In this document: positions 1 through 64,000 of the stretch, piece by piece
Numbering within the stretch: the stretch's first letter is position 1
Layout of the letters: each line of letters begins with the position of its first letter
Source: Candidatus Avelusimicrobium pullarium
GTDB taxonomy: Bacteria; Elusimicrobiota; Elusimicrobia; Elusimicrobiales; Elusimicrobiaceae
NCBI GenBank assembly: GCA_944323745.1
Contig: CALUTQ010000001.1
Span: forward strand, 62,001-126,000
Direction: 5' to 3'
Length of the DNA: 64,000 bases
The notes under the pieces: generated by a model
What the model saw: the letters and a program-made list of their open reading frames with translations, nothing else
The model's database searches: none
Told to the model about the DNA's origin: nothing
Translations under genes and position numbers: made by a program

Positions 1-11
1 CGCATACGATA

Positions 12-1406
12 TCAATCATATTTTCCCTCCGCCAGTGCCGCTGCCCGGCCCACATAATTTTCAAGCCGCAGCGCACGCAGTTTGTTTTTTGTCTGTTCGT
101 CCACGGACAGACTTTCTATAAAATCGGTCAGCAAAGAAGCCGTCATTTCCTGCCCGCGGGTAAAGTCGCGCAGCGTTTCATATGCGTTTGCATAGCCTGC
201 CGCGCGCAAAATGGTTTGTATGCCTTCTGCAAGCACTTCGGGATGGGCCTGCAGTTCCCGCTTGGCAGCCAAACGGTTAAAATCAATTTTGCCCAACCCT
301 TTGCACAAAGACTGATAGGCCACCAAACAATAGCCGAACGCTACCGCCATATTGCGCAATACCGTAGAGTCCGACAAGTCCCGCTGCAAACGCGACTGCG
401 GCAGCTTTTGCGCAAAGAAAGCCAGCAAAGCATCCGCCAGCTGCAGGTTGCCTTCGGCATTTTCAAAATCAATGGGGTTTACCTTCTGCGGCATCGTGGA
501 AGAACCCACCTCTCCGCGGACGGTTTTCTGATGCACCAGCCCCGCCGAAATGTAGCGCCATATGTCTTGGCTGAAATCTTGCAAAATCACGTTTGCGCGG
601 CGGATATTGTCAAACAAAGCGGCGTAGCTGTCGCGGTTATCCACCTGGGTGGAAACGGGACTTAAATAAATTTTAATTTTGCGTCCGCGGTTTAACGCGC
701 GCACCAGGCGCTGGGCACAGCGCGGCCAGTTTACCTTGGCAAAAGCGGCGTAATGGGCGTTATAATTGCCCACCGCTCCGCCGAATTTGCAGGAAATTTG
801 CCGCGTCTTCAGCTCGGCAATCTGCAGGGCCAGCCGCTGGGCAAACACGCGTATTTCTTTGCCAAATGTGGTAGGCACGGCCGGCTGGCCGTGCGTGCGG
901 GCCAGCATAACGGAGCGCGCTTCTTTTTTGGCCAGACGTTCCAGCTCTTTTTGCAGTTTTTCCAACGTCGGAAGCAGCGCCTTTTCCAACCCGTCGGCCA
1001 GAAGCAGTGCATAGGCAACGCTGTTGACGTCTTCGCTGGTAAGGGCAAAATGCAGCCAGTTCAGGCGGTCTTTTAAAGAGGTTTTTTGCAGGCGCAGTTT
1101 TAAATAATATTCCACGGCTTTTACGTCGTGGCGGGTGGCGGCAATGCCATTTAAACCCGTAAATTCAAGTGCGCGGATATCGGACAAGTCTTTATCCTGC
1201 AGGGTGCAAACGGTTTGCAGGATGCGTTTTTCCTGCTGAGTTAAACTTTTAAATTTGGGAAGACGCAGAGAAGAAAGTATTTCAAACCAGGCACATTCCA
1301 CCCGCACGCGGGATGCAACAAAGGCGGCTTCGCTCATTACACTTCTGAGCGCGCCCAGTCTGCCGCTATAGCGGCCGTCCAACGGGCACAGCGCCGATGT
1401 TTCCAT
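12..1406 (-). CDS. purB: Adenylosuccinate lyase
   Basis: Adenylosuccinate lyase of purine synthesis: it cleaves SAICAR and adenylosuccinate, releasing fumarate. The 464-residue length and the sequence resemble the E. coli-type enzyme. The fumarate-lyase signature GSSTMPQKVNP lies near residue 301, followed by IDFENAEGN. RTHGQP near residue 170 carries the catalytic-region His, and TSEDVN is near 123. The usual MPHK is MPQK here, within the tolerance of the superfamily signature. The stop codon lies just inside the window edge. No Shine-Dalgarno sequence is visible; an extended -10 (TGC-TAAAAT) ends six bases before the ATG, which suggests a leaderless mRNA. Confidence 0.96.
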   Translation of the reverse strand: METSALCPLDGRYSGRLGALRSVMSEAAFVASRVRVECAWFEILSSLRLPKFKSLTQQEKRILQTVCTLQDKDLSDIRALEFTGLNGIAATRHDVKAVEYYLKLRLQKTSLKDRLNWLHFALTSEDVNSVAYALLLADGLEKALLPTLEKLQKELERLAKKEARSVMLARTHGQPAVPTTFGKEIRVFAQRLALQIAELKTRQISCKFGGAVGNYNAHYAAFAKVNWPRCAQRLVRALNRGRKIKIYLSPVSTQVDNRDSYAALFDNIRRANVILQDFSQDIWRYISAGLVHQKTVRGEVGSSTMPQKVNPIDFENAEGNLQLADALLAFFAQKLPQSRLQRDLSDSTVLRNMAVAFGYCLVAYQSLCKGLGKIDFNRLAAKRELQAHPEVLAEGIQTILRAAGYANAYETLRDFTRGQEMTASLLTDFIESLSVDEQTKNKLRALRLENYVGRAAALAEGKYD

Positions 1407-1412
1407 AAATAT

Positions 1413-1421
1413 ATTTTAGCA
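1413..1421 (-). promoter_or_regulatory. Extended -10 promoter of purB, leaderless type
   Basis: On the minus strand TGC-TAAAAT is followed by exactly six bases and then the purB ATG. A start site 6-8 bases after the -10 would fall on the start codon. No ribosome binding site is present. Confidence 0.5.
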
Positions 1422-1457
1422 AATTACAGGAGATTTCTTGCGCAAGGATAACCGATT

Positions 1458-2219
1458 TCAGTGTTCGTTTTTTTCCATTAACTGCGCGCCACCGTTATCA
1501 TTGGTAAAAACGGTAAACACGGGCGGCTGCAGCAGGGTTTTGCCCCATACAAAGGTTTCGGCCGCCCCTACGGCGTTAAGCGCTACCACACGCCGGCCGA
1601 TAAATACTGGCTCCCCTATTTGCCGCTCACGCAAAACATTATGCAGCGTAAATTGGTCTGCTTCGTCTTTCATCGTGCAAAAGCGGTAATGTTCCCGCCC
1701 GCAAAACACAAAATTCTGTGCAGCCAATGAAACGGCATTGCCGGCTTCGTCCCGCTGCAGCTGCCCCTGTGCGTCTTCCTCCGCAAAAACGAGCAGCACT
1801 GCCGGTTCCACCGAGTCAAATTGCATTGGGGGCAAGTCCCAATAAATAAAACGGCCGGCGCTTTGGGGCAGCCCGCCCGCATAATTTAGGGTTTTCCCGT
1901 CGTGAAAATGCAGCGATATTTTTTGCACTTTTCCGTCGGTACCCAATGAAGCGGGCAAAAGCAAACAATTGCCGTGGGATACCACCCGCTTTTCCCCGTT
2001 GACCAGCACGCCTTTGCAAAGCCGTGAGGCGCTTTGCCCTCTTTCATTTTGCCAGAAAATTTTAATTTGCACCACACTGCTGCGCGCTGCATTTAAGGCG
2101 GTGTTCTGCACACTTTGATGCAATGCTTTTTCCAGTTGTTCGGCCGCTTCCAACCCGCCCCCGTAAACATAAGGGGACAGAAAAAACAAACCGCTCAGTA
2201 ACAAAAAGAAACGCTTCAT
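1458..2219 (-). CDS. Secreted protein, degenerate trypsin-like fold (paralog 1)
   Basis: Exported protein of unknown function, 253 residues from the ATG at 2219. I chose that start because GGAGAAAAAG precedes it and a Sec signal peptide (MKRFFLLLSGLFFLSP) begins there; an in-frame start 42 bases upstream lacks both. The mature part has SSVVQI, LCKGVLVNG, VVSHGNC and GEPVFIGRRVVALN. These are placed like the beta-strand, TAAHC and GDSGGP regions of trypsin-like proteases, but Asn stands where the catalytic His should be and the GDSGG serine is missing. It is paralogous to the next gene (shared SSVVQI, LCKGVL, GEPVFIG, FTxDNGG). The trypsin relationship is inferred from motif order only. Confidence 0.75.
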   Translation of the reverse strand: MKRFFLLLSGLFFLSPYVYGGGLEAAEQLEKALHQSVQNTALNAARSSVVQIKIFWQNERGQSASRLCKGVLVNGEKRVVSHGNCLLLPASLGTDGKVQKISLHFHDGKTLNYAGGLPQSAGRFIYWDLPPMQFDSVEPAVLLVFAEEDAQGQLQRDEAGNAVSLAAQNFVFCGREHYRFCTMKDEADQFTLHNVLRERQIGEPVFIGRRVVALNAVGAAETFVWGKTLLQPPVFTVFTNDNGGAQLMEKNEH

Positions 2220-2287
2220 CTTTTTCTCCGTTTTAATGGGCAGAGCCTTCTTACGGCACAATATTCCTTAATCTGGTCAAATAAATT

Positions 2288-3049
2288 TTACAGGTTTTTT
2301 AATATCTCCCCGCCGTTATCCTTAGTAAAAGAAAGAAACAGCGGTCGGCGGAACGGATAACTAAGGTTAAAGCCTTCATCGCCGCCGGCTATATTCAGGG
2401 CGATCAGGCGCTTGCCGATAAAAACGGGCTCGCCCAATTGTCTTTCGGTCAGCGCGCCGCGCAACGTAAAACCCGTGTTTGCCAGCGCAAAAGCTCCAAA
2501 CTCCCACCCGCGTTTGCCGTGGAATACAAACTCCTGTTCCTCAACAGGCAGGGCCTTTCCCTCCAAATCGTAACCCATATGTCCCGTTACGTTATTATTG
2601 TCCGCTACGGAAAGCTCTGCAAATTCTATATCTTCCAAAGACACCCAGTACGGCATATCCCAATAAATAAAAGATTTGGCACGTACCGGCATTTGTTCAA
2701 AACCGATAATATAGCCGTTTGAAAAATTAAAGAAAATCTTTTCTATTTTGGCATCCTGCACGGCTTGTTCGGGTTTGCAAAGACAATTAGCCGGCGCCAC
2801 CAGCTGCCGCCCTTCATTAATCAGCACCCCTTTGCAAAGCGCACGCACCGAATTGCCGCCGCTGCCCTGCCAGAAAAACTCTATTTGCACCACACTGCTG
2901 CGCGCTACGGAAAGAGCCGCATTTTCCGCTTTTTCTTCTATAGCCTGCTGCAGGCGCTGCACCAAAAGCGGGTCTTCCTGCGGGGCAGCAGCCCACACGC
3001 AGGAAAAAACGAAAAGAAACAAAAAAGCAAAAGTCATCTGTTTTCTCAT
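2288..3049 (-). CDS. Secreted protein, degenerate trypsin-like fold (paralog 2)
   Basis: Exported 253-residue protein with a Sec signal peptide (MRKQMTFAFLFLFVFSCVWA) and a strong ribosome binding site (GAGAGG, six bases before the ATG). It shares the whole architecture of its downstream neighbour: SSVVQIEFFWQ, LCKGVLIN, LVAPANC, YWDMP, GEPVFIGKRLIALN and a C-terminal FTKDNGG. As in the neighbour, the putative catalytic His of the TAAHC region is Asn and the nucleophile motif is replaced, so it is unlikely to be a protease. The pair looks like a tandem duplication that has diverged. Function unknown; a binding role or a role as regulatory pseudo-enzyme is possible. Confidence 0.78.
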   Translation of the reverse strand: MRKQMTFAFLFLFVFSCVWAAAPQEDPLLVQRLQQAIEEKAENAALSVARSSVVQIEFFWQGSGGNSVRALCKGVLINEGRQLVAPANCLCKPEQAVQDAKIEKIFFNFSNGYIIGFEQMPVRAKSFIYWDMPYWVSLEDIEFAELSVADNNNVTGHMGYDLEGKALPVEEQEFVFHGKRGWEFGAFALANTGFTLRGALTERQLGEPVFIGKRLIALNIAGGDEGFNLSYPFRRPLFLSFTKDNGGEILKNL

Positions 3050-3129
3050 AATATCCTCTCTGTCTTCATTATTTCATCTTTTCCAAAATAACACAAGAGA
3101 CAAAAGTCCTATTTACAAATAGGTCTTAA

Positions 3130-3160
3130 TATACAAAAAAACGGCCCCGAAGGGCCGTTT
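3130..3160 (-). terminator. Terminator of the efflux operon
   Basis: AAACGGCCC / GGGCCGTTT stem with a four-base loop (3139-3160), followed on the minus strand by a T-rich run, just after the outer-membrane channel gene. Confidence 0.85.
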
Positions 3161-3177
3161 CTGAAATCAGGCATTTT

Positions 3178-4779
3178 TTATTTGGTCGCAGAAGAAGACA
3201 TATCCGTCTTTTTGCTGTCTTCTTTTGAGGCAGGAACCGGCGATTCTTTTGCCGCAGGCGCTTTGGGCTGCACCTCTGTCTGTTCCGTTAAAGCGGGTGC
3301 CGTTTCCGGCTGCGTGGCTGCGGCGGCACGCTGCTGTTCTTTTTGGGCTTCAAAAGCCGCCTGTTCGGAAGCTATCTGCGCTTCAAAAGGGCCGAAACCG
3401 CACTTTTCGTCCCAGCCGCCGCCGAAGGCTTTGGCCAGGCTGATTAAAGCCAACAGTTCATTTTGGCGCGCCGAGGCCAAATTCATTTCCGCCTGCAGCA
3501 AATTGCGTTCCACATCCAGCAGTTCCATCGTGCCGATCAAGCCGGCATCTTCCTGCTTTTTGGTCAGCTCATAGCCGCGGCGCAACGACTGGGTTTGTTT
3601 GAGCAGAATTTCAAACATTTCCCGATTGATGCGGTTACTGTTCAAGGCATCCAGCGCTTCTTTAAACGCATTTTGCACGGTTTGTTCGTAAGCGGCCAGC
3701 ATTTCTTCATACTGGGCTTTAGCCGCTTTGTTTTGGGCAACAATGCGCCCACCCGCAAAAATAGGCTGCATTACTTGGCCGGCAAACGCCCACAGCCCCG
3801 AGGTTCCGCGGAAAAGTTCATTCAGCTGCGGGCTGGCATAACCGGCCGCGCCGGTAAGCGAAATGTCGGGGAAGTACGCCGCACGCGCCGCACCGATGCG
3901 GGCATTGGCAGCAATCAGTTGGCCTTCTGCACTGCGTACGTCCGGCCGGTTAGCCAAAAAACGGGAAGGAATTCCTTCCGGCACAACGGGCATAACGACT
4001 GCGTCGCGCAGATGCCCTTGGCGTTCTTCAAACCCTTGCACAATTTCGCGCGGGGAGCGCCCCACCAGCACCGACAAGGCCGTTTCCGTCGTTTTGACGG
4101 AAAGTTCCAGTTGCTTGGCCGTAGCGGCAACGGAGTACATATCCGCTTCTATACGCCGCAAGTCCACTTCCGTGGCGTAGCCGGCATTATAGCGGCTGGT
4201 GTAAATGCGCACGCTCTCTTGGCGCGTGGCCAAGGTGCGGCGGGCAATTTCCAGCTGGGCATCCAACGTGCGCAGCGTAAAATAGGTGGAAGCCACCTGT
4301 GCCGTTAAAGACAACAGCACCGTGTCTTTGGCGGCCATTGTGGAAAGCAAGTCTGCGCGGGCCGCTTCGCTCAAGCGGCGGTATTTGCCCCACAAGTCCA
4401 ATTCAAAAGACGCCACAATCGTACCCGTGCTCAGCGTTTGGCCGGAACCGTAATAATTGCCGGCTCTGCCGCTGCCGCCTTGGGCGGCAATGGTAGGCAG
4501 CTGATCCGCCACGGCCGTTGTTACCGCCGCGCGGGCCTGGTCTACGCGGGCCACGGCTTGGCGCAAGTCCTTATTAAAAAGCAGGGCTTCAGTTTCCAGC
4601 TTATTAAGCTCGGGGTCTTCAAACATTTCCCACCACTGGTAGTTTTGAAAAATGCTATATTCTTCGCCGCTTTGCTGGGCAGGCAAGTCCAAATCAGGGC
4701 GTTTGTAGTTTGGCCCCATCATACAGCCCGACAGCAACGCCGCGCACGAAAAAACACAGACCAATTTTTTAAATATCAT
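3178..4779 (-). CDS. RND efflux outer-membrane channel lipoprotein (OprM/NodT family)
   Basis: Outer-membrane factor of a tripartite efflux pump. The N-terminus is a lipoprotein signal with the lipobox LLSGC (Cys at residue 19), then GPNYKRPDL typical of NodT/OprM proteins. Two TolC-type repeats follow, including the LANRPDVRSAEGQL segment near 280 and a second repeat to about residue 460. The last 60 or so residues form an Ala/Glu/Lys/Pro-rich tail not needed for the channel fold, which brings it to 533 residues, longer than usual. It overlaps the 3' end of the RND gene by 11 bases, so the three genes form one operon. Confidence 0.93.
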   Translation of the reverse strand: MIFKKLVCVFSCAALLSGCMMGPNYKRPDLDLPAQQSGEEYSIFQNYQWWEMFEDPELNKLETEALLFNKDLRQAVARVDQARAAVTTAVADQLPTIAAQGGSGRAGNYYGSGQTLSTGTIVASFELDLWGKYRRLSEAARADLLSTMAAKDTVLLSLTAQVASTYFTLRTLDAQLEIARRTLATRQESVRIYTSRYNAGYATEVDLRRIEADMYSVAATAKQLELSVKTTETALSVLVGRSPREIVQGFEERQGHLRDAVVMPVVPEGIPSRFLANRPDVRSAEGQLIAANARIGAARAAYFPDISLTGAAGYASPQLNELFRGTSGLWAFAGQVMQPIFAGGRIVAQNKAAKAQYEEMLAAYEQTVQNAFKEALDALNSNRINREMFEILLKQTQSLRRGYELTKKQEDAGLIGTMELLDVERNLLQAEMNLASARQNELLALISLAKAFGGGWDEKCGFGPFEAQIASEQAAFEAQKEQQRAAAATQPETAPALTEQTEVQPKAPAAKESPVPASKEDSKKTDMSSSATK

Positions 4780-7700
4780 GCAAAGCCTCCGCTTTCGCCC
4801 CTTCTGCCTCGGGGTCGTTTTTTTCTTTCCAACCGCCGGAAATCAAATAGAAAAACAGCGGGATAAACATAGGAGCAATAGCCGTTGCGCCCAACATACC
4901 GAACACCACGGCCGTGCCGATGGAGTGGCGGCTGGCCGCACCGGCGCCGCTGCTGACAGCCAGCGGCACGCAGCCCAAAATGAACGCCAAAGACGTCATA
5001 ATAATGGGGCGGAAGCGCAGTTTGATAGCTTGCAGGGCCGCTTCATAAGCGGTGGCCCCTTGCTCGCGCACCAGCACGGCAAATTCCACAATCAAAATAG
5101 CGTTTTTGGCTGCCAAACCCACCAAGGCCACCAACGCGATTTGAAAGTAAATATCGTTATCCAACCCGCGCATATATGTACCCAACAAAGCGCCAAAGAT
5201 ACCAAACGGCACTGCCAAAATGACCGCAAACGGAAGCCCCCATTTTTCATACTGGGCCGCCAAAATGAGGAACACGACCAGCATACCCAAAAGCAAGGCG
5301 ATGGTGGAGGAACTGCCGGTAATAGTTTCCTGATAGGTGGTACCCGTCCAGGCCAAGGTATATTCTTCGCCCAGGGTTTCACGGGCTACTTCTTCCATAG
5401 CGGCAATAGCCTGGCCGGAGCTGTAGCCGTCGGCCGGCGTGGCCATTACTTTAGCCGCCGGAAACGCATTAAAACGTTCCACCATATCCGGCCCTAACAT
5501 CGGCGTAAGCGTAACAAAGGCAGACAGCGGCACCATATCGCCGGAGTTGGAACGCACATAAATTTCCCCCAATTGTTCGGGGCGGGCGCGGTAATCGCCT
5601 TCCGCCTGCATCATCACTTTAAAACTGCGGCTGAACTTGGTGAAATCGTTCACGTACGCCGTGCCGAATGTGCCCTGAATGGTGGCGTAAAGCTCCGACA
5701 AAGACACATTTCTGGCCATTGCCTTGATTTCATCCACTTTCAAATTATACTGCGGCGTAGCGGCGGAAAAAGTGGTGCTCACGCTGGCCAGTTCCGGCCG
5801 TTTTTGGGCCGCGGCAATAAACTCTTGCGTTTTGGCTTCCAGCGCGCTGCTGCCTTGGCCGGAACGGTTCTGCACGTAGCCTTCCAAACCGCCGGTGGTG
5901 CTCATACCCATAACCGGCGGCGGGTTAAACGGCATAACCAAAGCACCCGGAATCTGGCCGGCACCCAATTTGCCTATCGTGGCCACCAGCCCGAAGGAAG
6001 ACAGCTCTTTGGTTTTGCGTTCGTCCCACGGCTTTAAGGAAATAAAAGAAGCAATAGAGCTGCTTTTCATCGTGCTGCTGAGCATATCATAACCGGCAAA
6101 CGTCATTTCTTCCTGTACGGCAGGTTGTGCCAAAACAATTTCTTCCAGTTGTTTAGCCACCTGCTGCGTATTGGACAAAGAAGTGGACGGATCCAGCATC
6201 GTAGCCACCATCAACATACCCTGGTCTTCATCGGGCAACAAGCTGGTAGGCACTATTTTAAGCAAACCGAAAGCCGCCGCCCAAATAAGCACAATCACCA
6301 ACAACGCCACCGGAATGCGCCGCAGGAAAAAGCGGGCCACCCCTGTATATTTATCGGTTACTTTTACAAACCATTGGTCAAATTTATAGAAAAAACCGCT
6401 GGTGCGGGGCTTCATATCTTTAAGCAACAGCACACACAAAGCCGGCGTCAGCGTCAAAGCCACCAAGCCGGAAATGATAACGGACACGGCAATCGTAATG
6501 GCAAACTGCTGGTACATCACCCCGGTAAAACCGCCCATAAACGCCACCGGCACAAACACCGAACACAGCACCAGCACAATGGCAATAACGGGGCCGGTTA
6601 CTTCGTCCATCGCTTTAATGGTGGCTTCTTTGACGGGCAGATGTTCATCGTGCATAATACGTTCCACGTTTTCAATAACTACGATGGCGTCGTCCACCAC
6701 AATACCGATGGCCAGCACCAACCCGAACAGGGTTAACGTGTTAATGGAAAAACCCATCAGCATCATACCGGCAAAAGCACCTACAATGGACACCGGCACG
6801 GCCAAGCAAGGAATCAGCGTGGCGCGCCAGTCGTGAAGGAACAGATACATTACCAAGAACACCAAAATCATTGCTTCAATAAGCGTATGAATTACTTCTT
6901 TAATAGAAGCGTTTACAAATAAGGTGGTGTCGTAGGCTACTTTATATTCAATGCCTCCCGGGAAATTGGCCGCCAATTCTTTCATCCGTTTGTCCACGGC
7001 TTTGGCGGTAGCTACGGCATTGGCACCCGGGGAAAGGAAAATACCGATAGGTACAGCCGGCTGATTGTTGTAATTGCCCGAAAATTCATACGTCTGGCTG
7101 CCCAGTTCCACACGGGCCACGTCTTTTAAACGCAGCGAGGTGCCGTCCTCGTTGGCGCGTAAAATAATTTCTTCAAACTCTTCCGGCGTTTTTAAACGGC
7201 CCGGCGCTACAATGGTGTACATTCTGTCCACCGACTGCGTTAAAGGCGGCTGGCCGATTTTGCCCGCGGCACGCTGCGTATTTTGCGCTTGTACGGCGGC
7301 CATTACATCCGAAACGGACACGCCCAGCTGGCTCATTACATCGGGTTTGAGCCAAATGCGGATAGAATAGTCGTTGGCGGACATTACTTGTGCGTCCCCC
7401 ACGCCGTTGATACGTTTTAAATCGTCCACCACGTTGACCAAAGCATAGTTGCCAATATATGTAGTGTCATACACTTTGGAAGGGGAGTACATTGTAATCA
7501 ACTGCAGCATAGAAGACGATCTTTTTTCTACTGTCACCCCGTAACGGCGTACGTCTTCCGGCAACGAAGTGGTGGCTGCCTGCACGCGGTTGTTGACGTT
7601 AATCATCGCCTGGTCCGGATCGGTGCCTACTTCAAAATACACCATCAGGCTCATATCCCCGTTGGCAGCGGAGGTGGAGTTCATATAAAGCATATCTTCC

Positions 7701-7918
7701 ACCCCGTTTACCTGCTGTTCAATAGGCGCAGCCACCGTATCGGCAATTACTTCCGGGCTGGCGCCGGGGTATTGGGCAGACACCTGCACGGAAGGGGGTG
7801 TTAAGTCCGGATACTGCTCTATAGGCAGCGTGGTAATAGACACAATACCCGCCAGCAAAATAAGCAGGGAAATAACGGTTGAAAAAATGGGACGGTTAAT
7901 GAAAAATTTGGAAAACAT
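4769..7918 (-). CDS. RND multidrug efflux inner-membrane transporter (HAE1/AcrB family)
   Basis: Proton-driven hydrophobe/amphiphile exporter of 1049 residues, the normal length for AcrB/MexB. The N-terminus MFSKFFINRPIFSTVIS is characteristic. TM4 carries the proton-relay Asp pair in AIGIVVDDAIVVIENVER near residue 410, and the twelve-helix, two-porter-domain layout is intact through the final FxPLFF region. The adaptor gene lies nine bases upstream and the channel gene overlaps downstream. The substrate cannot be told from the sequence. Confidence 0.96.
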   Translation of the reverse strand: MFSKFFINRPIFSTVISLLILLAGIVSITTLPIEQYPDLTPPSVQVSAQYPGASPEVIADTVAAPIEQQVNGVEDMLYMNSTSAANGDMSLMVYFEVGTDPDQAMINVNNRVQAATTSLPEDVRRYGVTVEKRSSSMLQLITMYSPSKVYDTTYIGNYALVNVVDDLKRINGVGDAQVMSANDYSIRIWLKPDVMSQLGVSVSDVMAAVQAQNTQRAAGKIGQPPLTQSVDRMYTIVAPGRLKTPEEFEEIILRANEDGTSLRLKDVARVELGSQTYEFSGNYNNQPAVPIGIFLSPGANAVATAKAVDKRMKELAANFPGGIEYKVAYDTTLFVNASIKEVIHTLIEAMILVFLVMYLFLHDWRATLIPCLAVPVSIVGAFAGMMLMGFSINTLTLFGLVLAIGIVVDDAIVVIENVERIMHDEHLPVKEATIKAMDEVTGPVIAIVLVLCSVFVPVAFMGGFTGVMYQQFAITIAVSVIISGLVALTLTPALCVLLLKDMKPRTSGFFYKFDQWFVKVTDKYTGVARFFLRRIPVALLVIVLIWAAAFGLLKIVPTSLLPDEDQGMLMVATMLDPSTSLSNTQQVAKQLEEIVLAQPAVQEEMTFAGYDMLSSTMKSSSIASFISLKPWDERKTKELSSFGLVATIGKLGAGQIPGALVMPFNPPPVMGMSTTGGLEGYVQNRSGQGSSALEAKTQEFIAAAQKRPELASVSTTFSAATPQYNLKVDEIKAMARNVSLSELYATIQGTFGTAYVNDFTKFSRSFKVMMQAEGDYRARPEQLGEIYVRSNSGDMVPLSAFVTLTPMLGPDMVERFNAFPAAKVMATPADGYSSGQAIAAMEEVARETLGEEYTLAWTGTTYQETITGSSSTIALLLGMLVVFLILAAQYEKWGLPFAVILAVPFGIFGALLGTYMRGLDNDIYFQIALVALVGLAAKNAILIVEFAVLVREQGATAYEAALQAIKLRFRPIIMTSLAFILGCVPLAVSSGAGAASRHSIGTAVVFGMLGATAIAPMFIPLFFYLISGGWKEKNDPEAEGAKAEALHDI

Positions 7919-7927
7919 ACAGTCCTC

Positions 7928-9241
7928 TTAGTTGTGGTGGCCCAACAGCGCATCCGTCACGGCATCGCCGGTGCGTTGATTTTCGGAGGCAATGTCCTGC
8001 GTGTCCGGCGCGACGTTGTTGCTGATAGCCTGGTCAAATTTGCCCACATTTTCGGCCGTGGCCGTGCTGGGAGTAACGGTTTGAGCGTAAGAAGGAACTT
8101 CAAAAGGCTGCATTTGCGGCGCCACCTTCATCCCCGGGCGAATTTTAATCAAACCGGCAGACACAACCGTTTCGCCGCCTTTTAACCCTTTGCTGACGAT
8201 GTACATATCGTCCTGCAATTGAGCTTCAATCGGCTGGGCTTGGGTGGTGCCGTCTTCGGCCACGATATAAACCAAATTGCCCGTAGGCGTGCTTAACACG
8301 GCAGAGGACGGAATAAGCACCGCGTCTTTATACGTAGCACCCACCAGACGCACCCGTACAAACTGGCCGGGCATCAGCATACGCTGGTTTTTGGGGTTCG
8401 GGAATTCCGCCTTAATAGCCAGCGAGGAGGTTTTGGCGTCTTCGGTGCTGTCAAAGAAAATGATGGTTCCTCTTTCGGGGTAGACGCGCCCGTCGGAGGT
8501 AATGGCTTCTACATACAGCGGGTGTTTGCCTTTGGCGTCCAGCACAATCGTGCCGGAAAGATAGCCGCTGGCCAATTTATAAAACTGGGCGCTGGGCATA
8601 GAAAAGTTAGCCCACAGCGGATCTATTTGCACCATCGTGGTAAGCAAGCCGTTGCCCGTGGGGGAAACCAGGCTGCCCACGGACTGGGCTTCTTTGCCGG
8701 TAATACCCGAAATAGGCGCCAGCACGCGCGTATATTCCAAATTGATTTTGGCCTCGTTCACGCCGGCCTGCGCCACTTTTACGCTGGCCTGTGCCGCTTC
8801 ATAGGCAGACAAAGAATCGTCATAATCTTTCTGGCTGACGGCATTGTCGGCGCGTAATTTTTTCATACGTTCATAATCGCGGCGAGTGCGGTTTTCTTCG
8901 CTGCGGGCCTGCGCCAAAGAGCCTTCGGCGCGCTGCAGGGCGACTTCATATTCTTTGGGATCTATCTGAAAAAGCTGCGTTCCTTTTTTAACATAGGCGC
9001 CTTCGTCAAACAAACGGGCCTGCAAAATGCCGCCCACCTGCGCACGAACCTGAATTTCCAGAGAACCGGCCACCTGGGCGGGATACTCTATATTCCAGGG
9101 CAAATCGGTCTTAAGCACTTTGACGGCTTTGACAGGCATAGCCGCGCTGGCTTGTTGCTGTTCTTTTTTGCTGCACGCACCCAGCACGCCCAAACAGGCG
9201 GCCAATGCCGCTACAGCGCAAACACGCATTATTGTTTTCAT
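7928..9241 (-). CDS. RND efflux periplasmic adaptor (membrane fusion protein)
   Basis: Membrane fusion protein linking the RND pump to the outer-membrane channel, 437 residues. It has a lipoprotein signal (lipobox near LGAC, residue 23), the split lipoyl/biotinyl-like domain (VRAQVGGILQARLFDEG near 67 and APISGITG near 177), a coiled-coil hairpin between them, and the beta-barrel segment MLMPGQFVRVRL near 290. A polar tail of about 50 residues after residue 385 has no counterpart in typical AcrA proteins. It is first in the efflux operon. GAGAGG lies upstream of the ATG. Confidence 0.94.
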   Translation of the reverse strand: MKTIMRVCAVAALAACLGVLGACSKKEQQQASAAMPVKAVKVLKTDLPWNIEYPAQVAGSLEIQVRAQVGGILQARLFDEGAYVKKGTQLFQIDPKEYEVALQRAEGSLAQARSEENRTRRDYERMKKLRADNAVSQKDYDDSLSAYEAAQASVKVAQAGVNEAKINLEYTRVLAPISGITGKEAQSVGSLVSPTGNGLLTTMVQIDPLWANFSMPSAQFYKLASGYLSGTIVLDAKGKHPLYVEAITSDGRVYPERGTIIFFDSTEDAKTSSLAIKAEFPNPKNQRMLMPGQFVRVRLVGATYKDAVLIPSSAVLSTPTGNLVYIVAEDGTTQAQPIEAQLQDDMYIVSKGLKGGETVVSAGLIKIRPGMKVAPQMQPFEVPSYAQTVTPSTATAENVGKFDQAISNNVAPDTQDIASENQRTGDAVTDALLGHHN

Positions 9242-9281
9242 TCGTAACCTCTCGTTTATTTAACTTTTAAAAGCTTTTGTT

Positions 9282-9297
9282 TACCTACCGGTAAGTA
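9282..9297. promoter_or_regulatory. TetR-type operator-like palindrome at the efflux promoter
   Basis: TACCTACCGGTAAGTA is a near-perfect 16-bp inverted repeat (one mismatched pair) centred on CCGG, of the style bound by TetR-family repressors of efflux operons. A half-site with the same ACCGGTA core lies at 9327-9338. On the minus strand a TTGCGC / 17 nt / TAAAAT promoter ends just before the palindrome. No tetR-like gene is in the window, so the regulator would be encoded elsewhere. Confidence 0.45.
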
Positions 9298-9414
9298 TAT
9301 TTTAACAAATTGTCCGCCTCCGCGCAACCGGTATGTATGCGTATAGTTTATTGTATAATATTTCCCCCATATATAAAATTATCATAAAGAGATATTTTGA
9401 ATTATATACAAAAC

Positions 9415-9423
9415 TGCTAAAAT
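9415..9423 (+). promoter_or_regulatory. Extended -10 promoter, leaderless type
   Basis: TGC-TAAAAT ends six bases before the ATG of the acetyltransferase gene. There is no Shine-Dalgarno sequence in between. Confidence 0.5.
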
Positions 9424-9429
9424 ACAAAT

Positions 9430-10011
9430 ATGAGCGAAAAAGAAAATATGCTGGCCGGGTTGTTTTATGACCCCGCCGACGCCGAACTGAAACAAGCCCG
9501 GCAAGAAGCGCGCCGCCTGCTGCTGCAGTATAACAGCACGGACCCTGCCGACCATAAAAAACGAGAGGAAATAACCTCCCGCCTGTTTGGCCGCGCCGGC
9601 AAAGGGCTGCATATAGAGGCACCCTTCTTCTGCGATTACGGCAGCCAGATTTTCTTTGAAGACCGTGTATTTATTAATTTCAACTGCGTGATTTTAGACT
9701 GCGCCCGGGTGGACATAGGGGAAGGGACCCAAATCGGCCCGTCTGTACAAATATACACGGCTACGCACCCCACGGAACCCAAAGCCCGCGCCGAAGGCAA
9801 AGAGTTTGCCGCCACCGTCAAAATAGGCAAAAACGTATGGATAGGCGGCGGCAGCATTATTCTGCCGGGCGTAAAAATAGGCGACCACGCCGTTATCGGG
9901 GCAGGATCCGTGGTAACTAAAGACGTCCCTGCTTTGGCGGTTGTAGCGGGCAACCCCGCCAGGCCGATACGGCAGTTTTACGATTTTAAAAAAGAAAATA
10001 CAAACGACTAA
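9430..10011 (+). CDS. Sugar O-acetyltransferase (maltose/galactoside acetyltransferase family)
   Basis: Acetyl-CoA-dependent O-acetyltransferase of the left-handed beta-helix (hexapeptide) class, 193 residues, matching Maa/LacA/NodL in length. The N-terminal MAC-type domain (MLAGLFYDPADAEL) precedes hexapeptide repeats. The catalytic His lies in the ATHPTEP segment near residue 114, and AGSVVTKDVP with AGNPARPIR closes the C-terminus as usual. The natural acceptor sugar is unknown. It is divergent from the efflux operon and followed by a terminator. Translation appears to begin without a leader. Confidence 0.92.
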   Translation: MSEKENMLAGLFYDPADAELKQARQEARRLLLQYNSTDPADHKKREEITSRLFGRAGKGLHIEAPFFCDYGSQIFFEDRVFINFNCVILDCARVDIGEGTQIGPSVQIYTATHPTEPKARAEGKEFAATVKIGKNVWIGGGSIILPGVKIGDHAVIGAGSVVTKDVPALAVVAGNPARPIRQFYDFKKENTND

Positions 10012-10041
10012 ACATAAACCGCCCCGAGGCGGTTTTATGTT
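10012..10041 (+). terminator. Terminator after the acetyltransferase gene
   Basis: Imperfect inverted repeat ACATAAACCGCC / GGCGGTTTTATGT with one bulge. It sits between the stop codon and the ribosome binding site of the next gene, so some read-through is possible. Confidence 0.6.
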
Positions 10042-10053
10042 AAGGGGGAAAGA

Positions 10054-11079
10054 ATGAAAGTAGTATTCTTTGATGTAGACAAAATTACCAAAGATTATTT
10101 GGAAAAACACCAAATCTGCGACGGCAATGTGGTGATGCTCAGCGAAAGTATGGAAAATATTTCGCAGGAGCAGTTTGAAAAAGTAAAAGATGCGGAAATT
10201 ATTTCCGTCTTTGTGCATACCGCGCTGAAGATGACCAAAGAGACCTTGGACAAATATACCAATCTTAAGCTGATTGCCACCCGTTCCACAGGGTTTGACC
10301 ATATTGATTTGAATTACTGCAAAAACCGCGGCATAGAAGTGGTCAATGTTCCCAAATACGGGGAAGCAACCGTAGCGGAATTTACCTTTGGTGTACTTTT
10401 GGCTTTGGCCCGCCACATCATTCAAGCCCGCACCGATATGAAAAACAATTTTGTGCGGATGAATGAGTATATCGGTTTTGACCTTTACGGCCACACGCTG
10501 GGCATTATCGGCACCGGTGCTATCGGCCGCCACGTAGCCAAATTGGCGCGCGGGTTTGGTATGGACGTATTGGCTTACGACATTTACCCTAATGAAGAAT
10601 TCCAGCGCATTTACAACATCCATTATGTAGGGTTGGATGAACTGTATGCTAAGTCCGACATTATCACCCTGCACGCACCGGCCACTAAGGAAAATTACCA
10701 TCTGCTTAACGACGAAGCCTTCAAAAAAATGAAAGACGGCGTTATTATTGCCAATACTGCCCGCGGCAGCTTGGTGGATCCGGAAGCGCTCTACCGCGCT
10801 TTGGTCAGCGGCAAAGTCAAAGGCGCCGCTTTGGACGTGCTGGAAAACGAAGATTTTATTATCCACGACGATATGATTTTAAAATCGCAGGATATACCTA
10901 TGGACTACGCGATGAACACTATCATCAACGCCCGCCTTTTGCAGATGAAAAACGTGATTATCACGCCGCACATCGGCTTTAACTCCATAGACGCCGTGCA
11001 CCGCATTTTGCATACCACGCTGGAAAACATTAACCATTTCTGCGCGGGCAATGTGCAAAACTCGGTTATTAAAAAATAA
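10054..11079 (+). CDS. D-lactate dehydrogenase-like 2-hydroxyacid dehydrogenase
   Basis: NAD-dependent D-isomer-specific 2-hydroxyacid dehydrogenase, 341 residues, probably a fermentative D-lactate dehydrogenase. The Rossmann motif GTGAIG is at 153-158, the substrate-binding Arg is in NTARGS (about 237), the catalytic Glu is near 264 and the catalytic His is in TPHIGF (about 306). The ATG follows a good GGGGGAAAG ribosome binding site. The next gene, cysK, starts two bases after the stop, so the two are likely cotranscribed. Substrate preference (pyruvate against longer 2-ketoacids) is not provable from sequence. Confidence 0.9.
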   Translation: MKVVFFDVDKITKDYLEKHQICDGNVVMLSESMENISQEQFEKVKDAEIISVFVHTALKMTKETLDKYTNLKLIATRSTGFDHIDLNYCKNRGIEVVNVPKYGEATVAEFTFGVLLALARHIIQARTDMKNNFVRMNEYIGFDLYGHTLGIIGTGAIGRHVAKLARGFGMDVLAYDIYPNEEFQRIYNIHYVGLDELYAKSDIITLHAPATKENYHLLNDEAFKKMKDGVIIANTARGSLVDPEALYRALVSGKVKGAALDVLENEDFIIHDDMILKSQDIPMDYAMNTIINARLLQMKNVIITPHIGFNSIDAVHRILHTTLENINHFCAGNVQNSVIKK

Positions 11080-11081
11080 AT

Positions 11082-11999
11082 ATGCCGTACGCAAAAGACT
11101 TGGTTGAATTAATAGGCAACACCCCCTTGGTTCAGATTAACAAAATAAATCCGGGCCCGGGGGTGGTGCTGGCCAAGCTGGAAATGTTCAACCCTTTCAG
11201 CGTCAAAGACCGCGCCGCGCTTTCTATGCTGCAAGCCGCCGAAACAAGCGGCGCGCTTAAACCCCAAGGCACCATTATAGAAGCCACCAGCGGCAACACC
11301 GGCATTGCCCTAGCTTTTTTAAGTGCGGTAAAAGGCTACCATATGATTTTGGTTATGCCCGAAAATATGAGCCCCGAACGCGTGCAGCTGGTGCGCGCTT
11401 TGGGCGCACAGGTGGAGCTGACCCCGGCCGCCCAAGGGATGAAAGGCGCTATTGCCAAAGCCGAAGAAATGCTGGCACGTATCCCCAACGCGTATATGCC
11501 GCGCCAGTTTGAAAACCCCGCCAATGCTGCCGCACACGACCAAACCGGACGGGAAATTGAACAAGCTTTAAGCGGCAACATAGCCTGCTTTGTGGCCGGT
11601 GTCGGCACCGGCGGCACCATAACGGGTGTAGGAAGGCGGTTAAAAAAGGTCAACCCTCAGGTGCATATTGTGGGGGTGGAACCGGCTTCCTCTGCGGTGC
11701 TTTCCGGCAAGCCGGCCGGAACGCACAAAATACAAGGTATCGGGGCAGGGTTTGTGCCGTCCGTACTGGACAAAAATATTTTGGACGAAGTTATCCCCGT
11801 CACGGATGAACAAGCCGCCCATACCGCGCGCGAAATGGCCCGAAAAGAAGGCATTTTGGCCGGCATCAGCTCCGGTGCGGCAATGTATGCGGCCTTACAG
11901 GTGGCTAAGCGGCCCGCATTTGCCGGCAAAAATATCGTCGTTTTGCTGCCCGACAGCGGCGAACGTTATTTAAGCACTTGGCTCTATAAAGAAAACTAA
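11082..11999 (+). CDS. cysK: Cysteine synthase (O-acetylserine sulfhydrylase)
   Basis: PLP enzyme making cysteine from O-acetylserine and sulfide, 305 residues as usual. The PLP Lys is in FSVKDRA near residue 43, the substrate loop is TSGNTG near 70, and the phosphate-binding loop is GVGTGGTITG near 175. It begins two bases after the dehydrogenase stop with no separate ribosome binding site, so translation is probably coupled. A strong terminator follows. Confidence 0.95.
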   Translation: MPYAKDLVELIGNTPLVQINKINPGPGVVLAKLEMFNPFSVKDRAALSMLQAAETSGALKPQGTIIEATSGNTGIALAFLSAVKGYHMILVMPENMSPERVQLVRALGAQVELTPAAQGMKGAIAKAEEMLARIPNAYMPRQFENPANAAAHDQTGREIEQALSGNIACFVAGVGTGGTITGVGRRLKKVNPQVHIVGVEPASSAVLSGKPAGTHKIQGIGAGFVPSVLDKNILDEVIPVTDEQAAHTAREMARKEGILAGISSGAAMYAALQVAKRPAFAGKNIVVLLPDSGERYLSTWLYKEN

Positions 12000-12005
12000 A
12001 CACAC

Positions 12006-12037
12006 AAAACCCCGCTTTTGTTTTAAAGCGGGGTTTT
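12006..12037. terminator. Bidirectional terminator between cysK and a pilin gene
   Basis: AAAACCCCGCTTT / AAAGCGGGGTTTT stem, with A and T tails on either side, between convergent genes. Confidence 0.88.
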
Positions 12038-12053
12038 AAAAATTTCTCTTTTC

Positions 12054-12602
12054 TTACTTTATAATATAGGTGTTCATCCCCGGGCCATACCAGCCGCTGC
12101 CGCCAAAAGTCCCCTGCGATTTGCACACCTTTTCCCAAGCGTTTCCTTCCGGGGCGGTACAATAAACGGCCCCCTCATTCTGATTGATAAAAAAATAATA
12201 CGAAAGTTTACGGTCTTGCGTACGTACGCGCACTTTTTCGTTGTCCAGCTCTATTTCTACCCCTTGTTCCACCCGCTCGGCACGGCGTAAAGCCAAAGAA
12301 GGATTTTGCGCATCCACCTCAAAACCGGCAGGCAAAGCAATATCCAGCGCGGTAAGATCCGCCGAGAGTGTGCCGTTTGCCATATAATAAACTTTTTGCG
12401 CACTTTGCACCGCTTTGCCCAGAAGCAGCATTTCCGCCGCGCGGCTTTTTAATACGGCAGTTTGATATTGCGGCAAAGCAACCGCCGCCAAAATGCCGAT
12501 AATTAAAACCACTACCAAAAGTTCCAGCAGCGTAAAACCGCCATTTCTGCGTTTTGCGCGTTTTTTATGACAAGAAATAGTTTTTTGATAAATTTTGCTC
12601 AT
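12054..12602 (-). CDS. Type IV pilin-like protein (pilin 1)
   Basis: Major-pilin/pseudopilin-type protein of 182 residues. A 22-residue basic leader (MSKIYQK...) ends in Gly before the prepilin peptidase site G|FTLLELL, with Glu at +5, then the hydrophobic helix VVVLIIGILAAVALPQYQ. The globular part ends with a Cys-x11-Cys loop (YCTAPEGNAWEKVC) like the disulfide-bonded D-region of pilins. I place the start at the ATG in the centre of an 18-bp-arm palindrome; a TTG six bases upstream is less likely. No pilus assembly gene is nearby. Confidence 0.93.
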   Translation of the reverse strand: MSKIYQKTISCHKKRAKRRNGGFTLLELLVVVLIIGILAAVALPQYQTAVLKSRAAEMLLLGKAVQSAQKVYYMANGTLSADLTALDIALPAGFEVDAQNPSLALRRAERVEQGVEIELDNEKVRVRTQDRKLSYYFFINQNEGAVYCTAPEGNAWEKVCKSQGTFGGSGWYGPGMNTYIIK

Positions 12603-12636
12603 AGGCAAAATTTATCAAAAAAAAAAAACAAAGCAA
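12581..12636 (-). promoter_or_regulatory. Pilin 1 start-codon palindrome with T-tract promoter
   Basis: Arms TTTTTTGATAAATTTTGC (12581-12598) and its complement (12605-12622) flank a six-base centre containing the ATG. On the minus strand TGA-TAAATT (-10 at 12609-12614) ends six bases before the ATG. A run of 12 T (12617-12628) lies in the 16-base spacer behind a weak -35 (TTGCTT, 12631-12636). Confidence 0.6.
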
Positions 12637-12683
12637 GCCTTCTGTGTTCAGCAAGCAATTGTTCTTTTATTTCCCGATAAAAA

Positions 12684-12692
12684 TGCTAGACT
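12684..12692 (+). promoter_or_regulatory. Extended -10 promoter, leaderless type
   Basis: TGC-TAGACT ends six bases before the ATG at 12699. No ribosome binding site is visible. Confidence 0.4.
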
Positions 12693-12698
12693 AAACAT

Positions 12699-13496
12699 AT
12701 GAGAAACTGGCTTATTATAACTTGTTTTCTTTTAGGCGCTTTGCCCGTTACGCTGCCGGCACAAGACGAAATTGTGATAGACATACAGGGGGAGCCTTCC
12801 GCCTTGCCCGACGCGCCGACTTTATGGGACCGCAACGCCGTGCAACTTACCCGTAAACTGCGCGGCAAAACCCGCGAACAAGTGCTTTATGCCGTGCCGG
12901 TCGTGTCAGACAAAGACCGCATTATTGAGGCTAAACGCGGCGAATATGCCTTGGTGGAATATTATCAGGGCGAAGAGTTCCGCAAATTTCTTTTCAAAGC
13001 CGAAAGCCCGCAAACTTTTGTCGCCGCCGCCGCCAACGCCGCCGATGTGCTGGCCGTAAACAAAAAGTACGGCGTGAATATTGGCCTTAGCCAGCAGGCC
13101 TTTGAAAATTTTTATGCAGGCCAAGCCGCCAAAGAAGAAAATGCCTATCTGCCCCCGCAGTCCGTTTTATATAAGTTAGATTATACGGACGTAAACACCC
13201 CCCGCCCCGTTACCCGCTGGTTCCTGTTTGAAAAAGGCACGTTAACGCAAACCTTTGAAACATCCGGCACCAAAAATGCGTATCTGGAAGCGCAAAAACG
13301 CCAACAGCAGGAAGCCGACAAAGCCCGCCAGCAAGCCGCCGCTCGGCAACAGCAGCAAAAACCGCAACAACGCATTGTGCGCAAAGCGCTTATTTCGGGC
13401 GGAACGGAATGGGACCGTGCCTATTTGCCGCGGGTGGTTAACCCCAAGCCGATGCTTATTATGCCGTCTAATACGCAGAACTCGTCCAAAAAATAA
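12699..13496 (+). CDS. Secreted protein of unknown function
   Basis: A 265-residue exported protein I do not recognise. A Sec signal peptide (MRNWLIITCFLLGALPVTLPAQ) is followed by an acidic stretch, a mixed alpha/beta region (residues 40-185) and a Gln/Ala/Lys-rich, probably helical linker at about 185-225 (repeated QQ and KA). It ends in a short basic tail. No catalytic motif or lipobox is visible. Its neighbours (pilin behind, cardiolipin synthase ahead) do not define a role; an envelope location is the only safe inference. Confidence 0.8.
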   Translation: MRNWLIITCFLLGALPVTLPAQDEIVIDIQGEPSALPDAPTLWDRNAVQLTRKLRGKTREQVLYAVPVVSDKDRIIEAKRGEYALVEYYQGEEFRKFLFKAESPQTFVAAAANAADVLAVNKKYGVNIGLSQQAFENFYAGQAAKEENAYLPPQSVLYKLDYTDVNTPRPVTRWFLFEKGTLTQTFETSGTKNAYLEAQKRQQQEADKARQQAAARQQQQKPQQRIVRKALISGGTEWDRAYLPRVVNPKPMLIMPSNTQNSSKK

Positions 13497-13554
13497 CATA
13501 CTTTTTTAAAACAAAAACTCCGCCAGAATTTATACGATAAGTCAGGGGGAAAAA

Positions 13555-14982
13555 ATGGAAACATTATCTTTTACATTAGCAGGCTTTCTGCTTTTGGTTC
13601 TGCATATAGCCGTAACCATACACATTATTTTGCACAAAGACGACGTGCCCAGCGCCATTGCTTGGACAGGTCTGGTGTGGCTGGCGCCGGTGGTAGGCTG
13701 TGTGGTATACGTTATATTGGGCATTAACCGTGTGCGGCGCAAAGCCCTGCGCCTGCATAACCGCGGGGCAGACATTTTTACCGTTACCGGCAAAACTCCG
13801 CAGGAAATAGAAAAAGAAATTCCCCCTTCTCTGTGGCAGTTGCTGCGTCTGGGATATAAAGTACATCCGCAGCACCTTTCTTTGGGCAATTCTATCCGCC
13901 CGCTGATTAACGGGGACGAAGCCTATCCGCTGATGTGCGCCGCCATTGCCTCAGCCCAAAAAGAAGTGCTTATCGCCAGTTATATTTTTAATAACGACAA
14001 AGCCGGCCAAATGTTCATCCCCGCGCTTAAGCAGGCCGTCCAAAACGGGGCCGCCGTGCGTATGCTTATAGACGGCGTGGGCCTCAATTACAGCCGCCCC
14101 AATATCCGTGCCGCACTTAAAAAAATACGCGGGGTAGAATTTTCGGTTTTTCTGCCCAGCAAAAGCCCCGTCAATTTGCCTTTTGTCAATTTGCGCAATC
14201 ACCGCAAAATGATGATTATTGACGGGCAAACCGCTTTTTTTGGCGGAATGAATGTGGCAGAAGGGGACTTGGTCAGCCAACACCCCAAAGAGCCCATCCA
14301 AGACGTTACGTTTGAAATTAAGGGCCCCGCCATCAATCAAATCGCCCGTTTGTTTGAAGAAGACTGGATCTTCAGCGGCAAAAAGCCCTTCCTGCCCGCA
14401 GCCAGCCGCCTGCCGCAAAAACAGACGGCGGCCGGCCACACCGCCGCACGCATTATTCCCGACGGGCCAGACGCCGATTACGGCAAAATTGAACGCCTTT
14501 GTCTGGGGGCATTGGCCTGCGCGCAAAAAAGCGCCCGCATCGTCACCCCGTATTTTCTGCCGCAAAACGACATCCTTTCCGCCCTGGAAACAGCCGCAAT
14601 GCGCGGGGTAGAGGTGGAAATAATTTTGCCGCAAAAAAGTAATATTTTCGGTATGGACTGGGCAATGGAAGCCAACTTCCGCCGTTTGCTGTCCAAGGGG
14701 GTTAAAATTTACCGCACACAACCGCCCTTTGACCACAGCAAATTGTTTTTGGTGGATGACGTATGGCTTTTTGCCGGCTCGGCCAATTGGGACGTGCGCA
14801 GTTTTAAACTGAACTTTGAAAGCAATATGGAATGTTACGACTTGGAACTGGCCAAAAAAGTACGTCAGATTATTGAAGATAAAAAGGCCAAGGCAACGCC
14901 GGTGCCTTATCAGCATATGCGTCCGCCCATATTGCGCACGCTTCGCAACAATGCACTGCGCTTGTTAACGCCTTACTATTAA
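13555..14982 (+). CDS. cls: Cardiolipin synthase (phospholipase D family)
   Basis: Membrane enzyme that condenses phosphatidylglycerol into cardiolipin, 475 residues as usual for Cls. Two N-terminal membrane helices (about 5-25 and 38-58) precede two PLD phosphodiesterase domains with HxK motifs: NHRKMMIIDG near 218 and DHSKLFLVDD near 395, each followed by the GG/GS-N segments expected. The ATG follows GGGGGAAAAA. The next gene starts one base after the stop, so they form an operon. Confidence 0.94.
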   Translation: METLSFTLAGFLLLVLHIAVTIHIILHKDDVPSAIAWTGLVWLAPVVGCVVYVILGINRVRRKALRLHNRGADIFTVTGKTPQEIEKEIPPSLWQLLRLGYKVHPQHLSLGNSIRPLINGDEAYPLMCAAIASAQKEVLIASYIFNNDKAGQMFIPALKQAVQNGAAVRMLIDGVGLNYSRPNIRAALKKIRGVEFSVFLPSKSPVNLPFVNLRNHRKMMIIDGQTAFFGGMNVAEGDLVSQHPKEPIQDVTFEIKGPAINQIARLFEEDWIFSGKKPFLPAASRLPQKQTAAGHTAARIIPDGPDADYGKIERLCLGALACAQKSARIVTPYFLPQNDILSALETAAMRGVEVEIILPQKSNIFGMDWAMEANFRRLLSKGVKIYRTQPPFDHSKLFLVDDVWLFAGSANWDVRSFKLNFESNMECYDLELAKKVRQIIEDKKAKATPVPYQHMRPPILRTLRNNALRLLTPYY

Positions 14983-14983
14983 T

Positions 14984-15727
14984 ATGAAAAGTTTATTCCT
15001 GCCAGACAGCCCCCTCCTTTCCTGCGGCAGCGCCCCTGCTTGCAAAACGCTGCCCGACACCCTGCGCCTGACGGTGTGGAACTGGCATAAATGCAAACAC
15101 CCGCTTTGGCAAAAAGATTTTTTGGCGCTTTGCGCCCAAAGTGACCTCTTTTTAGCCCAAGAAGTGCAGCTCTCCCCCGTCTGCCGTCAAACGGCTGCAC
15201 AAAGCGGTTTACATTGGGATGCCGCCATCAGCTTTCTTTCCCCCCGCAAAAAACTGCCCACCGGCATTGCCGCCGGATGCCGGGCTCCGGCCAAACAGAT
15301 TTTATTTGACGCCTCGGCCATAGAGCCTTTGCTGCGTATCCCAAAAATGACGATGTGGCTGGTCTATCCGCTTGCAAACGGAGGGCAACTGCTGGCAGTT
15401 AATTTGCACGCGGTCAATTTCAGCGGACTTTCTGTTTTTAAATATCACCTGCATCAGGCGGCGCAGCGCGTGCACGCTTTTGACGGGCCCGTCATCGTGG
15501 CGGGCGACTTTAACGTGTGGAGTGAAAAACGCCGTCTGGAAATGCTGGGTATGGCCCAAGCGCTGGGTTTGCAGGAAGTGCTTTTCCGCCCCGATTTGCG
15601 CACGCGTTACCTGCACCGGCCGGTGGACTACATTTTTACGCGCGGACTGCGCGTTTGTTCCTCCCGCGTGCAAAACCTGCATTCTTCAGACCACCGCCCG
15701 CTGCAAGCGCTTTTGCAGATTATGTAA
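14984..15727 (+). CDS. Endonuclease/exonuclease/phosphatase family protein
   Basis: A 247-residue member of the EEP (DNase I-like) metal-dependent hydrolase superfamily. The family motifs appear in order: an Asn in VWNWHKCK near 32, the metal-ligand Glu in LAQEVQ near 59, VAGDFNVW near 172 and the C-terminal SSDHRPL near 238. No signal peptide or membrane helix. It follows cls directly and is probably cotranslated. The substrate (DNA, phosphoinositide-like or other phosphodiester) is undetermined. Confidence 0.85.
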   Translation: MKSLFLPDSPLLSCGSAPACKTLPDTLRLTVWNWHKCKHPLWQKDFLALCAQSDLFLAQEVQLSPVCRQTAAQSGLHWDAAISFLSPRKKLPTGIAAGCRAPAKQILFDASAIEPLLRIPKMTMWLVYPLANGGQLLAVNLHAVNFSGLSVFKYHLHQAAQRVHAFDGPVIVAGDFNVWSEKRRLEMLGMAQALGLQEVLFRPDLRTRYLHRPVDYIFTRGLRVCSSRVQNLHSSDHRPLQALLQIM

Positions 15728-15797
15728 CACAAAGCCCGTTTTTCAGGTGCCGGCAGGCCGCCGGCGCGCAAAGCAAATATGGTAAAATATAATTAAT

Positions 15798-17261
15798 ATG
15801 AACGACAATAAAGCCATCGGATTTAAAAGACAAGCCCTGCGCAAAGTTATAGAAGCCTTTGACGCCGGCAAACTGGAAACTGCGGCCTTCCGCATTCCGT
15901 ATGACGTTATCCCGCGCGACGCCAAACTGGACGTACGCTGCTGCGTGTATAAAGAACGCGCCGTGTTCCGCGCCCGCACGCTGGCGGCGCTGGGCTGTGC
16001 CGTAGAAGCCGACGACGAAGCCACCTCTCTAAACGATTATGCCAAACAGGCCCTTTTACGCAAAGATACACCCGAAACCCCGCTGACCGTGCTGGATATT
16101 GCCTGCAAAGGCTGCGTTAAAGCCCGCCACATCGTAACGGAAGCCTGCCAAGGCTGCTTGGCGCGCGCCTGCGAAACGGCCTGCAAATTCGGTGCCGTAA
16201 AAGTGGTAAACGGCAAAAGCCATATTGACCCCGACAAATGCAAAAACTGCGGTCAATGCAAAGCGGCCTGCCCCTATAACGCCATTACCTATGTGCCGGT
16301 TCCGTGCGAACAATCTTGCCCCGTGGACGCCATCCACAAAGGGGAAAACGGCTTTGCCCAAATTGACTTTGACAAATGCATTTCCTGCGGACATTGTATG
16401 GACGCCTGCCCCTTTGGCGCCATTATGGAACGCAGCCAGCTTATTGACATTTTAAGCGCTATGAAAAGCACACGCAAAGTGTGCGCCATTGTAGCTCCGT
16501 CCATTGTGGGGCAGTTTAACGCCACCTTGCCCAAACTGCTTACGGCTATCAAAAAGGCCGGTTTTGACAAAGTAAGCGAAGTGGCCGAAGGTGCCGACGT
16601 TACCACCAAACACGAAGCTAAAGAGCTTATTGAACGTTTGGAACGCGGCGACAAATTTATGACCACCTCTTGCTGCTCCGCCTGGATACAAGCCGTTAAA
16701 AAACATTTGCCCGCTTTGAAAAAATATGTTTCGGATACGCATACGCCTATGTCCTACAGTGCCGAGATTGAAAAGAAAAACGGCTACACTGTGGTGTTTA
16801 TCGGCCCCTGTGTTTCCAAACGGGTGGAAGGACGCGAAGACCCCAATGTGGACTATGTAATGACCTACGAAGAATTGGGCGCTTTGCTGGACGCGCGCGG
16901 CATAGACCCCGCCCAGTGCGAAGACACCCCCCTTGACCCCAAGGTATCCGGCGAAGGCCGCTACTACGGCGTTACCGGAGGGGTAGCCAAAGCCGTGGAA
17001 ACGGCCGTCAACGGGCACCGCCCCATTAAAATGATGACCATTAACGGTTTGGATAAAAAGTCTATGCTGATGCTTAACGCGTATGCCAAAGGCGTGGGCG
17101 ATTTTCAGCTGCTGGAAGTAATGAGCTGCAAAGGCGGCTGTATTGGCGGCCCCTGCACCCTGTGCAGCCAAGCCAAAGTCATTAAACCCATTAAAGACTT
17201 GGTAGACGCCAGCCCGCACGTAGCCCCTGTCTTTGAAAAAGACAAAGAAGAAACCAAATAA
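15798..17261 (+). CDS. FeFe hydrogenase, monomeric, probably group B
   Basis: Iron-only hydrogenase of 487 residues that would evolve or oxidise H2 with ferredoxin. An N-terminal domain with CCVYKERAVFRAR near 48 is followed by a Cys-rich segment (102-130) and two 4Fe-4S ferredoxin motifs (Cys 148-158 and 194-204). The H-cluster motifs are L1 TSCCSAW (290-296), L2 GPCVSK (336-341) and L3 MSCKGGCIGGPC (442-453). The layout matches group B enzymes better than bifurcating group A. Maturases and partner subunits are not in the window. A TGG-TAAAAT element lies nine bases before the ATG and no ribosome binding site is seen. Confidence 0.92.
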   Translation: MNDNKAIGFKRQALRKVIEAFDAGKLETAAFRIPYDVIPRDAKLDVRCCVYKERAVFRARTLAALGCAVEADDEATSLNDYAKQALLRKDTPETPLTVLDIACKGCVKARHIVTEACQGCLARACETACKFGAVKVVNGKSHIDPDKCKNCGQCKAACPYNAITYVPVPCEQSCPVDAIHKGENGFAQIDFDKCISCGHCMDACPFGAIMERSQLIDILSAMKSTRKVCAIVAPSIVGQFNATLPKLLTAIKKAGFDKVSEVAEGADVTTKHEAKELIERLERGDKFMTTSCCSAWIQAVKKHLPALKKYVSDTHTPMSYSAEIEKKNGYTVVFIGPCVSKRVEGREDPNVDYVMTYEELGALLDARGIDPAQCEDTPLDPKVSGEGRYYGVTGGVAKAVETAVNGHRPIKMMTINGLDKKSMLMLNAYAKGVGDFQLLEVMSCKGGCIGGPCTLCSQAKVIKPIKDLVDASPHVAPVFEKDKEETK

Positions 17262-17272
17262 GTCCTTTAAAC

Positions 17273-17298
17273 AAAACCCCGCTTTTAGGCGGGGTTTT
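17273..17298 (+). terminator. Terminator of the hydrogenase gene
   Basis: AAAACCCCGC / GCGGGGTTTTT hairpin directly after the stop codon. Confidence 0.88.
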
Positions 17299-17303
17299 TC
17301 TTT

Positions 17304-18081
17304 AAGCAATAAAGCTGCCGAAAGGCGCCGTTCAAACAAGGCACGGGCCTCCCCTCTTTTTAGGAATATAACGACTTCAAAAAGTCCATCGGCACAAATA
17401 CCCCCTCCTTACTTTGCCCAGCCTTGAGGATACAACTGTTGCCAAAAAGGCAGGCTCACCAAACAGCACATCTTTTATCGGCCTTTAAAATATAGCACCT
17501 TTTCCAAACTACAGCGCGGCACAAACAATATGGTTCTTTATCCGGTCAAAACTACCTGAAGGACAAAAAGTCAACTACTCCGTCTGGTAGTATTTTTCTG
17601 CTCACCTTGTTTTTCCCCCAAAAATGCAGCAAAAAGCCTCCGTCCCTAGGGGCGGAGGCTTTGCCGTCTGCTTAAATAAAGCAAACGGCAGGGGGGAGCG
17701 GGCAAATCGGTCGCACTTTAACGGCTGTTTTAAAATGAAAGGACACCTCATTTTGCCAAGCGTTTTAATACAGTTCCCCTGCACCGCACGGCGGATATAT
17801 CCGTGCGGCGCAGGCACCAAAGGAGCGTGATTCCCCTTTGGGCCTTGGGGTAATTTAAAAACGGCAATAAAAAAGGCAGCCTTCGTTATGGTAGTTGTCA
17901 CACAACCAATAACGACGCTGCCTCACTGTGTAATGCTTTACACAGTCAAAAGCGCGCCGTTTTTGGGGTGACAACTTTCGGTTTTGGCCGAATGTTCCGC
18001 CAAGCGGACCCAAAAACAAGCCGATAAATTTAAATTTTATTTGTTATGTATGTTATTATCTCAAAAAAGAAGACAAAAGTA
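17304..18081. other. Gene-free, hairpin-rich convergent intergenic region
   Basis: About 0.8 kb between convergent hydrogenase and rpsI genes with no convincing coding frame. I see strong inverted repeats at 17633-17662 (AAAGCCTCCG stem, T5 on the minus side), 17663-17689, 17779-17813 (CCGCACGG stem), 17875-17922 (GGCAGC plus TCGTTAT stems, T6 on the minus side) and 17925-17946 (ACTGTGTAA stem). Two of these end in T-runs on the minus strand, which suggests one or two small minus-strand RNAs. I could not match tmRNA, RNase P RNA, SRP RNA or 6S signatures. Confidence 0.5.
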
Positions 18082-18108
18082 AACCCCCTTCCACGACGGA
18101 AGGGGGTT
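18082..18108 (-). terminator. Terminator of the rplM-rpsI operon
   Basis: AACCCCCTTCC / GGAAGGGGGTT hairpin 23 bases after the rpsI stop, followed by a weak T-rich tail. Confidence 0.75.
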
Positions 18109-18130
18109 GCATATGCCGTTCCAAAACAAA

Positions 18131-18526
18131 TTAACGTTTGGAGAACTGGAAGCGCTTTCTGGCGCCCGGCTGGCCCGGTTTCTTTCTTTCCACCATTCTG
18201 GGGTCGCGGGTCAGGAAGCCGGCCTTTTTGACGGTCTTTTTCAGTTCTTCGCTGATTTCAGCCACGGAGCGGGCAATGGCGTGGCGCAAAGCGCCGGCCT
18301 GGGCGGAAATACCGCCGCCCTGCACTTTGGCGGTCACGTCATATTCTTTTTCCAGGTTGGTAATCGTCAAAGGAGCCTTAACGGTGGCCTGGAATTTTTC
18401 GTGGCCTTTAAAATAGTCAGCCAAGGCTTTGGCGTTGACAGTAATGACGCCGGTGCCTTTTACCAATTTGGCCTGCGCAACAGAAGTTTTGCGGCGGCCG
18501 GTTTTAATTTCTTTGGTATTGTTCAT
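18131..18526 (-). CDS. rpsI: Ribosomal protein S9
   Basis: Small-subunit ribosomal protein uS9, 131 residues. It has TGRRKTSVAQAKL near the start, the central GGGISAQAGALRHAIAR, and the conserved C-terminal tail GARKRFQFSKR whose last Lys-Arg reach the P-site tRNA. A GAGGG ribosome binding site precedes the ATG. It lies 15 bases downstream of rplM, the usual L13-S9 pair. Confidence 0.98.
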   Translation of the reverse strand: MNNTKEIKTGRRKTSVAQAKLVKGTGVITVNAKALADYFKGHEKFQATVKAPLTITNLEKEYDVTAKVQGGGISAQAGALRHAIARSVAEISEELKKTVKKAGFLTRDPRMVERKKPGQPGARKRFQFSKR

Positions 18527-18541
18527 AAAAGTTTATCCCTC

Positions 18542-18967
18542 TTATTTGGCAAATCTGCCGGCGAATTCGTGTTCCTGCCCGCTGAACAAGCGCAAGCGTT
18601 TCAGGCGCGGAGCGCGCAAACGGTTCACGTCCAGCATACGTTTAACAGCCAGTTCCAACACTTTGGTGGAATCTTTTTCAAACTGGCGGCGGAGCGGCGT
18701 TTCTTTGGCGCCTTTGGCATAACCGGAGTGAGAGAAATAAATTTTCTCATCCATTTTATTGCCGGTTACTTTGATTTTATCCGTATTGGTCACAACGACA
18801 AAATCACCGCAGTCCATATGAGGGGTATAGGTTCTTTTGTGTTTGCCCATCAGCAACACGGCCACGCGGGTGGCCAGTCTGCCCAGGGTTTGGCCCGTGG
18901 CATCAATGTGGTGCCATTTACGGGTGGTTTCAACTTCCTTAACGGAAGGCAGAAAAGTTTTCGTCAT
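18542..18967 (-). CDS. rplM: Ribosomal protein L13
   Basis: Large-subunit protein uL13, 141 residues. WHHIDATGQTLGRLAT near residue 18, the MGKHKRTYTPHMDCGD segment near 40, and the SHSGYAKG motif near 80 are typical. First gene of the L13-S9 operon. A TATAAT-type -10 sits about 80 bases upstream, leaving a GC-rich leader before the ATG. Confidence 0.98.
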   Translation of the reverse strand: MTKTFLPSVKEVETTRKWHHIDATGQTLGRLATRVAVLLMGKHKRTYTPHMDCGDFVVVTNTDKIKVTGNKMDEKIYFSHSGYAKGAKETPLRRQFEKDSTKVLELAVKRMLDVNRLRAPRLKRLRLFSGQEHEFAGRFAK

Positions 18968-19045
18968 AATTTATGTTTACCTTTTGTTATTAAAGCGCAG
19001 CGGAGTGGTGGCCGCCGCATTATAATGACTCGTGGTTTCCTGTAT

Positions 19046-19051
19046 ATTATA
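19046..19051 (-). promoter_or_regulatory. -10 box of the rplM-rpsI promoter
   Basis: TATAAT on the minus strand (TTTTGG-TATAAT context), which would give a leader of about 70 bases before rplM. A second TATAAT-like sequence lies at 19017-19026. Confidence 0.45.
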
Positions 19052-19089
19052 CCAAAACTAAACGCGGGTGTATAGTGAAAACGGAAAAA

Positions 19090-20061
19090 TTAAAAGGTAA
19101 GGCCGGCAAACAGGTCTTTTATATCGGCCAGCGTTTCCAAGCGCACAAACCGGCCGCGCACTTCGGCCGCGTTAGGAAAGTCCCTCAGCCAATAGCCGGC
19201 AGTCTTTTTGCTGCGGCCGACGCCTATTTTTTCCCCGTAGCGGGCAATGTTTTCTTCAATAAGGGCCAAATAAATTTCCACACGGCGGCGGCTGTCCATC
19301 GGGGCAGGCACGCGTCCTTCCAATTGCGCCGCAATATCGCGGAAAATAAAGGGGTTCCCCACGGCAGCGCGGCCAATCATCACGCCGGCGCAGCCGGCAT
19401 CAAAAAAAACCTGCGCGGTTTGGGCGTTGCAAATGCCCCCGTTGCCGATGACGGGTATTTTAACGCGGGCACAAACGGCGGCCAGCGCCTGCAAATCAGG
19501 CGGGCCGCTGTGCACGTCTTCGGCGGCGCGGGCGTGCATCACTACGGCGCTGGCGCCTTCTTCTTGGGCAATGCGGGCAATTTCATCCCCCAGCAACACG
19601 CCGCGTTTAAGTGCAATACGCGTTTTAAGCGTTACGGGCACGTTAACGGCTTTTACGGCAGCCGCCACCAAACGGCCCAAATGTACGGGGTCTTTCATCA
19701 GTACGCAGCCGGCGCCGGCTTTATTGATTTTTTTGACGGGACAGCCGGCATTGATGTCCACTATATCGGCGCCGCGGGCTTCGGCCGCTTGGGCGGCCTC
19801 GGCAATGGTTTGCTCATCCGAGCCGAAAATTTGCATAGAAACGGGCTTTTCCCGCTGGTCTACCCGCAGCATACGCAAGCTGCGCGGGTTGGCATAATGC
19901 AGGGCGTGGGCGGATACCATTTCCGCACACGCTACGCCCGCGCCGCCGCGCAGACATAAAGCGCGAAAGGGCCCGTCCGTTACGCCGGCCATAGGGGCCA
20001 GCCATAAATTATTGGGAGCGGTAAAAGACCCCACTTTTAACGGACGCACCGGCGTGTTCAT
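19090..20061 (-). CDS. dusB: tRNA-dihydrouridine synthase B
   Basis: FMN-dependent enzyme reducing uridine in the tRNA D-loop, 323 residues. LAPMAGVTDGPFR near 21 binds FMN, and DINAGCPVKKINKAGAG near 100 holds the catalytic Cys. IGNGGI near 200 and VMIGRAAVGNPF near 220 close the barrel. The start overlaps the 3' end of the upstream gene by four bases, so it is translationally coupled to the 5'-nucleotidase-like pair. Confidence 0.94.
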   Translation of the reverse strand: MNTPVRPLKVGSFTAPNNLWLAPMAGVTDGPFRALCLRGGAGVACAEMVSAHALHYANPRSLRMLRVDQREKPVSMQIFGSDEQTIAEAAQAAEARGADIVDINAGCPVKKINKAGAGCVLMKDPVHLGRLVAAAVKAVNVPVTLKTRIALKRGVLLGDEIARIAQEEGASAVVMHARAAEDVHSGPPDLQALAAVCARVKIPVIGNGGICNAQTAQVFFDAGCAGVMIGRAAVGNPFIFRDIAAQLEGRVPAPMDSRRRVEIYLALIEENIARYGEKIGVGRSKKTAGYWLRDFPNAAEVRGRFVRLETLADIKDLFAGLTF

Positions 20062-21554
20062 TTTACTTTTCTCCAGCGGCCGCCTGTAGGGGCGGGGACG
20101 GCTTCTTTACCGGCCAAACACAAACGCAAAGCCGTGCGCACTTCCACGTGCGTATTTTTAAATTCCAACGAATCTATAAAGGCGTCGTGTCCGGCCCCGC
20201 CGGCCAGCATATGGTCGGTTACCGCCACGCGGTACACCTTGGAAGAAGAAAGCGGCGCGCCGTTCAGCGTTACATAACGCACGCGGGAGCCTTCCGGCGC
20301 GGAAGGATTGTAATCTACGCGCAAACCGGAAATTTGCGCAAAATTATGTGCAACGGACAGCCCTGCTTCCAATGCCTGACGCAAAGCCGCCCCTTTAATA
20401 TCCAGAAAAGTAATATGGTCCGCATAGGGATAGACGCCATACAAATCGTACTGGGTAATTTCGCCGGCGGGCAGGTCGGCGCGGAGGGAATCTGCATTAA
20501 TGACGGCCGCATCGGCCTTGGCCCATTTGCGCAGGCAATCGGCCGCCCAATCGCCCAAGGCAGATTCGTCGTCCAAATTGCCTTTCAAGGCGCGGCTTAT
20601 TTTGCCTACGGGGCGGTTCATCTGGCCGCGGGCAGTGCGGCGGATGGACGCGATTTGTTCCGCCACGGTTTGATCTTCCCCAAAATCACGCCGATACAAA
20701 ACGACATCTTCAAATTGGATGTCCGTCAGTTCCCGATTTTTATTAAAATAAAGCGCCACCTGCCCTACGCCGTCCAGTTTAGACCCCGGGTATACGATGA
20801 GTGTTTTGCCCACTTTTTGCGTTTCGGCCGCTTCACGGCCCAAATTGGCGCTTAAAATGACGTCAATGCCGGGCACTTCTTCGGCCAGGCGGGCATCGGT
20901 AAGGGCTTTTTCATCGTCGGAAGAACCCAAAGCGCTCAGCAGCACTACAGCCTCGGCGCCTTGTTCGCGCAAAGTTTGCACCGTTTGCCGCGCAGCGGTA
21001 ATTTCGTCGCGGATAGTCAGGCCGCCCATACGGCGTTTTTCTTTAGCCGCCTGTTGGGAAACCAAACCGAAAATACCTATTTTATAATCACCGGCCTGTT
21101 TGATAAGCCACGGTTTGGCGCCTGCAGGCGTTTTGCCGCCGGAAACGACATTGGACAAGACAAACGGAAAAGGAGAGTTTTTGATAAGGTAGGCCAACGA
21201 CGCCCAGCCATACAGCAAATCTTTATCCGTAAACAATCGCGCCGCATACGGCAGTGTGGCCGCCGCCGTATTAAAATAGGCCCCTTTGGACAAAGTGCCT
21301 TCCGGCGTTTGGGCAAACCAGTTGCCGCCTTCCAAAAGAATGAAAGGTTTTGTTTGCTTTTCCAGAAAAGATTTTAAAACCGCCAAGCCGCCCGTCATTT
21401 CGTTGCCGTAGCGCGGTTCGGGGCGGGACCAGAAAACGCCTTCTATATCTGAGGTAAAGAACAGATAAACGGACGGTTCTTCTTTCGGTCCGCAGGCACA
21501 GCACAGCAACAGCGCCACTAAACAGCACACATAACCAACGGCTTTTATTTTCAT
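20058..21554 (-). CDS. 5'-nucleotidase-like lipoprotein, probably inactive
   Basis: A 498-residue protein with a lipoprotein signal (LLCCAC, Cys near 21), a calcineurin-like metallophosphatase domain (30-270) and a 5'-nucleotidase C-terminal domain (310-490). Compared with its upstream paralog almost every metal ligand is replaced: SDTHG is SDIEG, DSGDF is EGGNW, GNHEFD is TDKDLL, the LVHDG His is lost (LSALG) and GGHVHN is SANLGR. It is thus probably a pseudo-enzyme that may still bind a nucleotide or glycan through its C-terminal domain. It overlaps the paralog by four bases and dusB by four bases. Confidence 0.85.
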   Translation of the reverse strand: MKIKAVGYVCCLVALLLCCACGPKEEPSVYLFFTSDIEGVFWSRPEPRYGNEMTGGLAVLKSFLEKQTKPFILLEGGNWFAQTPEGTLSKGAYFNTAAATLPYAARLFTDKDLLYGWASLAYLIKNSPFPFVLSNVVSGGKTPAGAKPWLIKQAGDYKIGIFGLVSQQAAKEKRRMGGLTIRDEITAARQTVQTLREQGAEAVVLLSALGSSDDEKALTDARLAEEVPGIDVILSANLGREAAETQKVGKTLIVYPGSKLDGVGQVALYFNKNRELTDIQFEDVVLYRRDFGEDQTVAEQIASIRRTARGQMNRPVGKISRALKGNLDDESALGDWAADCLRKWAKADAAVINADSLRADLPAGEITQYDLYGVYPYADHITFLDIKGAALRQALEAGLSVAHNFAQISGLRVDYNPSAPEGSRVRYVTLNGAPLSSSKVYRVAVTDHMLAGGAGHDAFIDSLEFKNTHVEVRTALRLCLAGKEAVPAPTGGRWRKVK

Positions 21555-23017
21555 TTAAATTCTACTATTCGGCCCGTGGGCAATGCCTTTACCGGGGACT
21601 GCGTCTTTAACCCGTTTTCCAAAACGCTTCGGATAGTGACTCCTTCCACCATTTGTTTTTCGGAATCTTTAATCTTTTTAAACGGCCAACCTTCACTGCC
21701 GCCGTAACCGATATACGAATTGGTAGCCAGCGTGTATTTTTTATTGTTTTCCACCGGTTTGCCGTCCACTATAAGCTGCAAATCTTTCACTTTGCCGTGT
21801 TTGTTGCGGTAGGTAATCGTCATACCGGAATAGGTAAACAAACTGCGCGGAAGGAGCGTCTTTTTTACCAGATATTTCAAAAATTTTCCGTCCACCGTCA
21901 TTTTTACAATGCCGTTATCAAACGGATGAATGTCCGTCGTGTCGCGGCGGGTGACGGGGCCTTTTTCCATATCCACGCGGGTGCCGCCGTTATTATGCAC
22001 AAAAATCTGCGTGCCGGCAGCGGCGCGGCCCAAATCGGCTATCCAGTCGTTAAGCGGGCCGTCTTTGTGGGCCGGATCCGTGGAATAACGCGTAATTTTT
22101 TCTTCCGCCACGCCAAACACGTCGTCCAAGCCGGGTTCTTTAAGCGTTTGGGCATAGGCGGCAATTTCTTCGTCTTGGCCCACTTTTTCAATAATCAACG
22201 GAATCAATTCCGACTTGGCGGAAATAAATTTGCCGGTTTTGTCATCGGTTTCTACCGTAATTTTACTGACATTCTGCAAGTTGCAGCCGCTTTCCACATA
22301 CAAAACGCCGTTAATATATTCATTTTGCACAATATTGTGCACGTGTCCGCCTAAAACGACGTTGACTTCGTCACCGAATTTTTTGCCTATTTTGCCCACA
22401 TACGCCTGCGTGCCGTGTTTGGTGTCGCGCAAGCCGTCGTGCACCAAAACGACCACCACGTTCGGTTTTTCTTTTTCTACTTCTTTTAATGCCTTTTTCA
22501 AGGCAGACAGCGGTTTGGTAAATTTATAGGTTTTGTCGTCATTGGTCGGCACGCGGTTGGCCAGCCCGATGACAGCCACGCTCACGCCGTCTACGTCAAA
22601 AATTTTATACGGCAAAATAAGCGGCGGAATTTTGCCCGTTTTGCGTTCCAAAAAATTAGCCGCCAAAACAGGGAATTTTAAGTTCTGCAGAATAGGTTCA
22701 AAACCGGCGTCGCGGAAATCAAATTCGTGGTTGCCGATCGTGGTGGCCTGATAGCCCACCGCATTCATTAAAGCGGCGCTTTTAAGCCCTTTGGAGTTCT
22801 TCGCCTCCGCCGTTCCGTTTGAAAAATCGCCGGAATCTAACAATAAATAATGGTCAGGGCCTTCGTCAAGCACTTCCGCCAATGCGGCAAATCCGCCCTG
22901 GCCGTTTTTAGGATAGAAAAATCCGTGTGTGTCGCTGGTGTGATAAATGACCGTCGTTTTGGCAAACAAACCGACGGACGCAAAGGCCAATACTAAAAAT
23001 AGACTCAGTTTTTTCAT
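21551..23017 (-). CDS. Secreted 5'-nucleotidase / metallophosphoesterase (UshA-like)
   Basis: Periplasmic bifunctional-type nucleotidase of 488 residues. The Sec signal peptide MKKLSLFLVLAFASVGLFA precedes an intact metallophosphatase domain: SDTHGFF near 28, DSGDFSNG near 61, GNHEFDF near 96, VLVHDG near 190 and GGHVHN near 222. The 5'-nucleotidase C-terminal domain follows from about 300 (NNGGTRVD, YSGMTITY). It likely scavenges nucleotides by dephosphorylation. AAGGAG precedes the ATG. It is the first gene of an operon with its degenerate paralog and dusB. Confidence 0.92.
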   Translation of the reverse strand: MKKLSLFLVLAFASVGLFAKTTVIYHTSDTHGFFYPKNGQGGFAALAEVLDEGPDHYLLLDSGDFSNGTAEAKNSKGLKSAALMNAVGYQATTIGNHEFDFRDAGFEPILQNLKFPVLAANFLERKTGKIPPLILPYKIFDVDGVSVAVIGLANRVPTNDDKTYKFTKPLSALKKALKEVEKEKPNVVVVLVHDGLRDTKHGTQAYVGKIGKKFGDEVNVVLGGHVHNIVQNEYINGVLYVESGCNLQNVSKITVETDDKTGKFISAKSELIPLIIEKVGQDEEIAAYAQTLKEPGLDDVFGVAEEKITRYSTDPAHKDGPLNDWIADLGRAAAGTQIFVHNNGGTRVDMEKGPVTRRDTTDIHPFDNGIVKMTVDGKFLKYLVKKTLLPRSLFTYSGMTITYRNKHGKVKDLQLIVDGKPVENNKKYTLATNSYIGYGGSEGWPFKKIKDSEKQMVEGVTIRSVLENGLKTQSPVKALPTGRIVEFK

Positions 23018-23085
23018 ACGGTCTCCTTAGGCACAGACCGGCGCGCTCCGCACGCCGTAACGACTGACTTTATCCTATCAAAAAC

Positions 23086-23114
23086 AAAGCGCCCGCTTCA
23101 AGAGCGGGCGCTTT
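23086..23114 (-). terminator. Terminator of the nifU-nifS operon
   Basis: AAAGCGCCCGCT / AGCGGGCGCTTT stem, with A- and T-runs on both sides, between nifS and the next promoter. Confidence 0.85.
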
Positions 23115-23127
23115 TTAAAAACCGCAT

Positions 23128-24294
23128 TTAGGCCATACGCGAAAAAGGCGATATTTTGCGCAGTTCCTCAATAATGCCGGGCATCACTTCCAGCACTTTA
23201 TCTATCTCTTTTTCCGTGGTTTGTTCCGACAGCGAGAAGCGCACCGATCCGTGGGCGAACTTAAAGTCCACCCCCATTGCGCGCAATACGTGCGAAGGCT
23301 CCAAAGAGCCTGACGTGCAGGCCGAGCCCGAAGAAGCACAAATGCCGTATTCGTTAAGGTGCATTAAAATGGCTTCCCCTTCCACATAGCCAAAGCTGAT
23401 GTTGACGGTGTTGGGAACGCGGTTGTCCGGGTCGCCGTTTAATTTGCTGTCCGGAATAGAGGACAAAAGCCCGTTTTGCAATTTGTCGCGCAAAGCGGCC
23501 ATACGGGTTAAACTGCCGTCGGAAAGGCGGGTTTTGGCCAGCACCGCTGCCGTGCCCAGCCCCACAATATAGGGCACATTTTCAGTGCCGCCGCGGCGGG
23601 CTTTTTCCTGATGTCCGCCCATCATAAAGGGCGTAAAGCGCGTGCCGCGCCGCACATACAACGCCCCTACACCTTTGGGCGCGTGGAATTTGTGACCGGA
23701 CAAAGAAAGCATATCTATCGGCAAGTTTTTCACGTCAATAGGCAGTTTGCCGATGGCCTGCACCGCATCAGTATGAAACAAGGCGCCGTGTTCTTTGGCC
23801 AAAGCGGCAATTTCAGGGATAGGGAAAATGGTGCCCGTTTCGCTGTTGACCCACATTACGCTCACCAAAGCCGTATCATCGGTCAGCGCTTTTTTGTATT
23901 GCTCCATATTAAAGCGGCCTTGGGCGTCCACGCCGATATAGTCCACTTTATAGCCTTGGCTTTCCAAATAGCTGCACGGGTGCAGAATGGCCGGATGTTC
24001 TACGGCCGAAGTAATAATGTGTTTCTTTTGCGGAAAACTGCGCACCGCCGAAAAAATGGCCGTATTGTCGCTTTCCGTAGCGCAGGACGTAAAAATAATT
24101 TCGTCATCATACGCCGCGCCGATTAAATCGGCCACTTCGCCGCGGGCGATATCCATTGCTTTTTTGGCTTCCGCCGCCAGCGGATACATAGAAGAAGCAT
24201 TGCCGTACTTTTCGGTAAAATACGGTTTAATGGCTTCCGCCACGGCAGGGGCCACGCGGGTGGTGGCATTGTTATCCAAATAAATAATGTCCAC
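23128..24294 (-). CDS. nifS: Cysteine desulfurase NifS
   Basis: PLP-dependent enzyme that takes sulfur from cysteine for Fe-S assembly, 388 residues. YLDNNATTRVAP marks the N-terminus, the PLP Lys is in SLSGHKFHAPKG near 205, and the catalytic Cys is in ASSGSACTSG near 327. The short GSACTSG loop without the longer IscS C-terminus fits the NifS type. It begins nine bases after nifU, the dedicated scaffold. Confidence 0.95.
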   Translation of the reverse strand: MDIIYLDNNATTRVAPAVAEAIKPYFTEKYGNASSMYPLAAEAKKAMDIARGEVADLIGAAYDDEIIFTSCATESDNTAIFSAVRSFPQKKHIITSAVEHPAILHPCSYLESQGYKVDYIGVDAQGRFNMEQYKKALTDDTALVSVMWVNSETGTIFPIPEIAALAKEHGALFHTDAVQAIGKLPIDVKNLPIDMLSLSGHKFHAPKGVGALYVRRGTRFTPFMMGGHQEKARRGGTENVPYIVGLGTAAVLAKTRLSDGSLTRMAALRDKLQNGLLSSIPDSKLNGDPDNRVPNTVNISFGYVEGEAILMHLNEYGICASSGSACTSGSLEPSHVLRAMGVDFKFAHGSVRFSLSEQTTEKEIDKVLEVMPGIIEELRKISPFSRMA

Positions 24295-24303
24295 AACGCC
24301 TCC

Positions 24304-25158
24304 TTAGGCCTGTCCCACGGTAATGGAAGGGTCTATTTTTTCTTTCAGCGTTTTTTCCACAAAGCCTTTCAGCGTTACAGGGGCCGCCATACAGCCGCTG
24401 CACATACCGATTAAACGCACTTTTACGATGCTGCCGTTCACATCCACCAGCTCCACCGAGCCGCCCTCTTTGTTTAACTGCGGGCGGACGTCTTCTTCCA
24501 GCACTTTTTCAATGCGTTTGATTTTTTCCACAATGGTTAAATCGGCAAATTTTTTGTTCTCTGCTTTGGGGGCTTCCGGCACGCCGCAGGAGTTTACTTT
24601 GTCCAAAATCTTCTGTATTTCCCCTTTGCAGCGTCCGCATCCGCCGCCGGCTTTGGTGTAAAAAGTTACTTCTTCCACCGTTTTTAAATGGTTGGCGCGA
24701 ATGGCTTTAATGATGGTGTCTTCCGACACGTTAAAGCAGTGGCAGACAATTTTTTCGGCCTGTTGTTCAAACACCACCGGCTTGCCGCCCTGACGATAAC
24801 TTTTTACCGCCGCTTCCAAAGCTTCCATCCCCATTACGGAACAGTGCATTTTTTCGGCCGGCAAAGAGCCCAGCTCGTCGGCAATGTCCTGATTGGTGAT
24901 TTTGGAGGCTTCCTCCAGCGTTTTGCCTTTAATCATTTCCGTCAAGACGGAAGATGAGGCAATGGCACTGGCACAGCCAAAGGTTTCAAATTTGGCGTCT
25001 TCAATCACTTCCGTTTCTTTGTTTACTTTCAGCGTCAGTTTTAACGCATCGCCGCAAACCAGGCTGCCTACTTGGCCGGTTGCGTCGGCATCGGGTATGG
25101 CGCCCACATTGCGCGGGTGCCGAAAATGGTCCATTACTTTATCGGTATAATCCCACAT
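24304..25158 (-). CDS. nifU: Fe-S cluster scaffold NifU (three-domain)
   Basis: Modular scaffold of 284 residues. An IscU-like domain comes first (about 1-125, with Cys in LVCGD near 35, GCASAI near 62 and MHCSV near 105). A BFD-like 2Fe-2S domain follows (CHCFNVSEDTI near 139, GGGCGRCKGEI near 171). The C-terminal Nfu domain carries GMCSGCMAAP near 253. This full NifU with NifS appears to act as a general Fe-S system, since no nitrogen-fixation gene is present. AGGAG precedes the ATG. Confidence 0.95.
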   Translation of the reverse strand: MWDYTDKVMDHFRHPRNVGAIPDADATGQVGSLVCGDALKLTLKVNKETEVIEDAKFETFGCASAIASSSVLTEMIKGKTLEEASKITNQDIADELGSLPAEKMHCSVMGMEALEAAVKSYRQGGKPVVFEQQAEKIVCHCFNVSEDTIIKAIRANHLKTVEEVTFYTKAGGGCGRCKGEIQKILDKVNSCGVPEAPKAENKKFADLTIVEKIKRIEKVLEEDVRPQLNKEGGSVELVDVNGSIVKVRLIGMCSGCMAAPVTLKGFVEKTLKEKIDPSITVGQA

Positions 25159-25181
25159 AAAAAACTCCTTTCCTTATATTT

Positions 25182-25190
25182 ATTATACCA
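25182..25190 (-). promoter_or_regulatory. Extended -10 promoter of nifU-nifS
   Basis: TGG-TATAAT on the minus strand, about 24 bases before the nifU ATG, with a normal ribosome binding site in between. Confidence 0.55.
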
Positions 25191-25283
25191 TTCTTGCCTA
25201 TATAGAGACCGCTTGTCCAAGGCGCTTTTGCACTATACGCGCCCGTGCGGGATGAGGGTATATTTTGCTAGAATGAGGTACAA

Positions 25284-26120
25284 ATGAACTTTCGCAAAAT
25301 TATTTTGGTTTGCAATCCCTCTCAGCCAAACGCCGCGCAAACGGCACGGCGGCTGGCAGATTTTTTGCATCAAAAAGGCTTACAAACGGAAATTTTAAAC
25401 GACTACAAACGTATTTCGCACGTGTTTGATGCCGACTTGTGCGTCAGCCTGGGCGGGGACGGCACCACCCTGCGCTGCGCGCGCGCCACAGCGCCGCTGG
25501 GCCTGCCGGTTTTGGCCGTCAATTGCGGGAGTTTGGGCTTTCTTTCCGCCTGCGAAGAAAACGAAGCCGAAAACAGTCTGCAGCAAATTTTGCAAGGTAA
25601 TTTTCAAACCAGCCGCCGCCTGCTTTTAAGCGCCGATATTGAGCGCCAAGGCCAAGCCCCCGTCCGAGGGCTGTTGGCTTTTAACGACTGCGTGATTAAA
25701 ACCCTGCAGCCGCGCGCTTTTGCCCTGCGCGCCCGCTGCAATGGGGTGGAACTGAAGCGTTATTACGGCGACGGGCTGATTATTTCCACACCGGCCGGGG
25801 CCACGGCCTATTCTTTAGCCGCAGGCGGGCCTATTGTGGAGCCCGATTTAAACGTCTGCCTGCTGACGCCCATTTGCCCGCACAGTTTAACCGAACGCCC
25901 CCTGCTGGTAAGCGCCGAAGCGGAACTTGCTTTCTCGCCCGATTTTAAAAACGACACCGACCGCGCCGCCGTCAGTTTGGACGGGCAGGAAAACGGCGAA
26001 CTGAAAAGCGGCGACCGCGTCATCCTGCGCCGCGCCAAGCACGAAGCGCGCCTGCTTTACGCCGGCGGTTTTGATTTTTTCTCCCGTCTGCGCGCCAAGC
26101 TGGAATGGGGAGGGCGCTGA
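25284..26120 (+). CDS. nadK: NAD kinase
   Basis: ATP-NAD kinase making NADP, 278 residues. The catalytic GGDGT lies in SLGGDGTTLRCAR near 59, the NE/D-type loop NCGSLGFLS near 82, and the TPAGATAYSLAAGGP substrate loop near 175. TGC-TAGAAT nine bases upstream and GAGG before the ATG imply a very short leader. recN overlaps its stop codon by one base. Confidence 0.95.
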   Translation: MNFRKIILVCNPSQPNAAQTARRLADFLHQKGLQTEILNDYKRISHVFDADLCVSLGGDGTTLRCARATAPLGLPVLAVNCGSLGFLSACEENEAENSLQQILQGNFQTSRRLLLSADIERQGQAPVRGLLAFNDCVIKTLQPRAFALRARCNGVELKRYYGDGLIISTPAGATAYSLAAGGPIVEPDLNVCLLTPICPHSLTERPLLVSAEAELAFSPDFKNDTDRAAVSLDGQENGELKSGDRVILRRAKHEARLLYAGGFDFFSRLRAKLEWGGR

Positions 26121-27778
26121 TGCTTAAAAAACTTTCCGTACGCAATTTTGCCGTCATTTCCCAAGCGTCTTTTGCGCCGCAGGCCGGGCTGAATGTGTTT
26201 ACCGGCGAAACGGGCGCCGGCAAATCGGTCGCCATTTCCGCTTTAGGGTTTGTGTTGGGCGCGCGCGGCTCGGCTTCTTTAGTTAAAGACGGCTGCGACA
26301 AGCTGGAGGTTTGCGCCGAGTTTGACGCGCAGACCGTTCCGCCCGCTTTACTGCAAAAATATGCCCCCGGCGAACGGGTGCTGATTCTGCAGCGCACGTT
26401 GGATAAAAAAGGCAAAAGCAAAGCATTTATCAATAGCCGTCCCGCCTCGGCCGCCGCACTGGCGGAGCTGGGCAAAGAACTGGTGGACTTTCACGGCCAG
26501 CACGAGCACCAAAGCCTGTTGCGGCCCGAAATACAGCTGCAAATGCTAGACACTTATGCCAAGCTGCTGCCTTTGCGGCAAAAAACGGCTCAAGCCTATA
26601 AAGAATGGCAAAATATTTTGGCCCAGCTGCAGTCCTGCCAAATGAGCGAGCAGGAAAAACAACGCCTGCTGGATTTGTATGCTTTTCAACTGAAAGAAAT
26701 AGAAGACATCCACCCCAAAGAAGGCGAAGACGCCGAGTTGGAACAAAAGCTGCCCCAGCTTAAACACGCCGGACGGCTTTTGGAACTGTCCGCGCAAGCC
26801 TATCAAAGTTTATATGAGGACGAAAACTCCGCCACGGCACTTGTGGGCCGCGCCGCACGCCAAGTGCGCGAAATGGCCGAGCTGGACGAAAATGCCGCCG
26901 CCGTAGCCGCCGCGCTGGAAAACGCCGAAACGCTGCTGAGCGACGCCTGCGCCGATTTAAACGTTTATCAAAGCAATTTAAATGCAGACCCGCAAGCGTT
27001 GGACGAAATGCTTTCGCGCCACGAAAAATTAAAACGCCTTAAACTGAAATACGGGCCGGAAATTGCCGACGTGCTTGCCAAAGCGGCCGATTTAAAAGAG
27101 CAAATCAACCGCTTGCAAAACTCGCATCTGCACGAAGAAGACCTCCGCCGCGAAGAAAAACAGGCACGCACCTGTTTGGACGCTCTTTGCGAGGAACTGC
27201 ACGACAAACGCTCGGCCGCCGCGGCCAAACTGGCCAAACAGCTGGAAAAGGAAATTTCTCCGCTGGGTTTTGAAGGACTCATTTTTGAAATTGCCGTAGA
27301 AATGGATGCCGAAAACCCGGGCCCGACCGGGGCCGACAATGTGGAATTTTTATTTTCCCCCAACCCGGGGCAGGCCCCGCGCCCGCTGGCGCAATCGGCT
27401 TCTGGCGGGGAACTGTCGCGCGTGATGCTGGGCTTAAAAACCGTGCTGGCCGGAAACGTACCCGTAATGGTGTTTGACGAAGTGGACAGCGGCGTCGGCG
27501 GACGCACCGCCGCGCTGGTCGGGCAGAAACTGCACGCCGTGGCACAGGGGAGACAAGTGCTCTGCGTAACGCACTTGGCTTCCGTTGCGGCCAACGCAGA
27601 CGCGTTTTTCCATATAGAAAAAACAACGGACGGCAAACAAACCGACGTTTCTTTAAACGCACTGCACGGCTCTGCCGTAACGGCCGAAATAGCCCGTATG
27701 CTCGGTGCCGCCGGCGACAATGACCAAACCGCCCTGCGCCACGCGCAGGAAATGCTGCAGCGCGCACAAAGCAAATAA
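26120..27778 (+). CDS. recN: DNA repair protein RecN
   Basis: SMC-like ATPase for double-strand break repair, 552 residues. Walker A is GETGAGKS near 34, followed by coiled-coil arms (about 150-350). The ABC signature is SASGGELSRVML near 436, with the Walker B segment MVFDEVDSGVGG near 460. I start at the ATG overlapping the nadK stop (TGATG), preceded by GGGGAGG; an in-frame ATG 15 bases upstream lies inside nadK and is less likely. Confidence 0.95.
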   Translation: MLKKLSVRNFAVISQASFAPQAGLNVFTGETGAGKSVAISALGFVLGARGSASLVKDGCDKLEVCAEFDAQTVPPALLQKYAPGERVLILQRTLDKKGKSKAFINSRPASAAALAELGKELVDFHGQHEHQSLLRPEIQLQMLDTYAKLLPLRQKTAQAYKEWQNILAQLQSCQMSEQEKQRLLDLYAFQLKEIEDIHPKEGEDAELEQKLPQLKHAGRLLELSAQAYQSLYEDENSATALVGRAARQVREMAELDENAAAVAAALENAETLLSDACADLNVYQSNLNADPQALDEMLSRHEKLKRLKLKYGPEIADVLAKAADLKEQINRLQNSHLHEEDLRREEKQARTCLDALCEELHDKRSAAAAKLAKQLEKEISPLGFEGLIFEIAVEMDAENPGPTGADNVEFLFSPNPGQAPRPLAQSASGGELSRVMLGLKTVLAGNVPVMVFDEVDSGVGGRTAALVGQKLHAVAQGRQVLCVTHLASVAANADAFFHIEKTTDGKQTDVSLNALHGSAVTAEIARMLGAAGDNDQTALRHAQEMLQRAQSK

Positions 27779-27793
27779 TTTATTACAGCAAAT

Positions 27794-27817
27794 AAAAGAC
27801 CCGTTTTTTGGGTTTTC
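27794..27817 (+). terminator. Weak terminator after recN
   Basis: AAAGACCC / GGGTTTT hairpin with a T-rich loop and tail just after the recN stop. Confidence 0.45.
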
Positions 27818-27885
27818 TTTTGATACAATATATGTGTTAACGGCACAGGGGTTCCCCAAGCCGAATTTGACAAAAGGAGTATACT

Positions 27886-28206
27886 ATGGCTTGCAAAAAC
27901 AAATGGTGGCCGCATAACTGGTTTTGCCTTAAAGGGCTGTACTGGATTTTCGTGGCCTTGTTCTACCTCACCTTGGTTTACACGCTCTACATTGTTTACC
28001 TGATGAGCACCTCTCCGATGATCAGCGGAAGCGATTATTGGCAAAGCCTGCTGAGCTTTTTAATCAACAGCTTCAGCGTAATGTTGGGCTTCCTGACGGT
28101 AGCGGCTATCCTCAAAGCGCTGCGCAAAATTAAAAAAGCCGTAGCACCGTGCTGCTGCGAAGCCAAAAAAGAAGAAGTGGTCGTTGTCAGCAGCGAAGAA
28201 AAATAA
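27886..28206 (+). CDS. Small two-helix membrane protein of unknown function
   Basis: A 106-residue protein with Trp- and Cys-rich N-terminus (KNKWWPHNWFC), two membrane helices (about 18-42 and 54-78), and a basic then Cys-rich (CCCE) and acidic C-terminal tail. Both ends are likely cytoplasmic by the positive-inside rule. AAAGGAG precedes the ATG and its own terminator follows, so it is a stand-alone gene. I do not recognise the family. Confidence 0.75.
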   Translation: MACKNKWWPHNWFCLKGLYWIFVALFYLTLVYTLYIVYLMSTSPMISGSDYWQSLLSFLINSFSVMLGFLTVAAILKALRKIKKAVAPCCCEAKKEEVVVVSSEEK

Positions 28207-28218
28207 ATCTGACTGAAG

Positions 28219-28245
28219 AAGGCGGCCCCGTGCCGCCTTCTTTTT
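28219..28245 (+). terminator. Terminator of the small membrane protein gene
   Basis: AAGGCGGC / GCCGCCTT stem followed by CTTTTT. Confidence 0.87.
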
Positions 28246-28264
28246 CATAAAGCCGGAGTGTTTG

Positions 28265-29677
28265 ATGAAGAAATATCTTTCCCTTTTTTTATCCCTTTTC
28301 CTTTTTTCATTCTCTTTTGCCGAAACCGTTAAATTAAAAGACGGCACTTTTATCAGCGGGTCCATTATCTCTCAGGACGAATATACGCTTAATATGTCCA
28401 CTGCTTACGGGCCGGTGGTGTTAAACCAGCGCGAAGTGGAAAGCATTATGCCCGACCAACACCGCATTTTCTTAAAAGGCGGCACCCAGTTGGTAGGCGT
28501 AATTTTAGATTTGGATGAATTTAATATGGTGCTGCAAACCAGCGACGGCATCGTAAATATTGATATGCCGCAAATCGTGTCGGTGGAAGTATATGACTAC
28601 GACCAAGGCAAAGCGGCCCAACAGGCAGTGGCCGAAAATCAGGCCCGCCAGCAAGCGGCGTTGGCCGCCCAAGCAGCTGCAGCTGCTGCCGGCACGGCCG
28701 GCACTGCCTCGGCGCCTGCCATTTCTGCGCCTGCTGCAAATACTGCTTCCGCCATTTCCGCCGCGCCCGTACAAGCTGCCGGCGGACTTACGTTTGACGC
28801 CGACATTGAAAAAGTGTTTGACGTTAAAAAGCCGGAAATCGTTAACGGACAGGTGCAGACCGTCAAAGAAATTTCCGCCGCCGAAATACGCGCCCAACGC
28901 GCCCAGATGAGCGATGAAGAAGCCTTTTTAAAAGGGGTCAACAAACAAAAAACCGAGGAAGAAATTATCGCCCAAACGGCCGAAGCGGCCCGCAGCGGCA
29001 AACTGGAAGCGATGAAAAAAGCCGAAGCCAAACGCGCTGCCCGTCCCAAAGACAGCAATTCAAACAAATACTTTGCCATTACCGTCGGCGCGCAAATGAA
29101 CGATTTAAAATTGGACAACAGCAGCCGCCCCGGCTTTGAAAACACCTCTCCGTATGATATCGGCGGTACCGGTATTCGCGCGGAAGCCGCCTTTATGTGG
29201 CGCGTAAAAAGCAGCAATTTGTGGGTAGGCCCCGCCTTGGCTATTGCAAATATTCCCAAAACCTCTTTTGATGATAAAGACCCCATCATAAAAGAAAAAA
29301 ACGACCAAGCAGAAGCCGCACAGATGCCCTTGCCTTATCCGCCGGGGTCTGATTTGTCGGTAGAGACCAGCGGACAAGTAATTGACGCACTGCTGAAAGC
29401 AAACTATTATTTTAATCCGGATGATTTATTCTCCGTCTATGCTACAGCCTCCGCCGGATACCGTATGCTTTCGCTCAATTACCGCGGCGTCATTGAAGGC
29501 GATTCTTTAAGTTCCAACGGCTTTGCCGGCTCCGTCGGCTTAGGCGTAGAAACCCATTTTGACGATATGATGCTGGGCTTGGAAGTGCAGGAATTTTTCA
29601 GTCCCTATTCCGGCGACTTTAAAGATTCTTCCTCGGCCAATTTGGCCGCCTCGCTCAAATTCAGCTGGAAGTTCTAA
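28265..29677 (+). CDS. Outer-membrane beta-barrel protein with two LSm/SH3-like repeats
   Basis: A 470-residue exported protein. After the signal peptide (MKKYLSLFLSLFLFSFSFA) come two copies of a strand-rich repeat (VKLKDGTFISGSI... near 22 and IFLKGGTQLVGVI... near 63). A long Ala-rich linker (about 115-175) and a charged helical region (to about 260) follow. The C-terminal half alternates polar and hydrophobic residues (GLGVETHFDDMMLGLEVQEFF) and ends in FSWKF; a terminal Phe is typical of barrels inserted by BamA. The ATG follows GGAG. Glycerate kinase overlaps the stop by one base. Function unknown. Confidence 0.82.
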   Translation: MKKYLSLFLSLFLFSFSFAETVKLKDGTFISGSIISQDEYTLNMSTAYGPVVLNQREVESIMPDQHRIFLKGGTQLVGVILDLDEFNMVLQTSDGIVNIDMPQIVSVEVYDYDQGKAAQQAVAENQARQQAALAAQAAAAAAGTAGTASAPAISAPAANTASAISAAPVQAAGGLTFDADIEKVFDVKKPEIVNGQVQTVKEISAAEIRAQRAQMSDEEAFLKGVNKQKTEEEIIAQTAEAARSGKLEAMKKAEAKRAARPKDSNSNKYFAITVGAQMNDLKLDNSSRPGFENTSPYDIGGTGIRAEAAFMWRVKSSNLWVGPALAIANIPKTSFDDKDPIIKEKNDQAEAAQMPLPYPPGSDLSVETSGQVIDALLKANYYFNPDDLFSVYATASAGYRMLSLNYRGVIEGDSLSSNGFAGSVGLGVETHFDDMMLGLEVQEFFSPYSGDFKDSSSANLAASLKFSWKF

Positions 29678-30783
29678 TGCACATTCTCATTTTGCCAAAC
29701 AGTTTTAAAGGTTCTTTAAGCGCGCGCCAAACGGCGCGCGTTTTGCAGAACGCTTTGCAAAAAAAACACGTCGTCCGCGCCTTTCCGCTTTCGGACGGAG
29801 GAGACGGTTTTATAGATTTTTTTAAAGCCCTTTTCCCCTCGGCGCGCCTGATACGCACGCGCGCGCATAATGCATTTTTGCATATGGCGCCAACTTCCTA
29901 TTTATGGCTGCCGGCCCAAAAAACAGCCGTCATTGAAACGGCCCGCATTTGCGGTTTGGGCAAAGCCAAAAAAGAAGAATTGGACGCCTTGGGCGCATCT
30001 TCCTTGGGGGTGGGCGAAGTCATTAAACACGCCTTGAAACTGGGCACCCAAAAAATTTATGTCGGTTTGGGCGGCGTTGCCTGCAACGACGGCGGGGCCG
30101 GCATTGCCCGCGCTTTAGGTGTACGTTTTTTAAACAAACAGGACCAAGAAATTGCCAACGGTGCCAAGCCGCTTTTGCAACTTGCAAACATAGATGTCTC
30201 CGCCGTCAAAAAACAGTTGCACGGCGTTCAAATATTCGCCGTGGCAGACGTAACCAACCCGTTGCTGGGACCGTTGGGTTCCGCCCGCGTGTTCGGCCCG
30301 CAAAAAGGCGCCACGCCCGCCCAAGTGCGCACACTGGAAAAAGCATTAACCGTCTATGCGCGTGCCGTTAAAAAAGCCACCGGCAAAGATATTGCACGTA
30401 CGCCTTCTACCGCGGCGGCTGGCGCACTGTGTGCCGGTCTGTACGGTTTGCTGGATGCAAAAATTATTCTGGGCGCAACGTTTTTAAAGAAACATTTACC
30501 GCTGGATGAATGGGGCCGCCAAGCCGACCTGATTATTACGGCGGAAGGAAAGTTAGACAGCCAAACGCTGTACGGCAAGGCACCGCTGGCCGCCTTGCAG
30601 CTGGCAAAGAAATATCATAAACCGGCTTTGTTTATTTGCGGAATGTGCGATGAAAGAGCCCTCAAAACCCTGCCTAAAAACTGCCGCTTAACCGTGGCCT
30701 GCCTAAGTGACTTTGCCAAAGACAAACAAGACAGTATGCGCCACGCCGCCAAATACCTGCGTCAAATCGTAAAAAACATTTAA
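29677..30783 (+). CDS. Glycerate 2-kinase (GarK/GlxK family)
   Basis: ATP-dependent glycerate kinase of 368 residues, the family norm. N-terminal ILPNSFKGSLSARQTA, the LSDGGDGF segment near 39, the GLGGVACNDGGAGIARALG motif near 131 and GKLDSQTLYGKAP near 291 are characteristic. It produces phosphoglycerate that enters lower glycolysis. The ATG overlaps the stop of the barrel-protein gene, which looks like translational coupling without an obvious functional link. Confidence 0.93.
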   Translation: MHILILPNSFKGSLSARQTARVLQNALQKKHVVRAFPLSDGGDGFIDFFKALFPSARLIRTRAHNAFLHMAPTSYLWLPAQKTAVIETARICGLGKAKKEELDALGASSLGVGEVIKHALKLGTQKIYVGLGGVACNDGGAGIARALGVRFLNKQDQEIANGAKPLLQLANIDVSAVKKQLHGVQIFAVADVTNPLLGPLGSARVFGPQKGATPAQVRTLEKALTVYARAVKKATGKDIARTPSTAAAGALCAGLYGLLDAKIILGATFLKKHLPLDEWGRQADLIITAEGKLDSQTLYGKAPLAALQLAKKYHKPALFICGMCDERALKTLPKNCRLTVACLSDFAKDKQDSMRHAAKYLRQIVKNI

Positions 30784-30787
30784 AATA

Positions 30788-30818
30788 AAATGACCTCCTT
30801 TTTAGGCGGTCATTTTTG
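30788..30818 (+). terminator. Terminator of the glycerate kinase gene
   Basis: AAATGACC(T)CC / GG(C)GGTCATTT stem with one mismatch and a T-run. Confidence 0.8.
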
Positions 30819-30875
30819 AAATATATATAGGCGGTTTTCCCGTCTGTTTCTCTTTCCCACTAATGGGCAGGAGCA

Positions 30876-31484
30876 TTAAAAAGACATTGAATAGCATTCA
30901 CCTTCTGTTACACAATTTTTAATTTCCGGAGAAGAAGCCATTTGTAAGCACATCTTATGGCCCCACTCTGTTCTGGGCTTGCAAAACAATCGGTCGTCTG
31001 TACCCCCTAGAACACGCAATAGCAACTGGAAATCGGTCAACCCTTTGCTCTTAGCCGGCCCTTGATAACTATAAGCCGCAAAGCTGCCCAAACTAGAAAT
31101 TTGTGTTTTATCATCTATATACAAAGTACCGGCACACCATCCTCCGTTTACCTCATCACAAGGACCGTCCTCCGACGCCCCTACACAACGAAACCGGTAA
31201 TAGGACACTCCTGCCGCATCCAAATAACGGCTTAAGTCTAAACAAGTGCTCCGCCCGCCATTCATTAAATACATTCCCCGTCCTTCTTCTAATTTCTTAA
31301 ACCACGGGAGCACTTTGGCTACTTTCGCTTTGGCAATTGCTCTTTCATATTGAGGCAAAGCCACTGCAGCCAAGATGCCGATAATTAGCACCACCACTAA
31401 CAGTTCAATAAGCGTAAAACCGGCATTTTTGCATTTTGCGCGGATTTTTCTATTGAGAATGATTTTTTGATAAATTTTGTTCAT
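30876..31484 (-). CDS. Type IV pilin-like protein (pilin 2)
   Basis: Prepilin of 202 residues. The leader MNKIYQK...KNAG ends at the processing site G|FTLIELL, followed by VVVLIIGILAAVALPQYERA. The C-terminal domain is Cys-rich (nine Cys, including CVGASEDGPC and CKPRTEWGHKMC), so several disulfides are likely after export. The start ATG sits in the centre of the palindrome shared with pilins 1, 3 and 4. The gene stands alone between a glycerate kinase and a HAD phosphatase. Confidence 0.92.
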   Translation of the reverse strand: MNKIYQKIILNRKIRAKCKNAGFTLIELLVVVLIIGILAAVALPQYERAIAKAKVAKVLPWFKKLEEGRGMYLMNGGRSTCLDLSRYLDAAGVSYYRFRCVGASEDGPCDEVNGGWCAGTLYIDDKTQISSLGSFAAYSYQGPAKSKGLTDFQLLLRVLGGTDDRLFCKPRTEWGHKMCLQMASSPEIKNCVTEGECYSMSF

Positions 31485-31518
31485 AAGCAAAATTTATCAA
31501 AAAAAAAAAACGAGTCAA
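31463..31518 (-). promoter_or_regulatory. Pilin 2 start-codon palindrome with T-tract promoter
   Basis: 18-base arms (31463-31480 and 31487-31504) pair except for the innermost position. TGA-TAAATT (-10 at 31491-31496) ends six bases before the ATG. A run of 12 T (31499-31510) fills the 16-base spacer to TTGACT (31513-31518). Confidence 0.62.
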
Positions 31519-31649
31519 GGCTTTATGTATTCTTGGCCCGCAAATAACTTAAAAACATCTTTCTACAAAATAACTACGCCAGTTATGCTTTCGTCCCTTT
31601 GTAAAACAATAAAAGCCTTTTGTATATGCGCTTGTTTAAACTACACTAC

Positions 31650-31675
31650 AAACCCGCCGGCCGGCGGGTTTTTGG
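31650..31675 (-). terminator. Terminator of the HAD phosphatase gene
   Basis: Perfect palindrome AAACCCGCCGG / CCGGCGGGTTT. A T-run follows on the plus side and T-rich sequence on the minus side. Confidence 0.65.
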
Positions 31676-31698
31676 TGCACAAACCGTTACGCAAGACT

Positions 31699-32349
31699 TC
31701 ACCCCAGCATATTCAAAATATCCTGCGGTTTATCGGCCATATGTTTGGGGTGATAAGCGGCCAGTTCTTCCCGCGTGCGAAAGCCCCACGTTACCGCGCA
31801 GGCGTCCACACCGGCATTTTTAGCCGTTTGCATATCCACGTCCGAATCGCCCACGTACAGTGTGTCTGCCGGAGCAGTGGCCGTTTGTTTTAAAATTTCT
31901 TTTACAAACAGCGGGTCCGGCTTGGTGGGCAACCCTTCGCGCTGGCCGAGCACCGCCGAAAAAGCAATCTGCGGAAAATAATGTTTGACCAATTCCCCCG
32001 TCGCCTCCTGATATTTATTGGACGCAACCGCCAGTTTAAGCCCCTGTTTTTGCAGACGTTCAAGCAGCAGCGGGATGCCTTCGTAGGGGCGGGTTAAATC
32101 GGTGCCGTGCGCGTTATAATAAGGCACAAACAAAGCCCGCACGCGGAGCACATTTTCCGCCGTGCGTGCCGTTTCGGGCAAAGCCCGTTCAAAAAGTTTA
32201 TTTATGCCGTTGCCCACAAAACGCAAATAGGCAGACGTGGGATGCTGCCGATAGCCTAATGCCGCCAAAGCCTGATTGGTGGCGGCGGCCAAATCGTCAA
32301 TGGTATTTAAAAGAGTACCGTCTAAATCAAAAATAACCAGTTTCTTCAT
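31699..32349 (-). CDS. gph: HAD-family phosphatase, phosphoglycolate phosphatase-like
   Basis: HAD hydrolase subfamily IA of 216 residues. Motif I is FDLDGTLLNT (nucleophile Asp near 8), motif II ASNK near 110, the Lys motif is TKPDP near 142, and motif IV is VGDSDVDM near 166. A helical cap is inserted after motif I. Phosphoglycolate phosphatase is the closest named function; other small phosphoesters are possible. TAAAAT ends six bases before the ATG and no ribosome binding site is seen. Confidence 0.85.
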   Translation of the reverse strand: MKKLVIFDLDGTLLNTIDDLAAATNQALAALGYRQHPTSAYLRFVGNGINKLFERALPETARTAENVLRVRALFVPYYNAHGTDLTRPYEGIPLLLERLQKQGLKLAVASNKYQEATGELVKHYFPQIAFSAVLGQREGLPTKPDPLFVKEILKQTATAPADTLYVGDSDVDMQTAKNAGVDACAVTWGFRTREELAAYHPKHMADKPQDILNMLG

Positions 32350-32355
32350 AATTAT

Positions 32356-32361
32356 ATTTTA
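32356..32361 (-). promoter_or_regulatory. -10 box of the HAD phosphatase gene, leaderless type
   Basis: TAAAAT on the minus strand, six bases before the ATG; the upstream trinucleotide is TTC rather than TGn. Confidence 0.42.
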
Positions 32362-32480
32362 GAATTTTTCCCTTGACCGCAGGAATCGCCCGATTCGGCA
32401 CGGCTAAACCTCCTTTTTAAAGACATCGCAGCCTGTAAAAAGACCATAAACCGCGGAGGCCAAAGCGCCGCAAACCGTAA

Positions 32481-32509
32481 AAAAACGCCGAAATATATTC
32501 GGCGTTTTT
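32481..32509 (-). terminator. Terminator of the alpha/beta hydrolase gene
   Basis: AAAAACGCCGAA / TTCGGCGTTTTT stem two bases after the stop codon. Confidence 0.82.
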
Positions 32510-32511
32510 AG

Positions 32512-33399
32512 TTACAGATATTTTTTATAAAAGTTCATTAATCGTTGTTTATATTCAAAGCCGCCCACTTCGGCACATTTATTGTGTTTGGCCCCGGGCA
32601 CCAGCCAGATTTCTTTGGGTTCACCTGCCCGTTTAAACAGCATTTTGGCCTGTGCGGCAGGCACTAAATTGTCGTACCGTCCGTGAATAATGAACACGGG
32701 CCGCGGTGCAATTTTGGGAATATTATACTTGGGGCTGTAATGCTCCGGATTAGCCCCCAAATACCGGCGCATATAATGAAGCACAATAGGAATAAGCGGG
32801 AAATACGGCACTTTTTTGTGCACCCACGCCCAGCGCGACACAACACGGCGGAACGAATAATAAGACGCTTCCGCCACCACGCATTTGATTTCGGGGTTTT
32901 GGGCCGCTTCACAAATGGCCACCATTCCCCCCATAGAAATACCATACAGCCCGATAGAGGCACAAGCCTGCGGACGCGTGGCTTTTAAGAAAGCGATGGC
33001 CGCCTGCAAATCTTTTATTTCCAAATAACCGATGGAACTGACCGTGCCGCCGCTTTCGCCCAAGGCGCGGAAATCAAAATACATCAGGTTATAGCCCAAA
33101 TCGTGCAAAAAATACGTATTTTTAAAAACGTCTCCACGGTTCATCCCCCAGCCGTGCATTAAAATAATTGTTTTGTCCGAACGGTCATTGGGAATAAACC
33201 AACCTTTAATCAAAATGCCGTCTGCCGTTTTGAAATAAATGTTTTCATAGACAAGTTTATACTGATCCGGCCATACCTCAAGCGCTTTGCGCTTGGAAAC
33301 GGGGTGCAGCACTTTTTTGGCCATATGGGCGCAGCCCCACACCGTCAAAAGAACCAGCAGTGCAATAACAGCCGTTATGATTAAAAGAATATAAAGCAT
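32512..33399 (-). CDS. Membrane-anchored alpha/beta hydrolase
   Basis: A 295-residue serine hydrolase with one N-terminal membrane helix (about 3-24). The fold is clear: oxyanion region LMHGWGMNRGD near 80, nucleophile elbow GISMGG near 153, the acid in HGRYDNLVP near 240 and the catalytic His in PGAKHNKC near 268. It resembles the BEM46/FrsA-like esterase group. Substrate unknown. TAAAAT lies five bases before the ATG without a ribosome binding site, again a possible leaderless start. Confidence 0.87.
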   Translation of the reverse strand: MLYILLIITAVIALLVLLTVWGCAHMAKKVLHPVSKRKALEVWPDQYKLVYENIYFKTADGILIKGWFIPNDRSDKTIILMHGWGMNRGDVFKNTYFLHDLGYNLMYFDFRALGESGGTVSSIGYLEIKDLQAAIAFLKATRPQACASIGLYGISMGGMVAICEAAQNPEIKCVVAEASYYSFRRVVSRWAWVHKKVPYFPLIPIVLHYMRRYLGANPEHYSPKYNIPKIAPRPVFIIHGRYDNLVPAAQAKMLFKRAGEPKEIWLVPGAKHNKCAEVGGFEYKQRLMNFYKKYL

Positions 33400-33447
33400 A
33401 GTTTATTTTATAAAATATCTCTCCTGCACGCACGGCAGGAAACGGGT

Positions 33448-34335
33448 TTATTTTTTTAATATTTTGTTAAAAGCAAAGGGCAGCTGTTCTGTTGTGTCGG
33501 ACGCCAGCACACAGCGCTCGTTTGTTCTTTGCGCGGCCAACTCGCCGCACAGGCCGTGCAGATACGCCCCGCACGCAGCGGCTTTTAAAGCCGTTTGCTT
33601 GTCAAATCCTTCCGCCGTGCCCAGCTGTGCCCACAAACCGGCAATAAAACCGCCCAGCACGTCGCCGCTGCCGGCTTTGGCTAAAGCGGGGCCGCCCGTC
33701 GGGTTTACATATACGCTCTTGCCGTCCGTAATAACGGTATGAAAACCTTTGAGCAGGCTGACGCCTCCGGTCAAAGCGCTTAATTTTTTGGCATAGATTT
33801 GCCGCTGTTTTTCGTCTGCGGAAACAGGCTCTTTAAGCAGGCGCTTCATTTCACCGGGGTGCGGCGTGCAAATGGACGCAAAACGCTGCACAATTTTGCC
33901 AAAATCTTTTTGGTGCGAAAGCGCATTTAGCGCATCGGCGTCAATCACGGCAGGCAAGGTATTTTCTTTCAAAAAAGGAATGATAAAAGGCGCTGCAGAC
34001 AACCCCGGCCCGATAAGCAAAAGCGACGGTTTAAACTCTTTTATAAACCGGCGCAGCACCGGCAAGGCCCGCAGGCAAACAACGCCGTCTTTTTCCGGCA
34101 GCGGGAGGGTCAGCATTTCCGGCAAAGCGGCCGCGGCGGTGCATTGCCGGCTTTTGGGCAAAGCCAGTGCAGCCAACCCCGCGCCCGTTTTAAGCACGGC
34201 CCGCGTGCACAGCACGGCGGCGCCGGCCATTTTTTCAGATCCGGCAATTACCAGCACCCGCCCGAAAGTGCCTTTATTGGCTGTGCGCGGACGCTTTGGC
34301 AAAAAAGCTTTGACCCGTGCCTTGGTCAGGCGCAT
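33448..34335 (-). CDS. nnrD: ADP/ATP-dependent NAD(P)H-hydrate dehydratase
   Basis: Repair enzyme that dehydrates damaged NAD(P)HX, 295 residues. Only the ribokinase-like dehydratase domain is present, not the fused epimerase half. KGTFGRVLVIAGSEKMAGAA near 20, IGPGLS near 108, DADALNAL near 134, TPHPGEMKRLL near 160 and AGSGDVLGG near 231 mark it. It begins nine bases after glmS and is last in the glmM-pdxJ-glmS-nnrD operon. Confidence 0.92.
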   Translation of the reverse strand: MRLTKARVKAFLPKRPRTANKGTFGRVLVIAGSEKMAGAAVLCTRAVLKTGAGLAALALPKSRQCTAAAALPEMLTLPLPEKDGVVCLRALPVLRRFIKEFKPSLLLIGPGLSAAPFIIPFLKENTLPAVIDADALNALSHQKDFGKIVQRFASICTPHPGEMKRLLKEPVSADEKQRQIYAKKLSALTGGVSLLKGFHTVITDGKSVYVNPTGGPALAKAGSGDVLGGFIAGLWAQLGTAEGFDKQTALKAAACGAYLHGLCGELAAQRTNERCVLASDTTEQLPFAFNKILKK

Positions 34336-34344
34336 ACGCCCTCC

Positions 34345-36186
34345 TTATTCTACGGTTACGCTTTTGGCCAAATTGCGCGGCTGGTCAATGTCGCGCCCCA
34401 GCCGTTTGGCCACCCAGTACGCAAAAAACTGCAAGGCAATTACGTCCAACACCGGCTGCAAATATTCACTGGCCTGCGGGACGATAATTTGTTTATCGGT
34501 CACGGCGGCAGCTTCTTCTTTGCCGTCCGGCGTGGTTACGGCGATGACAAACGCCCCGCGCGCGCGGCATTCCTCACAGGCGGAAAGCATTTTGTCAAAC
34601 AAGTGGTTTTTGGGCATCAACACGATGACCGGCGTGCCTTTGTCTATTACAGAAATCGGCCCGTGTTTAATTTCCCCCGCGGCAAACCCTTCGGCGGAAG
34701 AATAAGAAATTTCTTTCAGCTTCAGTGCCCCTTCCAACGCAATAGGATAGTCCACATTGCGCCCCAAAAAGATAAAGCGTTCTGCTTTATACACTTTTTT
34801 GGTCAAGTGGCGTACGTCATATTCTATTTTTAACGCATCTGCCACGGCTTTGGGCAAAGCCATTAACTCTTTATACAGTTTGTTAAACTGGCTCTGGCTG
34901 ATATTGCCCGAGGCGTGCCCCAAAAAGATAGCCAACGCGTATAAAGAAATGATTTGGCTGGTGAATGCTTTTGTGCTGGCCACGCTGATTTCCGGCCCGC
35001 AATGCGTGAAAAACACGCTGCCGCAGGCACGCGTCAAACCGGAACCCAACACATTGCAAATGGCCAACCGTTTAAAACCCAGTTCTTTGGCTTTTTTAAC
35101 GGCGCCCAAGGTGTCGGCCGTTTCACCCGATTGGCTGACGGCAATGCACAGCGTGTCCTTGGCCGGCGGAATGGTGCGGTATTTAAATTCGCTTGCCAAA
35201 TCTACCGAAGCGGTTACGCCGGCGAAATTTTCCAAATAATATTTGCCGATTAATGCCGCGTGATATGCCGTGCCGCAAGCCACCAAATACACGTTTTTTA
35301 TGCGGCGCAGGTCTTCGGTCTTTAAGCCCAAGATGCGCATAAAGTCGGCCTTGGCGGTGCGAAGGGTGTCTTCCAACGCTTGCGGCTGATCATAAATTTC
35401 CTTGAGCATAAAATGGTCGTAACCGCCTTTTTCGGCCGTTTTCTGGTCCCAGGAAATTTTAACGGGTTTTACTTTAATTTCCTTTCCGTCCATTCCGTAC
35501 ACTTTAGCCGTTTTGGCCGTCAGCACAACAGTCTGTCCGTCTTCCAGAAACAACACTTTATTGGTATATTTTAAAAATGCGGGAACGTCGGAAGCTAAAA
35601 AATTCTCCCCTTCGCCCAAGCCCACCGTAAGCGGGCTTTGGTTTTTAACGCCGATAATCTGCCCCGGCGTTTTGGCCCACAGCACGCCATAGGCAAAAGC
35701 GCCCTGCAGTTCGTCACTGGTTTTCATTACGGCCAAAAACAAGCGTTCTTCGTCGGTTTGGGCGTGCACGCGTTTTAAATTTTCTTCAATTAAATGGGCA
35801 ATTACTTCCGTATCCGTTTCGCTTTGGAATTTATGCCCCAGTGCCTGCAATTTTTCTTTCAGCGGCAAATAGTTTTCAATAATACCGTTGTGAACAATCA
35901 CAATATCGCCCGTGCAGTCGGTATGCGGGTGGGAGTTTTCTTCGCTGGGTTTGCCGTGCGTCGCCCAACGGGTGTGACCAATGCCGCAGTTGCCCTGCGG
36001 GTCGGCCAGCAGGGCCGCCTTTTCCAGCTCGGCCACTTTGCCTACGGCGCGGACGCGGTTAATTTTGCCTTGTTCCGCCACAGCAATACCGGCCGAGTCA
36101 TACCCGCGGTATTCCAGTTTTTTAAGTCCTTCAATCAAAAAAGGGACACTGTTTTTATTGCCTACATAACCGATAATTCCGCACAT
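34345..36186 (-). CDS. glmS: Glutamine-fructose-6-phosphate aminotransferase
   Basis: First enzyme of UDP-GlcNAc synthesis, 613 residues. The N-terminal glutaminase domain starts with the catalytic Cys2 (MCGIIGYVG) and has TRWATHGKPSEENSHPH near 72. Two SIS domains follow (VACGTAYHAA near 308 and the second from about 460), ending in LAKSVTVE. No glmS ribozyme sequence is visible upstream, because pdxJ lies only nine bases away. Together with glmM it commits fructose-6-phosphate to cell-wall sugars. Confidence 0.97.
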   Translation of the reverse strand: MCGIIGYVGNKNSVPFLIEGLKKLEYRGYDSAGIAVAEQGKINRVRAVGKVAELEKAALLADPQGNCGIGHTRWATHGKPSEENSHPHTDCTGDIVIVHNGIIENYLPLKEKLQALGHKFQSETDTEVIAHLIEENLKRVHAQTDEERLFLAVMKTSDELQGAFAYGVLWAKTPGQIIGVKNQSPLTVGLGEGENFLASDVPAFLKYTNKVLFLEDGQTVVLTAKTAKVYGMDGKEIKVKPVKISWDQKTAEKGGYDHFMLKEIYDQPQALEDTLRTAKADFMRILGLKTEDLRRIKNVYLVACGTAYHAALIGKYYLENFAGVTASVDLASEFKYRTIPPAKDTLCIAVSQSGETADTLGAVKKAKELGFKRLAICNVLGSGLTRACGSVFFTHCGPEISVASTKAFTSQIISLYALAIFLGHASGNISQSQFNKLYKELMALPKAVADALKIEYDVRHLTKKVYKAERFIFLGRNVDYPIALEGALKLKEISYSSAEGFAAGEIKHGPISVIDKGTPVIVLMPKNHLFDKMLSACEECRARGAFVIAVTTPDGKEEAAAVTDKQIIVPQASEYLQPVLDVIALQFFAYWVAKRLGRDIDQPRNLAKSVTVE

Positions 36187-36195
36187 AGCTGCTCC

Positions 36196-36912
36196 TTACA
36201 AAAGTTCCTTCATTGCGCAAACGGCATTGGGCAAACCCGCCAGCACGGCGCGCGAAATAATGGAAAACCCGATATTCATACAGCTGACCCCGCACAAATC
36301 TGCCACGGGCAGCACGTTTTCGTAATCTAATCCGTGGCCGGCGTGCACTTCCATTCCCAGTTCTTTGGCCAGCAAAGAGGACAGGGCCAAATCGCGCAGC
36401 AATTTGGCTTGCTGTTTTTTGGTAGTGGCTTGGCTGTAATCGCGCGTGCAAAGTTCCACAATATCGGCCCCGCATTTGGCCGCGGCACGCACGGAGTCGG
36501 CCGTCGGGTCAATAAACAGGCTGACCAGTATGCCTTTTTTCTGCAGCGCTTCCGTCATTTGGCGGATACGGTCAAAATTTTTGGGCGTAAATTTCAGCCC
36601 GCCCGTGGTGGTCACTTCCCCCGGCAATTCAGGCACGATACAAACCGAAAAGGGCTTGCATTTCAGCGCCAGCTTCTGCATTTTTTCGGAGCTGTTGCAT
36701 TCCAAATGAATTTTTTTGGGATAGGCCTTGCAAAGGCGGGCCAGATCTTTTTCATTCATATGGCGTTCATCGTTACGCACGTGGATGACAATATAGTCCG
36801 CCCCCACGCACAGGCAGAGCTCGGCCGCCAGCAGCGGATCAGGAAAAGTGGCCCGACGCGCTTGGCGCAGGGTAGCCACGTGATCAATGTTTACACCTAA
36901 TTTCAAAGTCAT
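36196..36912 (-). CDS. pdxJ: Pyridoxine 5'-phosphate synthase
   Basis: Last step of DXP-dependent vitamin B6 synthesis, 238 residues. GVNIDHVATLRQARR near 6, the HVRNDERHMNEKDL segment near 44, ECN near 71, and the C-terminal GHGLDYENV and NIGFSIISRAVLAG are characteristic. The ATG overlaps the glmM stop by four bases. The place usually taken by acpS after pdxJ is occupied here by glmS. Confidence 0.96.
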   Translation of the reverse strand: MTLKLGVNIDHVATLRQARRATFPDPLLAAELCLCVGADYIVIHVRNDERHMNEKDLARLCKAYPKKIHLECNSSEKMQKLALKCKPFSVCIVPELPGEVTTTGGLKFTPKNFDRIRQMTEALQKKGILVSLFIDPTADSVRAAAKCGADIVELCTRDYSQATTKKQQAKLLRDLALSSLLAKELGMEVHAGHGLDYENVLPVADLCGVSCMNIGFSIISRAVLAGLPNAVCAMKELL

Positions 36913-38261
36913 TTTTCAGCCTCCGTTTTGGAGCGGTAGAGCGCTTCGGCCGCGTCGGCCGTTTGCGCTACCAATTTTTCGTCGGCGCCTTCCACCAAGA
37001 TGCGCAGCTTGGGTTCCGTGCCGCTGTAGCGCACGAACACACGCCCTTTGCCGCCCAGTTTTTCCTGCAGGGCTTGTATGCCTTGCACAAAGCCGGGCAA
37101 ACTTTCAAGCGGCGGTTTTTGCGTTACTTTTACGGCACGCAGCTGACAGGGATATTTTGTCCACTTGGCGGCAAACGCGCTAAGCGGCAGGCCGGATTTT
37201 TTGGCAAATTGCAAAAACTGCAAAGCCGACAAAATGCCGTCCCCCGTGTTGGAATAATGCGGAAAGATAATGTGGCCGGAAGTTTCCCCCCCTACGGCCA
37301 AGCCTTCTTTTTCCAGCGCTTGGGCCACATATTTGTCCCCCACCGGCGTTTGCTCCACGCTTACGCCGGCGTCTTTTAAGTAATTGATACAGCCCAAATT
37401 AGCCATCACCGTCATAACGGCTTTATTGGCAGGCAGTTTGCCTTGCGCTTTAAGCGCCAAGGCGGAAGCGGCAATGATATACTCGCCGTCCAACTGGCGG
37501 CCCGTTTCATCGCTGGCGATAACGCGGTCGGCGTCGCCGTCAAAACTAAAACCGGCATAAGCGCCTGTCTGTTTGGTAAGCGCCTGCATTTTTTCGGTAT
37601 GCAGTGCGCCGACGCCTTCGTTAATTACGGCGCCGTCGTTGACGTCTGCCATAACGGTTACATCCATACCCAAAGCTTTAAATACGGCCGGCGCAATTTG
37701 GTAAGAAGCCCCGTTGGCGCAGTCCAGCACTACTTTGGTGCCTTTAAGCAAAGAAGCGTCCACCGTGGACATTAAAAACTTTTTATACCCTTCCACCAAT
37801 TCCGGTGCGGGGCGGCAGGTGCCCTTCGGCGCGGGGATGCGGGTTGTGTTTTCTATGGCTTTTTCTATTTTTGCTTCCAGTTCTTCGGGCAGTTTGGTGC
37901 CGCGGCTGGAGAAAAACTTGATACCGTTAAATTCCGGCGGGTTGTGGCTGGCGGAAATGACTATCCCGCACAAAGAACCGGTCTGTTTAACCGCGTCCGC
38001 CACGGACGGCGTGGGCGCAATGCCCATATCCAACACATCGGCTCCGGCGGCGCAGATGCCTTGGGTTAAACTTTTTAAAATAGCCGGGCCCGAAAGGCGC
38101 GTGTCCCGCGCAATAATGACTTGCTTTTTTAAATGTTCCTTGCCGGCATACGGCGCCAGCTCTTTTAAGGCGCAATAGCCCAGTTTTACAATAAAATCGT
38201 CCGTCAGCGGGAACTGGCCCGCCACGGCACGGACGCCGTCCGTGCCAAAATATTTGCCCAT
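36909..38261 (-). CDS. glmM: Phosphoglucosamine mutase
   Basis: Converts glucosamine-6-phosphate to glucosamine-1-phosphate, 450 residues from the ATG at 38261. The N-terminus MGKYFGTDGVRA and AAGGAAA before it fix this start; an in-frame extension of 20 residues upstream has no support. The phosphoserine loop is ISASHNPPE near 102, the metal loop SFDGDADRV near 240, the sugar loop GGETSGH near 323 and the phosphate loop RYSGTEPKLR near 420. Confidence 0.96.
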   Translation of the reverse strand: MGKYFGTDGVRAVAGQFPLTDDFIVKLGYCALKELAPYAGKEHLKKQVIIARDTRLSGPAILKSLTQGICAAGADVLDMGIAPTPSVADAVKQTGSLCGIVISASHNPPEFNGIKFFSSRGTKLPEELEAKIEKAIENTTRIPAPKGTCRPAPELVEGYKKFLMSTVDASLLKGTKVVLDCANGASYQIAPAVFKALGMDVTVMADVNDGAVINEGVGALHTEKMQALTKQTGAYAGFSFDGDADRVIASDETGRQLDGEYIIAASALALKAQGKLPANKAVMTVMANLGCINYLKDAGVSVEQTPVGDKYVAQALEKEGLAVGGETSGHIIFPHYSNTGDGILSALQFLQFAKKSGLPLSAFAAKWTKYPCQLRAVKVTQKPPLESLPGFVQGIQALQEKLGGKGRVFVRYSGTEPKLRILVEGADEKLVAQTADAAEALYRSKTEAEK

Positions 38262-38361
38262 ATCGTTTCCTTCTTGCGCGGCCTTGCCGCGCGGTAAAAT
38301 ATCCGCCTTGCGGCGGGACAATAAAACAAAAGCCGCGCCGCGCGTTTGCGCGGCGGCGGAG

Positions 38362-40293
38362 TTAAAAAAGTTCTGCCTGCTGCGGTTCTTTTTCCGGTTT
38401 CGGCTGCGGGGTTTCTTCCTTCGGTTTTGCTTCCGGTTTTTGTTCGGCAGGCGGCTGTGCAGCGGCGTCTTCCTTCGGTGCGCTCAAGCCCAAAATTTCG
38501 TCAATTTCCGCCGCGTCCACCACTTCTTTTTCAAGCAGGCGTTCCACCAGTTTGTCGTACTGGGCGCGATGAGAAGAAATGATTTCTTTGGCCCGCGCAT
38601 AGGCGGTTTGCAACGTATCGGAAATTTCCGCATCAATGCGTCTGGCCAGCTCTTCGGAATATTGCCGATGACGGGAAAGGTCCCGTCCTAAAAATACTTC
38701 GCTTTCTTCGCCGCCGGGCAATGCGATCGGCCCGATGTTTTCGCTCATCCCCAGTTCCATAATCATTTTGCGGGCATAAGCGGTGGCTTTGTTCAGGTCG
38801 TCACTGGCGCCGGAGGTAATTTCCCCAAACACCAATTCTTCGCTGGCACGGCCGGCCAGAAGAATGCAGATTTTGTCTAAAATTTCGGACTTGCTGGTTA
38901 AAAATTTATCTTCCAGCGGCAGCTGCAACGTATAACCCAAGGCCTGCCCGCGCGGAATAATGGTTACTTTGTGCACCGGATCGGAATGATTGGTCAGGCG
39001 CGCCACCACCGTATGGCCCACCTCGTGCGCGGCAATAATCTTTTTTTCCTTTTCGGAAATGATGCGGCTCTTTTTCTGCGGGCCGGCAATCACGCGTTCC
39101 ACGGCTTCGTCCATATCGGCGTTATCCACGGCGTCTTTATCGGCACGGGCGGCTAAAATGGCCGCTTCGTTAATGACGTTAGCCAAATCGGCCCCTACAA
39201 AACCGGGGGTGCCTTTGGCCACCGTGTGCAGGTCCACTTCCGGAGACAGTTTTACTTTTTTGGCGTGCACTTTTAAAATTTCTTCACGGCCTTTCAAGTC
39301 CGGCGCCGGTACGGACACGTGCCGGTCAAAACGGCCCGGGCGGATGAGCGCGGGGTCCAACACATCGGGGCGGTTGGTGGAAGCCATCAAAATAATGCCC
39401 TGTTTGCTTTCAAACCCGTCCAGCTCAATAAGCAGTTGGTTGAGGGTTTGTTCGCGTTCGTCGTGCCCGCCGCCAATGCCGGCAAAACGACGACGGCCGA
39501 CGGCGTCCAGCTCATCAATAAAAATAATGGCGGGAGAATTTTTTTTGGCTTGTTCAAACAAATCGCGCACACGGGCAGCGCCCACGCCCACAAACATCTC
39601 CACAAATTCCGAAGCAGAGGCACTGAAAAACGCCACGCCCGCTTCCCCCGCTACGGCTTTGGCCAGCAGCGTTTTGCCCGTGCCGGGCGCGCCGTACAAG
39701 AGCACGCCTTTGGGCAATTTGCCGCCGAGTTTTTGAAACTTTTTCGGGTTTTTTAAAAACTTGATAATATCCTGCAGTTCTTCTTTGGCTTCTTCCACGC
39801 CCGCCACGTCTTTAAACGTAACGGTTTGTTTGGAAGGATCCTGCATTTTGGCTTTGCTGCGGGCAAAATTCATCGCGCTTTTGCCGTCTCCGCGCTGCGG
39901 GCGGATAAACACAAACCACCACAGCCCGATCAAAAGCACGATCCACAACACGTTAAACAAAATATTGCTCACCCAGGAATTGTCCGCCTGTGCTTTGTAA
40001 TTGATGTTTTTGGCGGAAAGTTCTTTTACCAGTTCGGGGTCTTCCATACGAACGGTTTTAAAAGAAATATCTTTTCCGTCGGCATCTTTAAACGTGCCGG
40101 AAATAACGCCCGGGGCCACGGTCAAATTGGCCACGGTGCCGGCTGCCACTTTTTGTTTAAAGTCGGAATAGTCCAGCGTTTGCGTCTGGCTGCCGGGGCG
40201 GTTAAAGAAAAATACGGCCACAGCAAAAATAGCCACCCAAATTAAAATTTGGTTAATGGAAATAATACGACGGTTGTTGTTTTTATTGTTCAT
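38362..40293 (-). CDS. ftsH: ATP-dependent zinc metalloprotease FtsH
   Basis: Membrane AAA+ protease for protein quality control, 643 residues. Two membrane helices (about 13-30 and 105-125) flank a periplasmic domain. Walker A is GAPGTGKT near 198, Walker [12 protein letters not shown] near 255, and the zinc site is HEVGH near 420. The last 40 residues form a Pro/Glu/Lys-rich tail. Its start overlaps the hpt stop by one base, the common hpt-ftsH arrangement. Confidence 0.97.
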
Positions 40294-40820
40294 TATTTTC
40301 TAAATACCCCAATATACGGCAGGTTGCGGTATAGTTCGTTATAATCTAACCCGTAACCGATAACAAATTCATTCTCTATGGTAAAGCCCACATATTTCGG
40401 GTGCACTTCGGCTTTGCGGTTGGCGGGTTTGTCCAAAAGGCAGCAAATTTCTATGCTGGCCGCGCCGCGGTTTTTAAGGTTTTTCATCAAATAGTCCAAC
40501 GTCAGGCCGGTGTCTACAATGTCTTCCACAATGACCACGTGGCGGCCTTTGATGCTTTCGCGCAAGTCCAGCATAGTGCGCACTTCACCGGTGGAGCTGG
40601 TGCCGCAGTAAGAAGAAAGGCACATAAAGTCCATTTTGCAATCTACGCTTACATTGCGCAAAAGATCGGCGTAGAACATAATGCACCCGCGCAAAATGCC
40701 GACGAACAAAGGTTCTTTGCCTCTGTAATCGGCCGAAATTTCACGCCCCAGTTCGGCCACTCTGTGGGCCAACTGTTCCTGCGAAAATAAAACACGTTCC
40801 AGCACCGGTGTATCGGGCAT
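40293..40820 (-). CDS. hpt: Hypoxanthine phosphoribosyltransferase
   Basis: Purine salvage enzyme forming IMP/GMP from hypoxanthine/guanine and PRPP, 175 residues. The PRPP motif VVIVEDIVDTGLTL is near 95, LVGILRG-type substrate loop (FVGILRGCIMF) near 40, and the C-terminal FVIGYGLDYNELYRNLPYIGV is typical of HPRT. GGAGGGG precedes the ATG. Confidence 0.96.
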   Translation of the reverse strand: MPDTPVLERVLFSQEQLAHRVAELGREISADYRGKEPLFVGILRGCIMFYADLLRNVSVDCKMDFMCLSSYCGTSSTGEVRTMLDLRESIKGRHVVIVEDIVDTGLTLDYLMKNLKNRGAASIEICCLLDKPANRKAEVHPKYVGFTIENEFVIGYGLDYNELYRNLPYIGVFRK

Positions 40821-40894
40821 AACCCCTCCAATAGAGAATATATAATACAGGATACCTTATTTTGACCCTTCTGTGAAGCCGTTTGTATAGCAAA

Positions 40895-40924
40895 AAGCCG
40901 CGTTTTAAACGCGGCTTAAAAAAA
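40895..40924 (-). terminator. Terminator of pilin 3
   Basis: AAGCCGCGTTT / AAACGCGGCTT stem. The minus-strand pilin transcript crosses it with T-runs on both sides. Confidence 0.75.
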
Positions 40925-40941
40925 CACAAATCTTTTTGGGG

Positions 40942-41511
40942 CTATGGCAGCAAATGTTTATCCATTCTTCCAGCCCAGGAACCGGTAGGGCTGCTCAACC
41001 CGCTTACGGCACGGCATAGTTTTATGCCGCGTTCATCGGTTTTGCTGGCCCAACATTCCCGCTGATTCGGATAAGAAGAATGATTCAGCCATTGCACATA
41101 ATATACCGAAATCGACATATTGGGGAAATAGGCAAAAATCAAATTCCCGCCAGGAGTCGCGGTAAGGCCGTCATACAAATCAACGCATACATCTTCATTA
41201 CAGAATACGGTTACATCGCCTCCTTTCTGCGTCATTCCTGCAGGCACGGCACCTAAGCTTTCCAAGTCGGCAGGATACTCTCCCGCAGACAAATAATATA
41301 CTTCCGCAGCGTCTTTCAACGTCCGCACCACAGGTTGCACATTGGCATATCTGGCTTTATCTACAGCCGTTTGATACTGCGGCAGAGCAATGGCGGCCAA
41401 GATACCGATTATCAGCACCACCACCAAAAGCTCAATGAGTGTAAAGCCGCCGTTTTTGCGTTTGGCGGAGTTTTTTATTTCGGGAAAGATTTTTTGATAA
41501 ATTTTGCTCAT
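40942..41511 (-). CDS. Type IV pilin-like protein (pilin 3)
   Basis: Prepilin of 189 residues, leader MSKIYQK...KNG before G|FTLIELL and the helix VVVLIIGILAAIALPQYQ. The globular domain contains VFCNEDVC and a C-terminal Cys-x12-Cys (CWASKTDERGIKLC). The first 50 or so codons are nearly identical at DNA level to pilin 4 immediately upstream, whereas the remainder is unrelated. It has its own copy of the palindromic promoter in the 57 bases after the pilin 4 stop. Confidence 0.93.
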   Translation of the reverse strand: MSKIYQKIFPEIKNSAKRKNGGFTLIELLVVVLIIGILAAIALPQYQTAVDKARYANVQPVVRTLKDAAEVYYLSAGEYPADLESLGAVPAGMTQKGGDVTVFCNEDVCVDLYDGLTATPGGNLIFAYFPNMSISVYYVQWLNHSSYPNQRECWASKTDERGIKLCRAVSGLSSPTGSWAGRMDKHLLP

Positions 41512-41544
41512 AGGCAAAATTTATCAAAAAAAAAAACGAGTCAA
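41490..41544 (-). promoter_or_regulatory. Pilin 3 start-codon palindrome with T-tract promoter
   Basis: Perfect 18-base arms (41490-41507 and 41514-41531) flank the ATG. TGA-TAAATT (-10 at 41518-41523) ends six bases before it. A run of 11 T (41526-41536) fills a 15-base spacer to TTGACT (41539-41544). Confidence 0.65.
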
Positions 41545-41567
41545 GCTTTCTGCACCAGGGTGCCCTC

Positions 41568-42068
41568 TTACCAATATGTAAAATGGTCTATCCAAGAATA
41601 ATACTTTTTCCCCATAGACGCACATACTTTGGCATAGATATCAGAACTAGCCCCATTGCAAAAAAATTTGGCGGGAGCCGGGCAATTAGCGTCGTTTATG
41701 CCCTCAATATGTTCAAAACAACGGGAAAGACCCGGCCCTGCGCCATAATACATCACTTTATTTTGATACAACGTGAATTCTTTTCCCTGCATATTTTCCC
41801 AATTGATGTCCAGATCTTCTTGGTTGGTGGTATAATATCCGTTAACCATATAAAACCGTTCTTCTGCTTCCTGAATACTTCTAAGCATTGGCAAAGCCTG
41901 TCCGATCCGTGCCTTGATAACCGCTTTTTGATACTGCGGCAAGGCAATGGCGGCCAAGATACCGATTATCAGCACCGCCACCAAAAGTTCAATAAGCGTA
42001 AAGCCGCCGTTTTTGCGTTTGGCGGAGTTTTTTATTTCGAGAAAGATTTTTTGATAAATTTTGCTCAT
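41568..42068 (-). CDS. Type IV pilin-like protein (pilin 4)
   Basis: Prepilin of 166 residues with leader MSKIYQK...KNG, processing site G|FTLIELL and helix VAVLIIGILAAIALPQYQKA. Four Cys in the globular part include a Cys-x11-Cys near the end (CNGASSDIYAKVC). Tandem with pilin 3, sharing the 5' module almost base for base. The pilin 3 promoter begins right after its stop, so the two copies can be expressed independently. Confidence 0.92.
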   Translation of the reverse strand: MSKIYQKIFLEIKNSAKRKNGGFTLIELLVAVLIIGILAAIALPQYQKAVIKARIGQALPMLRSIQEAEERFYMVNGYYTTNQEDLDINWENMQGKEFTLYQNKVMYYGAGPGLSRCFEHIEGINDANCPAPAKFFCNGASSDIYAKVCASMGKKYYSWIDHFTYW

Positions 42069-42101
42069 AGGCAAAATTTATCAAAAAAAAAAACGAGTCA
42101 A
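42047..42101 (-). promoter_or_regulatory. Pilin 4 start-codon palindrome with T-tract promoter
   Basis: Perfect 18-base arms (42047-42064 and 42071-42088) flank the ATG. TGA-TAAATT (-10 at 42075-42080) ends six bases before it. A run of 11 T (42083-42093) fills a 15-base spacer to TTGACT (42096-42101). Confidence 0.65.
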
Positions 42102-42154
42102 GCCGTTTTAACTAATGGGCCTAACTCGTTGTGTTAAATAAAACAACCAAACGT

Positions 42155-42937
42155 TTACAGAAAAAACTCCGGCTCTTTACGCTCGCCAAATTTGAGGGCG
42201 AAAGCTTTTTCGGCCGCCCACAAAAGTGCTTTGTTTATGTGGCGGGCCTGCACGGGGCAGACGGAGATGCAGCCCATACAAAAAATACAGCGGGCTTTAT
42301 CGGTTTTGTCCGGACAGGCGGGCGAAATGGCCCCGCTGGGGCAGCGCGCGGCACAGCGTCCGCAACGCGTGCAAGCGGACGAAACGGCCGGCACAAACCC
42401 CACCGCTTTAAACGGTTTATACGGGCGCTTGCCTGGCACAGGGGGCAACTTCAACCCGTCTGCGTGGGGAACTTGCTCCAATTTTTGCCAAACCTGTTGG
42501 GCAAAAGTCATTAGTTTTTGCGCGTCTTTTTCATCGGGGCGGCCGTGGGCCACGCTGTGCATAATGGAATGTTCCGCCAAGGCGGCTGCCGCGGCAAAAG
42601 GGACAAAGCCGTTTTTCTGAACCAAGTCCGTCAGCTCCAGCAAAGCGTCTTCATAGGCGCGGTTACCGTAAACGGCCAAACATACCGCCGGCGTTTGAGA
42701 GCCCTTCATATGTGCCAGGCGTTCCGCCGCCAGCGGCACGATACGGCCGGCGTATACGGGCACGGCAAAAATGACCAGCTCGTCGGAGGCAAAACAACGG
42801 CTCTCTTTGTGTTTAGAAAAGGGGGTCAGATCCAGCTCCTGTGCGGGCAAGGGCAGAGCGGAAGCCAAAATTTTTATTGTTCTATGCGTGCCGCCGCTCG
42901 GACTGAAAAAAACGGATGTAATGGCTGAAATATTCAT
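42155..42937 (-). CDS. Flavodoxin-like / 2x4Fe-4S ferredoxin fusion (EFR1 type)
   Basis: Cytoplasmic electron-transfer protein of 260 residues. The N-terminal flavodoxin-like domain (about 1-150) starts with VFFSPSGGTHRT, an FMN-binding-type loop, and has FAVPVYAGRIVP near 57. The C-terminal ferredoxin domain has two 4Fe-4S motifs (CTRCGRCAARCP near 189 and CIFCMGCISVCP near 218). Redox partner unknown; the hydrogenase elsewhere in the window is one conceivable partner. It lies 39 bases downstream of mutL and may be cotranscribed with it. Confidence 0.87.
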   Translation of the reverse strand: MNISAITSVFFSPSGGTHRTIKILASALPLPAQELDLTPFSKHKESRCFASDELVIFAVPVYAGRIVPLAAERLAHMKGSQTPAVCLAVYGNRAYEDALLELTDLVQKNGFVPFAAAAALAEHSIMHSVAHGRPDEKDAQKLMTFAQQVWQKLEQVPHADGLKLPPVPGKRPYKPFKAVGFVPAVSSACTRCGRCAARCPSGAISPACPDKTDKARCIFCMGCISVCPVQARHINKALLWAAEKAFALKFGERKEPEFFL

Positions 42938-42976
42938 ACTTTTCTCTTTGCTCCTAAAAGATGTGCAAAACCTTGC

Positions 42977-44884
42977 TCAACGGCCGAACAGTTTGGCAAT
43001 GTCTTTGGTGTTCAGCACCGCCACACAGGGCCGCCCGTGCGGGCAGTGCATACCGTCTTTGCATTTTTTCATATTTTTCAAAAGGCCTTCCGCTTCCGCG
43101 GCGGAAATTTGGTCGTGGGCTTTAATGGCCCTTTTGCAAGCCAGCAGAGCCACCATTTTGCGCTTGAGCTGATCGTTTGATTTGTCCGGATCGCCCACAA
43201 TTTGCGACAAAGAAACGATAAAAGCTTTCATATCGTCTTCTTTAAAGCGCATCATAGAAGGCACCGTATTTACCAGCACCGTACGGGGCGAAAAGCGCGT
43301 CAAATCAAACCCGGCCTCTTTCAGCCAAGGCGCCCAGCTCATCAGGCTCTCGCCATTGCTGGGGGTGACGTCTACGTGAATAGGAAAAATCAAATCTTGT
43401 ACGGCCACATTATGTTTTTCAAAAGCGTCCAAATAGTGCTCAAACAATACGCGTTCCTGCGCGGCGTGCTGGTCAATCAAAATAAGACCGTCGGGGTTTT
43501 CAAACACCAAATACGTTTTGGCAAGCTGCCCTAAATAATGATACGGCCCGTGCCACCAGGAAGGAGCCTTTTCCGGCGCGGACGGCGTTTGAAGCGGTGT
43601 TTGTACAACAGGCGTTTGAGAGGGAGCAGAAACCTCTTCGGCACTGACGGCGCGATATTCCACGGGGTCTTCGGTCTCGCGGGCGGTAAACACCCGTTTG
43701 GGGGTAAAAGCGTCTTCCGCCCGATGCGGCAGCCCGCTGACTTCGGCCGCGGAATGTTCAAACAAATCGGCCGATGCGGCCGGGGCCGGCGTCATCACGG
43801 GCAGCGGGGCCGAAACCCGTTCTTGCGGGGCAGAGGGCGCTTTTTGCGCTTCCGGCGCGGCGGCGGGAACCTTCATCTGCACGGGCGTAGCCGAGCCGAA
43901 CACCGTTTCCTGCACGGCTTTCATAACGGCGGCGAACATACCGTGTTCATCGGCAAAGCGAATGTCGCGTTTTTGCGGATGAATATTGACGTCAAACGAA
44001 GCGGGATCCAGCTCCATATAAATAATAAAAGCGGGATGGCGGTCTTTGGGACGGACATTTTGATAGGCTTTATACACGGCCTGCTGCACGGTTTTGCTGT
44101 CCACGGGGCGGCGGTTGACAAAAACGAACTGCAAATCGCGCGTGGCCACCAGTTTATCCGGCGGCGTAATAAAAATTTTAAGGCCCAGTTTGTCAAAAAA
44201 ACGGCTGACCAGCGCTTCGCCCGTTTCCTGCCCCAAAATTTCTTTGGCGCGGGCCAAAACGGCCTGTTTTTCGTCCCCCTGCTGGGGCGGCAGATGATAC
44301 ACCTCCCGTCCGGAACTGAACACATTGTAGCCTACATTTAAATTGGCCAGGGCGCTTTCTTCAACCACCTTAAGCATACAGGCGCGTTCATAAGAAGCGC
44401 TTTTTAAAAATTTTAAACGGGCCGGCACATTATAGAACAAATCGCGTATTTCCACCGTGGTGCCGCGTATGGCGGGGGCCGGACTTTGCGCCAGCGTTTT
44501 GCCGCCGTGTATTTCCAAACGGCTGCCTTCGCCGCCTTCGGTGCAGGACGTCATCGTTAATTTAGATACGGCCGCAATGGAATAAAGCGCCTCGCCGCGG
44601 AAGCCGAACGTATGCAGGGAATTTAAATCTTCAAAACGGGTAATTTTGCTGGTGGCGTGGCGCAGCACGCTGGCGGCCAAATCGGCCGGTGTCATTCCGC
44701 AGCCGTCATCGTTAATGCGTATCATTTCTTTGCCGCCGCCTTCTATGTCCACACGGATATGGCACGCACCGGCGTCCACGGCGTTTTCCAGCAGTTCCTT
44801 CAGCACGCCGGCCGGTCTTTCAATCACTTCACCGGCGGCAATTTGGCCGGCGGTTTTTTCGTCCAGCACACGTATTTTATTCAT
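42977..44884 (-). CDS. mutL: DNA mismatch repair protein MutL
   Basis: GHKL ATPase and nicking endonuclease of mismatch repair, 635 residues. N-terminal ATPase motifs are ELLENAVDAGA near 32, NDDGCGM near 58 and TFGFRGEAL near 91. A Pro/Ala-rich linker (about 330-440) follows. The C-terminal domain keeps the endonuclease motif DQHAAQERVLFE near 470 and a zinc-type CPHGRP near 618, so this MutL should nick on its own, as expected where MutH is absent. It overlaps mutS by eight bases. Confidence 0.96.
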   Translation of the reverse strand: MNKIRVLDEKTAGQIAAGEVIERPAGVLKELLENAVDAGACHIRVDIEGGGKEMIRINDDGCGMTPADLAASVLRHATSKITRFEDLNSLHTFGFRGEALYSIAAVSKLTMTSCTEGGEGSRLEIHGGKTLAQSPAPAIRGTTVEIRDLFYNVPARLKFLKSASYERACMLKVVEESALANLNVGYNVFSSGREVYHLPPQQGDEKQAVLARAKEILGQETGEALVSRFFDKLGLKIFITPPDKLVATRDLQFVFVNRRPVDSKTVQQAVYKAYQNVRPKDRHPAFIIYMELDPASFDVNIHPQKRDIRFADEHGMFAAVMKAVQETVFGSATPVQMKVPAAAPEAQKAPSAPQERVSAPLPVMTPAPAASADLFEHSAAEVSGLPHRAEDAFTPKRVFTARETEDPVEYRAVSAEEVSAPSQTPVVQTPLQTPSAPEKAPSWWHGPYHYLGQLAKTYLVFENPDGLILIDQHAAQERVLFEHYLDAFEKHNVAVQDLIFPIHVDVTPSNGESLMSWAPWLKEAGFDLTRFSPRTVLVNTVPSMMRFKEDDMKAFIVSLSQIVGDPDKSNDQLKRKMVALLACKRAIKAHDQISAAEAEGLLKNMKKCKDGMHCPHGRPCVAVLNTKDIAKLFGR

Positions 44885-47444
44885 TTTCCACCCGTTTTTT
44901 CCACTCGCTGATCAGCTGCAGCGCCCCCAAAGGGGTCAGCTTATCGGGGTCGGTAAGTTTAATTTCCTGCACGATGGGCGCAGAGAACAAATCTTTGACG
45001 GGGTCTTTTTCCCGTGCGGAAATTTTGGCGCCTTTTTTGGCTTCCAAATCTTTCAGCACTTTGCGTGCCCGCACCGTAACCGCTGCCGGCAGGCCGGCAA
45101 TTTCCGCTACGTGTATGCCGTAGGACTGGTCGGCCGCGCCGGGCAAAATTTGATACAAAAACGCCAGTTTGCTTTGGCCCAATGCGTCTTTATATTCTTT
45201 GGCTTCCACGTGATAGTTTTTCACGCTGGCGTATTTATTTTGCAAGTCCACCAGTTCAAAATAATGCGTGGCAAAAAGCACTTTGGCCCCGCCTTTGGGT
45301 TTATGCAAATATTCCACAATCGCCCAGGCAATGGAAATACCGTCAAAAGTGGAGGTGCCGCGCCCCACTTCATCTAACAGTATCAAACTGCGCGGCGTTT
45401 GGGAAGCTAAAATGTGGGCTGTTTCATTCATTTCCACCATAAAGGTGGAGTTGCCGCGCTGCAGTGCGTCGTGCGCGCCGATACGCGTCATAATTTTGTC
45501 CACCACGCCCACCACGGCTTCCTGCGCGGGCACAAAAGAACCCATTTGCGCCAAAATAACAATCAACGCCGTTTGTTTCAGGTACACGCTTTTACCGCCC
45601 ATATTGGGGCCGGTAATCAGCATAATTTGCGTATTGGCCCCGTCTATATCCAAATCATTGGGGACAAACGACCCCGCCGGCAGCAGGGCTTGCACAATCG
45701 GGTGGCGGCCTTTTTTATAGGAAAGAGCCGTCCCGTCGGTTACCACGGGGCGCACAAACTGGTGTTTCATCGCCGCCAAGGCCAAAGACAGATACACGTC
45801 CAGCTCCGCCGCCACTGACGCAAATTGCTTCAACGCGCCGGTTTGGCCGGCCACCGTTTTGCGCACGGCATCAAAAAGGGAGCTTTCCAAACGCAAAATG
45901 CGGCTTTCGGCATTTAAAATTTTGTTTTCCAGCTCTTTTAATTCTTCCGTTATATAGCGCTCGGCATTGGTCAGCGTTTGTTTGCGGGTGTAGTTATAGG
46001 GCACTTTGGCGCTTTGGCTTTTGGTAACTTCCAAATAATACCCGTAAATGGAATTATAGCCCGCCTTCATATTGGCAATGCCCGTTTTTTCCCGCTCGCG
46101 CTGACAAAGTTCTTCCAGCGCCTGACCGCTGCCGCTGCGCAGGCGGCGCAGTTCGTCCAGCTCGGCATTGTAACCGTCGCGAATAATATGCCCGTCGCCA
46201 ATGCGCAGGGGCGGTTCTTCGTTAATGGCGGCATACAAAAGGCGGCTGGTGTCCTGTGCGGCCGGATACACGGCGTCAAAACGTTCTTTAAGAAAAGGCG
46301 TAATACCAACGCCGTATTTTTCCAGCCAGCGGTGCAGCGGCTCGGTATTTAAAAGGGACTGGCGAAGCCCGCCCAAATCACGCGGGGAAGCATTGCCCGC
46401 CGCCACGCGCGACATAATACGCTCTACGTCGGAAATATTTTGCAAAATGGTGGCCAACGCGCCCAGCGCTTCCTGATTTTTTATCAAGCCTTCCACGCAG
46501 TCCTGGCGGCGGCGTATTTCTTCCACCGACAAAAGCGGATGCAAGATCCATTCTTTCAGTTTGCGGCTGCCGAAAGAAGTTTTGGTATGGTCCAACAGCG
46601 CCCACAGGCTGCCCTGACGGGCACCTTCCTGACTTTTGACCAGTTCCAGCGAGTTGACGGCGTTTTCGTCTATTTGCAGACAGTCCGCCAGTTCCGTATA
46701 AGAGGGAACCAAGGTGTCTTTTACGCCGGGCTCGGTGCCGGCCACATAGGCCAGCGCCTGCAACGCGCAGGAAAGCGCCGGCTCTTTGCCTTTCCACACC
46801 GCAAGCGGCGGCCAGGAAGGCGGAAGCGTAAAATCACCGTTAAAAGCGGGCACCGTCGTAAGCGTCAGGCGGGCCGGCAGCACAATTTTATGCTGAAGCG
46901 TTTGCAGCGTCGGTTCATCGCCCACAATTTCGGCCGGGTTGACCACCGCCAAAGCACCGGCCAGCGCCGTAAAATTGGCATCGTCCAAATTTTGGCTGGC
47001 CCAAAATTCGCCGGTAGACACATCCACGCAAGCCATTGCCCAGCCGCGGCCCTGTGCCTGCAGGCAAACCAAATAGTTGGACTGATTGGCCTCCAGCATA
47101 TCGTCTTCCATTACGGTGCCGGGGGTGATGACGCGGATAACTTTGCGTTCAAAAAGCTTGCTCTTGCTGTCTGCTGCAGAACTGATTTGCTCGCAAATGC
47201 CTATTTTTTTACCGGCCTTCAGCAAACGGCCAATGTAGGAAGAAGCCGCGTGGAAAGGGATGCCGCACATCGGGGTGCCATTGCGCTGGGTAAGCGTCAG
47301 GCCCAACAGAGCGCTTACCTCGCGGGCCTGCTCGTCAAACATTTCATAAAAATCGCCTAAGCGGAAAAACAAAATAATACCCGGGTAGCGGCTTTTAATA
47401 TCATAATACTGCTTCATTAAAGGCGTTTGATTGGTGTTCTGCAT
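44877..47444 (-). CDS. mutS: DNA mismatch repair protein MutS
   Basis: Mismatch recognition ATPase of 855 residues. The mismatch-binding Phe motif appears in a GDFYEMF segment near 31, Walker A is TGPNMGGKS near 610, and DEVGRGTSTFDG near 690 is the Walker B/signature region. The domain order is that of MutS1. An extended -10 (TGA-TAAAAT) ends six bases before the ATG without a ribosome binding site. Confidence 0.97.
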   Translation of the reverse strand: MQNTNQTPLMKQYYDIKSRYPGIILFFRLGDFYEMFDEQAREVSALLGLTLTQRNGTPMCGIPFHAASSYIGRLLKAGKKIGICEQISSAADSKSKLFERKVIRVITPGTVMEDDMLEANQSNYLVCLQAQGRGWAMACVDVSTGEFWASQNLDDANFTALAGALAVVNPAEIVGDEPTLQTLQHKIVLPARLTLTTVPAFNGDFTLPPSWPPLAVWKGKEPALSCALQALAYVAGTEPGVKDTLVPSYTELADCLQIDENAVNSLELVKSQEGARQGSLWALLDHTKTSFGSRKLKEWILHPLLSVEEIRRRQDCVEGLIKNQEALGALATILQNISDVERIMSRVAAGNASPRDLGGLRQSLLNTEPLHRWLEKYGVGITPFLKERFDAVYPAAQDTSRLLYAAINEEPPLRIGDGHIIRDGYNAELDELRRLRSGSGQALEELCQREREKTGIANMKAGYNSIYGYYLEVTKSQSAKVPYNYTRKQTLTNAERYITEELKELENKILNAESRILRLESSLFDAVRKTVAGQTGALKQFASVAAELDVYLSLALAAMKHQFVRPVVTDGTALSYKKGRHPIVQALLPAGSFVPNDLDIDGANTQIMLITGPNMGGKSVYLKQTALIVILAQMGSFVPAQEAVVGVVDKIMTRIGAHDALQRGNSTFMVEMNETAHILASQTPRSLILLDEVGRGTSTFDGISIAWAIVEYLHKPKGGAKVLFATHYFELVDLQNKYASVKNYHVEAKEYKDALGQSKLAFLYQILPGAADQSYGIHVAEIAGLPAAVTVRARKVLKDLEAKKGAKISAREKDPVKDLFSAPIVQEIKLTDPDKLTPLGALQLISEWKKRVENE

Positions 47445-47450
47445 AGGCCT

Positions 47451-47459
47451 ATTTTATCA
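47451..47459 (-). promoter_or_regulatory. Extended -10 promoter of mutS-mutL, leaderless type
   Basis: TGA-TAAAAT on the minus strand, then AGGCCT, then the mutS ATG: the same six-base spacing seen at purB and the pilins. Confidence 0.5.
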
Positions 47460-47612
47460 ATTTTACACGTTTGTTTGATACACAAAAAACCATTAGCCCA
47501 CCCGCGCACCCCCCCTTGCCTGCTTATTCCGAACGCACCGCACAGAGCTCTGCTTATACGCCGGTAATGCCATACGGCCGCCAGTCCGTTCCCCGTCCGG
47601 CACAAAAGCTTT

Positions 47613-47641
47613 ATGACAGCAACCTTTTTTTTTGTTATAAT
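47613..47641 (+). promoter_or_regulatory. Promoter upstream of tRNA-Tyr
   Basis: ATGACA (-35, 47613-47618), a 17-base spacer with nine T, then TGT-TATAAT (-10 at 47636-47641). The transcript would start near 47648, about 60 bases before the tRNA. Confidence 0.6.
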
Positions 47642-47668
47642 ATTTATGTTCCAATAAGGCTTTGACCC

Positions 47669-47696
47669 ATACTGCGGGCTGACCCGCGGTATTTTT
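47669..47696 (+). terminator. Terminator-like hairpin between promoter and tRNA-Tyr
   Basis: ATACTGCGGG / CCCGCGGTAT stem (10 pairs, one G-U), CTGA loop, then T5. It lies only 14 bases before the tRNA, so it may attenuate the tRNA transcript or end a very short RNA. Confidence 0.55.
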
Positions 47697-47709
47697 CATC
47701 CCTTTCTTC

Positions 47710-47793
47710 GGTAGGGTGGCTGAGTGGTCAAAAGCAACGGTCTGTAAAACCGTCGGGCTACGCCCTACATAGGTTCGAATCCTATCCCTACCA
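47710..47793 (+). tRNA. tRNA-Tyr (GTA anticodon)
   Basis: The acceptor arms GGTAGGG / CCCTACC pair. The anticodon stem ACGGT / ACCGT encloses CTGTAAA with anticodon GTA (47744-47746). A long variable arm, as in bacterial tRNA-Tyr, is followed by a T-arm with GGTTCGAATCC. The CCA end is not encoded. Confidence 0.95.
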
Positions 47794-47800
47794 AAAATAT

Positions 47801-47827
47801 AACCCCGCGCAAGCGGGGTTTATTTTT
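47801..47827. terminator. Terminator after tRNA-Tyr
   Basis: AACCCCGC / GCGGGGTT with a GCAA loop, then TATTTTTT. It probably also serves the convergent secreted-protein gene. Confidence 0.87.
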
Positions 47828-47834
47828 TGTAATT

Positions 47835-48452
47835 TCAGCGGCTTAAGCGGCCTATTTGCTGCGGCGGGGTGCAAGGCGGGTTTGGCTGTTTTGTATCCAA
47901 ACAGCCCTGCATATACAGCCCGTACACCCATTGGGTAACCGGCTTCATAAAAAATGTAAGATTGACCGCGGCCCCGCCGGCCCCTTTGTTTAAAACGGGC
48001 GTAACGGTTATATTGACGTTTCCTTGCGGGGTTTTGGCAAAATCCAACCGGTAATTATACGCACTTTCTTCCAATAAAACAGTCTTTGTCTGCTGCGTTA
48101 AATGCCAATACTTGGCCATACGAAACGCCGAAAGCGAAAGCAGCCTTTGGCTGACGCGTTCCTGCTGTTCGGAAGCAAAAACAGGCAACTGAAAAGTGCT
48201 TCTTTCCGCCCAAATGGCACGCACGCAGGCGCGGTCCAGCGCCAGCCCCAAACGCGCGCCGGCACCGGTTTCAGCGGTAGCGGGGGGCACCACATAACGG
48301 GTATTTGAAGAAGGGGGCTGCATTTGCTCCAGCCGTTTGCGCCGCGCGGCAGAAGAACGCATCCACCGCAAGGACACCTGCCCCCAGCAGTCATAACCGC
48401 TTAGCAGCAATAAGGCACAAATACCAATTACACGCAGCGTTCTTGTTTTCAT
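47835..48452 (-). CDS. Secreted protein of unknown function
   Basis: A 205-residue exported protein I do not recognise. A signal peptide (RVIGICALLLLSGYDCWG) is followed by a basic stretch (RSSAARRKRLEQM) and a Pro-rich spacer. A mixed region then includes RLLSLSAFRMAKYWHL and a strand-rich part (YRLDFAKTPQGNVNITVTPVL, broken at a Lys). The tail has a possible disulfide (Cys pair near 182 and 192). The DC before the cleavage region is not a good lipobox. No ribosome binding site is evident. Confidence 0.75.
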   Translation of the reverse strand: MKTRTLRVIGICALLLLSGYDCWGQVSLRWMRSSAARRKRLEQMQPPSSNTRYVVPPATAETGAGARLGLALDRACVRAIWAERSTFQLPVFASEQQERVSQRLLSLSAFRMAKYWHLTQQTKTVLLEESAYNYRLDFAKTPQGNVNITVTPVLNKGAGGAAVNLTFFMKPVTQWVYGLYMQGCLDTKQPNPPCTPPQQIGRLSR

Positions 48453-48484
48453 ATTCTGTATACATTTTATAATTTTGCGAAATG

Positions 48485-48508
48485 AAAACCCCGTTTAAAC
48501 GGGGTTTT
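48485..48508 (-). terminator. Terminator of the secreted coiled-coil gene
   Basis: Perfect AAAACCCCGTTT / AAACGGGGTTTT palindrome just after the stop codon. Confidence 0.78.
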
Positions 48509-48516
48509 GCAAAGGG

Positions 48517-49068
48517 TTACAGCTCGGCCAGCCAGCCGGAGGGTTTTTCTGCAGAGGCGGATATATTTTTAAGCCGTTGGGCAAGCACGTCTTTCATTTT
48601 GTCCATAGAGACGGCTTCTTTAATGCAAGCCACCCAATATTCGTGCGCCACGATTTGTTTTACCTGTTCGGCCACTTCTTCGTTTTTGCGGCGCAAGACG
48701 GAAACGTCCTTGTTTAACACAGCCAGATGCACCGTCAATTCGTTAAGCACAATTTCTTTGCCCGCTTGTTTGGCAGCCGTTTCAACCACTTGTTCGTGGC
48801 TGTCAATGACAGAAGAAATAAGCACGCCATATTCCGGATAAGCCTTTTTAAGCGCCTGCAGCGAGCTGACCGCTTTTTGGGTCTGCTGCAGGGCAACGGC
48901 CTGTATATCGGCGGCGCGGGCGTATTTATTGGCCTGCTGCGTCAGCATCCGGCTTAAAAAATCGCCCATAGCCATAATTTTGCCTTCCCGTCCGGGCAAG
49001 ACGGTTTGCGCCCCCAAGGCGGCAGGCAATAGCAAAACGGCCAGTATTATAAATAAAAATTTTTTCAT
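48517..49068 (-). CDS. Secreted alpha-helical protein of unknown function
   Basis: A 183-residue exported protein from the ATG at 49068, chosen because GGGGAGGTG precedes it and the signal peptide (MKKFLFIILAVLLLPAALGA) begins there. The mature part is predicted almost entirely helical, with heptad-like stretches (AVALQQTQKAVSSLQALKKA and HLAVLNKDVSVLRRKNEEV). One Cys near 148. No catalytic motif. It could be a periplasmic coiled-coil chaperone or structural protein, but nothing visible proves a role. Confidence 0.77.
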   Translation of the reverse strand: MKKFLFIILAVLLLPAALGAQTVLPGREGKIMAMGDFLSRMLTQQANKYARAADIQAVALQQTQKAVSSLQALKKAYPEYGVLISSVIDSHEQVVETAAKQAGKEIVLNELTVHLAVLNKDVSVLRRKNEEVAEQVKQIVAHEYWVACIKEAVSMDKMKDVLAQRLKNISASAEKPSGWLAEL

Positions 49069-49158
49069 ACAAACACCTCCCCGCAAAAGGGTAAGTATGT
49101 TCTAGTATATGATTTATACCGTAAAATAAACGAGGGCCCTTAGGCCTATGCGCCGGGC

Positions 49159-49190
49159 TTTTTGGTCCTATATAAAAATAGGACCAAAAA
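49159..49190. repeat. 13-bp inverted repeat between alaS and the coiled-coil gene
   Basis: TTTTTGGTCCTAT (49159-49171) and its perfect complement (49178-49190) with a six-base loop, directly abutting the alaS terminator. It may act as a second terminator for alaS or as an operator. Confidence 0.6.
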
Positions 49191-49218
49191 ACACCCCGCA
49201 CGGCGGTGCGGGGTGTTT
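49189..49218 (-). terminator. Terminator of alaS
   Basis: AAACACCCCGCAC / GTGCGGGGTGTTT stem; on the minus strand it runs into T6. Confidence 0.88.
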
Positions 49219-49236
49219 GGGTGGGAGCAGTTTAAA

Positions 49237-51846
49237 TTACAAACCTTCTTTTACAGATGCCATAAACTCCTGCCAAGCCCGTTTGGCCTCTCCGCCGCCT
49301 TGGGCAAAGTCCGGCCGGCCGCCGGCGCGGCCGTTTAACTGCTGGGCAATGTTTTTGGCCACCTGCAGGGCGTCGGTATTATCCAGCTTGCCCACCATTT
49401 TGACCACAAAGGAACGCTTGCCGTCGCGGTCGGTAGCCACAATAACCAACGCTTTTTGATATTTTTGGCCGATAGTGTCGGCGATGGTGCGCAATTCGCG
49501 CGGCTGGGCGCCTTCGGCATTTTGCATAATCAGCGTGGCGCCGTTTTTCATCGTAAACGACACCTGAGACACACCGCCTGCGGCCAGCGTTTTTTCGCGG
49601 AAGGCGGTATAGCGTTTTTTCACGTCGCGCAACTCATCCATCAGCGTGTTGAGGCGCTGGGCTACTTCCGCCACCGGCACGGTCAGGCGGGCGGCCATTT
49701 CTTCCACCTCGCGGTTAATTCCTTTTAAATAATCTAACGCGGCGGGGCCGGCCACCGCTTCTATGCGGCGCACACCGGCGGAAAGAGAGCCTTCTTTCAG
49801 CGGCACCACGGTAATGATTTGGGCCGTGTTGCTCACGTGCGTACCGGCGCAAAGTTCCAAACTGTATTTGGCTTCGGGATGTTCAAAACTGCCGCCCATC
49901 AGCACAAAACGGGCCGGATCGGCATACGTTTCGCCCAGCAGCGTCACCGCGCCCAATTTGGCGGCGTCTTTAAGCGGGCGTTCTTGGCAGGCCACCGGCA
50001 AAGCCGCGTCTATGGCCTGCTGCACAATCGCCCATACTTTCTGCCATTCCTGCGCCGTCGGCGTTTTGGAAAGCGTATAGTCAAAGCGCAAGCGCTGCGG
50101 AGAGACAAAAGACCCGCTCTGGTGCACGCCGTCGCCAAACACTTGGCGCAGTGCGGCGTTGATAACGTGAATGGCACTGTGATTGGCGGCAGCGCGGCGG
50201 CGGGCTTCTTTATCCACGCACAGCAGTACTTCTTCGCCTACGTTTAAAGCACCTTCAAACCGGTGCAAAAATACTTTGCCAATCGGTTTTTTAACATCAA
50301 GCACCTGTGCGACGGTTTGGCCGTCTTTTACAATGTTTCCGCTATCGCCTACCTGTCCGCCCGATTCGGCATAAAAAGACGTTTGGTCAAACACGGCGTA
50401 ACCGCGGCCGTTTAGGCTTTTTACTTCTTCAAATTCGTCCGTAAGCAGCGCCAGCACGCGGGCTTTTTGCTGCAGCGTTTCGTAACCCGTAAACTGCGTG
50501 GCGGGGTAGGTATTTTCCAGCCGCTGCAAAATTTTTACTTTTTCTTTGGACATTTCATCTGCATAGCTGCGGCTTTTGGCAGAAGCGGCTTCTTTGGCTT
50601 TTTCGTAGCCTTCTTCGTCCACTTTTATGCCTTTGGCGGCGGCAATTTCGCGCGTCAGCTCCAGCGGGAAACCAAAGGTTTCGTGCAAATAGAAAGCGTC
50701 CTCGCCGGAAAGCGTCTTGCCCGTTTTGGCCAGCAGGGCGTCCAGTTTTTCCTCGCCGTTTTGCAAGGTTTTAAAGAAGGTTTCTTCTTCCGTTTTGAGC
50801 ACGTCTTCAATGTGGTGCAGATTTTTGTCTATTTCCGGATACAGCCCGTCAAAAATTTCGCTTACTTTTTTAGCCAGCGTATACAGGAACGGCTTTTGGC
50901 TGCCCATCAGCTTGGCATAGCGTGCGGCGCGGCGGATTAGACGGCGCAAAATGTAGCCGCGGCCTTCGTTGGAAGGCAAAATGCCTTCGGCAATTAAGAA
51001 AGAAGAACTGCGTACGTGATCGGCAATAATGCGCAGGGCGGAAACTTCCTGCGGGGTGTTGCCGCTGATACCCAAAATCTTTTGCGCTTCCTGCGTAAGC
51101 GGGGCAAACAAGTCCGTTTCAAAAATGTTTTTCTTGTTTTGCATTACCATACACAGGCGTTCCAGCCCCATCCCCGTGTCAATGTTATTGTGCGGCAAGG
51201 GCTGCAGGGAGCCGTCTTCCTGCCGGTTATAGCTTTCAAAAACGATGTTCCAAATTTCCACAAAGCGGCCGCAGTTGCAGGTAATGTCGCAATGCGGGTT
51301 TTTGCAGCCTTTATCGCCAAAGTCGTAATAAATTTCCGTGCAGGGGCCGCAGGGGCCGGTGGGGCCCATCGTCCAAAAGTTGTCGGCTTCGTCCAGCTCA
51401 AAAATGCGTTCTTTGGGCACATATTTAAGCCAGGTGTTATAGGCTTCTTCGTCGCGCGGGGCGATGCCGCCTTTGTAAATGCTGACGTAGAGTTTATCTG
51501 GCGAAATGCCCAGCGTGCCGGTTAAATATTCCCAAGCCCAGGCGATAGCTTCTTTTTTAAAATAATCACCAAAGGAAAAATTGCCCAGCATTTCAAAAAA
51601 CGTCAAATGTCTTTCGGTAAAGCCCACGCTGTCAATGTCGGTGGTACGCACGCATTTTTGGCAGGTGGCGGCGTTTTTGAGGCTTTTGTCTATGCCCATA
51701 AAATTGGCTTTAAACTGCACCATCCCCGCCGAGGTGAACAACAAAGTCGGGTCCGAATGGGGCACAAGCGGGCTGGAGGCAATAATAGGCAGCCCCTTGG
51801 AATGGAAAAATTGCAAAAAACCGTTTCTTACTTCTGTGCTTTTCAT
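49237..51846 (-). CDS. alaS: Alanine-tRNA ligase
   Basis: Class II aminoacyl-tRNA synthetase of 869 residues with the full bacterial layout. The aminoacylation core (FLQFFHSKGL at 9, TSAGMVQFK near 34, GRGYILRRLIRRA near 290) is followed by the editing domain with zinc ligands (NHSAIHV near 555 and CAGTHV near 657). The C-terminal C-Ala domain ends in GRAGGRPDFAQGGG. AGGA precedes the ATG. Confidence 0.97.
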   Translation of the reverse strand: MKSTEVRNGFLQFFHSKGLPIIASSPLVPHSDPTLLFTSAGMVQFKANFMGIDKSLKNAATCQKCVRTTDIDSVGFTERHLTFFEMLGNFSFGDYFKKEAIAWAWEYLTGTLGISPDKLYVSIYKGGIAPRDEEAYNTWLKYVPKERIFELDEADNFWTMGPTGPCGPCTEIYYDFGDKGCKNPHCDITCNCGRFVEIWNIVFESYNRQEDGSLQPLPHNNIDTGMGLERLCMVMQNKKNIFETDLFAPLTQEAQKILGISGNTPQEVSALRIIADHVRSSSFLIAEGILPSNEGRGYILRRLIRRAARYAKLMGSQKPFLYTLAKKVSEIFDGLYPEIDKNLHHIEDVLKTEEETFFKTLQNGEEKLDALLAKTGKTLSGEDAFYLHETFGFPLELTREIAAAKGIKVDEEGYEKAKEAASAKSRSYADEMSKEKVKILQRLENTYPATQFTGYETLQQKARVLALLTDEFEEVKSLNGRGYAVFDQTSFYAESGGQVGDSGNIVKDGQTVAQVLDVKKPIGKVFLHRFEGALNVGEEVLLCVDKEARRRAAANHSAIHVINAALRQVFGDGVHQSGSFVSPQRLRFDYTLSKTPTAQEWQKVWAIVQQAIDAALPVACQERPLKDAAKLGAVTLLGETYADPARFVLMGGSFEHPEAKYSLELCAGTHVSNTAQIITVVPLKEGSLSAGVRRIEAVAGPAALDYLKGINREVEEMAARLTVPVAEVAQRLNTLMDELRDVKKRYTAFREKTLAAGGVSQVSFTMKNGATLIMQNAEGAQPRELRTIADTIGQKYQKALVIVATDRDGKRSFVVKMVGKLDNTDALQVAKNIAQQLNGRAGGRPDFAQGGGEAKRAWQEFMASVKEGL

Positions 51847-51981
51847 AGCTGGTCCTGTATTTGGGATAAAGATATAATTAAATTATATCAAATACAAACG
51901 GGGCCGGCCCTTGGCGTCTGGCGCCAAAACGAGCATAGCACGCTGTACACTTTTTAAAATTCCGGCACGTCCCTTACTATT

Positions 51982-51990
51982 TGTTATAAT
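51982..51990 (+). promoter_or_regulatory. Extended -10 promoter, leaderless type
   Basis: TGT-TATAAT, then six T, then the ATG of the small membrane protein gene at 51997. Confidence 0.5.
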
Positions 51991-51996
51991 TTTTTT

Positions 51997-52353
51997 ATGC
52001 ATCATAAAATTATCGGTTATTTTCTCATTTTTATCGGGTTGGCCACGTTGTTTTTTGCCTTTACCGGTATGTATCAAACGTTTGTAAACCGGCGGCCGGT
52101 CGTGCAGGTGCTGCAGCTAAAACCGATTGCCCTTAACACCCAATACGGTCAGGTTCAGGTGCAGTCGGACGTCGTCAACCAAATACTCAACTTGTCTTTG
52201 TTTGCACTGTTTATGATTTTTTTGGTCGGCTTAGGCAGCAAGGTGGCCTCTATAGGCAACAATTTGCTTAAAACCGAACGCATATGCGAAACGCTGCAAA
52301 TGCTGCGCAAAGAAGACGTACTTTCGGACCAAGACCCGATTAAAAAATTATGA
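51997..52353 (+). CDS. Small two-helix membrane protein
   Basis: A 118-residue protein with membrane helices at about 5-27 and 66-84, an extracytoplasmic segment between them (VVQVLQLKPIALNTQYG) and a charged cytoplasmic tail. I do not recognise the family. The lipid kinase gene starts inside its last codons (four-base overlap), so a link with membrane lipid metabolism is plausible but unproven. Confidence 0.75.
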   Translation: MHHKIIGYFLIFIGLATLFFAFTGMYQTFVNRRPVVQVLQLKPIALNTQYGQVQVQSDVVNQILNLSLFALFMIFLVGLGSKVASIGNNLLKTERICETLQMLRKEDVLSDQDPIKKL

Positions 52354-53231
52354 GAACATTTATCATCATTAACCCCGTCAGCGGTGCGCGCCATATGGAA
52401 AGAAAAGAGATGGAACGGGCCGCCTTGATCAATTTCCCCGGAGCCAAAGGCGCGTTTACCCAACGGGCCGGCCACGCCACCGAGCTGGCCGCCCAAGCCG
52501 TAAAAGAAGGATACGACTGCGTCATCGTGGCCGGCGGGGACGGCACCATCAACGAAACCGCCAAAGCACTGGTGGGCACGCAAACGGCCTTGGGCATTGT
52601 GCCCAAAGGATCGGGCAACGGACTGGCCAGAGAACTGGGAATGCCGATGCTGTACGAAGAAGCCTGGGCAATGCTGCAAAAAGCCACGCCCGTGCTGTGC
52701 GATGTGGGCCGGGCCAACGAAGACTATTTTTTTAATTTGGCAGGTGTTGGCATAGAGGCTGAAATTGCCCGTATGTTTGCCGAACACGGCAAAACGGGTT
52801 CCCGCGGCAAATGGCCGTATTTTAAATTGGGGGCCAAAGCCGTGTTTTCTTATCAACCCAAAACCTTGCGCGTGCGTTACAACGGCAAGGACGAAATTTT
52901 AACCCCGCTGACGCTGGTGTTTGCCAACGGCACGCAGTACGGCAGCAATTTTAAAATTGCGCCAAATGCCAGTCTGACGGACGGCAAACTGGATATGGTG
53001 GAAGTGCTGCCCGTCAGCAAATTTAAACTGGCTTTGGCCGCACCGACGTTTTTTAGCAAAACTTTCCGTCCCTTTGAAGTAACCCGCACCCAAAAAACGG
53101 CAGAAGCCGTCATCAATTACGAAGGGGAAATTGTCTATCACTTGGACGGCGAACCGAAGGTAACGCAAAACGAACTGAAAATTTCGCTTTTGCCCAAAGC
53201 CTTAAAACTGTTAATTCCCCCCGCATATTAA
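52350..53231 (+). CDS. Diacylglycerol/lipid kinase (DagK/YegS family)
   Basis: Lipid kinase of 293 residues. IIINPVSGARH near 5 is the nucleotide-binding start, VAGGDGTINETAKAL near 60 is the catalytic GGDGT loop, and GSGNGLARELGMP near 89 follows as usual. The C-terminal beta-sandwich has DGKLDMVEVLP near 211. It likely phosphorylates diacylglycerol or a related lipid. Translationally coupled to the membrane protein upstream; the nuclease gene starts one base after its stop. Confidence 0.92.
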   Translation: MRTFIIINPVSGARHMERKEMERAALINFPGAKGAFTQRAGHATELAAQAVKEGYDCVIVAGGDGTINETAKALVGTQTALGIVPKGSGNGLARELGMPMLYEEAWAMLQKATPVLCDVGRANEDYFFNLAGVGIEAEIARMFAEHGKTGSRGKWPYFKLGAKAVFSYQPKTLRVRYNGKDEILTPLTLVFANGTQYGSNFKIAPNASLTDGKLDMVEVLPVSKFKLALAAPTFFSKTFRPFEVTRTQKTAEAVINYEGEIVYHLDGEPKVTQNELKISLLPKALKLLIPPAY

Positions 53232-53232
53232 T

Positions 53233-53721
53233 ATGGCACGGCGCAAACGCTACAGCAAGAAACAGATTAAGTTTTGGGCAGCCGTTGTGGCGGCGGCCCT
53301 GCTGGCTGTTTTGCAGCAAACAGGCAAACCGGCGGACGATGCGCAGGCTATGCCCGATGCACAGGCACTGCAAAACGTGGATATTGCTTCCGTATATGAC
53401 GGGGACACGTTTAAAATAAATTTAAACTGTTCCCTTGCCGTGTATTGCCAAAAAGTGCCCGTGCGCGTGCGCGGGGTGGACTGCCCCGAAATAAAAGGCA
53501 AAACCAAGCGCGAAAAAGCCCTGGCCCAAAAGGCCAAGGCTTTCACGAAAAATTTTCTGCGCCGAACCCCCGTATCCCTCTCCGACTGCGGGCGGGATAA
53601 ATATTTCCGTCTGCTTTGCAACGTAACCAACGGCGACGGTCAAAATCTGGCCCGCGAGCTGATTAAAAACGATTTGGGCTACGCCTACGACGGCGGGAAG
53701 AAATCTAACCGATACCAATAA
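53233..53721 (+). CDS. Thermonuclease-family (SNase-like) nuclease, exported or membrane-anchored
   Basis: Staphylococcal-nuclease-like protein of 162 residues. One N-terminal hydrophobic segment (about 13-30) after a basic start directs export or anchoring. The SNase core is recognisable: VYDGDTFKI near 55, RVRGVDCPEIKG near 76 with the Arg and Glu of the active site, and CGRDKYFRLLCNV near 117 with the second Arg. Four or more Cys could form disulfides. It likely cuts extracellular or periplasmic DNA/RNA, but its place at the end of a lipid-kinase cluster gives no further hint. Confidence 0.88.
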   Translation: MARRKRYSKKQIKFWAAVVAAALLAVLQQTGKPADDAQAMPDAQALQNVDIASVYDGDTFKINLNCSLAVYCQKVPVRVRGVDCPEIKGKTKREKALAQKAKAFTKNFLRRTPVSLSDCGRDKYFRLLCNVTNGDGQNLARELIKNDLGYAYDGGKKSNRYQ

Positions 53722-53765
53722 CTGTCCCAAAGTTCCGCATTCCCAGCAAAACCTGTCTAAACGCC

Positions 53766-54368
53766 CTAAAAACTGTATCCGGGAAAACCGTTCGGATGAT
53801 AAGGGGCGGTGGTAGTGCCACCTGTCCAGCTTTTGCATATTCTGTCCATCAGTCCGCCCGAATGATTCGAAAAACGAAGACAAGCCCTCATCCCGGGAGC
53901 ATAATTCCAAAAATTATTATCGTGCCCACTTACTTTATCATACATAACATAATACATACCAAAAGGCTCGTTCCCTTCATTTCCGCGCATTACCCCAACT
54001 GCGTTCCGCTGGATAAACACACGCCACCCGCCATCATACACATAGCCGTCTGCTGCGCCCAAGAAAGGCACACTGCTGCTGCGGGTTCCTCCGGCCGGCA
54101 GCTGAATATCCAATTCATCCAAAGAGGTAGCATACTCCCCGTTAGCCATATAGTAAATTTCTTGTGCTTTTTTAAGCCCATCCACCACCGGCACATAGCT
54201 CGCGAAGCGCGACTTCCATACAACAAGTTGGTACTGAGGCAAAGCAATAGCAGCCAATATACCAATAATCAGCACCACCACCAAAAGTTCAATAAGCGTA
54301 AAACCGTTGAGACGCATACCGTCCTCAATCTGTTTATGACAAGAGCTTTTTGCAATATATTGACTCAT
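53766..54368 (-). CDS. Type IV pilin-like protein (pilin 5)
   Basis: Prepilin of 200 residues. The leader is long (MSQYIAKSSCHKQIEDGMRLNG), then G-less processing at NG|FTLIELL and VVVLIIGILAAIALPQYQLV. The globular part ends with Cys-x14-Cys (ACLRFSNHSGGLMDRIC). Unlike the other four, it has an ordinary GGAG ribosome binding site eight bases before the ATG and lacks the palindrome and T-tract. I therefore use the ATG at 54368; an upstream in-frame start is not supported. Confidence 0.91.
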   Translation of the reverse strand: MSQYIAKSSCHKQIEDGMRLNGFTLIELLVVVLIIGILAAIALPQYQLVVWKSRFASYVPVVDGLKKAQEIYYMANGEYATSLDELDIQLPAGGTRSSSVPFLGAADGYVYDGGWRVFIQRNAVGVMRGNEGNEPFGMYYVMYDKVSGHDNNFWNYAPGMRACLRFSNHSGGLMDRICKSWTGGTTTAPYHPNGFPGYSF

Positions 54369-54396
54369 AAAAAAATCTCCTTTTATGTACAAAGTA

Positions 54397-54945
54397 TTAT
54401 GTCCCCTGATAAAAACTGCGGTACATCAAAAGACCGATTATCGTTTTGGCGTCCTGTATTTTGCCTTTTGCTATCATTTCATACACTTTGGCCAAAGGGA
54501 ATTTTTTGACGTTTAAAAATTCGTCTTCATCGGGGCAGTCTTTGCCGCGCTTTAGCCCGCGGGCCAAATAAATGTGCAAAAACTCCGTGGAAAAAGCATT
54601 GCTGGGGTTAAACACGGTCATTTTAGTCCATTTGGCCGCGTGCAGGCCCGTTTCTTGGGCCAGTTCGGCCTTGGCGCAGGAAAGAGGCGTTTGACCTTCT
54701 TCGCGCTTGCCGGCGGGAATTTCCCACGTTACTCTGCCAATGGGGTAGCGGTATTGCTGCACCAAATACACTTCGCCTTCTTCGGTCAGCGGCACAATGG
54801 CGCTGGCGCCGCGGTGGGCCAAATAGACGCGGGTGGTTTCGCGGCCGTTAATCAGGCGCACGATGTCTTTGTTAAAACCGACCACGCCCTTATACAAGGT
54901 CTGGCCGGACACTTTGGTTTCTTTTAATTTACTATAATGGGACAT
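54397..54945 (-). CDS. Nudix hydrolase, ADP-ribose pyrophosphatase-like
   Basis: A 182-residue Nudix protein of the ADPRase branch (YRYPIGRVTWEIPAGK before the box, as in NudF). The Nudix box (from about residue 79) is unusual: the consensus first Glu is Gln, the Arg of the RE pair is Ala and the first Glu of the EE pair is Gln, giving AELAQETG. The remaining two Glu could still bind metal, but activity may be low or altered. It is divergent from dnaE, with only 39 bases between the start codons. Confidence 0.86.
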   Translation of the reverse strand: MSHYSKLKETKVSGQTLYKGVVGFNKDIVRLINGRETTRVYLAHRGASAIVPLTEEGEVYLVQQYRYPIGRVTWEIPAGKREEGQTPLSCAKAELAQETGLHAAKWTKMTVFNPSNAFSTEFLHIYLARGLKRGKDCPDEDEFLNVKKFPLAKVYEMIAKGKIQDAKTIIGLLMYRSFYQGT

Positions 54946-54955
54946 ATCACTATCT

Positions 54956-54961
54956 TATAAT
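54956..54961 (+). promoter_or_regulatory. -10 box of dnaE in a compact divergent promoter region
   Basis: TATAAT 23 bases before the dnaE ATG. On the other strand TATTAT-like sequences overlap it and would serve the Nudix gene, so the two promoters probably compete. Confidence 0.45.
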
Positions 54962-54984
54962 ATTTAACCCCAACCGGCGGTCGT

Positions 54985-57900
54985 ATGAAAGAATTTGTAC
55001 ATTTACACAACCATTCGGAATATTCGCTTTTGGACGGTATGCTGCGCATATCCGAAAACCACAAACCTTCGCGCTTTTTGCGCGGTTTGGCCGAAAGCGG
55101 CGTAAAAGCAATGGCATTGACCGACCACGGCAACCTTTACGGCGCGCTGGACTTTTACGACTCGGCCCGTGCCGCCGGTTTAAAGCCTATTGTCGGGTGT
55201 GAAATGTACATCACCGAAGGGAAATATACCGATAAAAGCAAAGCCCGCACCGGTCACCTGACGCTTTTGGCCAAAAATCACCAAGGCTACCTCAATTTAA
55301 TGCAGCTTAACTCTTTGGCTTGGGTGGACGGGTATTATTATCACCCGCGTATAGACAAAGAACTGTTGGCAAAATATTCCGACGGGCTGATTGCCCTTTC
55401 GGGCTGTTTAAAGGGGTTCCTTTCCCAATACGCGCTGGAAGCCCCGTTTGAAAAAGTCTGCGCGCTGGCCCAGGAATATGCCGATATTATGGGCAAAGAC
55501 AACTATTACATAGAACTGATGGACCACGGCATACACGAAGAACAGCAGGCCCTGCCTATTTTAAAAGAAGTCGCCAAAAAACTGGGCCTGAAAACCGTGG
55601 CCACCAACGACTGCCACTACGAAAAAAAAGAAGATTGGGAAGCGCACGACGTAAACCTTTGCATTTCCACGGGCAAAACCTTGGACGATCCGCGCCGCCT
55701 GAAAATGACAACGCACGAGCTGTATTTTAAATCACCCGATGAAATGTATGAACTGTTTGCCCACACGCCCGAAGCGTTGGCCACCACGCTGGAAATTGCC
55801 GAAAAGTGCAATTTGGAGTTTCCCAAACACGGGTTTATTTTGCCCAATTTTGACATCCCTCCGCAGTACCCCAACTCGGCCGAGTATTTTAAAGCGCTCT
55901 GCCGCGAAGGCTTAAACAAAAAAATGCACGGCAATGTGCCGCCGGAATATTCCAAACAGTTGGAATATGAGTTTGAAGTCATTATTTCTATGGGGTTTGA
56001 CTGTTACTTTTTAATCGTGCAGGACTTTATCCGCTGGGCCCGTCAGAACGGCATCCCCATTGGCCCCGGCCGTGGCAGCGGCGCGGGCAGTCTGGTGGCA
56101 TACAGTTTGGACATTACGCGCATAGACCCCATCAAAAGCAAACTGCTTTTTGAACGCTTTTTGAACCCCGACCGCGTCAGTATGCCGGACTTGGATATTG
56201 ATATGTCCGATACGGGGCGCGAACGCGTCATTGACTACGTGCGCCATAAATACGGGGCCGACAAAGTGGCCCAAATTATCACTTTCGGCACAATGAAAGC
56301 CAAACTGGCCATACGCGACGTGGCCCGCGTAATGGGCATCAGCGTTACCGAAACCAACCGCGTAGCCAAAATGATTCCCAACGACCCCAAAATTACGCTC
56401 GACGCCGCACGGGAAAACATTCAGGAACTGAGAAACGAAATAGAAAACAATCCCACTTCCAAGCGCCTGTTTGAAATGGCCCGCAAAATTGAAGGCCTCA
56501 AACGCCACACCGGCATTCACGCCGCCGGCGTGCTGATTACCAAAGAGGCCGTCTCCCACTATGTGCCGCTGGCGCGCAGCTCGCGCGACGACATTACCAC
56601 CCAGTTTGAAGGGGAGCCGTGTTCCAACTTGGGGCTTTTGAAAATGGACTTTTTGGGGCTGCGCACCCTGACGGTTATTGATAATGCGGAAAAACTGATC
56701 CGTCAGCGCCACGACCCTAATTTTGACATTAACAACATTCCGCTGGACGACAAAAAAACCTACGATTTGCTCTGCGCCTGCCAAACGCTGGGGGTGTTCC
56801 AATTGGAAAGCGGCGGTATGCGCGACCTGATTAAAAAACTGCAGCCCACCCAATTCGGCGACGTGTCGGCCTTGGTGGCTTTATACCGCCCGGGCCCGAT
56901 GGAATCGGGTATGATGGATATGTTCGTGCGGCGCAAAAACGGACAGGAAAAAATTACCTACGAAACCCCGCTCTTGGAAGACGTGCTTAAAGACACCTAC
57001 GGCTGTATGGTTTATCAAGAGCAAATTATGCAAATTTCCAAAACGCTGGGCGGCTTTACCCCCGGCGAGGCCGACACCCTGCGCAAAGCAATGGGTAAAA
57101 AGAAATTGGACGTAATGGAGAAATTCGGCAAAAAATTTATTGAAGGCGCCAAAGCGCATCACATTTCCGAAAAAACGGCCACCCATATTTACGAGCAAAT
57201 GAAAGCCTTTGCCGGATACGGTTTTAACAAATCACACTCCTATGCGTACGCGCTGGTATCCTATCAAACGGCGTATTTAAAGGCCAATTATCCCATTGAA
57301 TTTATGTGCGCGGCGCTGACCAACGAAATCGGCCACAATGCCATCGGCGCCGACGATAAAGAAAACAAAATAGCCACGTATCTGGAAGAAGCCAAAAAAA
57401 TGGGCTTTGGCATTCTGCCGCCGGACATTAACAAAAGCCAGCCGGAATTTTCCGTAGAAGAAAAAGACGGCAAACAGTATATCCGCTACGCGCTGGAAGC
57501 AGTTAAAAACGCAGGGGAAGAAGGCTGCATTTCCATCGCCACGGAAGCAGCCAAAAAGCCGTTTACCTCGATGGAAGATTTATGCGCCCGCATTGATTTG
57601 TTTCAGGCCAACAAAAAAACAATAGAAAGTCTGGTCAAAGCCGGCGCGATGGACGGCTTTATGCCCGATGCCGAACCGAAGCTGGCCCGCGCCACCCTGC
57701 TTAGCCAAATTGACGAAGCGGTGGACACCGCCCATCTGATTGCCAAAGAAAAAGAAAACTGCACCGTCAGTTTGTTCGGAGACGATTTTTCCGCCACGAT
57801 GAGTTTTAAAAAGAAGGCCGACCCTAAACCGGTCGCGCCGCTGACGCAAAACGAGCTGATGAGTTTTGAAAAAGAAGTAATGGGCATTTATTTCAGCGGG

Positions 57901-58482
57901 CACCCCATCGCGCGTTATCAAAACTATTTATCCCGTCTAAACTGTGTGTCCATTAAAGACATTTTGGACGGCAAAGCGTCCGGCCATTTAAACGTTATCG
58001 GCATTGTAACGCGTCTTAAAAAACGCCAGAATAAACGTAAAGAAGAATGGGCTCAGTTTGTAATAGAGGACTGCACCGGCTCCATTATGGTAAACGCTTT
58101 TTCGCGCGCGTGGGCCAATGTGGGGCATAAAGTGGCACCAAACGCCATTCTGTTTTTCTCCGGCGAGGTCAAAGTGGATGACGAAAGCGCCCGCGTAGAA
58201 ATCAACCTGCAAGACGTTGCCGGCGTGCCGGAGCTGATTGGCAATATTGCCAAAAAGCTGACCATACGCCTGACGCCCGATTATTCGCAAGAAAATTTAC
58301 AGCGCCTTAAAATACTGCTTGACGCCGCCAAAGGCGTAACAAAAGTATATTTGGAAATTCCTTCCAAGGCCGACCCTTCCAAACTGCACGTCATCCGCAC
58401 CGGCAAGTCCATTATGATACACCGCGCCCTGCTGGAACACTTGGAAAACACGTTAGGCAACGATGCCTGGCGCTTTGAATAA
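54985..58482 (+). CDS. dnaE: DNA polymerase III alpha subunit
   Basis: Replicative polymerase of 1165 residues, DnaE1 type. The PHP domain begins with VHLHNHSEYSLLDG at 4 and has TDHGN near 47. The palm carries the catalytic Asp motif PDLDIDMSD near 395, and GPGRGSGAGS near 362 is the finger/palm loop. Helix-hairpin-helix and an OB-fold near 1005 (VIGIVTRLKKRQNKRKEEW) follow. No 3'-5' exonuclease domain is fused. A clear Shine-Dalgarno sequence is not seen; GGCGGT is the only candidate. Confidence 0.97.
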   Translation: MKEFVHLHNHSEYSLLDGMLRISENHKPSRFLRGLAESGVKAMALTDHGNLYGALDFYDSARAAGLKPIVGCEMYITEGKYTDKSKARTGHLTLLAKNHQGYLNLMQLNSLAWVDGYYYHPRIDKELLAKYSDGLIALSGCLKGFLSQYALEAPFEKVCALAQEYADIMGKDNYYIELMDHGIHEEQQALPILKEVAKKLGLKTVATNDCHYEKKEDWEAHDVNLCISTGKTLDDPRRLKMTTHELYFKSPDEMYELFAHTPEALATTLEIAEKCNLEFPKHGFILPNFDIPPQYPNSAEYFKALCREGLNKKMHGNVPPEYSKQLEYEFEVIISMGFDCYFLIVQDFIRWARQNGIPIGPGRGSGAGSLVAYSLDITRIDPIKSKLLFERFLNPDRVSMPDLDIDMSDTGRERVIDYVRHKYGADKVAQIITFGTMKAKLAIRDVARVMGISVTETNRVAKMIPNDPKITLDAARENIQELRNEIENNPTSKRLFEMARKIEGLKRHTGIHAAGVLITKEAVSHYVPLARSSRDDITTQFEGEPCSNLGLLKMDFLGLRTLTVIDNAEKLIRQRHDPNFDINNIPLDDKKTYDLLCACQTLGVFQLESGGMRDLIKKLQPTQFGDVSALVALYRPGPMESGMMDMFVRRKNGQEKITYETPLLEDVLKDTYGCMVYQEQIMQISKTLGGFTPGEADTLRKAMGKKKLDVMEKFGKKFIEGAKAHHISEKTATHIYEQMKAFAGYGFNKSHSYAYALVSYQTAYLKANYPIEFMCAALTNEIGHNAIGADDKENKIATYLEEAKKMGFGILPPDINKSQPEFSVEEKDGKQYIRYALEAVKNAGEEGCISIATEAAKKPFTSMEDLCARIDLFQANKKTIESLVKAGAMDGFMPDAEPKLARATLLSQIDEAVDTAHLIAKEKENCTVSLFGDDFSATMSFKKKADPKPVAPLTQNELMSFEKEVMGIYFSGHPIARYQNYLSRLNCVSIKDILDGKASGHLNVIGIVTRLKKRQNKRKEEWAQFVIEDCTGSIMVNAFSRAWANVGHKVAPNAILFFSGEVKVDDESARVEINLQDVAGVPELIGNIAKKLTIRLTPDYSQENLQRLKILLDAAKGVTKVYLEIPSKADPSKLHVIRTGKSIMIHRALLEHLENTLGNDAWRFE

Positions 58483-58501
58483 CATCTGCCGCTTTATACA
58501 G

Positions 58502-58532
58502 AAACCTGCCTGTTGTAAAAGGCGGGTTTTTT
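58502..58532 (+). terminator. Terminator of dnaE
   Basis: AAACCTGCC / GGCGGGTTT stem with one G-U pair, then a T6 run. Confidence 0.83.
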
Positions 58533-58616
58533 GTTCGTCTGCGGCACGCAACCTGCAAAAACACGGCGCAGCCGCGCCGCCCGTTTGCGTGTATTTTCCG
58601 CCTTCTTTTAAAGAGG

Positions 58617-58664
58617 TATAATATACATATAAGCCCCGCACCGGAAATACGGAGCGGGGTTTTT
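58617..58664 (+). promoter_or_regulatory. Promoter and leader hairpin of the SemiSWEET-like gene
   Basis: TATAAT (58617-58622) is followed within ten bases by a hairpin (CCCCGC / GCGGGG with an inner CCG / CGG, 58631-58662) and a T5 run. The GGAG ribosome binding site and ATG come directly after. It reads as a terminator inside a 5' leader, so it may be an attenuator. Confidence 0.5.
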
Positions 58665-58675
58665 GGAGAATAAAA

Positions 58676-58972
58676 ATGAGTATTTTTGAAGCGCTGATGA
58701 TGCTGGGTTTTGGTTTGGCTTGGCCCTGCAACATCTATAAATCTATCAAAACCAAAACGGCCGCAGGCAAAAGCTTTGCCTTTATGATTACCATTGAACT
58801 GGCCTATCTGTGCGGCGTAATTCACAAAGTGTTTTATAATTATGACGCCGTCATTTGGCTGTATGTGGCCAACTTTGTAATGGTGTTTATTGACTTAATG
58901 CTGATGATCCGCAACCGCAAGCTGGACTTGGCCCGCGCCCAGAAAAAACAGCCGCGCGTGCAGGAAGCCTGA
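58676..58972 (+). CDS. SemiSWEET/PQ-loop-like small membrane protein
   Basis: A 98-residue protein with three membrane helices (about 5-22, 38-56, 62-80), matching half of a SWEET or PQ-loop transporter in size and topology. The helix-1 Pro motif is WPCNIYKSIKTKTAAGKS, where PC stands for the usual PQ. SemiSWEETs work as dimers moving sugars down a gradient; PQ-loop proteins carry other small molecules. Assignment rests on this motif and topology. GGAG precedes the ATG. Confidence 0.7.
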   Translation: MSIFEALMMLGFGLAWPCNIYKSIKTKTAAGKSFAFMITIELAYLCGVIHKVFYNYDAVIWLYVANFVMVFIDLMLMIRNRKLDLARAQKKQPRVQEA

Positions 58973-59024
58973 TTGCCGCGGCCCGTACGGCCGCCTAAAA
59001 CGGTTTTCAATCGGGGCGGTTATT

Positions 59025-59033
59025 TGTTATAAT
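59025..59033 (+). promoter_or_regulatory. Extended -10 promoter of tRNA-Val
   Basis: TGT-TATAAT, 25 bases before the mature tRNA 5' end. Confidence 0.6.
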
Positions 59034-59057
59034 AAACAAGTACTTAACCCATTTTAA

Positions 59058-59129
59058 GCCCAGTTGGCGCAGGGGTAGCGCGTTCCCTTGACATGGGAAA
59101 GGTCATAGGTTCAAATCCTATACTGGGCA
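59058..59129 (+). tRNA. tRNA-Val (GAC anticodon)
   Basis: The acceptor arms GCCCAGT / ACTGGGC pair. The anticodon stem TTCCC / GGGAA encloses TTGACAT with anticodon GAC. The T-arm has GGTTCAAATCC. CCA is not encoded. Confidence 0.95.
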
Positions 59130-59138
59130 TATTTTTAG

Positions 59139-59163
59139 ACGACAGTGTAGTAAAAACTGTCGT
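59139..59163 (+). other. Hairpin downstream of tRNA-Val
   Basis: ACGACAGT / ACTGTCGT (8 bp, nine-base loop) between the tRNA and its terminator; perhaps a 3'-trailer processing element. Confidence 0.4.
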
Positions 59164-59170
59164 TAATTTT

Positions 59171-59195
59171 AAACCACCCGAAAGGGTGGTTTTTT
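59171..59195 (+). terminator. Terminator of tRNA-Val
   Basis: AAACCACCC / GGGTGGTTT with a GAAA loop and T-run. Confidence 0.88.
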
Positions 59196-59270
59196 ATTTC
59201 CGCCTGTTTTCCATTCCGTCCCAAAAGCCGCCTCACGCCTTTTCGTACGCGTGCGGGCATAAGGTAAGTT

Positions 59271-59279
59271 TGGTATAAT
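59271..59279 (+). promoter_or_regulatory. Extended -10 promoter of the PPi-phosphofructokinase gene
   Basis: TGG-TATAAT 36 bases before the ATG; AGGAG lies between them. Confidence 0.55.
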
Positions 59280-59315
59280 TTAAGTAGGATTTTCTATTCT
59301 TCAGGAGATGAAAAT

Positions 59316-61004
59316 ATGCCTAAAAACTGCAAGACGTCCAACTGTTCTCAACTCCAGCAACACCGCTGCAAATACAAACCGGTATTGCCGGAAATCTTAA
59401 AAAAAGGGCCCTGCTTTGTAAAAATTAAAACCGGCAAAGCCACCCAAAGCGTTGCCGACCAGGCTACCGTCAAAAAGATGTTCCCTAACACCTACGGTAT
59501 GCCCGAAGTTACTTTTATCAAAGGCTCCAACCCGGCCATCGGCAAAAAAGCCGTTAAAGCCGCCGTGGTGCTTTCCGGCGGGCAAGCCCCCGGCGGGCAT
59601 AACGTGATTGCCGGCTTGTTAGACGGCCTGAAAAAAGCCAACCCCAAGAACAAACTGTACGGTTTTTTAGGCGGCCCCAGCGGTATTTTGGAAGGTAATT
59701 GGAAAGAAATTACCCCCAAACTGATGGAAGGCTACCGCAACACCGGCGGGTTTGACCTTATCCAGTCCGGCCGCACCAAAATTGAAACCGACGAACAATT
59801 GGCCACTGCCTTGGCTAACCTGAAGAAAAACAAAGTAAACGCGCTGATTATCGTCGGCGGGGATGACTCCAACACCAATGCCGGCGTACTGGCCGAATAT
59901 TTCAAACAGCAAGGGGCCGACATTTGCGTTATCGGTGTGCCCAAGACGATTGACGGCGACCTCAAAAACGATAAAATTGAAACCTCTTTCGGTTTTGACA
60001 CCGCCACCAAAATCTATGCCGAAATGGTGGGCAATATCTGCCGCGACGTCAACTCCGCCCGCAAATACTGGCACTTTGTGCGTCTGATGGGGCGCAGTGC
60101 TTCGCACATCACGCTGGAAGTGGCGCATAAAACGCACCCCAACGTAACGCTCATCGGCGAAGAAGTGCAAGCCAAAAAAATGACGCTCAAGCAAATCATT
60201 GACTATCTGGCCGGCATTATTGCCGCCCGCGCCAAAGAAGGCAAAAACTTCGGCGTGGTGCTGGTGCCGGAAGGCTTGATTGAATTTATTCCGGAAATGA
60301 AAGCCCTCATTTCCGCCTTAAACGACTTGCTGGCCGACTACGAAGCCGACTTGGCCAAAATGGACACCGTGGCCGAAAAGAAAGCCTTCATCATTTCCAA
60401 GCTGCCGGCCAAACTGGCCGATTTGATGAAATCGCTGCCGGAAGGCATTGCCGCCCAGCTGATGCTGGACCGCGATCCGCACGGCAACGTGCAGGTATCT
60501 TTGATTGAAACCGAAAAACTGCTGGTGGAAATGCTGCGCACCAAACTGGCCGAAATGAAGAAAGCCGGCAAATACAACGGCAAATTTTCCGCCATTATGC
60601 ATTTCTTCGGTTACGAAGGCCGCTGCGGCGTGCCCTCTACCTTTGACGCCAACTACACCTATGCGTTGGGTTACAATGCCGCGGCTTTGGCTCTAAACGG
60701 CTGCAGCGGGTACTTGTCTTCCGTACGCAAACTGGTGCGCAACCCCCAAAAATGGGAATGCGGCGGCGTGCCTTTGACGATGATGATGAACATTGAACGC
60801 CGCAAAGGCAAAGAAAAACCGGTCATCCGCAAAGCCTTGGTGGAACTGGACGGCGAACCGTTTAAACAGTTTGCCAAACAGCGCCAAGCGTGGGCTATAG
60901 GCGAATGCTATATGTTCCCCGGCCCTATCCAATATTTCGGCCCGGCCGACGTAACGGATATGATTACCTACACGCTTACGTTTGAAAGAGGCGCTAAAAA
61001 ATAA
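59316..61004 (+). CDS. pfp: Diphosphate-dependent 6-phosphofructokinase
   Basis: Phosphofructokinase that uses pyrophosphate rather than ATP, so glycolysis is reversible and saves ATP. At 562 residues it belongs to the long PPi-PFK clade. LSGGQAPGGHN near 87 is the PPi-binding start. GGDDSNTNA near 185 carries the Asp that marks PPi specificity (ATP enzymes have GGDGS). PKTIDGDLKN near 210 and LMGRSASHITLE near 257 bind the sugar phosphate. The N-terminus is Cys/Lys-rich. AGGAG precedes the ATG. Confidence 0.95.
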   Translation: MPKNCKTSNCSQLQQHRCKYKPVLPEILKKGPCFVKIKTGKATQSVADQATVKKMFPNTYGMPEVTFIKGSNPAIGKKAVKAAVVLSGGQAPGGHNVIAGLLDGLKKANPKNKLYGFLGGPSGILEGNWKEITPKLMEGYRNTGGFDLIQSGRTKIETDEQLATALANLKKNKVNALIIVGGDDSNTNAGVLAEYFKQQGADICVIGVPKTIDGDLKNDKIETSFGFDTATKIYAEMVGNICRDVNSARKYWHFVRLMGRSASHITLEVAHKTHPNVTLIGEEVQAKKMTLKQIIDYLAGIIAARAKEGKNFGVVLVPEGLIEFIPEMKALISALNDLLADYEADLAKMDTVAEKKAFIISKLPAKLADLMKSLPEGIAAQLMLDRDPHGNVQVSLIETEKLLVEMLRTKLAEMKKAGKYNGKFSAIMHFFGYEGRCGVPSTFDANYTYALGYNAAALALNGCSGYLSSVRKLVRNPQKWECGGVPLTMMMNIERRKGKEKPVIRKALVELDGEPFKQFAKQRQAWAIGECYMFPGPIQYFGPADVTDMITYTLTFERGAKK

Positions 61005-61020
61005 GTTATTTTAACACCCC

Positions 61021-61049
61021 AAACCCGCGGCGCAAACCGCGGGTTTTTT
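61021..61049 (+). terminator. Terminator of the PPi-PFK gene
   Basis: AAACCCGCGG / CCGCGGGTTT stem with a six-base loop and T6. Confidence 0.9.
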
Positions 61050-61134
61050 ATGCCGTTTTTCTTCGTTGACAGGCCCCGAGCAAAGTGTTAGTATAAAATT
61101 ATCGACGTACAAAGCCGTATAAACGGGAGAAAGT

Positions 61135-62262
61135 ATGAGAAATCTTTCCTACAATAACGACATCCGCACCGTGCTCACGCTGGATGCGGGCGGCACCAAT
61201 CTGGTTTTTAGCGCAATGCGCGCCAACAAAGAAACGGTAGACCCCATTACCATCCCCACCCAAGCCGACGATTTGGATAAATGTTTGGCCAATATCGTGC
61301 GCGGTTTTGAAGAAATCATAAAAGTGGCCCCGCATAAACCCGTGGCCATTAGTTTTGCTTTCCCCGGCCCGGCCGACTACGCCAACGGCGTCATTGGCGA
61401 TTTGCCCAATTTTCCTTCTTTTCGCGGGGGCATAGCCTTGGGGCCTTATCTGCACGAAAAATTTCATCTGCCCGTTTTTATCAATAACGACGGAGATTTA
61501 TTTGCCTACGGCGAAGCGTTTGCCGGCGCGTTGCCGGCCGTAAACGAACATTTTGCCAAACTGGGCAGCCCGCGCCGTTACCACAATTTGTTTGGCGTCA
61601 CGCTGGGCACGGGTACCGGCGGCGGTATCGTGCGCAACGGAGAACTTTTTATGGGCGACAACGGCGCCGCGGCCGAAATATGGGTAATACGCAACAAGCG
61701 CTATCCGGAGGCATTTTCCGAAGAAGGTGCCGCCATACGTGCCATTAAACGCAGTTACCGCCTGCTTTCCGGCGACAAAACCCCGCTGGAACCCAAAGAC
61801 ATTTGCCAAATTGCCGACGGCACCAAACAGGGCAACCAAAAAGCCGCGCAGGAAGCCTTTGCCGAGTTTGGCGATATTTTGGGCAATCAAATTGCCAATG
61901 TCAGCACCGTGGTGGACGGGCTGATTGTGCTGGGCGGCGGCGTGGCGGCCGCGCATAAATGGTTTATGCCGGCCCTGCTTAAAGAAATGAACGGCACGCT
62001 GCAGCGCTATGATAACGGCGGCACCGTGCCGCGCACCCCTTCCAAAGCCTACGATTTGACCGACCCCGCCCAGGCCGAACAATTTTATCAGGGCGGCACG
62101 ACGCTGGTCAAAATTCCACACAGCAACAAACAAGCCGTTTACAATAAAGAAAAGAAAGTGGGCATTACGCTTTCCAAACTGGGCACCAGCCGTGCCGTAG
62201 CCATCGGCGCATATTCTTTTGCGCTTAATGAAATTGACAAGAAAAAAAGAGAGCTAAAATGA
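61135..62262 (+). CDS. ROK-family sugar kinase (putative glucokinase)
   Basis: ROK kinase of 375 residues that would phosphorylate glucose or another hexose. The ATP phosphate loop is LDAGGTNLVF near 17, the catalytic Asp region is INNDGDLFAYGE near 120, and GVTLGTGTGGGIV near 158 is the second phosphate loop. The zinc-binding CxCGxxGC segment typical of ROK proteins is absent. The ATG follows GGGAGAAAG. manA overlaps its stop by four bases, so the two act in one operon feeding fructose-6-phosphate. Confidence 0.88.
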   Translation: MRNLSYNNDIRTVLTLDAGGTNLVFSAMRANKETVDPITIPTQADDLDKCLANIVRGFEEIIKVAPHKPVAISFAFPGPADYANGVIGDLPNFPSFRGGIALGPYLHEKFHLPVFINNDGDLFAYGEAFAGALPAVNEHFAKLGSPRRYHNLFGVTLGTGTGGGIVRNGELFMGDNGAAAEIWVIRNKRYPEAFSEEGAAIRAIKRSYRLLSGDKTPLEPKDICQIADGTKQGNQKAAQEAFAEFGDILGNQIANVSTVVDGLIVLGGGVAAAHKWFMPALLKEMNGTLQRYDNGGTVPRTPSKAYDLTDPAQAEQFYQGGTTLVKIPHSNKQAVYNKEKKVGITLSKLGTSRAVAIGAYSFALNEIDKKKRELK

Positions 62263-63227
62263 ATTTATATCCGCTGAAATTTCGTCCTATTTTCAAACAA
62301 ACCATTTGGGGCGGGCACAAACTGCGCGACCAACTGCGCAAAACGTTAGCGCCCGAAGGCACCGGCGAAAGCTGGGAACTTTCCGCCGTAAAAGGCAATG
62401 TGTCGGTGGCCAAAAACGGCCCCTTGGCCGGCAAAGATTTGGATGCTTTGTGCAAATATTTCGGCCCGGAACTGCTGGGCGAAAAAGTATGCGCCCAAAC
62501 CGGAAACGACTTTCCGCTTCTGTTCAAATTTATTGACGCCGCCAAAGACTTGTCCGTTCAAGTCCACCCCGGCGACGAACTGGCCCGCGCGCGCCACGGC
62601 AGTTTTGGCAAGACGGAAATGTGGTACGTGCTGCAGGCCGACCCCGGCGCCAAACTCTTAAGCGGTTTTAAAGAGCCGACAACCAAAGAAGAATATCCTT
62701 CCTTGGTGGAAAGCGGCGAAATTATTAACCGTTTAGGCTCTTATGAAGTAACCGCGGGGGACAGCTTTTTTATCCCGGCCGGACGGGTGCACGCCATCGG
62801 GGCAGGCATTGTGCTGGCCGAAGTGCAGCAAACGTCCGACATTACCTACCGTATTTACGATTACCACCGCAAAGGGCCCGACGGAAAAGAGCGTCAACTG
62901 CACACCGAACAGGCGCTGGATGCCATCAATTTTGAGGTGCTGACCGACGCCCGCACGCATTACATTGCCAAGCTGAACCAGCCGGTTGCGGCGGCCCAAT
63001 GCCCGTTCTTTACGGTAAACGTAATAGAATTGCAAGGCAAAATACAGCGCAATTTAAAAGAACAAAAAAGTTTTGTGGTGTATATGTGCGCCCGCGGCCA
63101 AGCCCAGCTGGACTGCAACGGTTACACCCTGCCGCTTCCCGCCGGAGAAACCGTTTTGGTGCCGGCCCAGTGTGCAGACTGCACCCTCTCTGCCGAGCAG
63201 GCCAAACTGCTGGAAGTATACATTTAA
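62259..63227 (+). CDS. manA: Mannose-6-phosphate isomerase, class I
   Basis: Zinc enzyme interconverting mannose-6-phosphate and fructose-6-phosphate, 322 residues (short class I type). IWGGHKLRD near 16, the zinc ligands in VQVHPGDE near 98, EMWYVL near 116 and the His in GRVHAIGAG near 172 are in order. The C-terminal half is a small cupin. Translation is coupled to the ROK kinase upstream. Confidence 0.94.
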   Translation: MNLYPLKFRPIFKQTIWGGHKLRDQLRKTLAPEGTGESWELSAVKGNVSVAKNGPLAGKDLDALCKYFGPELLGEKVCAQTGNDFPLLFKFIDAAKDLSVQVHPGDELARARHGSFGKTEMWYVLQADPGAKLLSGFKEPTTKEEYPSLVESGEIINRLGSYEVTAGDSFFIPAGRVHAIGAGIVLAEVQQTSDITYRIYDYHRKGPDGKERQLHTEQALDAINFEVLTDARTHYIAKLNQPVAAAQCPFFTVNVIELQGKIQRNLKEQKSFVVYMCARGQAQLDCNGYTLPLPAGETVLVPAQCADCTLSAEQAKLLEVYI

Positions 63228-63241
63228 AACAACCGTTGTAA

Positions 63242-63269
63242 AAAGCCCCGGCCCGTCTGGGGCTTTTTT
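63242..63269 (+). terminator. Terminator of manA
   Basis: AAAGCCCC / GGGGCTTT stem with T6. Confidence 0.88.
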
Positions 63270-63296
63270 ATGTGCAAACCCCGTATCCGCTTAAAC

Positions 63297-63414
63297 AAAA
63301 AACGGAGACCCCCCCAATCCTCCTCTTGCCGATTTGCTCTACCGCGCCGCCCAAAGACCCTGGGCCGCCATTTACAAAAACAAGACCGGCAAAAACACCG
63401 GCCCAAGGTCTCCG
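63297..63414 (-). ncRNA. Candidate structured RNA, identity unknown
   Basis: On the minus strand an 8-bp closing stem (CGGAGACC, 63407-63414, with GGTCTCCG, 63303-63310) bounds about 112 bases and runs into T6. Inside, CCTTGGGCC can pair with GGCCCAGGG (nine pairs, one G-U) and smaller hairpins form. No coding frame fits. It is not recognisable as 5S, SRP or 6S RNA. It could be a second, elaborate terminator for galE. Confidence 0.3.
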
Positions 63415-63423
63415 CTTCCCGAT

Positions 63424-63452
63424 AAAAAACCCTCCGTGTAAACAGAGGGTTT
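63424..63452 (-). terminator. Terminator of galE
   Basis: AAACCCTC / GAGGGTTT stem, T6 on the minus strand, 28 bases after the galE stop. Confidence 0.85.
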
Positions 63453-63479
63453 AAAATTATACCGGTCAGCCGTTGCCCA

Positions 63480-64000
63480 TTAATACCGTTTATGTTCTTC
63501 CCATTTCCAGGCAGTGGCTATAATGTCTTCTATATGCATATAACGCGGATGCCAGCCAAGCACCGTTTCGGCCGGGCCGTGGGCGGCGGCGTACAATTCG
63601 GCCGGATCGCCGGCGCGGCGCGGGGCGTCCTGCACGGGGCATTTTTTGCCGGTCACTTTTTCGGCCGCGGCAATAATGTCTTTAACAGAGGTTTTCACCC
63701 CTGTGCCCAAGTTGACGTACCCGCTGAACGTGTCCAGCTTTTCCAAGGCCAGACGGTGCGCTTCGGCCAAGTCTTCCACGTGGATGTAATCGCGCAGGCA
63801 GGTGCCGTCCGGCGTGGGATAATCGTTGCCGAAAATTTTAATGCACGGCCGTTTGCCCTGTATGGCCTGCAGCACCAACGGTATTAAATGCGTTTCCGGC
63901 GTGTGTGATTCCCCGATAGATCCGTCCGCCGCCGCACCGGCGGCATTAAAATAACGCAAAGCGGCGTATTTCAGCCCGTAGGCGCGGGCATAATCGCCAA
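63480..64000 (-). CDS. galE: UDP-glucose 4-epimerase, C-terminal part (continues beyond window)
   Basis: The reading frame is open to the window edge, so this is the last 173 or so residues of GalE, which interconverts UDP-glucose and UDP-galactose (about 330 residues when complete). GDYARAYGLKYAALRYFNAAGA is split by the edge of the visible start. RYFNAAGA, CLRDYIHVEDLAEAH, and YVNLGTGVKTSV are GalE landmarks, as is the RRAGDPAELYA sugar-nucleotide segment. The catalytic YxxxK lies outside the window. An internal start at 63959 would give a meaningless fragment and is rejected. Confidence 0.93.
   Translation of the reverse strand, partial: GDYARAYGLKYAALRYFNAAGAAADGSIGESHTPETHLIPLVLQAIQGKRPCIKIFGNDYPTPDGTCLRDYIHVEDLAEAHRLALEKLDTFSGYVNLGTGVKTSVKDIIAAAEKVTGKKCPVQDAPRRAGDPAELYAAAHGPAETVLGWHPRYMHIEDIIATAWKWEEHKRY

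What the first reader, a model, noticed from the sequence alone, without database searches (positions are those of the whole stretch)
17304..18081. 0.8 kb gene-free region packed with hairpins
Seen: five strong inverted repeats, two of which end in T5/T6 on the minus strand (17631-17662 and 17869-17922), in a genome whose other gaps are mostly under 250 bases. No coding frame is convincing. Inference: one or two small RNAs on the minus strand.
Basis: partly seen in the sequence, partly recalled or inferred. Interest (0 to 1): 0.5.

Follow-up and report, generated by a model that had tools for sequence, protein, structure and literature searches.

The report
Two-state RNA switch family, orphan copy
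The gene-free stretch holds one stand-alone copy of an RNA, absent from the public RNA library searched, that can fold in two competing ways (stop or continue transcription); in related gut bacteria it occurs in up to 59 copies per genome, most of those examined lying directly in front of genes for pilus-like and other surface or defence proteins, so it looks like a large hidden gene-control system.

Summary
The hairpins are real, and minus-strand 18027-17869 is a conserved RNA separate from rpsI. Sixteen copies from ten genomes show strong covariation. A model of them found relatives; a second model, built only from twelve of those relatives, finds the window copy again (42 bits) and matches 97 of 340 Elusimicrobiota genomes, with up to 59 matches in one 1.4 Mb genome. 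Of 100 copies fetched, 93 are followed by an ORF, 69 of these with the prepilin motif. The RNA can form P1 plus an intrinsic terminator, or instead a long antiterminator rod clamped by a roughly 10 bp 'tag' helix that differs from copy to copy (93 of 100; 11% in mismatched pairs). Computed energies are close on the median (1.6 kcal/mol). No Rfam family matches. The window copy has no convincing gene behind it, so here it is probably a stand-alone small RNA, perhaps a decoy. Transcription, switching and effector are untested.

The parts
18055..18083 (-). promoter-like site of RNA A (TTTACT-17-GATAAT, TG before the second hexamer)
   Evidence: 9 of 12 matches; 4 sites found against 2.4 +/- 1.3 in shuffles, so weak on its own
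18082..18108 (-). hairpin with a T-rich tail between rpsI and RNA A, taken as the rpsI terminator
17869..18027 (-). RNA A: stand-alone member of the two-state leader RNA family
18009..18017 (-). strand 1: P1 5' side GUUUUUGGG
17996..18008 (-). hairpin P2
17977..17992 (-). hairpin P3
17968..17976 (-). tag, 5' half AGUUGUCAC
17959..17967 (-). strand 2: P1 3' side CCCAAAAAC, running on into GGCG (antiterminator 5' side AACGGCG, 17955-17961)
17925..17946 (-). hairpin P4
17911..17917 (-). strand 3: part of the terminator 5' arm that can pair instead with strand 2 (CGUCGUU)
17893..17901 (-). tag, 3' half GUGACAACU
17869..17922 (-). terminator hairpin T (GGCAGC ... GCUGCC) and U6 tail
17630..17781 (-). 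possible decayed second member, about where relatives carry copy C
   Evidence: 16.1 bits, E 0.0057

Best explanation
Minus strand 18027-17869 is a stand-alone copy of a family of transcription attenuators. Shown by sequence: helix P1 (strand 1 with 2) and a terminator (3 with 4) can form, or strand 2 pairs with strand 3 and the two halves of a copy-specific tag (9 nt here, roughly 10 in the family) pair, making a long antiterminator rod that excludes P1 and the terminator. Shown by position: most copies fetched from relatives stand directly before pilin-like and other surface or defence genes. Inferred: during transcription the rod forms first; when strand 4 appears the RNA can fall into P1 plus terminator and transcription stops, unless a signal (metabolite, protein or RNA, unknown) holds the rod and lets RNA polymerase read into the gene. 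Inferred for the window: with no convincing gene behind it, the product is a short RNA of about 180 nt, most simply a decoy for whatever reads the leaders; in relatives with a tandem copy C, copy A may also gate read-through into C.
For: Covariation of 16 A/C copies: 91.4% of cells paired, 26 of 56 pairs with double changes. The 2:3 plus tag fold on the same rows: 97.9% paired, 9 of 25 pairs with double changes. 100 leaders: 95.3% paired, 52 of 60 pairs with double changes, 899 double-change cells against 195.5 in shuffles. Tag helix of at least 8 bp in 93 of 100, against 11% when halves come from different copies; four of the other seven show one in a wider search. An ORF with a ribosome-site-like word follows in 93 of 100, median gap 38 nt. 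Transcript cut after the tag: rod in 92 of 93 minimum-energy folds; full element: P1 in 81 and rod in 11 of 93. Model R2, built without A/C copies, finds the window copy at E 1.4e-8.
Against: No transcript, termination assay or ligand. R2's rows were first picked by resemblance to R1, so the reciprocal hit is partly circular. The tag was located as the best complementary pair, which favours the rod in the cut-transcript test. For the full window copy the computed rod (-66.2) is lower than P1 plus terminator with free tags (-60.4), so a terminated state is not predicted without help; 9 of 16 A/C copies stay rods at full length. 'Further pair types' did not beat shuffles for the rod (384 of 500 as high). 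Strand 1:4 pairing is not special. The 2:3 pairing is no better within a copy than between copies (7.8 against 7.6 bp, 84 parsed copies). The terminator scan does not list T.
Confidence: 0.68

Rival explanations
1. A static pseudoknotted small-RNA/leader family: the tag pairs with the loop of the formed terminator, and there is no switch.
For: Tag halves sit in the P1 junction and the terminator loop and covary; P1 and T are both well supported.
Against: The terminator loop, folded alone, is shorter (median 7 nt) than the tag (median 10 nt), so the full tag helix can hardly form with T closed. Strand 2 is complementary to strand 3 (8.5 bp against 5.2 when shuffled), which a static fold does not need.
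Confidence: 0.17
2. A small-molecule riboswitch whose regulon is surface and defence genes, in the manner of cyclic-dinucleotide riboswitches (recalled); P1-P2-P3 or the conserved P4a loop would be the pocket. This is a special case of the best explanation.
For: Common conserved core in front of many different genes; a P4a loop of the CUAAUUACCCG type recurs in the long form.
Against: No Rfam riboswitch class matches; few unpaired positions are near-invariant over the 100 copies; short forms lack the P4a loop.
Confidence: 0.25
3. A repeated mobile DNA element (MITE or REP-like) that happens to carry hairpins.
For: Patchy, high copy number (3 to 59 matches per genome in eight genomes); identical genes behind different copies.
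Against: Orientation and spacing to the next gene (83 of 100 with a start within 120 nt downstream); U-tract terminator; base-pair covariation. Target-site duplications and empty sites were not looked for.
Confidence: 0.06
4. Chance hairpins and bidirectional terminators between two convergent genes.
For: Convergent position; the consensus terminator scan is at chance level.
Against: Conservation in 9 of 36 other same-genus genomes and covariation; two relatives carry the pair in another gene context.
Confidence: 0.02

Closest known systems
Terminator/antiterminator attenuators (trp leader type; recalled)
   Same: alternation of a terminator and an antiterminator before a gene
   Different: no leader peptide noticed (not searched for); a copy-specific tag helix clamps the antiterminator; up to 59 matches in one 1.4 Mb genome; the window copy has no convincing gene behind it
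HMP-PP (thiS) riboswitch (abstract and outline seen, PMC6478431)
   Same: sensor structure interlocked with an intrinsic terminator stem
   Different: ours is about 150-240 nt, multi-helix, mostly before pilin-like and surface genes; no ligand known
T-box leaders (recalled)
   Same: one conserved architecture with a gene-specific variable element
   Different: here both partners of the variable element lie in the same RNA; no excess of matching sequences elsewhere in 1.12 Mb of one genome
Decoy RNAs for antitermination proteins such as Rli55/EutV (recalled)
   Same: a stand-alone copy of a leader motif could titrate the factor that acts on the leaders
   Different: no such factor is known here
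Termite-flg motif (seen in a passage of PMC2864571)
   Same: a structured RNA known only from a gut community
   Different: listed there as termite hind gut only, RF01729; no Rfam match to our loci

Membership tests
Any family in Rfam 15 | covariance-model score at or above the curated cut-off | tested here: not met
   window (two tRNAs elsewhere), region at E up to 10 (32 matches, all below cut-off), 18 relative loci (only tRNA and 5S), 6 loci at E up to 0.1 (four matches below cut-off, one of them, IBV_D-RNA at 24.7 of 35 bits, inside the RNA of L149)
Attenuator / leader RNA | lies directly upstream of an ORF on the same strand | tested here: met
   family: 93 of 100 fetched copies; the window copy itself does not meet it (convergent gene follows)
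Attenuator / leader RNA | mutually exclusive terminator and antiterminator, both conserved | tested here: met
   (in silico only)
Attenuator / leader RNA | read-through responds to a signal | not testable with these tools
   needs transcription assays
Riboswitch | direct ligand binding | not testable with these tools
Stand-alone small RNA (window copy) | own promoter and terminator, no ORF behind | tested here: inconclusive
   promoter-like site only; terminator T present but not listed by the scan; only mechanical ORFs behind on that strand: 99 aa overlapping T, 295 aa antisense to the hydrogenase-like gene
6S RNA | match to RF00013 | tested here: not met
   no match in the own genome, none in the region
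tmRNA | match to RF00023 at this place | tested here: not met
   the tmRNA lies elsewhere, G000:C1:642888-643233

The most novel reading that the evidence does not exclude
A phylum-specific system that sets which of up to about 110 pilin-like and other surface/defence genes are expressed. Each gene's leader is a bistable RNA locked by a private tag whose two halves straddle the leader's middle. Recombination that brings a new gene with half a leader breaks the lock, as in L271, so expression state and cassette exchange are coupled: an RNA-based counterpart of antigenic or phase variation, with stand-alone copies such as the window's acting as decoys.
Probability: 0.12. Interest if true: 0.93.

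Novelty: new variant of a known kind. Interest (0 to 1): 0.74.

Why it matters
If true, one uncatalogued RNA design controls a large part of the surface repertoire in some members of a little-studied phylum of gut bacteria, at a copy number per genome that is, to my knowledge, very high for a leader RNA. It gives a direct handle on how a cell with around 100 pilin-like genes chooses among them. The copy-specific tag also offers a natural set of some hundred variants with which to measure how co-transcriptional folding decides termination.

Tried and rejected
Chance hairpins: rejected. Known Rfam RNA, 6S, tmRNA: rejected. Phage origin: two short chance-level matches in phage records (E 0.8); no match of one long-form core pattern in viral contigs. 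Tag as address for a partner RNA elsewhere: in 1.12 Mb of G120 the tags occur no more than shuffled tags once two own sites each are taken off (28 ten-mers 42 against 67.8 +/- 18.7; 33 nine-mers 216 against 280 +/- 46.9). Selection for tags that do not cross-pair within a genome: not seen (7 bp or more in 0.0178 within, 0.0155 between genomes). Antiterminator pairing more copy-specific than chance: not seen (own copy 7.8 bp, other copy 7.6, shuffled 5.6). Strand 1 with 4 as a special helix: not seen. Sigma-70 box 25-75 nt before P1: 80 of 100 leaders against 57% of shuffled segments, weak. Other phyla: 2 of 30 genomes with matches at E about 0.009, taken as noise. Literature: search listings 45, 46, 68, 84, 85, 100, 104 and word searches in PMC11257099, PMC8040213, PMC11109978, PMC2864571 showed no description of this RNA; the E. 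minutum genome paper is not held.

Full report
WHAT IS THERE. The stretch lies between rpsI (minus strand) and a convergent ferredoxin/hydrogenase-like gene (names from my reading of the translations). Of the 14 closest rpsI relatives in genome contigs, 13 are records named Elusimicrobiales, Elusimicrobia, Elusimicrobiaceae or Elusimicrobium and one 'uncultured bacterium', so the window is from that phylum. No Rfam family reaches its cut-off in this stretch.

CONSERVATION. A DNA search of 61 genomes (own included) found the part 18108-17865, whole or in part, in 9 of 36 other same-genus genomes at E below 1e-14; the left part of the stretch gave nothing better than E 0.003. Several relatives carry a second copy (C) in tandem, a few dozen to several hundred bases further. 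In two relatives the pair sits in another gene context: L009/L121 beside a helicase-like ORF, L010/L122 beside a pilin-like ORF (my reading). In the loci I read, no ORF stood behind A or C on the same strand; this was not tested systematically. I took 16 copies (8 A, 8 C, ten genomes) by a word pattern. Left out: the A copies of L005 and L010, which do not fit the pattern; L008, cut by its contig end; L022, a duplicate of L006.

STRUCTURE. I wrote down 56 pairs: P1 enclosing hairpins P2 and P3, hairpin P4, terminator T, and a 9 bp helix between the P1 junction (AGUUGUCAC) and the terminator loop (GUGACAACU). Over the 16 rows 91.4% of cells pair and 26 pairs have double changes; none of 500 shuffles reaches this for four of five measures (15 of 500 for pair types), and sliding by one column drops pairing to about 45%.

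THE FAMILY. A covariance model of these rows (R1) hit 31 of 340 genomes of the phylum, eight candidates per genome being scored. Of 17 distant hits printed, 14 show a tag helix of 9-12 bp, nearly all of different sequence (L128 and L129 share theirs); the other three matches end before the terminator does. Twelve long forms were aligned; RNAalifold gives 60 pairs, 40 with double changes. A model built only from these (R2) hit 97 of 340 genomes, in 11 of 100 genera, six candidates per genome being scored. It finds the window copy at 42.2 bits, E 1.4e-8 in the genome and 5.6e-10 in the window. R2's rows were first found with R1, so this is not fully independent. Scored more deeply, eight genomes that I chose for quality or many hits have 3 (own), 21, 56, 14, 12, 13, 59 and 3 matches at E up to 0.01 (G000, G095, G081, G031, G111, G109, G120, G123). 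In 30 genomes reached through loci of other phyla there were two matches at E about 0.009.

WHERE THE COPIES SIT. I fetched 100 of the copies listed in four genomes (40 of 56 in G081, 40 of 59 in G120, 15 of 21 in G095, 5 of 14 in G031), best-scoring first with one skipped. An ORF with a ribosome-site-like word follows in 93 of 100, median gap 38 nt, within 120 nt in 83. Of these 93 ORFs, 69 match the prepilin methylation motif PF07963 at E up to 0.001; six match TPR repeats, three glycosyltransferase family 2, two outer-membrane barrels, one a type III methyltransferase. By a word pattern the pilin share is 34 of 40, 22 of 40, 9 of 15 and 3 of 5. Pilin-like genes are abundant in many of these genomes anyway (106 matches in the own genome, 114 in G081, 108 in G120, 80 in G102, but 18 in G111 and G123). 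Copy number does not follow pilin number: the own genome has 106 pilin-like matches and 3 copies. The own genome's other two copies stand before a type III restriction-modification methyltransferase and a GmrSD-type gene; both have 11 bp tags.

TWO FOLDS. On the 100 leaders the P1-P2-P3-P4-T fold has 95.3% of cells paired, 52 of 60 pairs with double changes and 899 such cells against 195.5 in shuffles (the alignment was fitted to the model). The sequence just 3' of P1 (strand 2) can also pair with the terminator's 5' side (strand 3): 8.5 bp against 5.2 when shuffled, and in the 16 A/C rows with double changes at three of seven pairs. Strand 3 is also bound by its terminator partner, and the pairing is no better within than between copies, so covariation for 2:3 rests mainly on the differences between A, C and long forms. 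This pairing and the tag helix are nested, so together they form one rod that excludes both P1 and T. The terminator loop (median 7 nt when folded alone) is shorter than the tag (median 10), which speaks against a full pseudoknot in the closed terminator. Computed energies: rod minus (P1+T, tags free) median +1.6 kcal/mol, range -17.2 to +9.5, rod lower in 30 of 93. A transcript cut just after the tag folds as the rod in 92 of 93 cases; the full element keeps P1 in 81 and the rod in 11. For the A/C rows the cut transcript is a rod in 15 of 16; at full length nine stay rods (the window copy among them), six form P1+T, one neither. Pseudoknots and polymerase kinetics are not in these energies, and the tag was located by its complementarity.

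THE PRIVATE TAG. Tags of at least 8 bp are in 93 of 100 copies, against 11% when the halves come from different copies, and all 93 differ. Of the other seven, L262, L274, L275 and L288 show one of 8-11 bp in a wider search (in which other-copy pairs reach 9 bp in 13.8%); L271, L290 and L302 do not, L271's 9 bp find overlapping P3. Within one genome, 28 copy pairs that are 80% or more alike outside the tag average 50% inside it (0.10 to 0.83 among those printed), no more than dissimilar pairs (52-55%). Between genomes, A copies 83% alike outside are 91% alike in the tag (32 pairs); C copies 82% alike outside are 77% alike in the tag (9 pairs). Four groups of leaders with the same downstream gene keep the tag, except in L290 where it is broken, but only one such pair (L158/L141, 81% outside, 100% inside) is divergent enough to inform. 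A and C were matched by type, not always by gene context. So the tag tends to be kept along a lineage and differs between copies. I found no excess of tags elsewhere in 1.12 Mb of G120 and no sign that tags avoid cross-pairing within a genome; drift of a helix free in sequence, with the rest held by selection or gene conversion, is a sufficient reading. L271 and L273 are all but identical from the P1 3' side to about 350 nt past the terminator yet differ before it, and L271's tag is broken; L284 and L285 have identical 150-residue proteins behind leaders only 59% alike, the identity starting near the terminator's end. Genes and leaders therefore recombine.

THE WINDOW COPY. It has a promoter-like site, the whole architecture and a U6 tail, and no convincing ORF behind it. 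Its role is inference: a decoy for the factor that reads the leaders is the simplest, an evolutionary left-over the dullest. A/C-type copies in 16 same-genus genomes, own included (best E below 1e-15, my count), and the kept tag in the 15 A copies compared speak against a mere left-over.

VERDICT. A real RNA family of attenuator type that I could not find in Rfam or in the papers searched; the structure is firm, the switch is well supported on paper, the effector and the function of the stand-alone copy are open.

Noticed in passing
L125, L127, L128, L129: Short-form copies stand near small genes with weak PDDEXK-nuclease resemblance (PF11645 below cut-off in L125 and L128; L127 and L129 alike by eye only) and, in L127, a PHP/ATPase-like ORF (my reading); possibly a defence module.
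   Followed up: partly
L127, L128, L129, L140, some 15-35 nt after the terminator: A recurring palindrome-like word (CGACAAA..TTTGTCG type) lies between the RNA and the gene, like a protein operator.
   Followed up: no
L271 and L273; L284 and L285: Recent chimeras: the same gene sequence behind different leaders, in L271 with a break inside the leader that destroys the tag match.
   Followed up: partly
window 17760-17860 (-): A further hairpin-rich element between A and the place of C; a similar arrangement is visible by eye in L006, L021, L022.
   Followed up: no
window 17630-17690 (-): Two hairpins, the second terminator-like; relatives have hairpins with a CUCAUCCCGGGGG word at the same place.
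   Followed up: no
G000:C1:642888-643233: tmRNA present; no 6S RNA found with RF00013 in this genome.
   Followed up: no
whole genomes G000, G081, G120, G016, G095: 104 to 114 prepilin-motif matches per genome of 1.4-1.8 Mb, far more than one pilus should need.
   Followed up: partly
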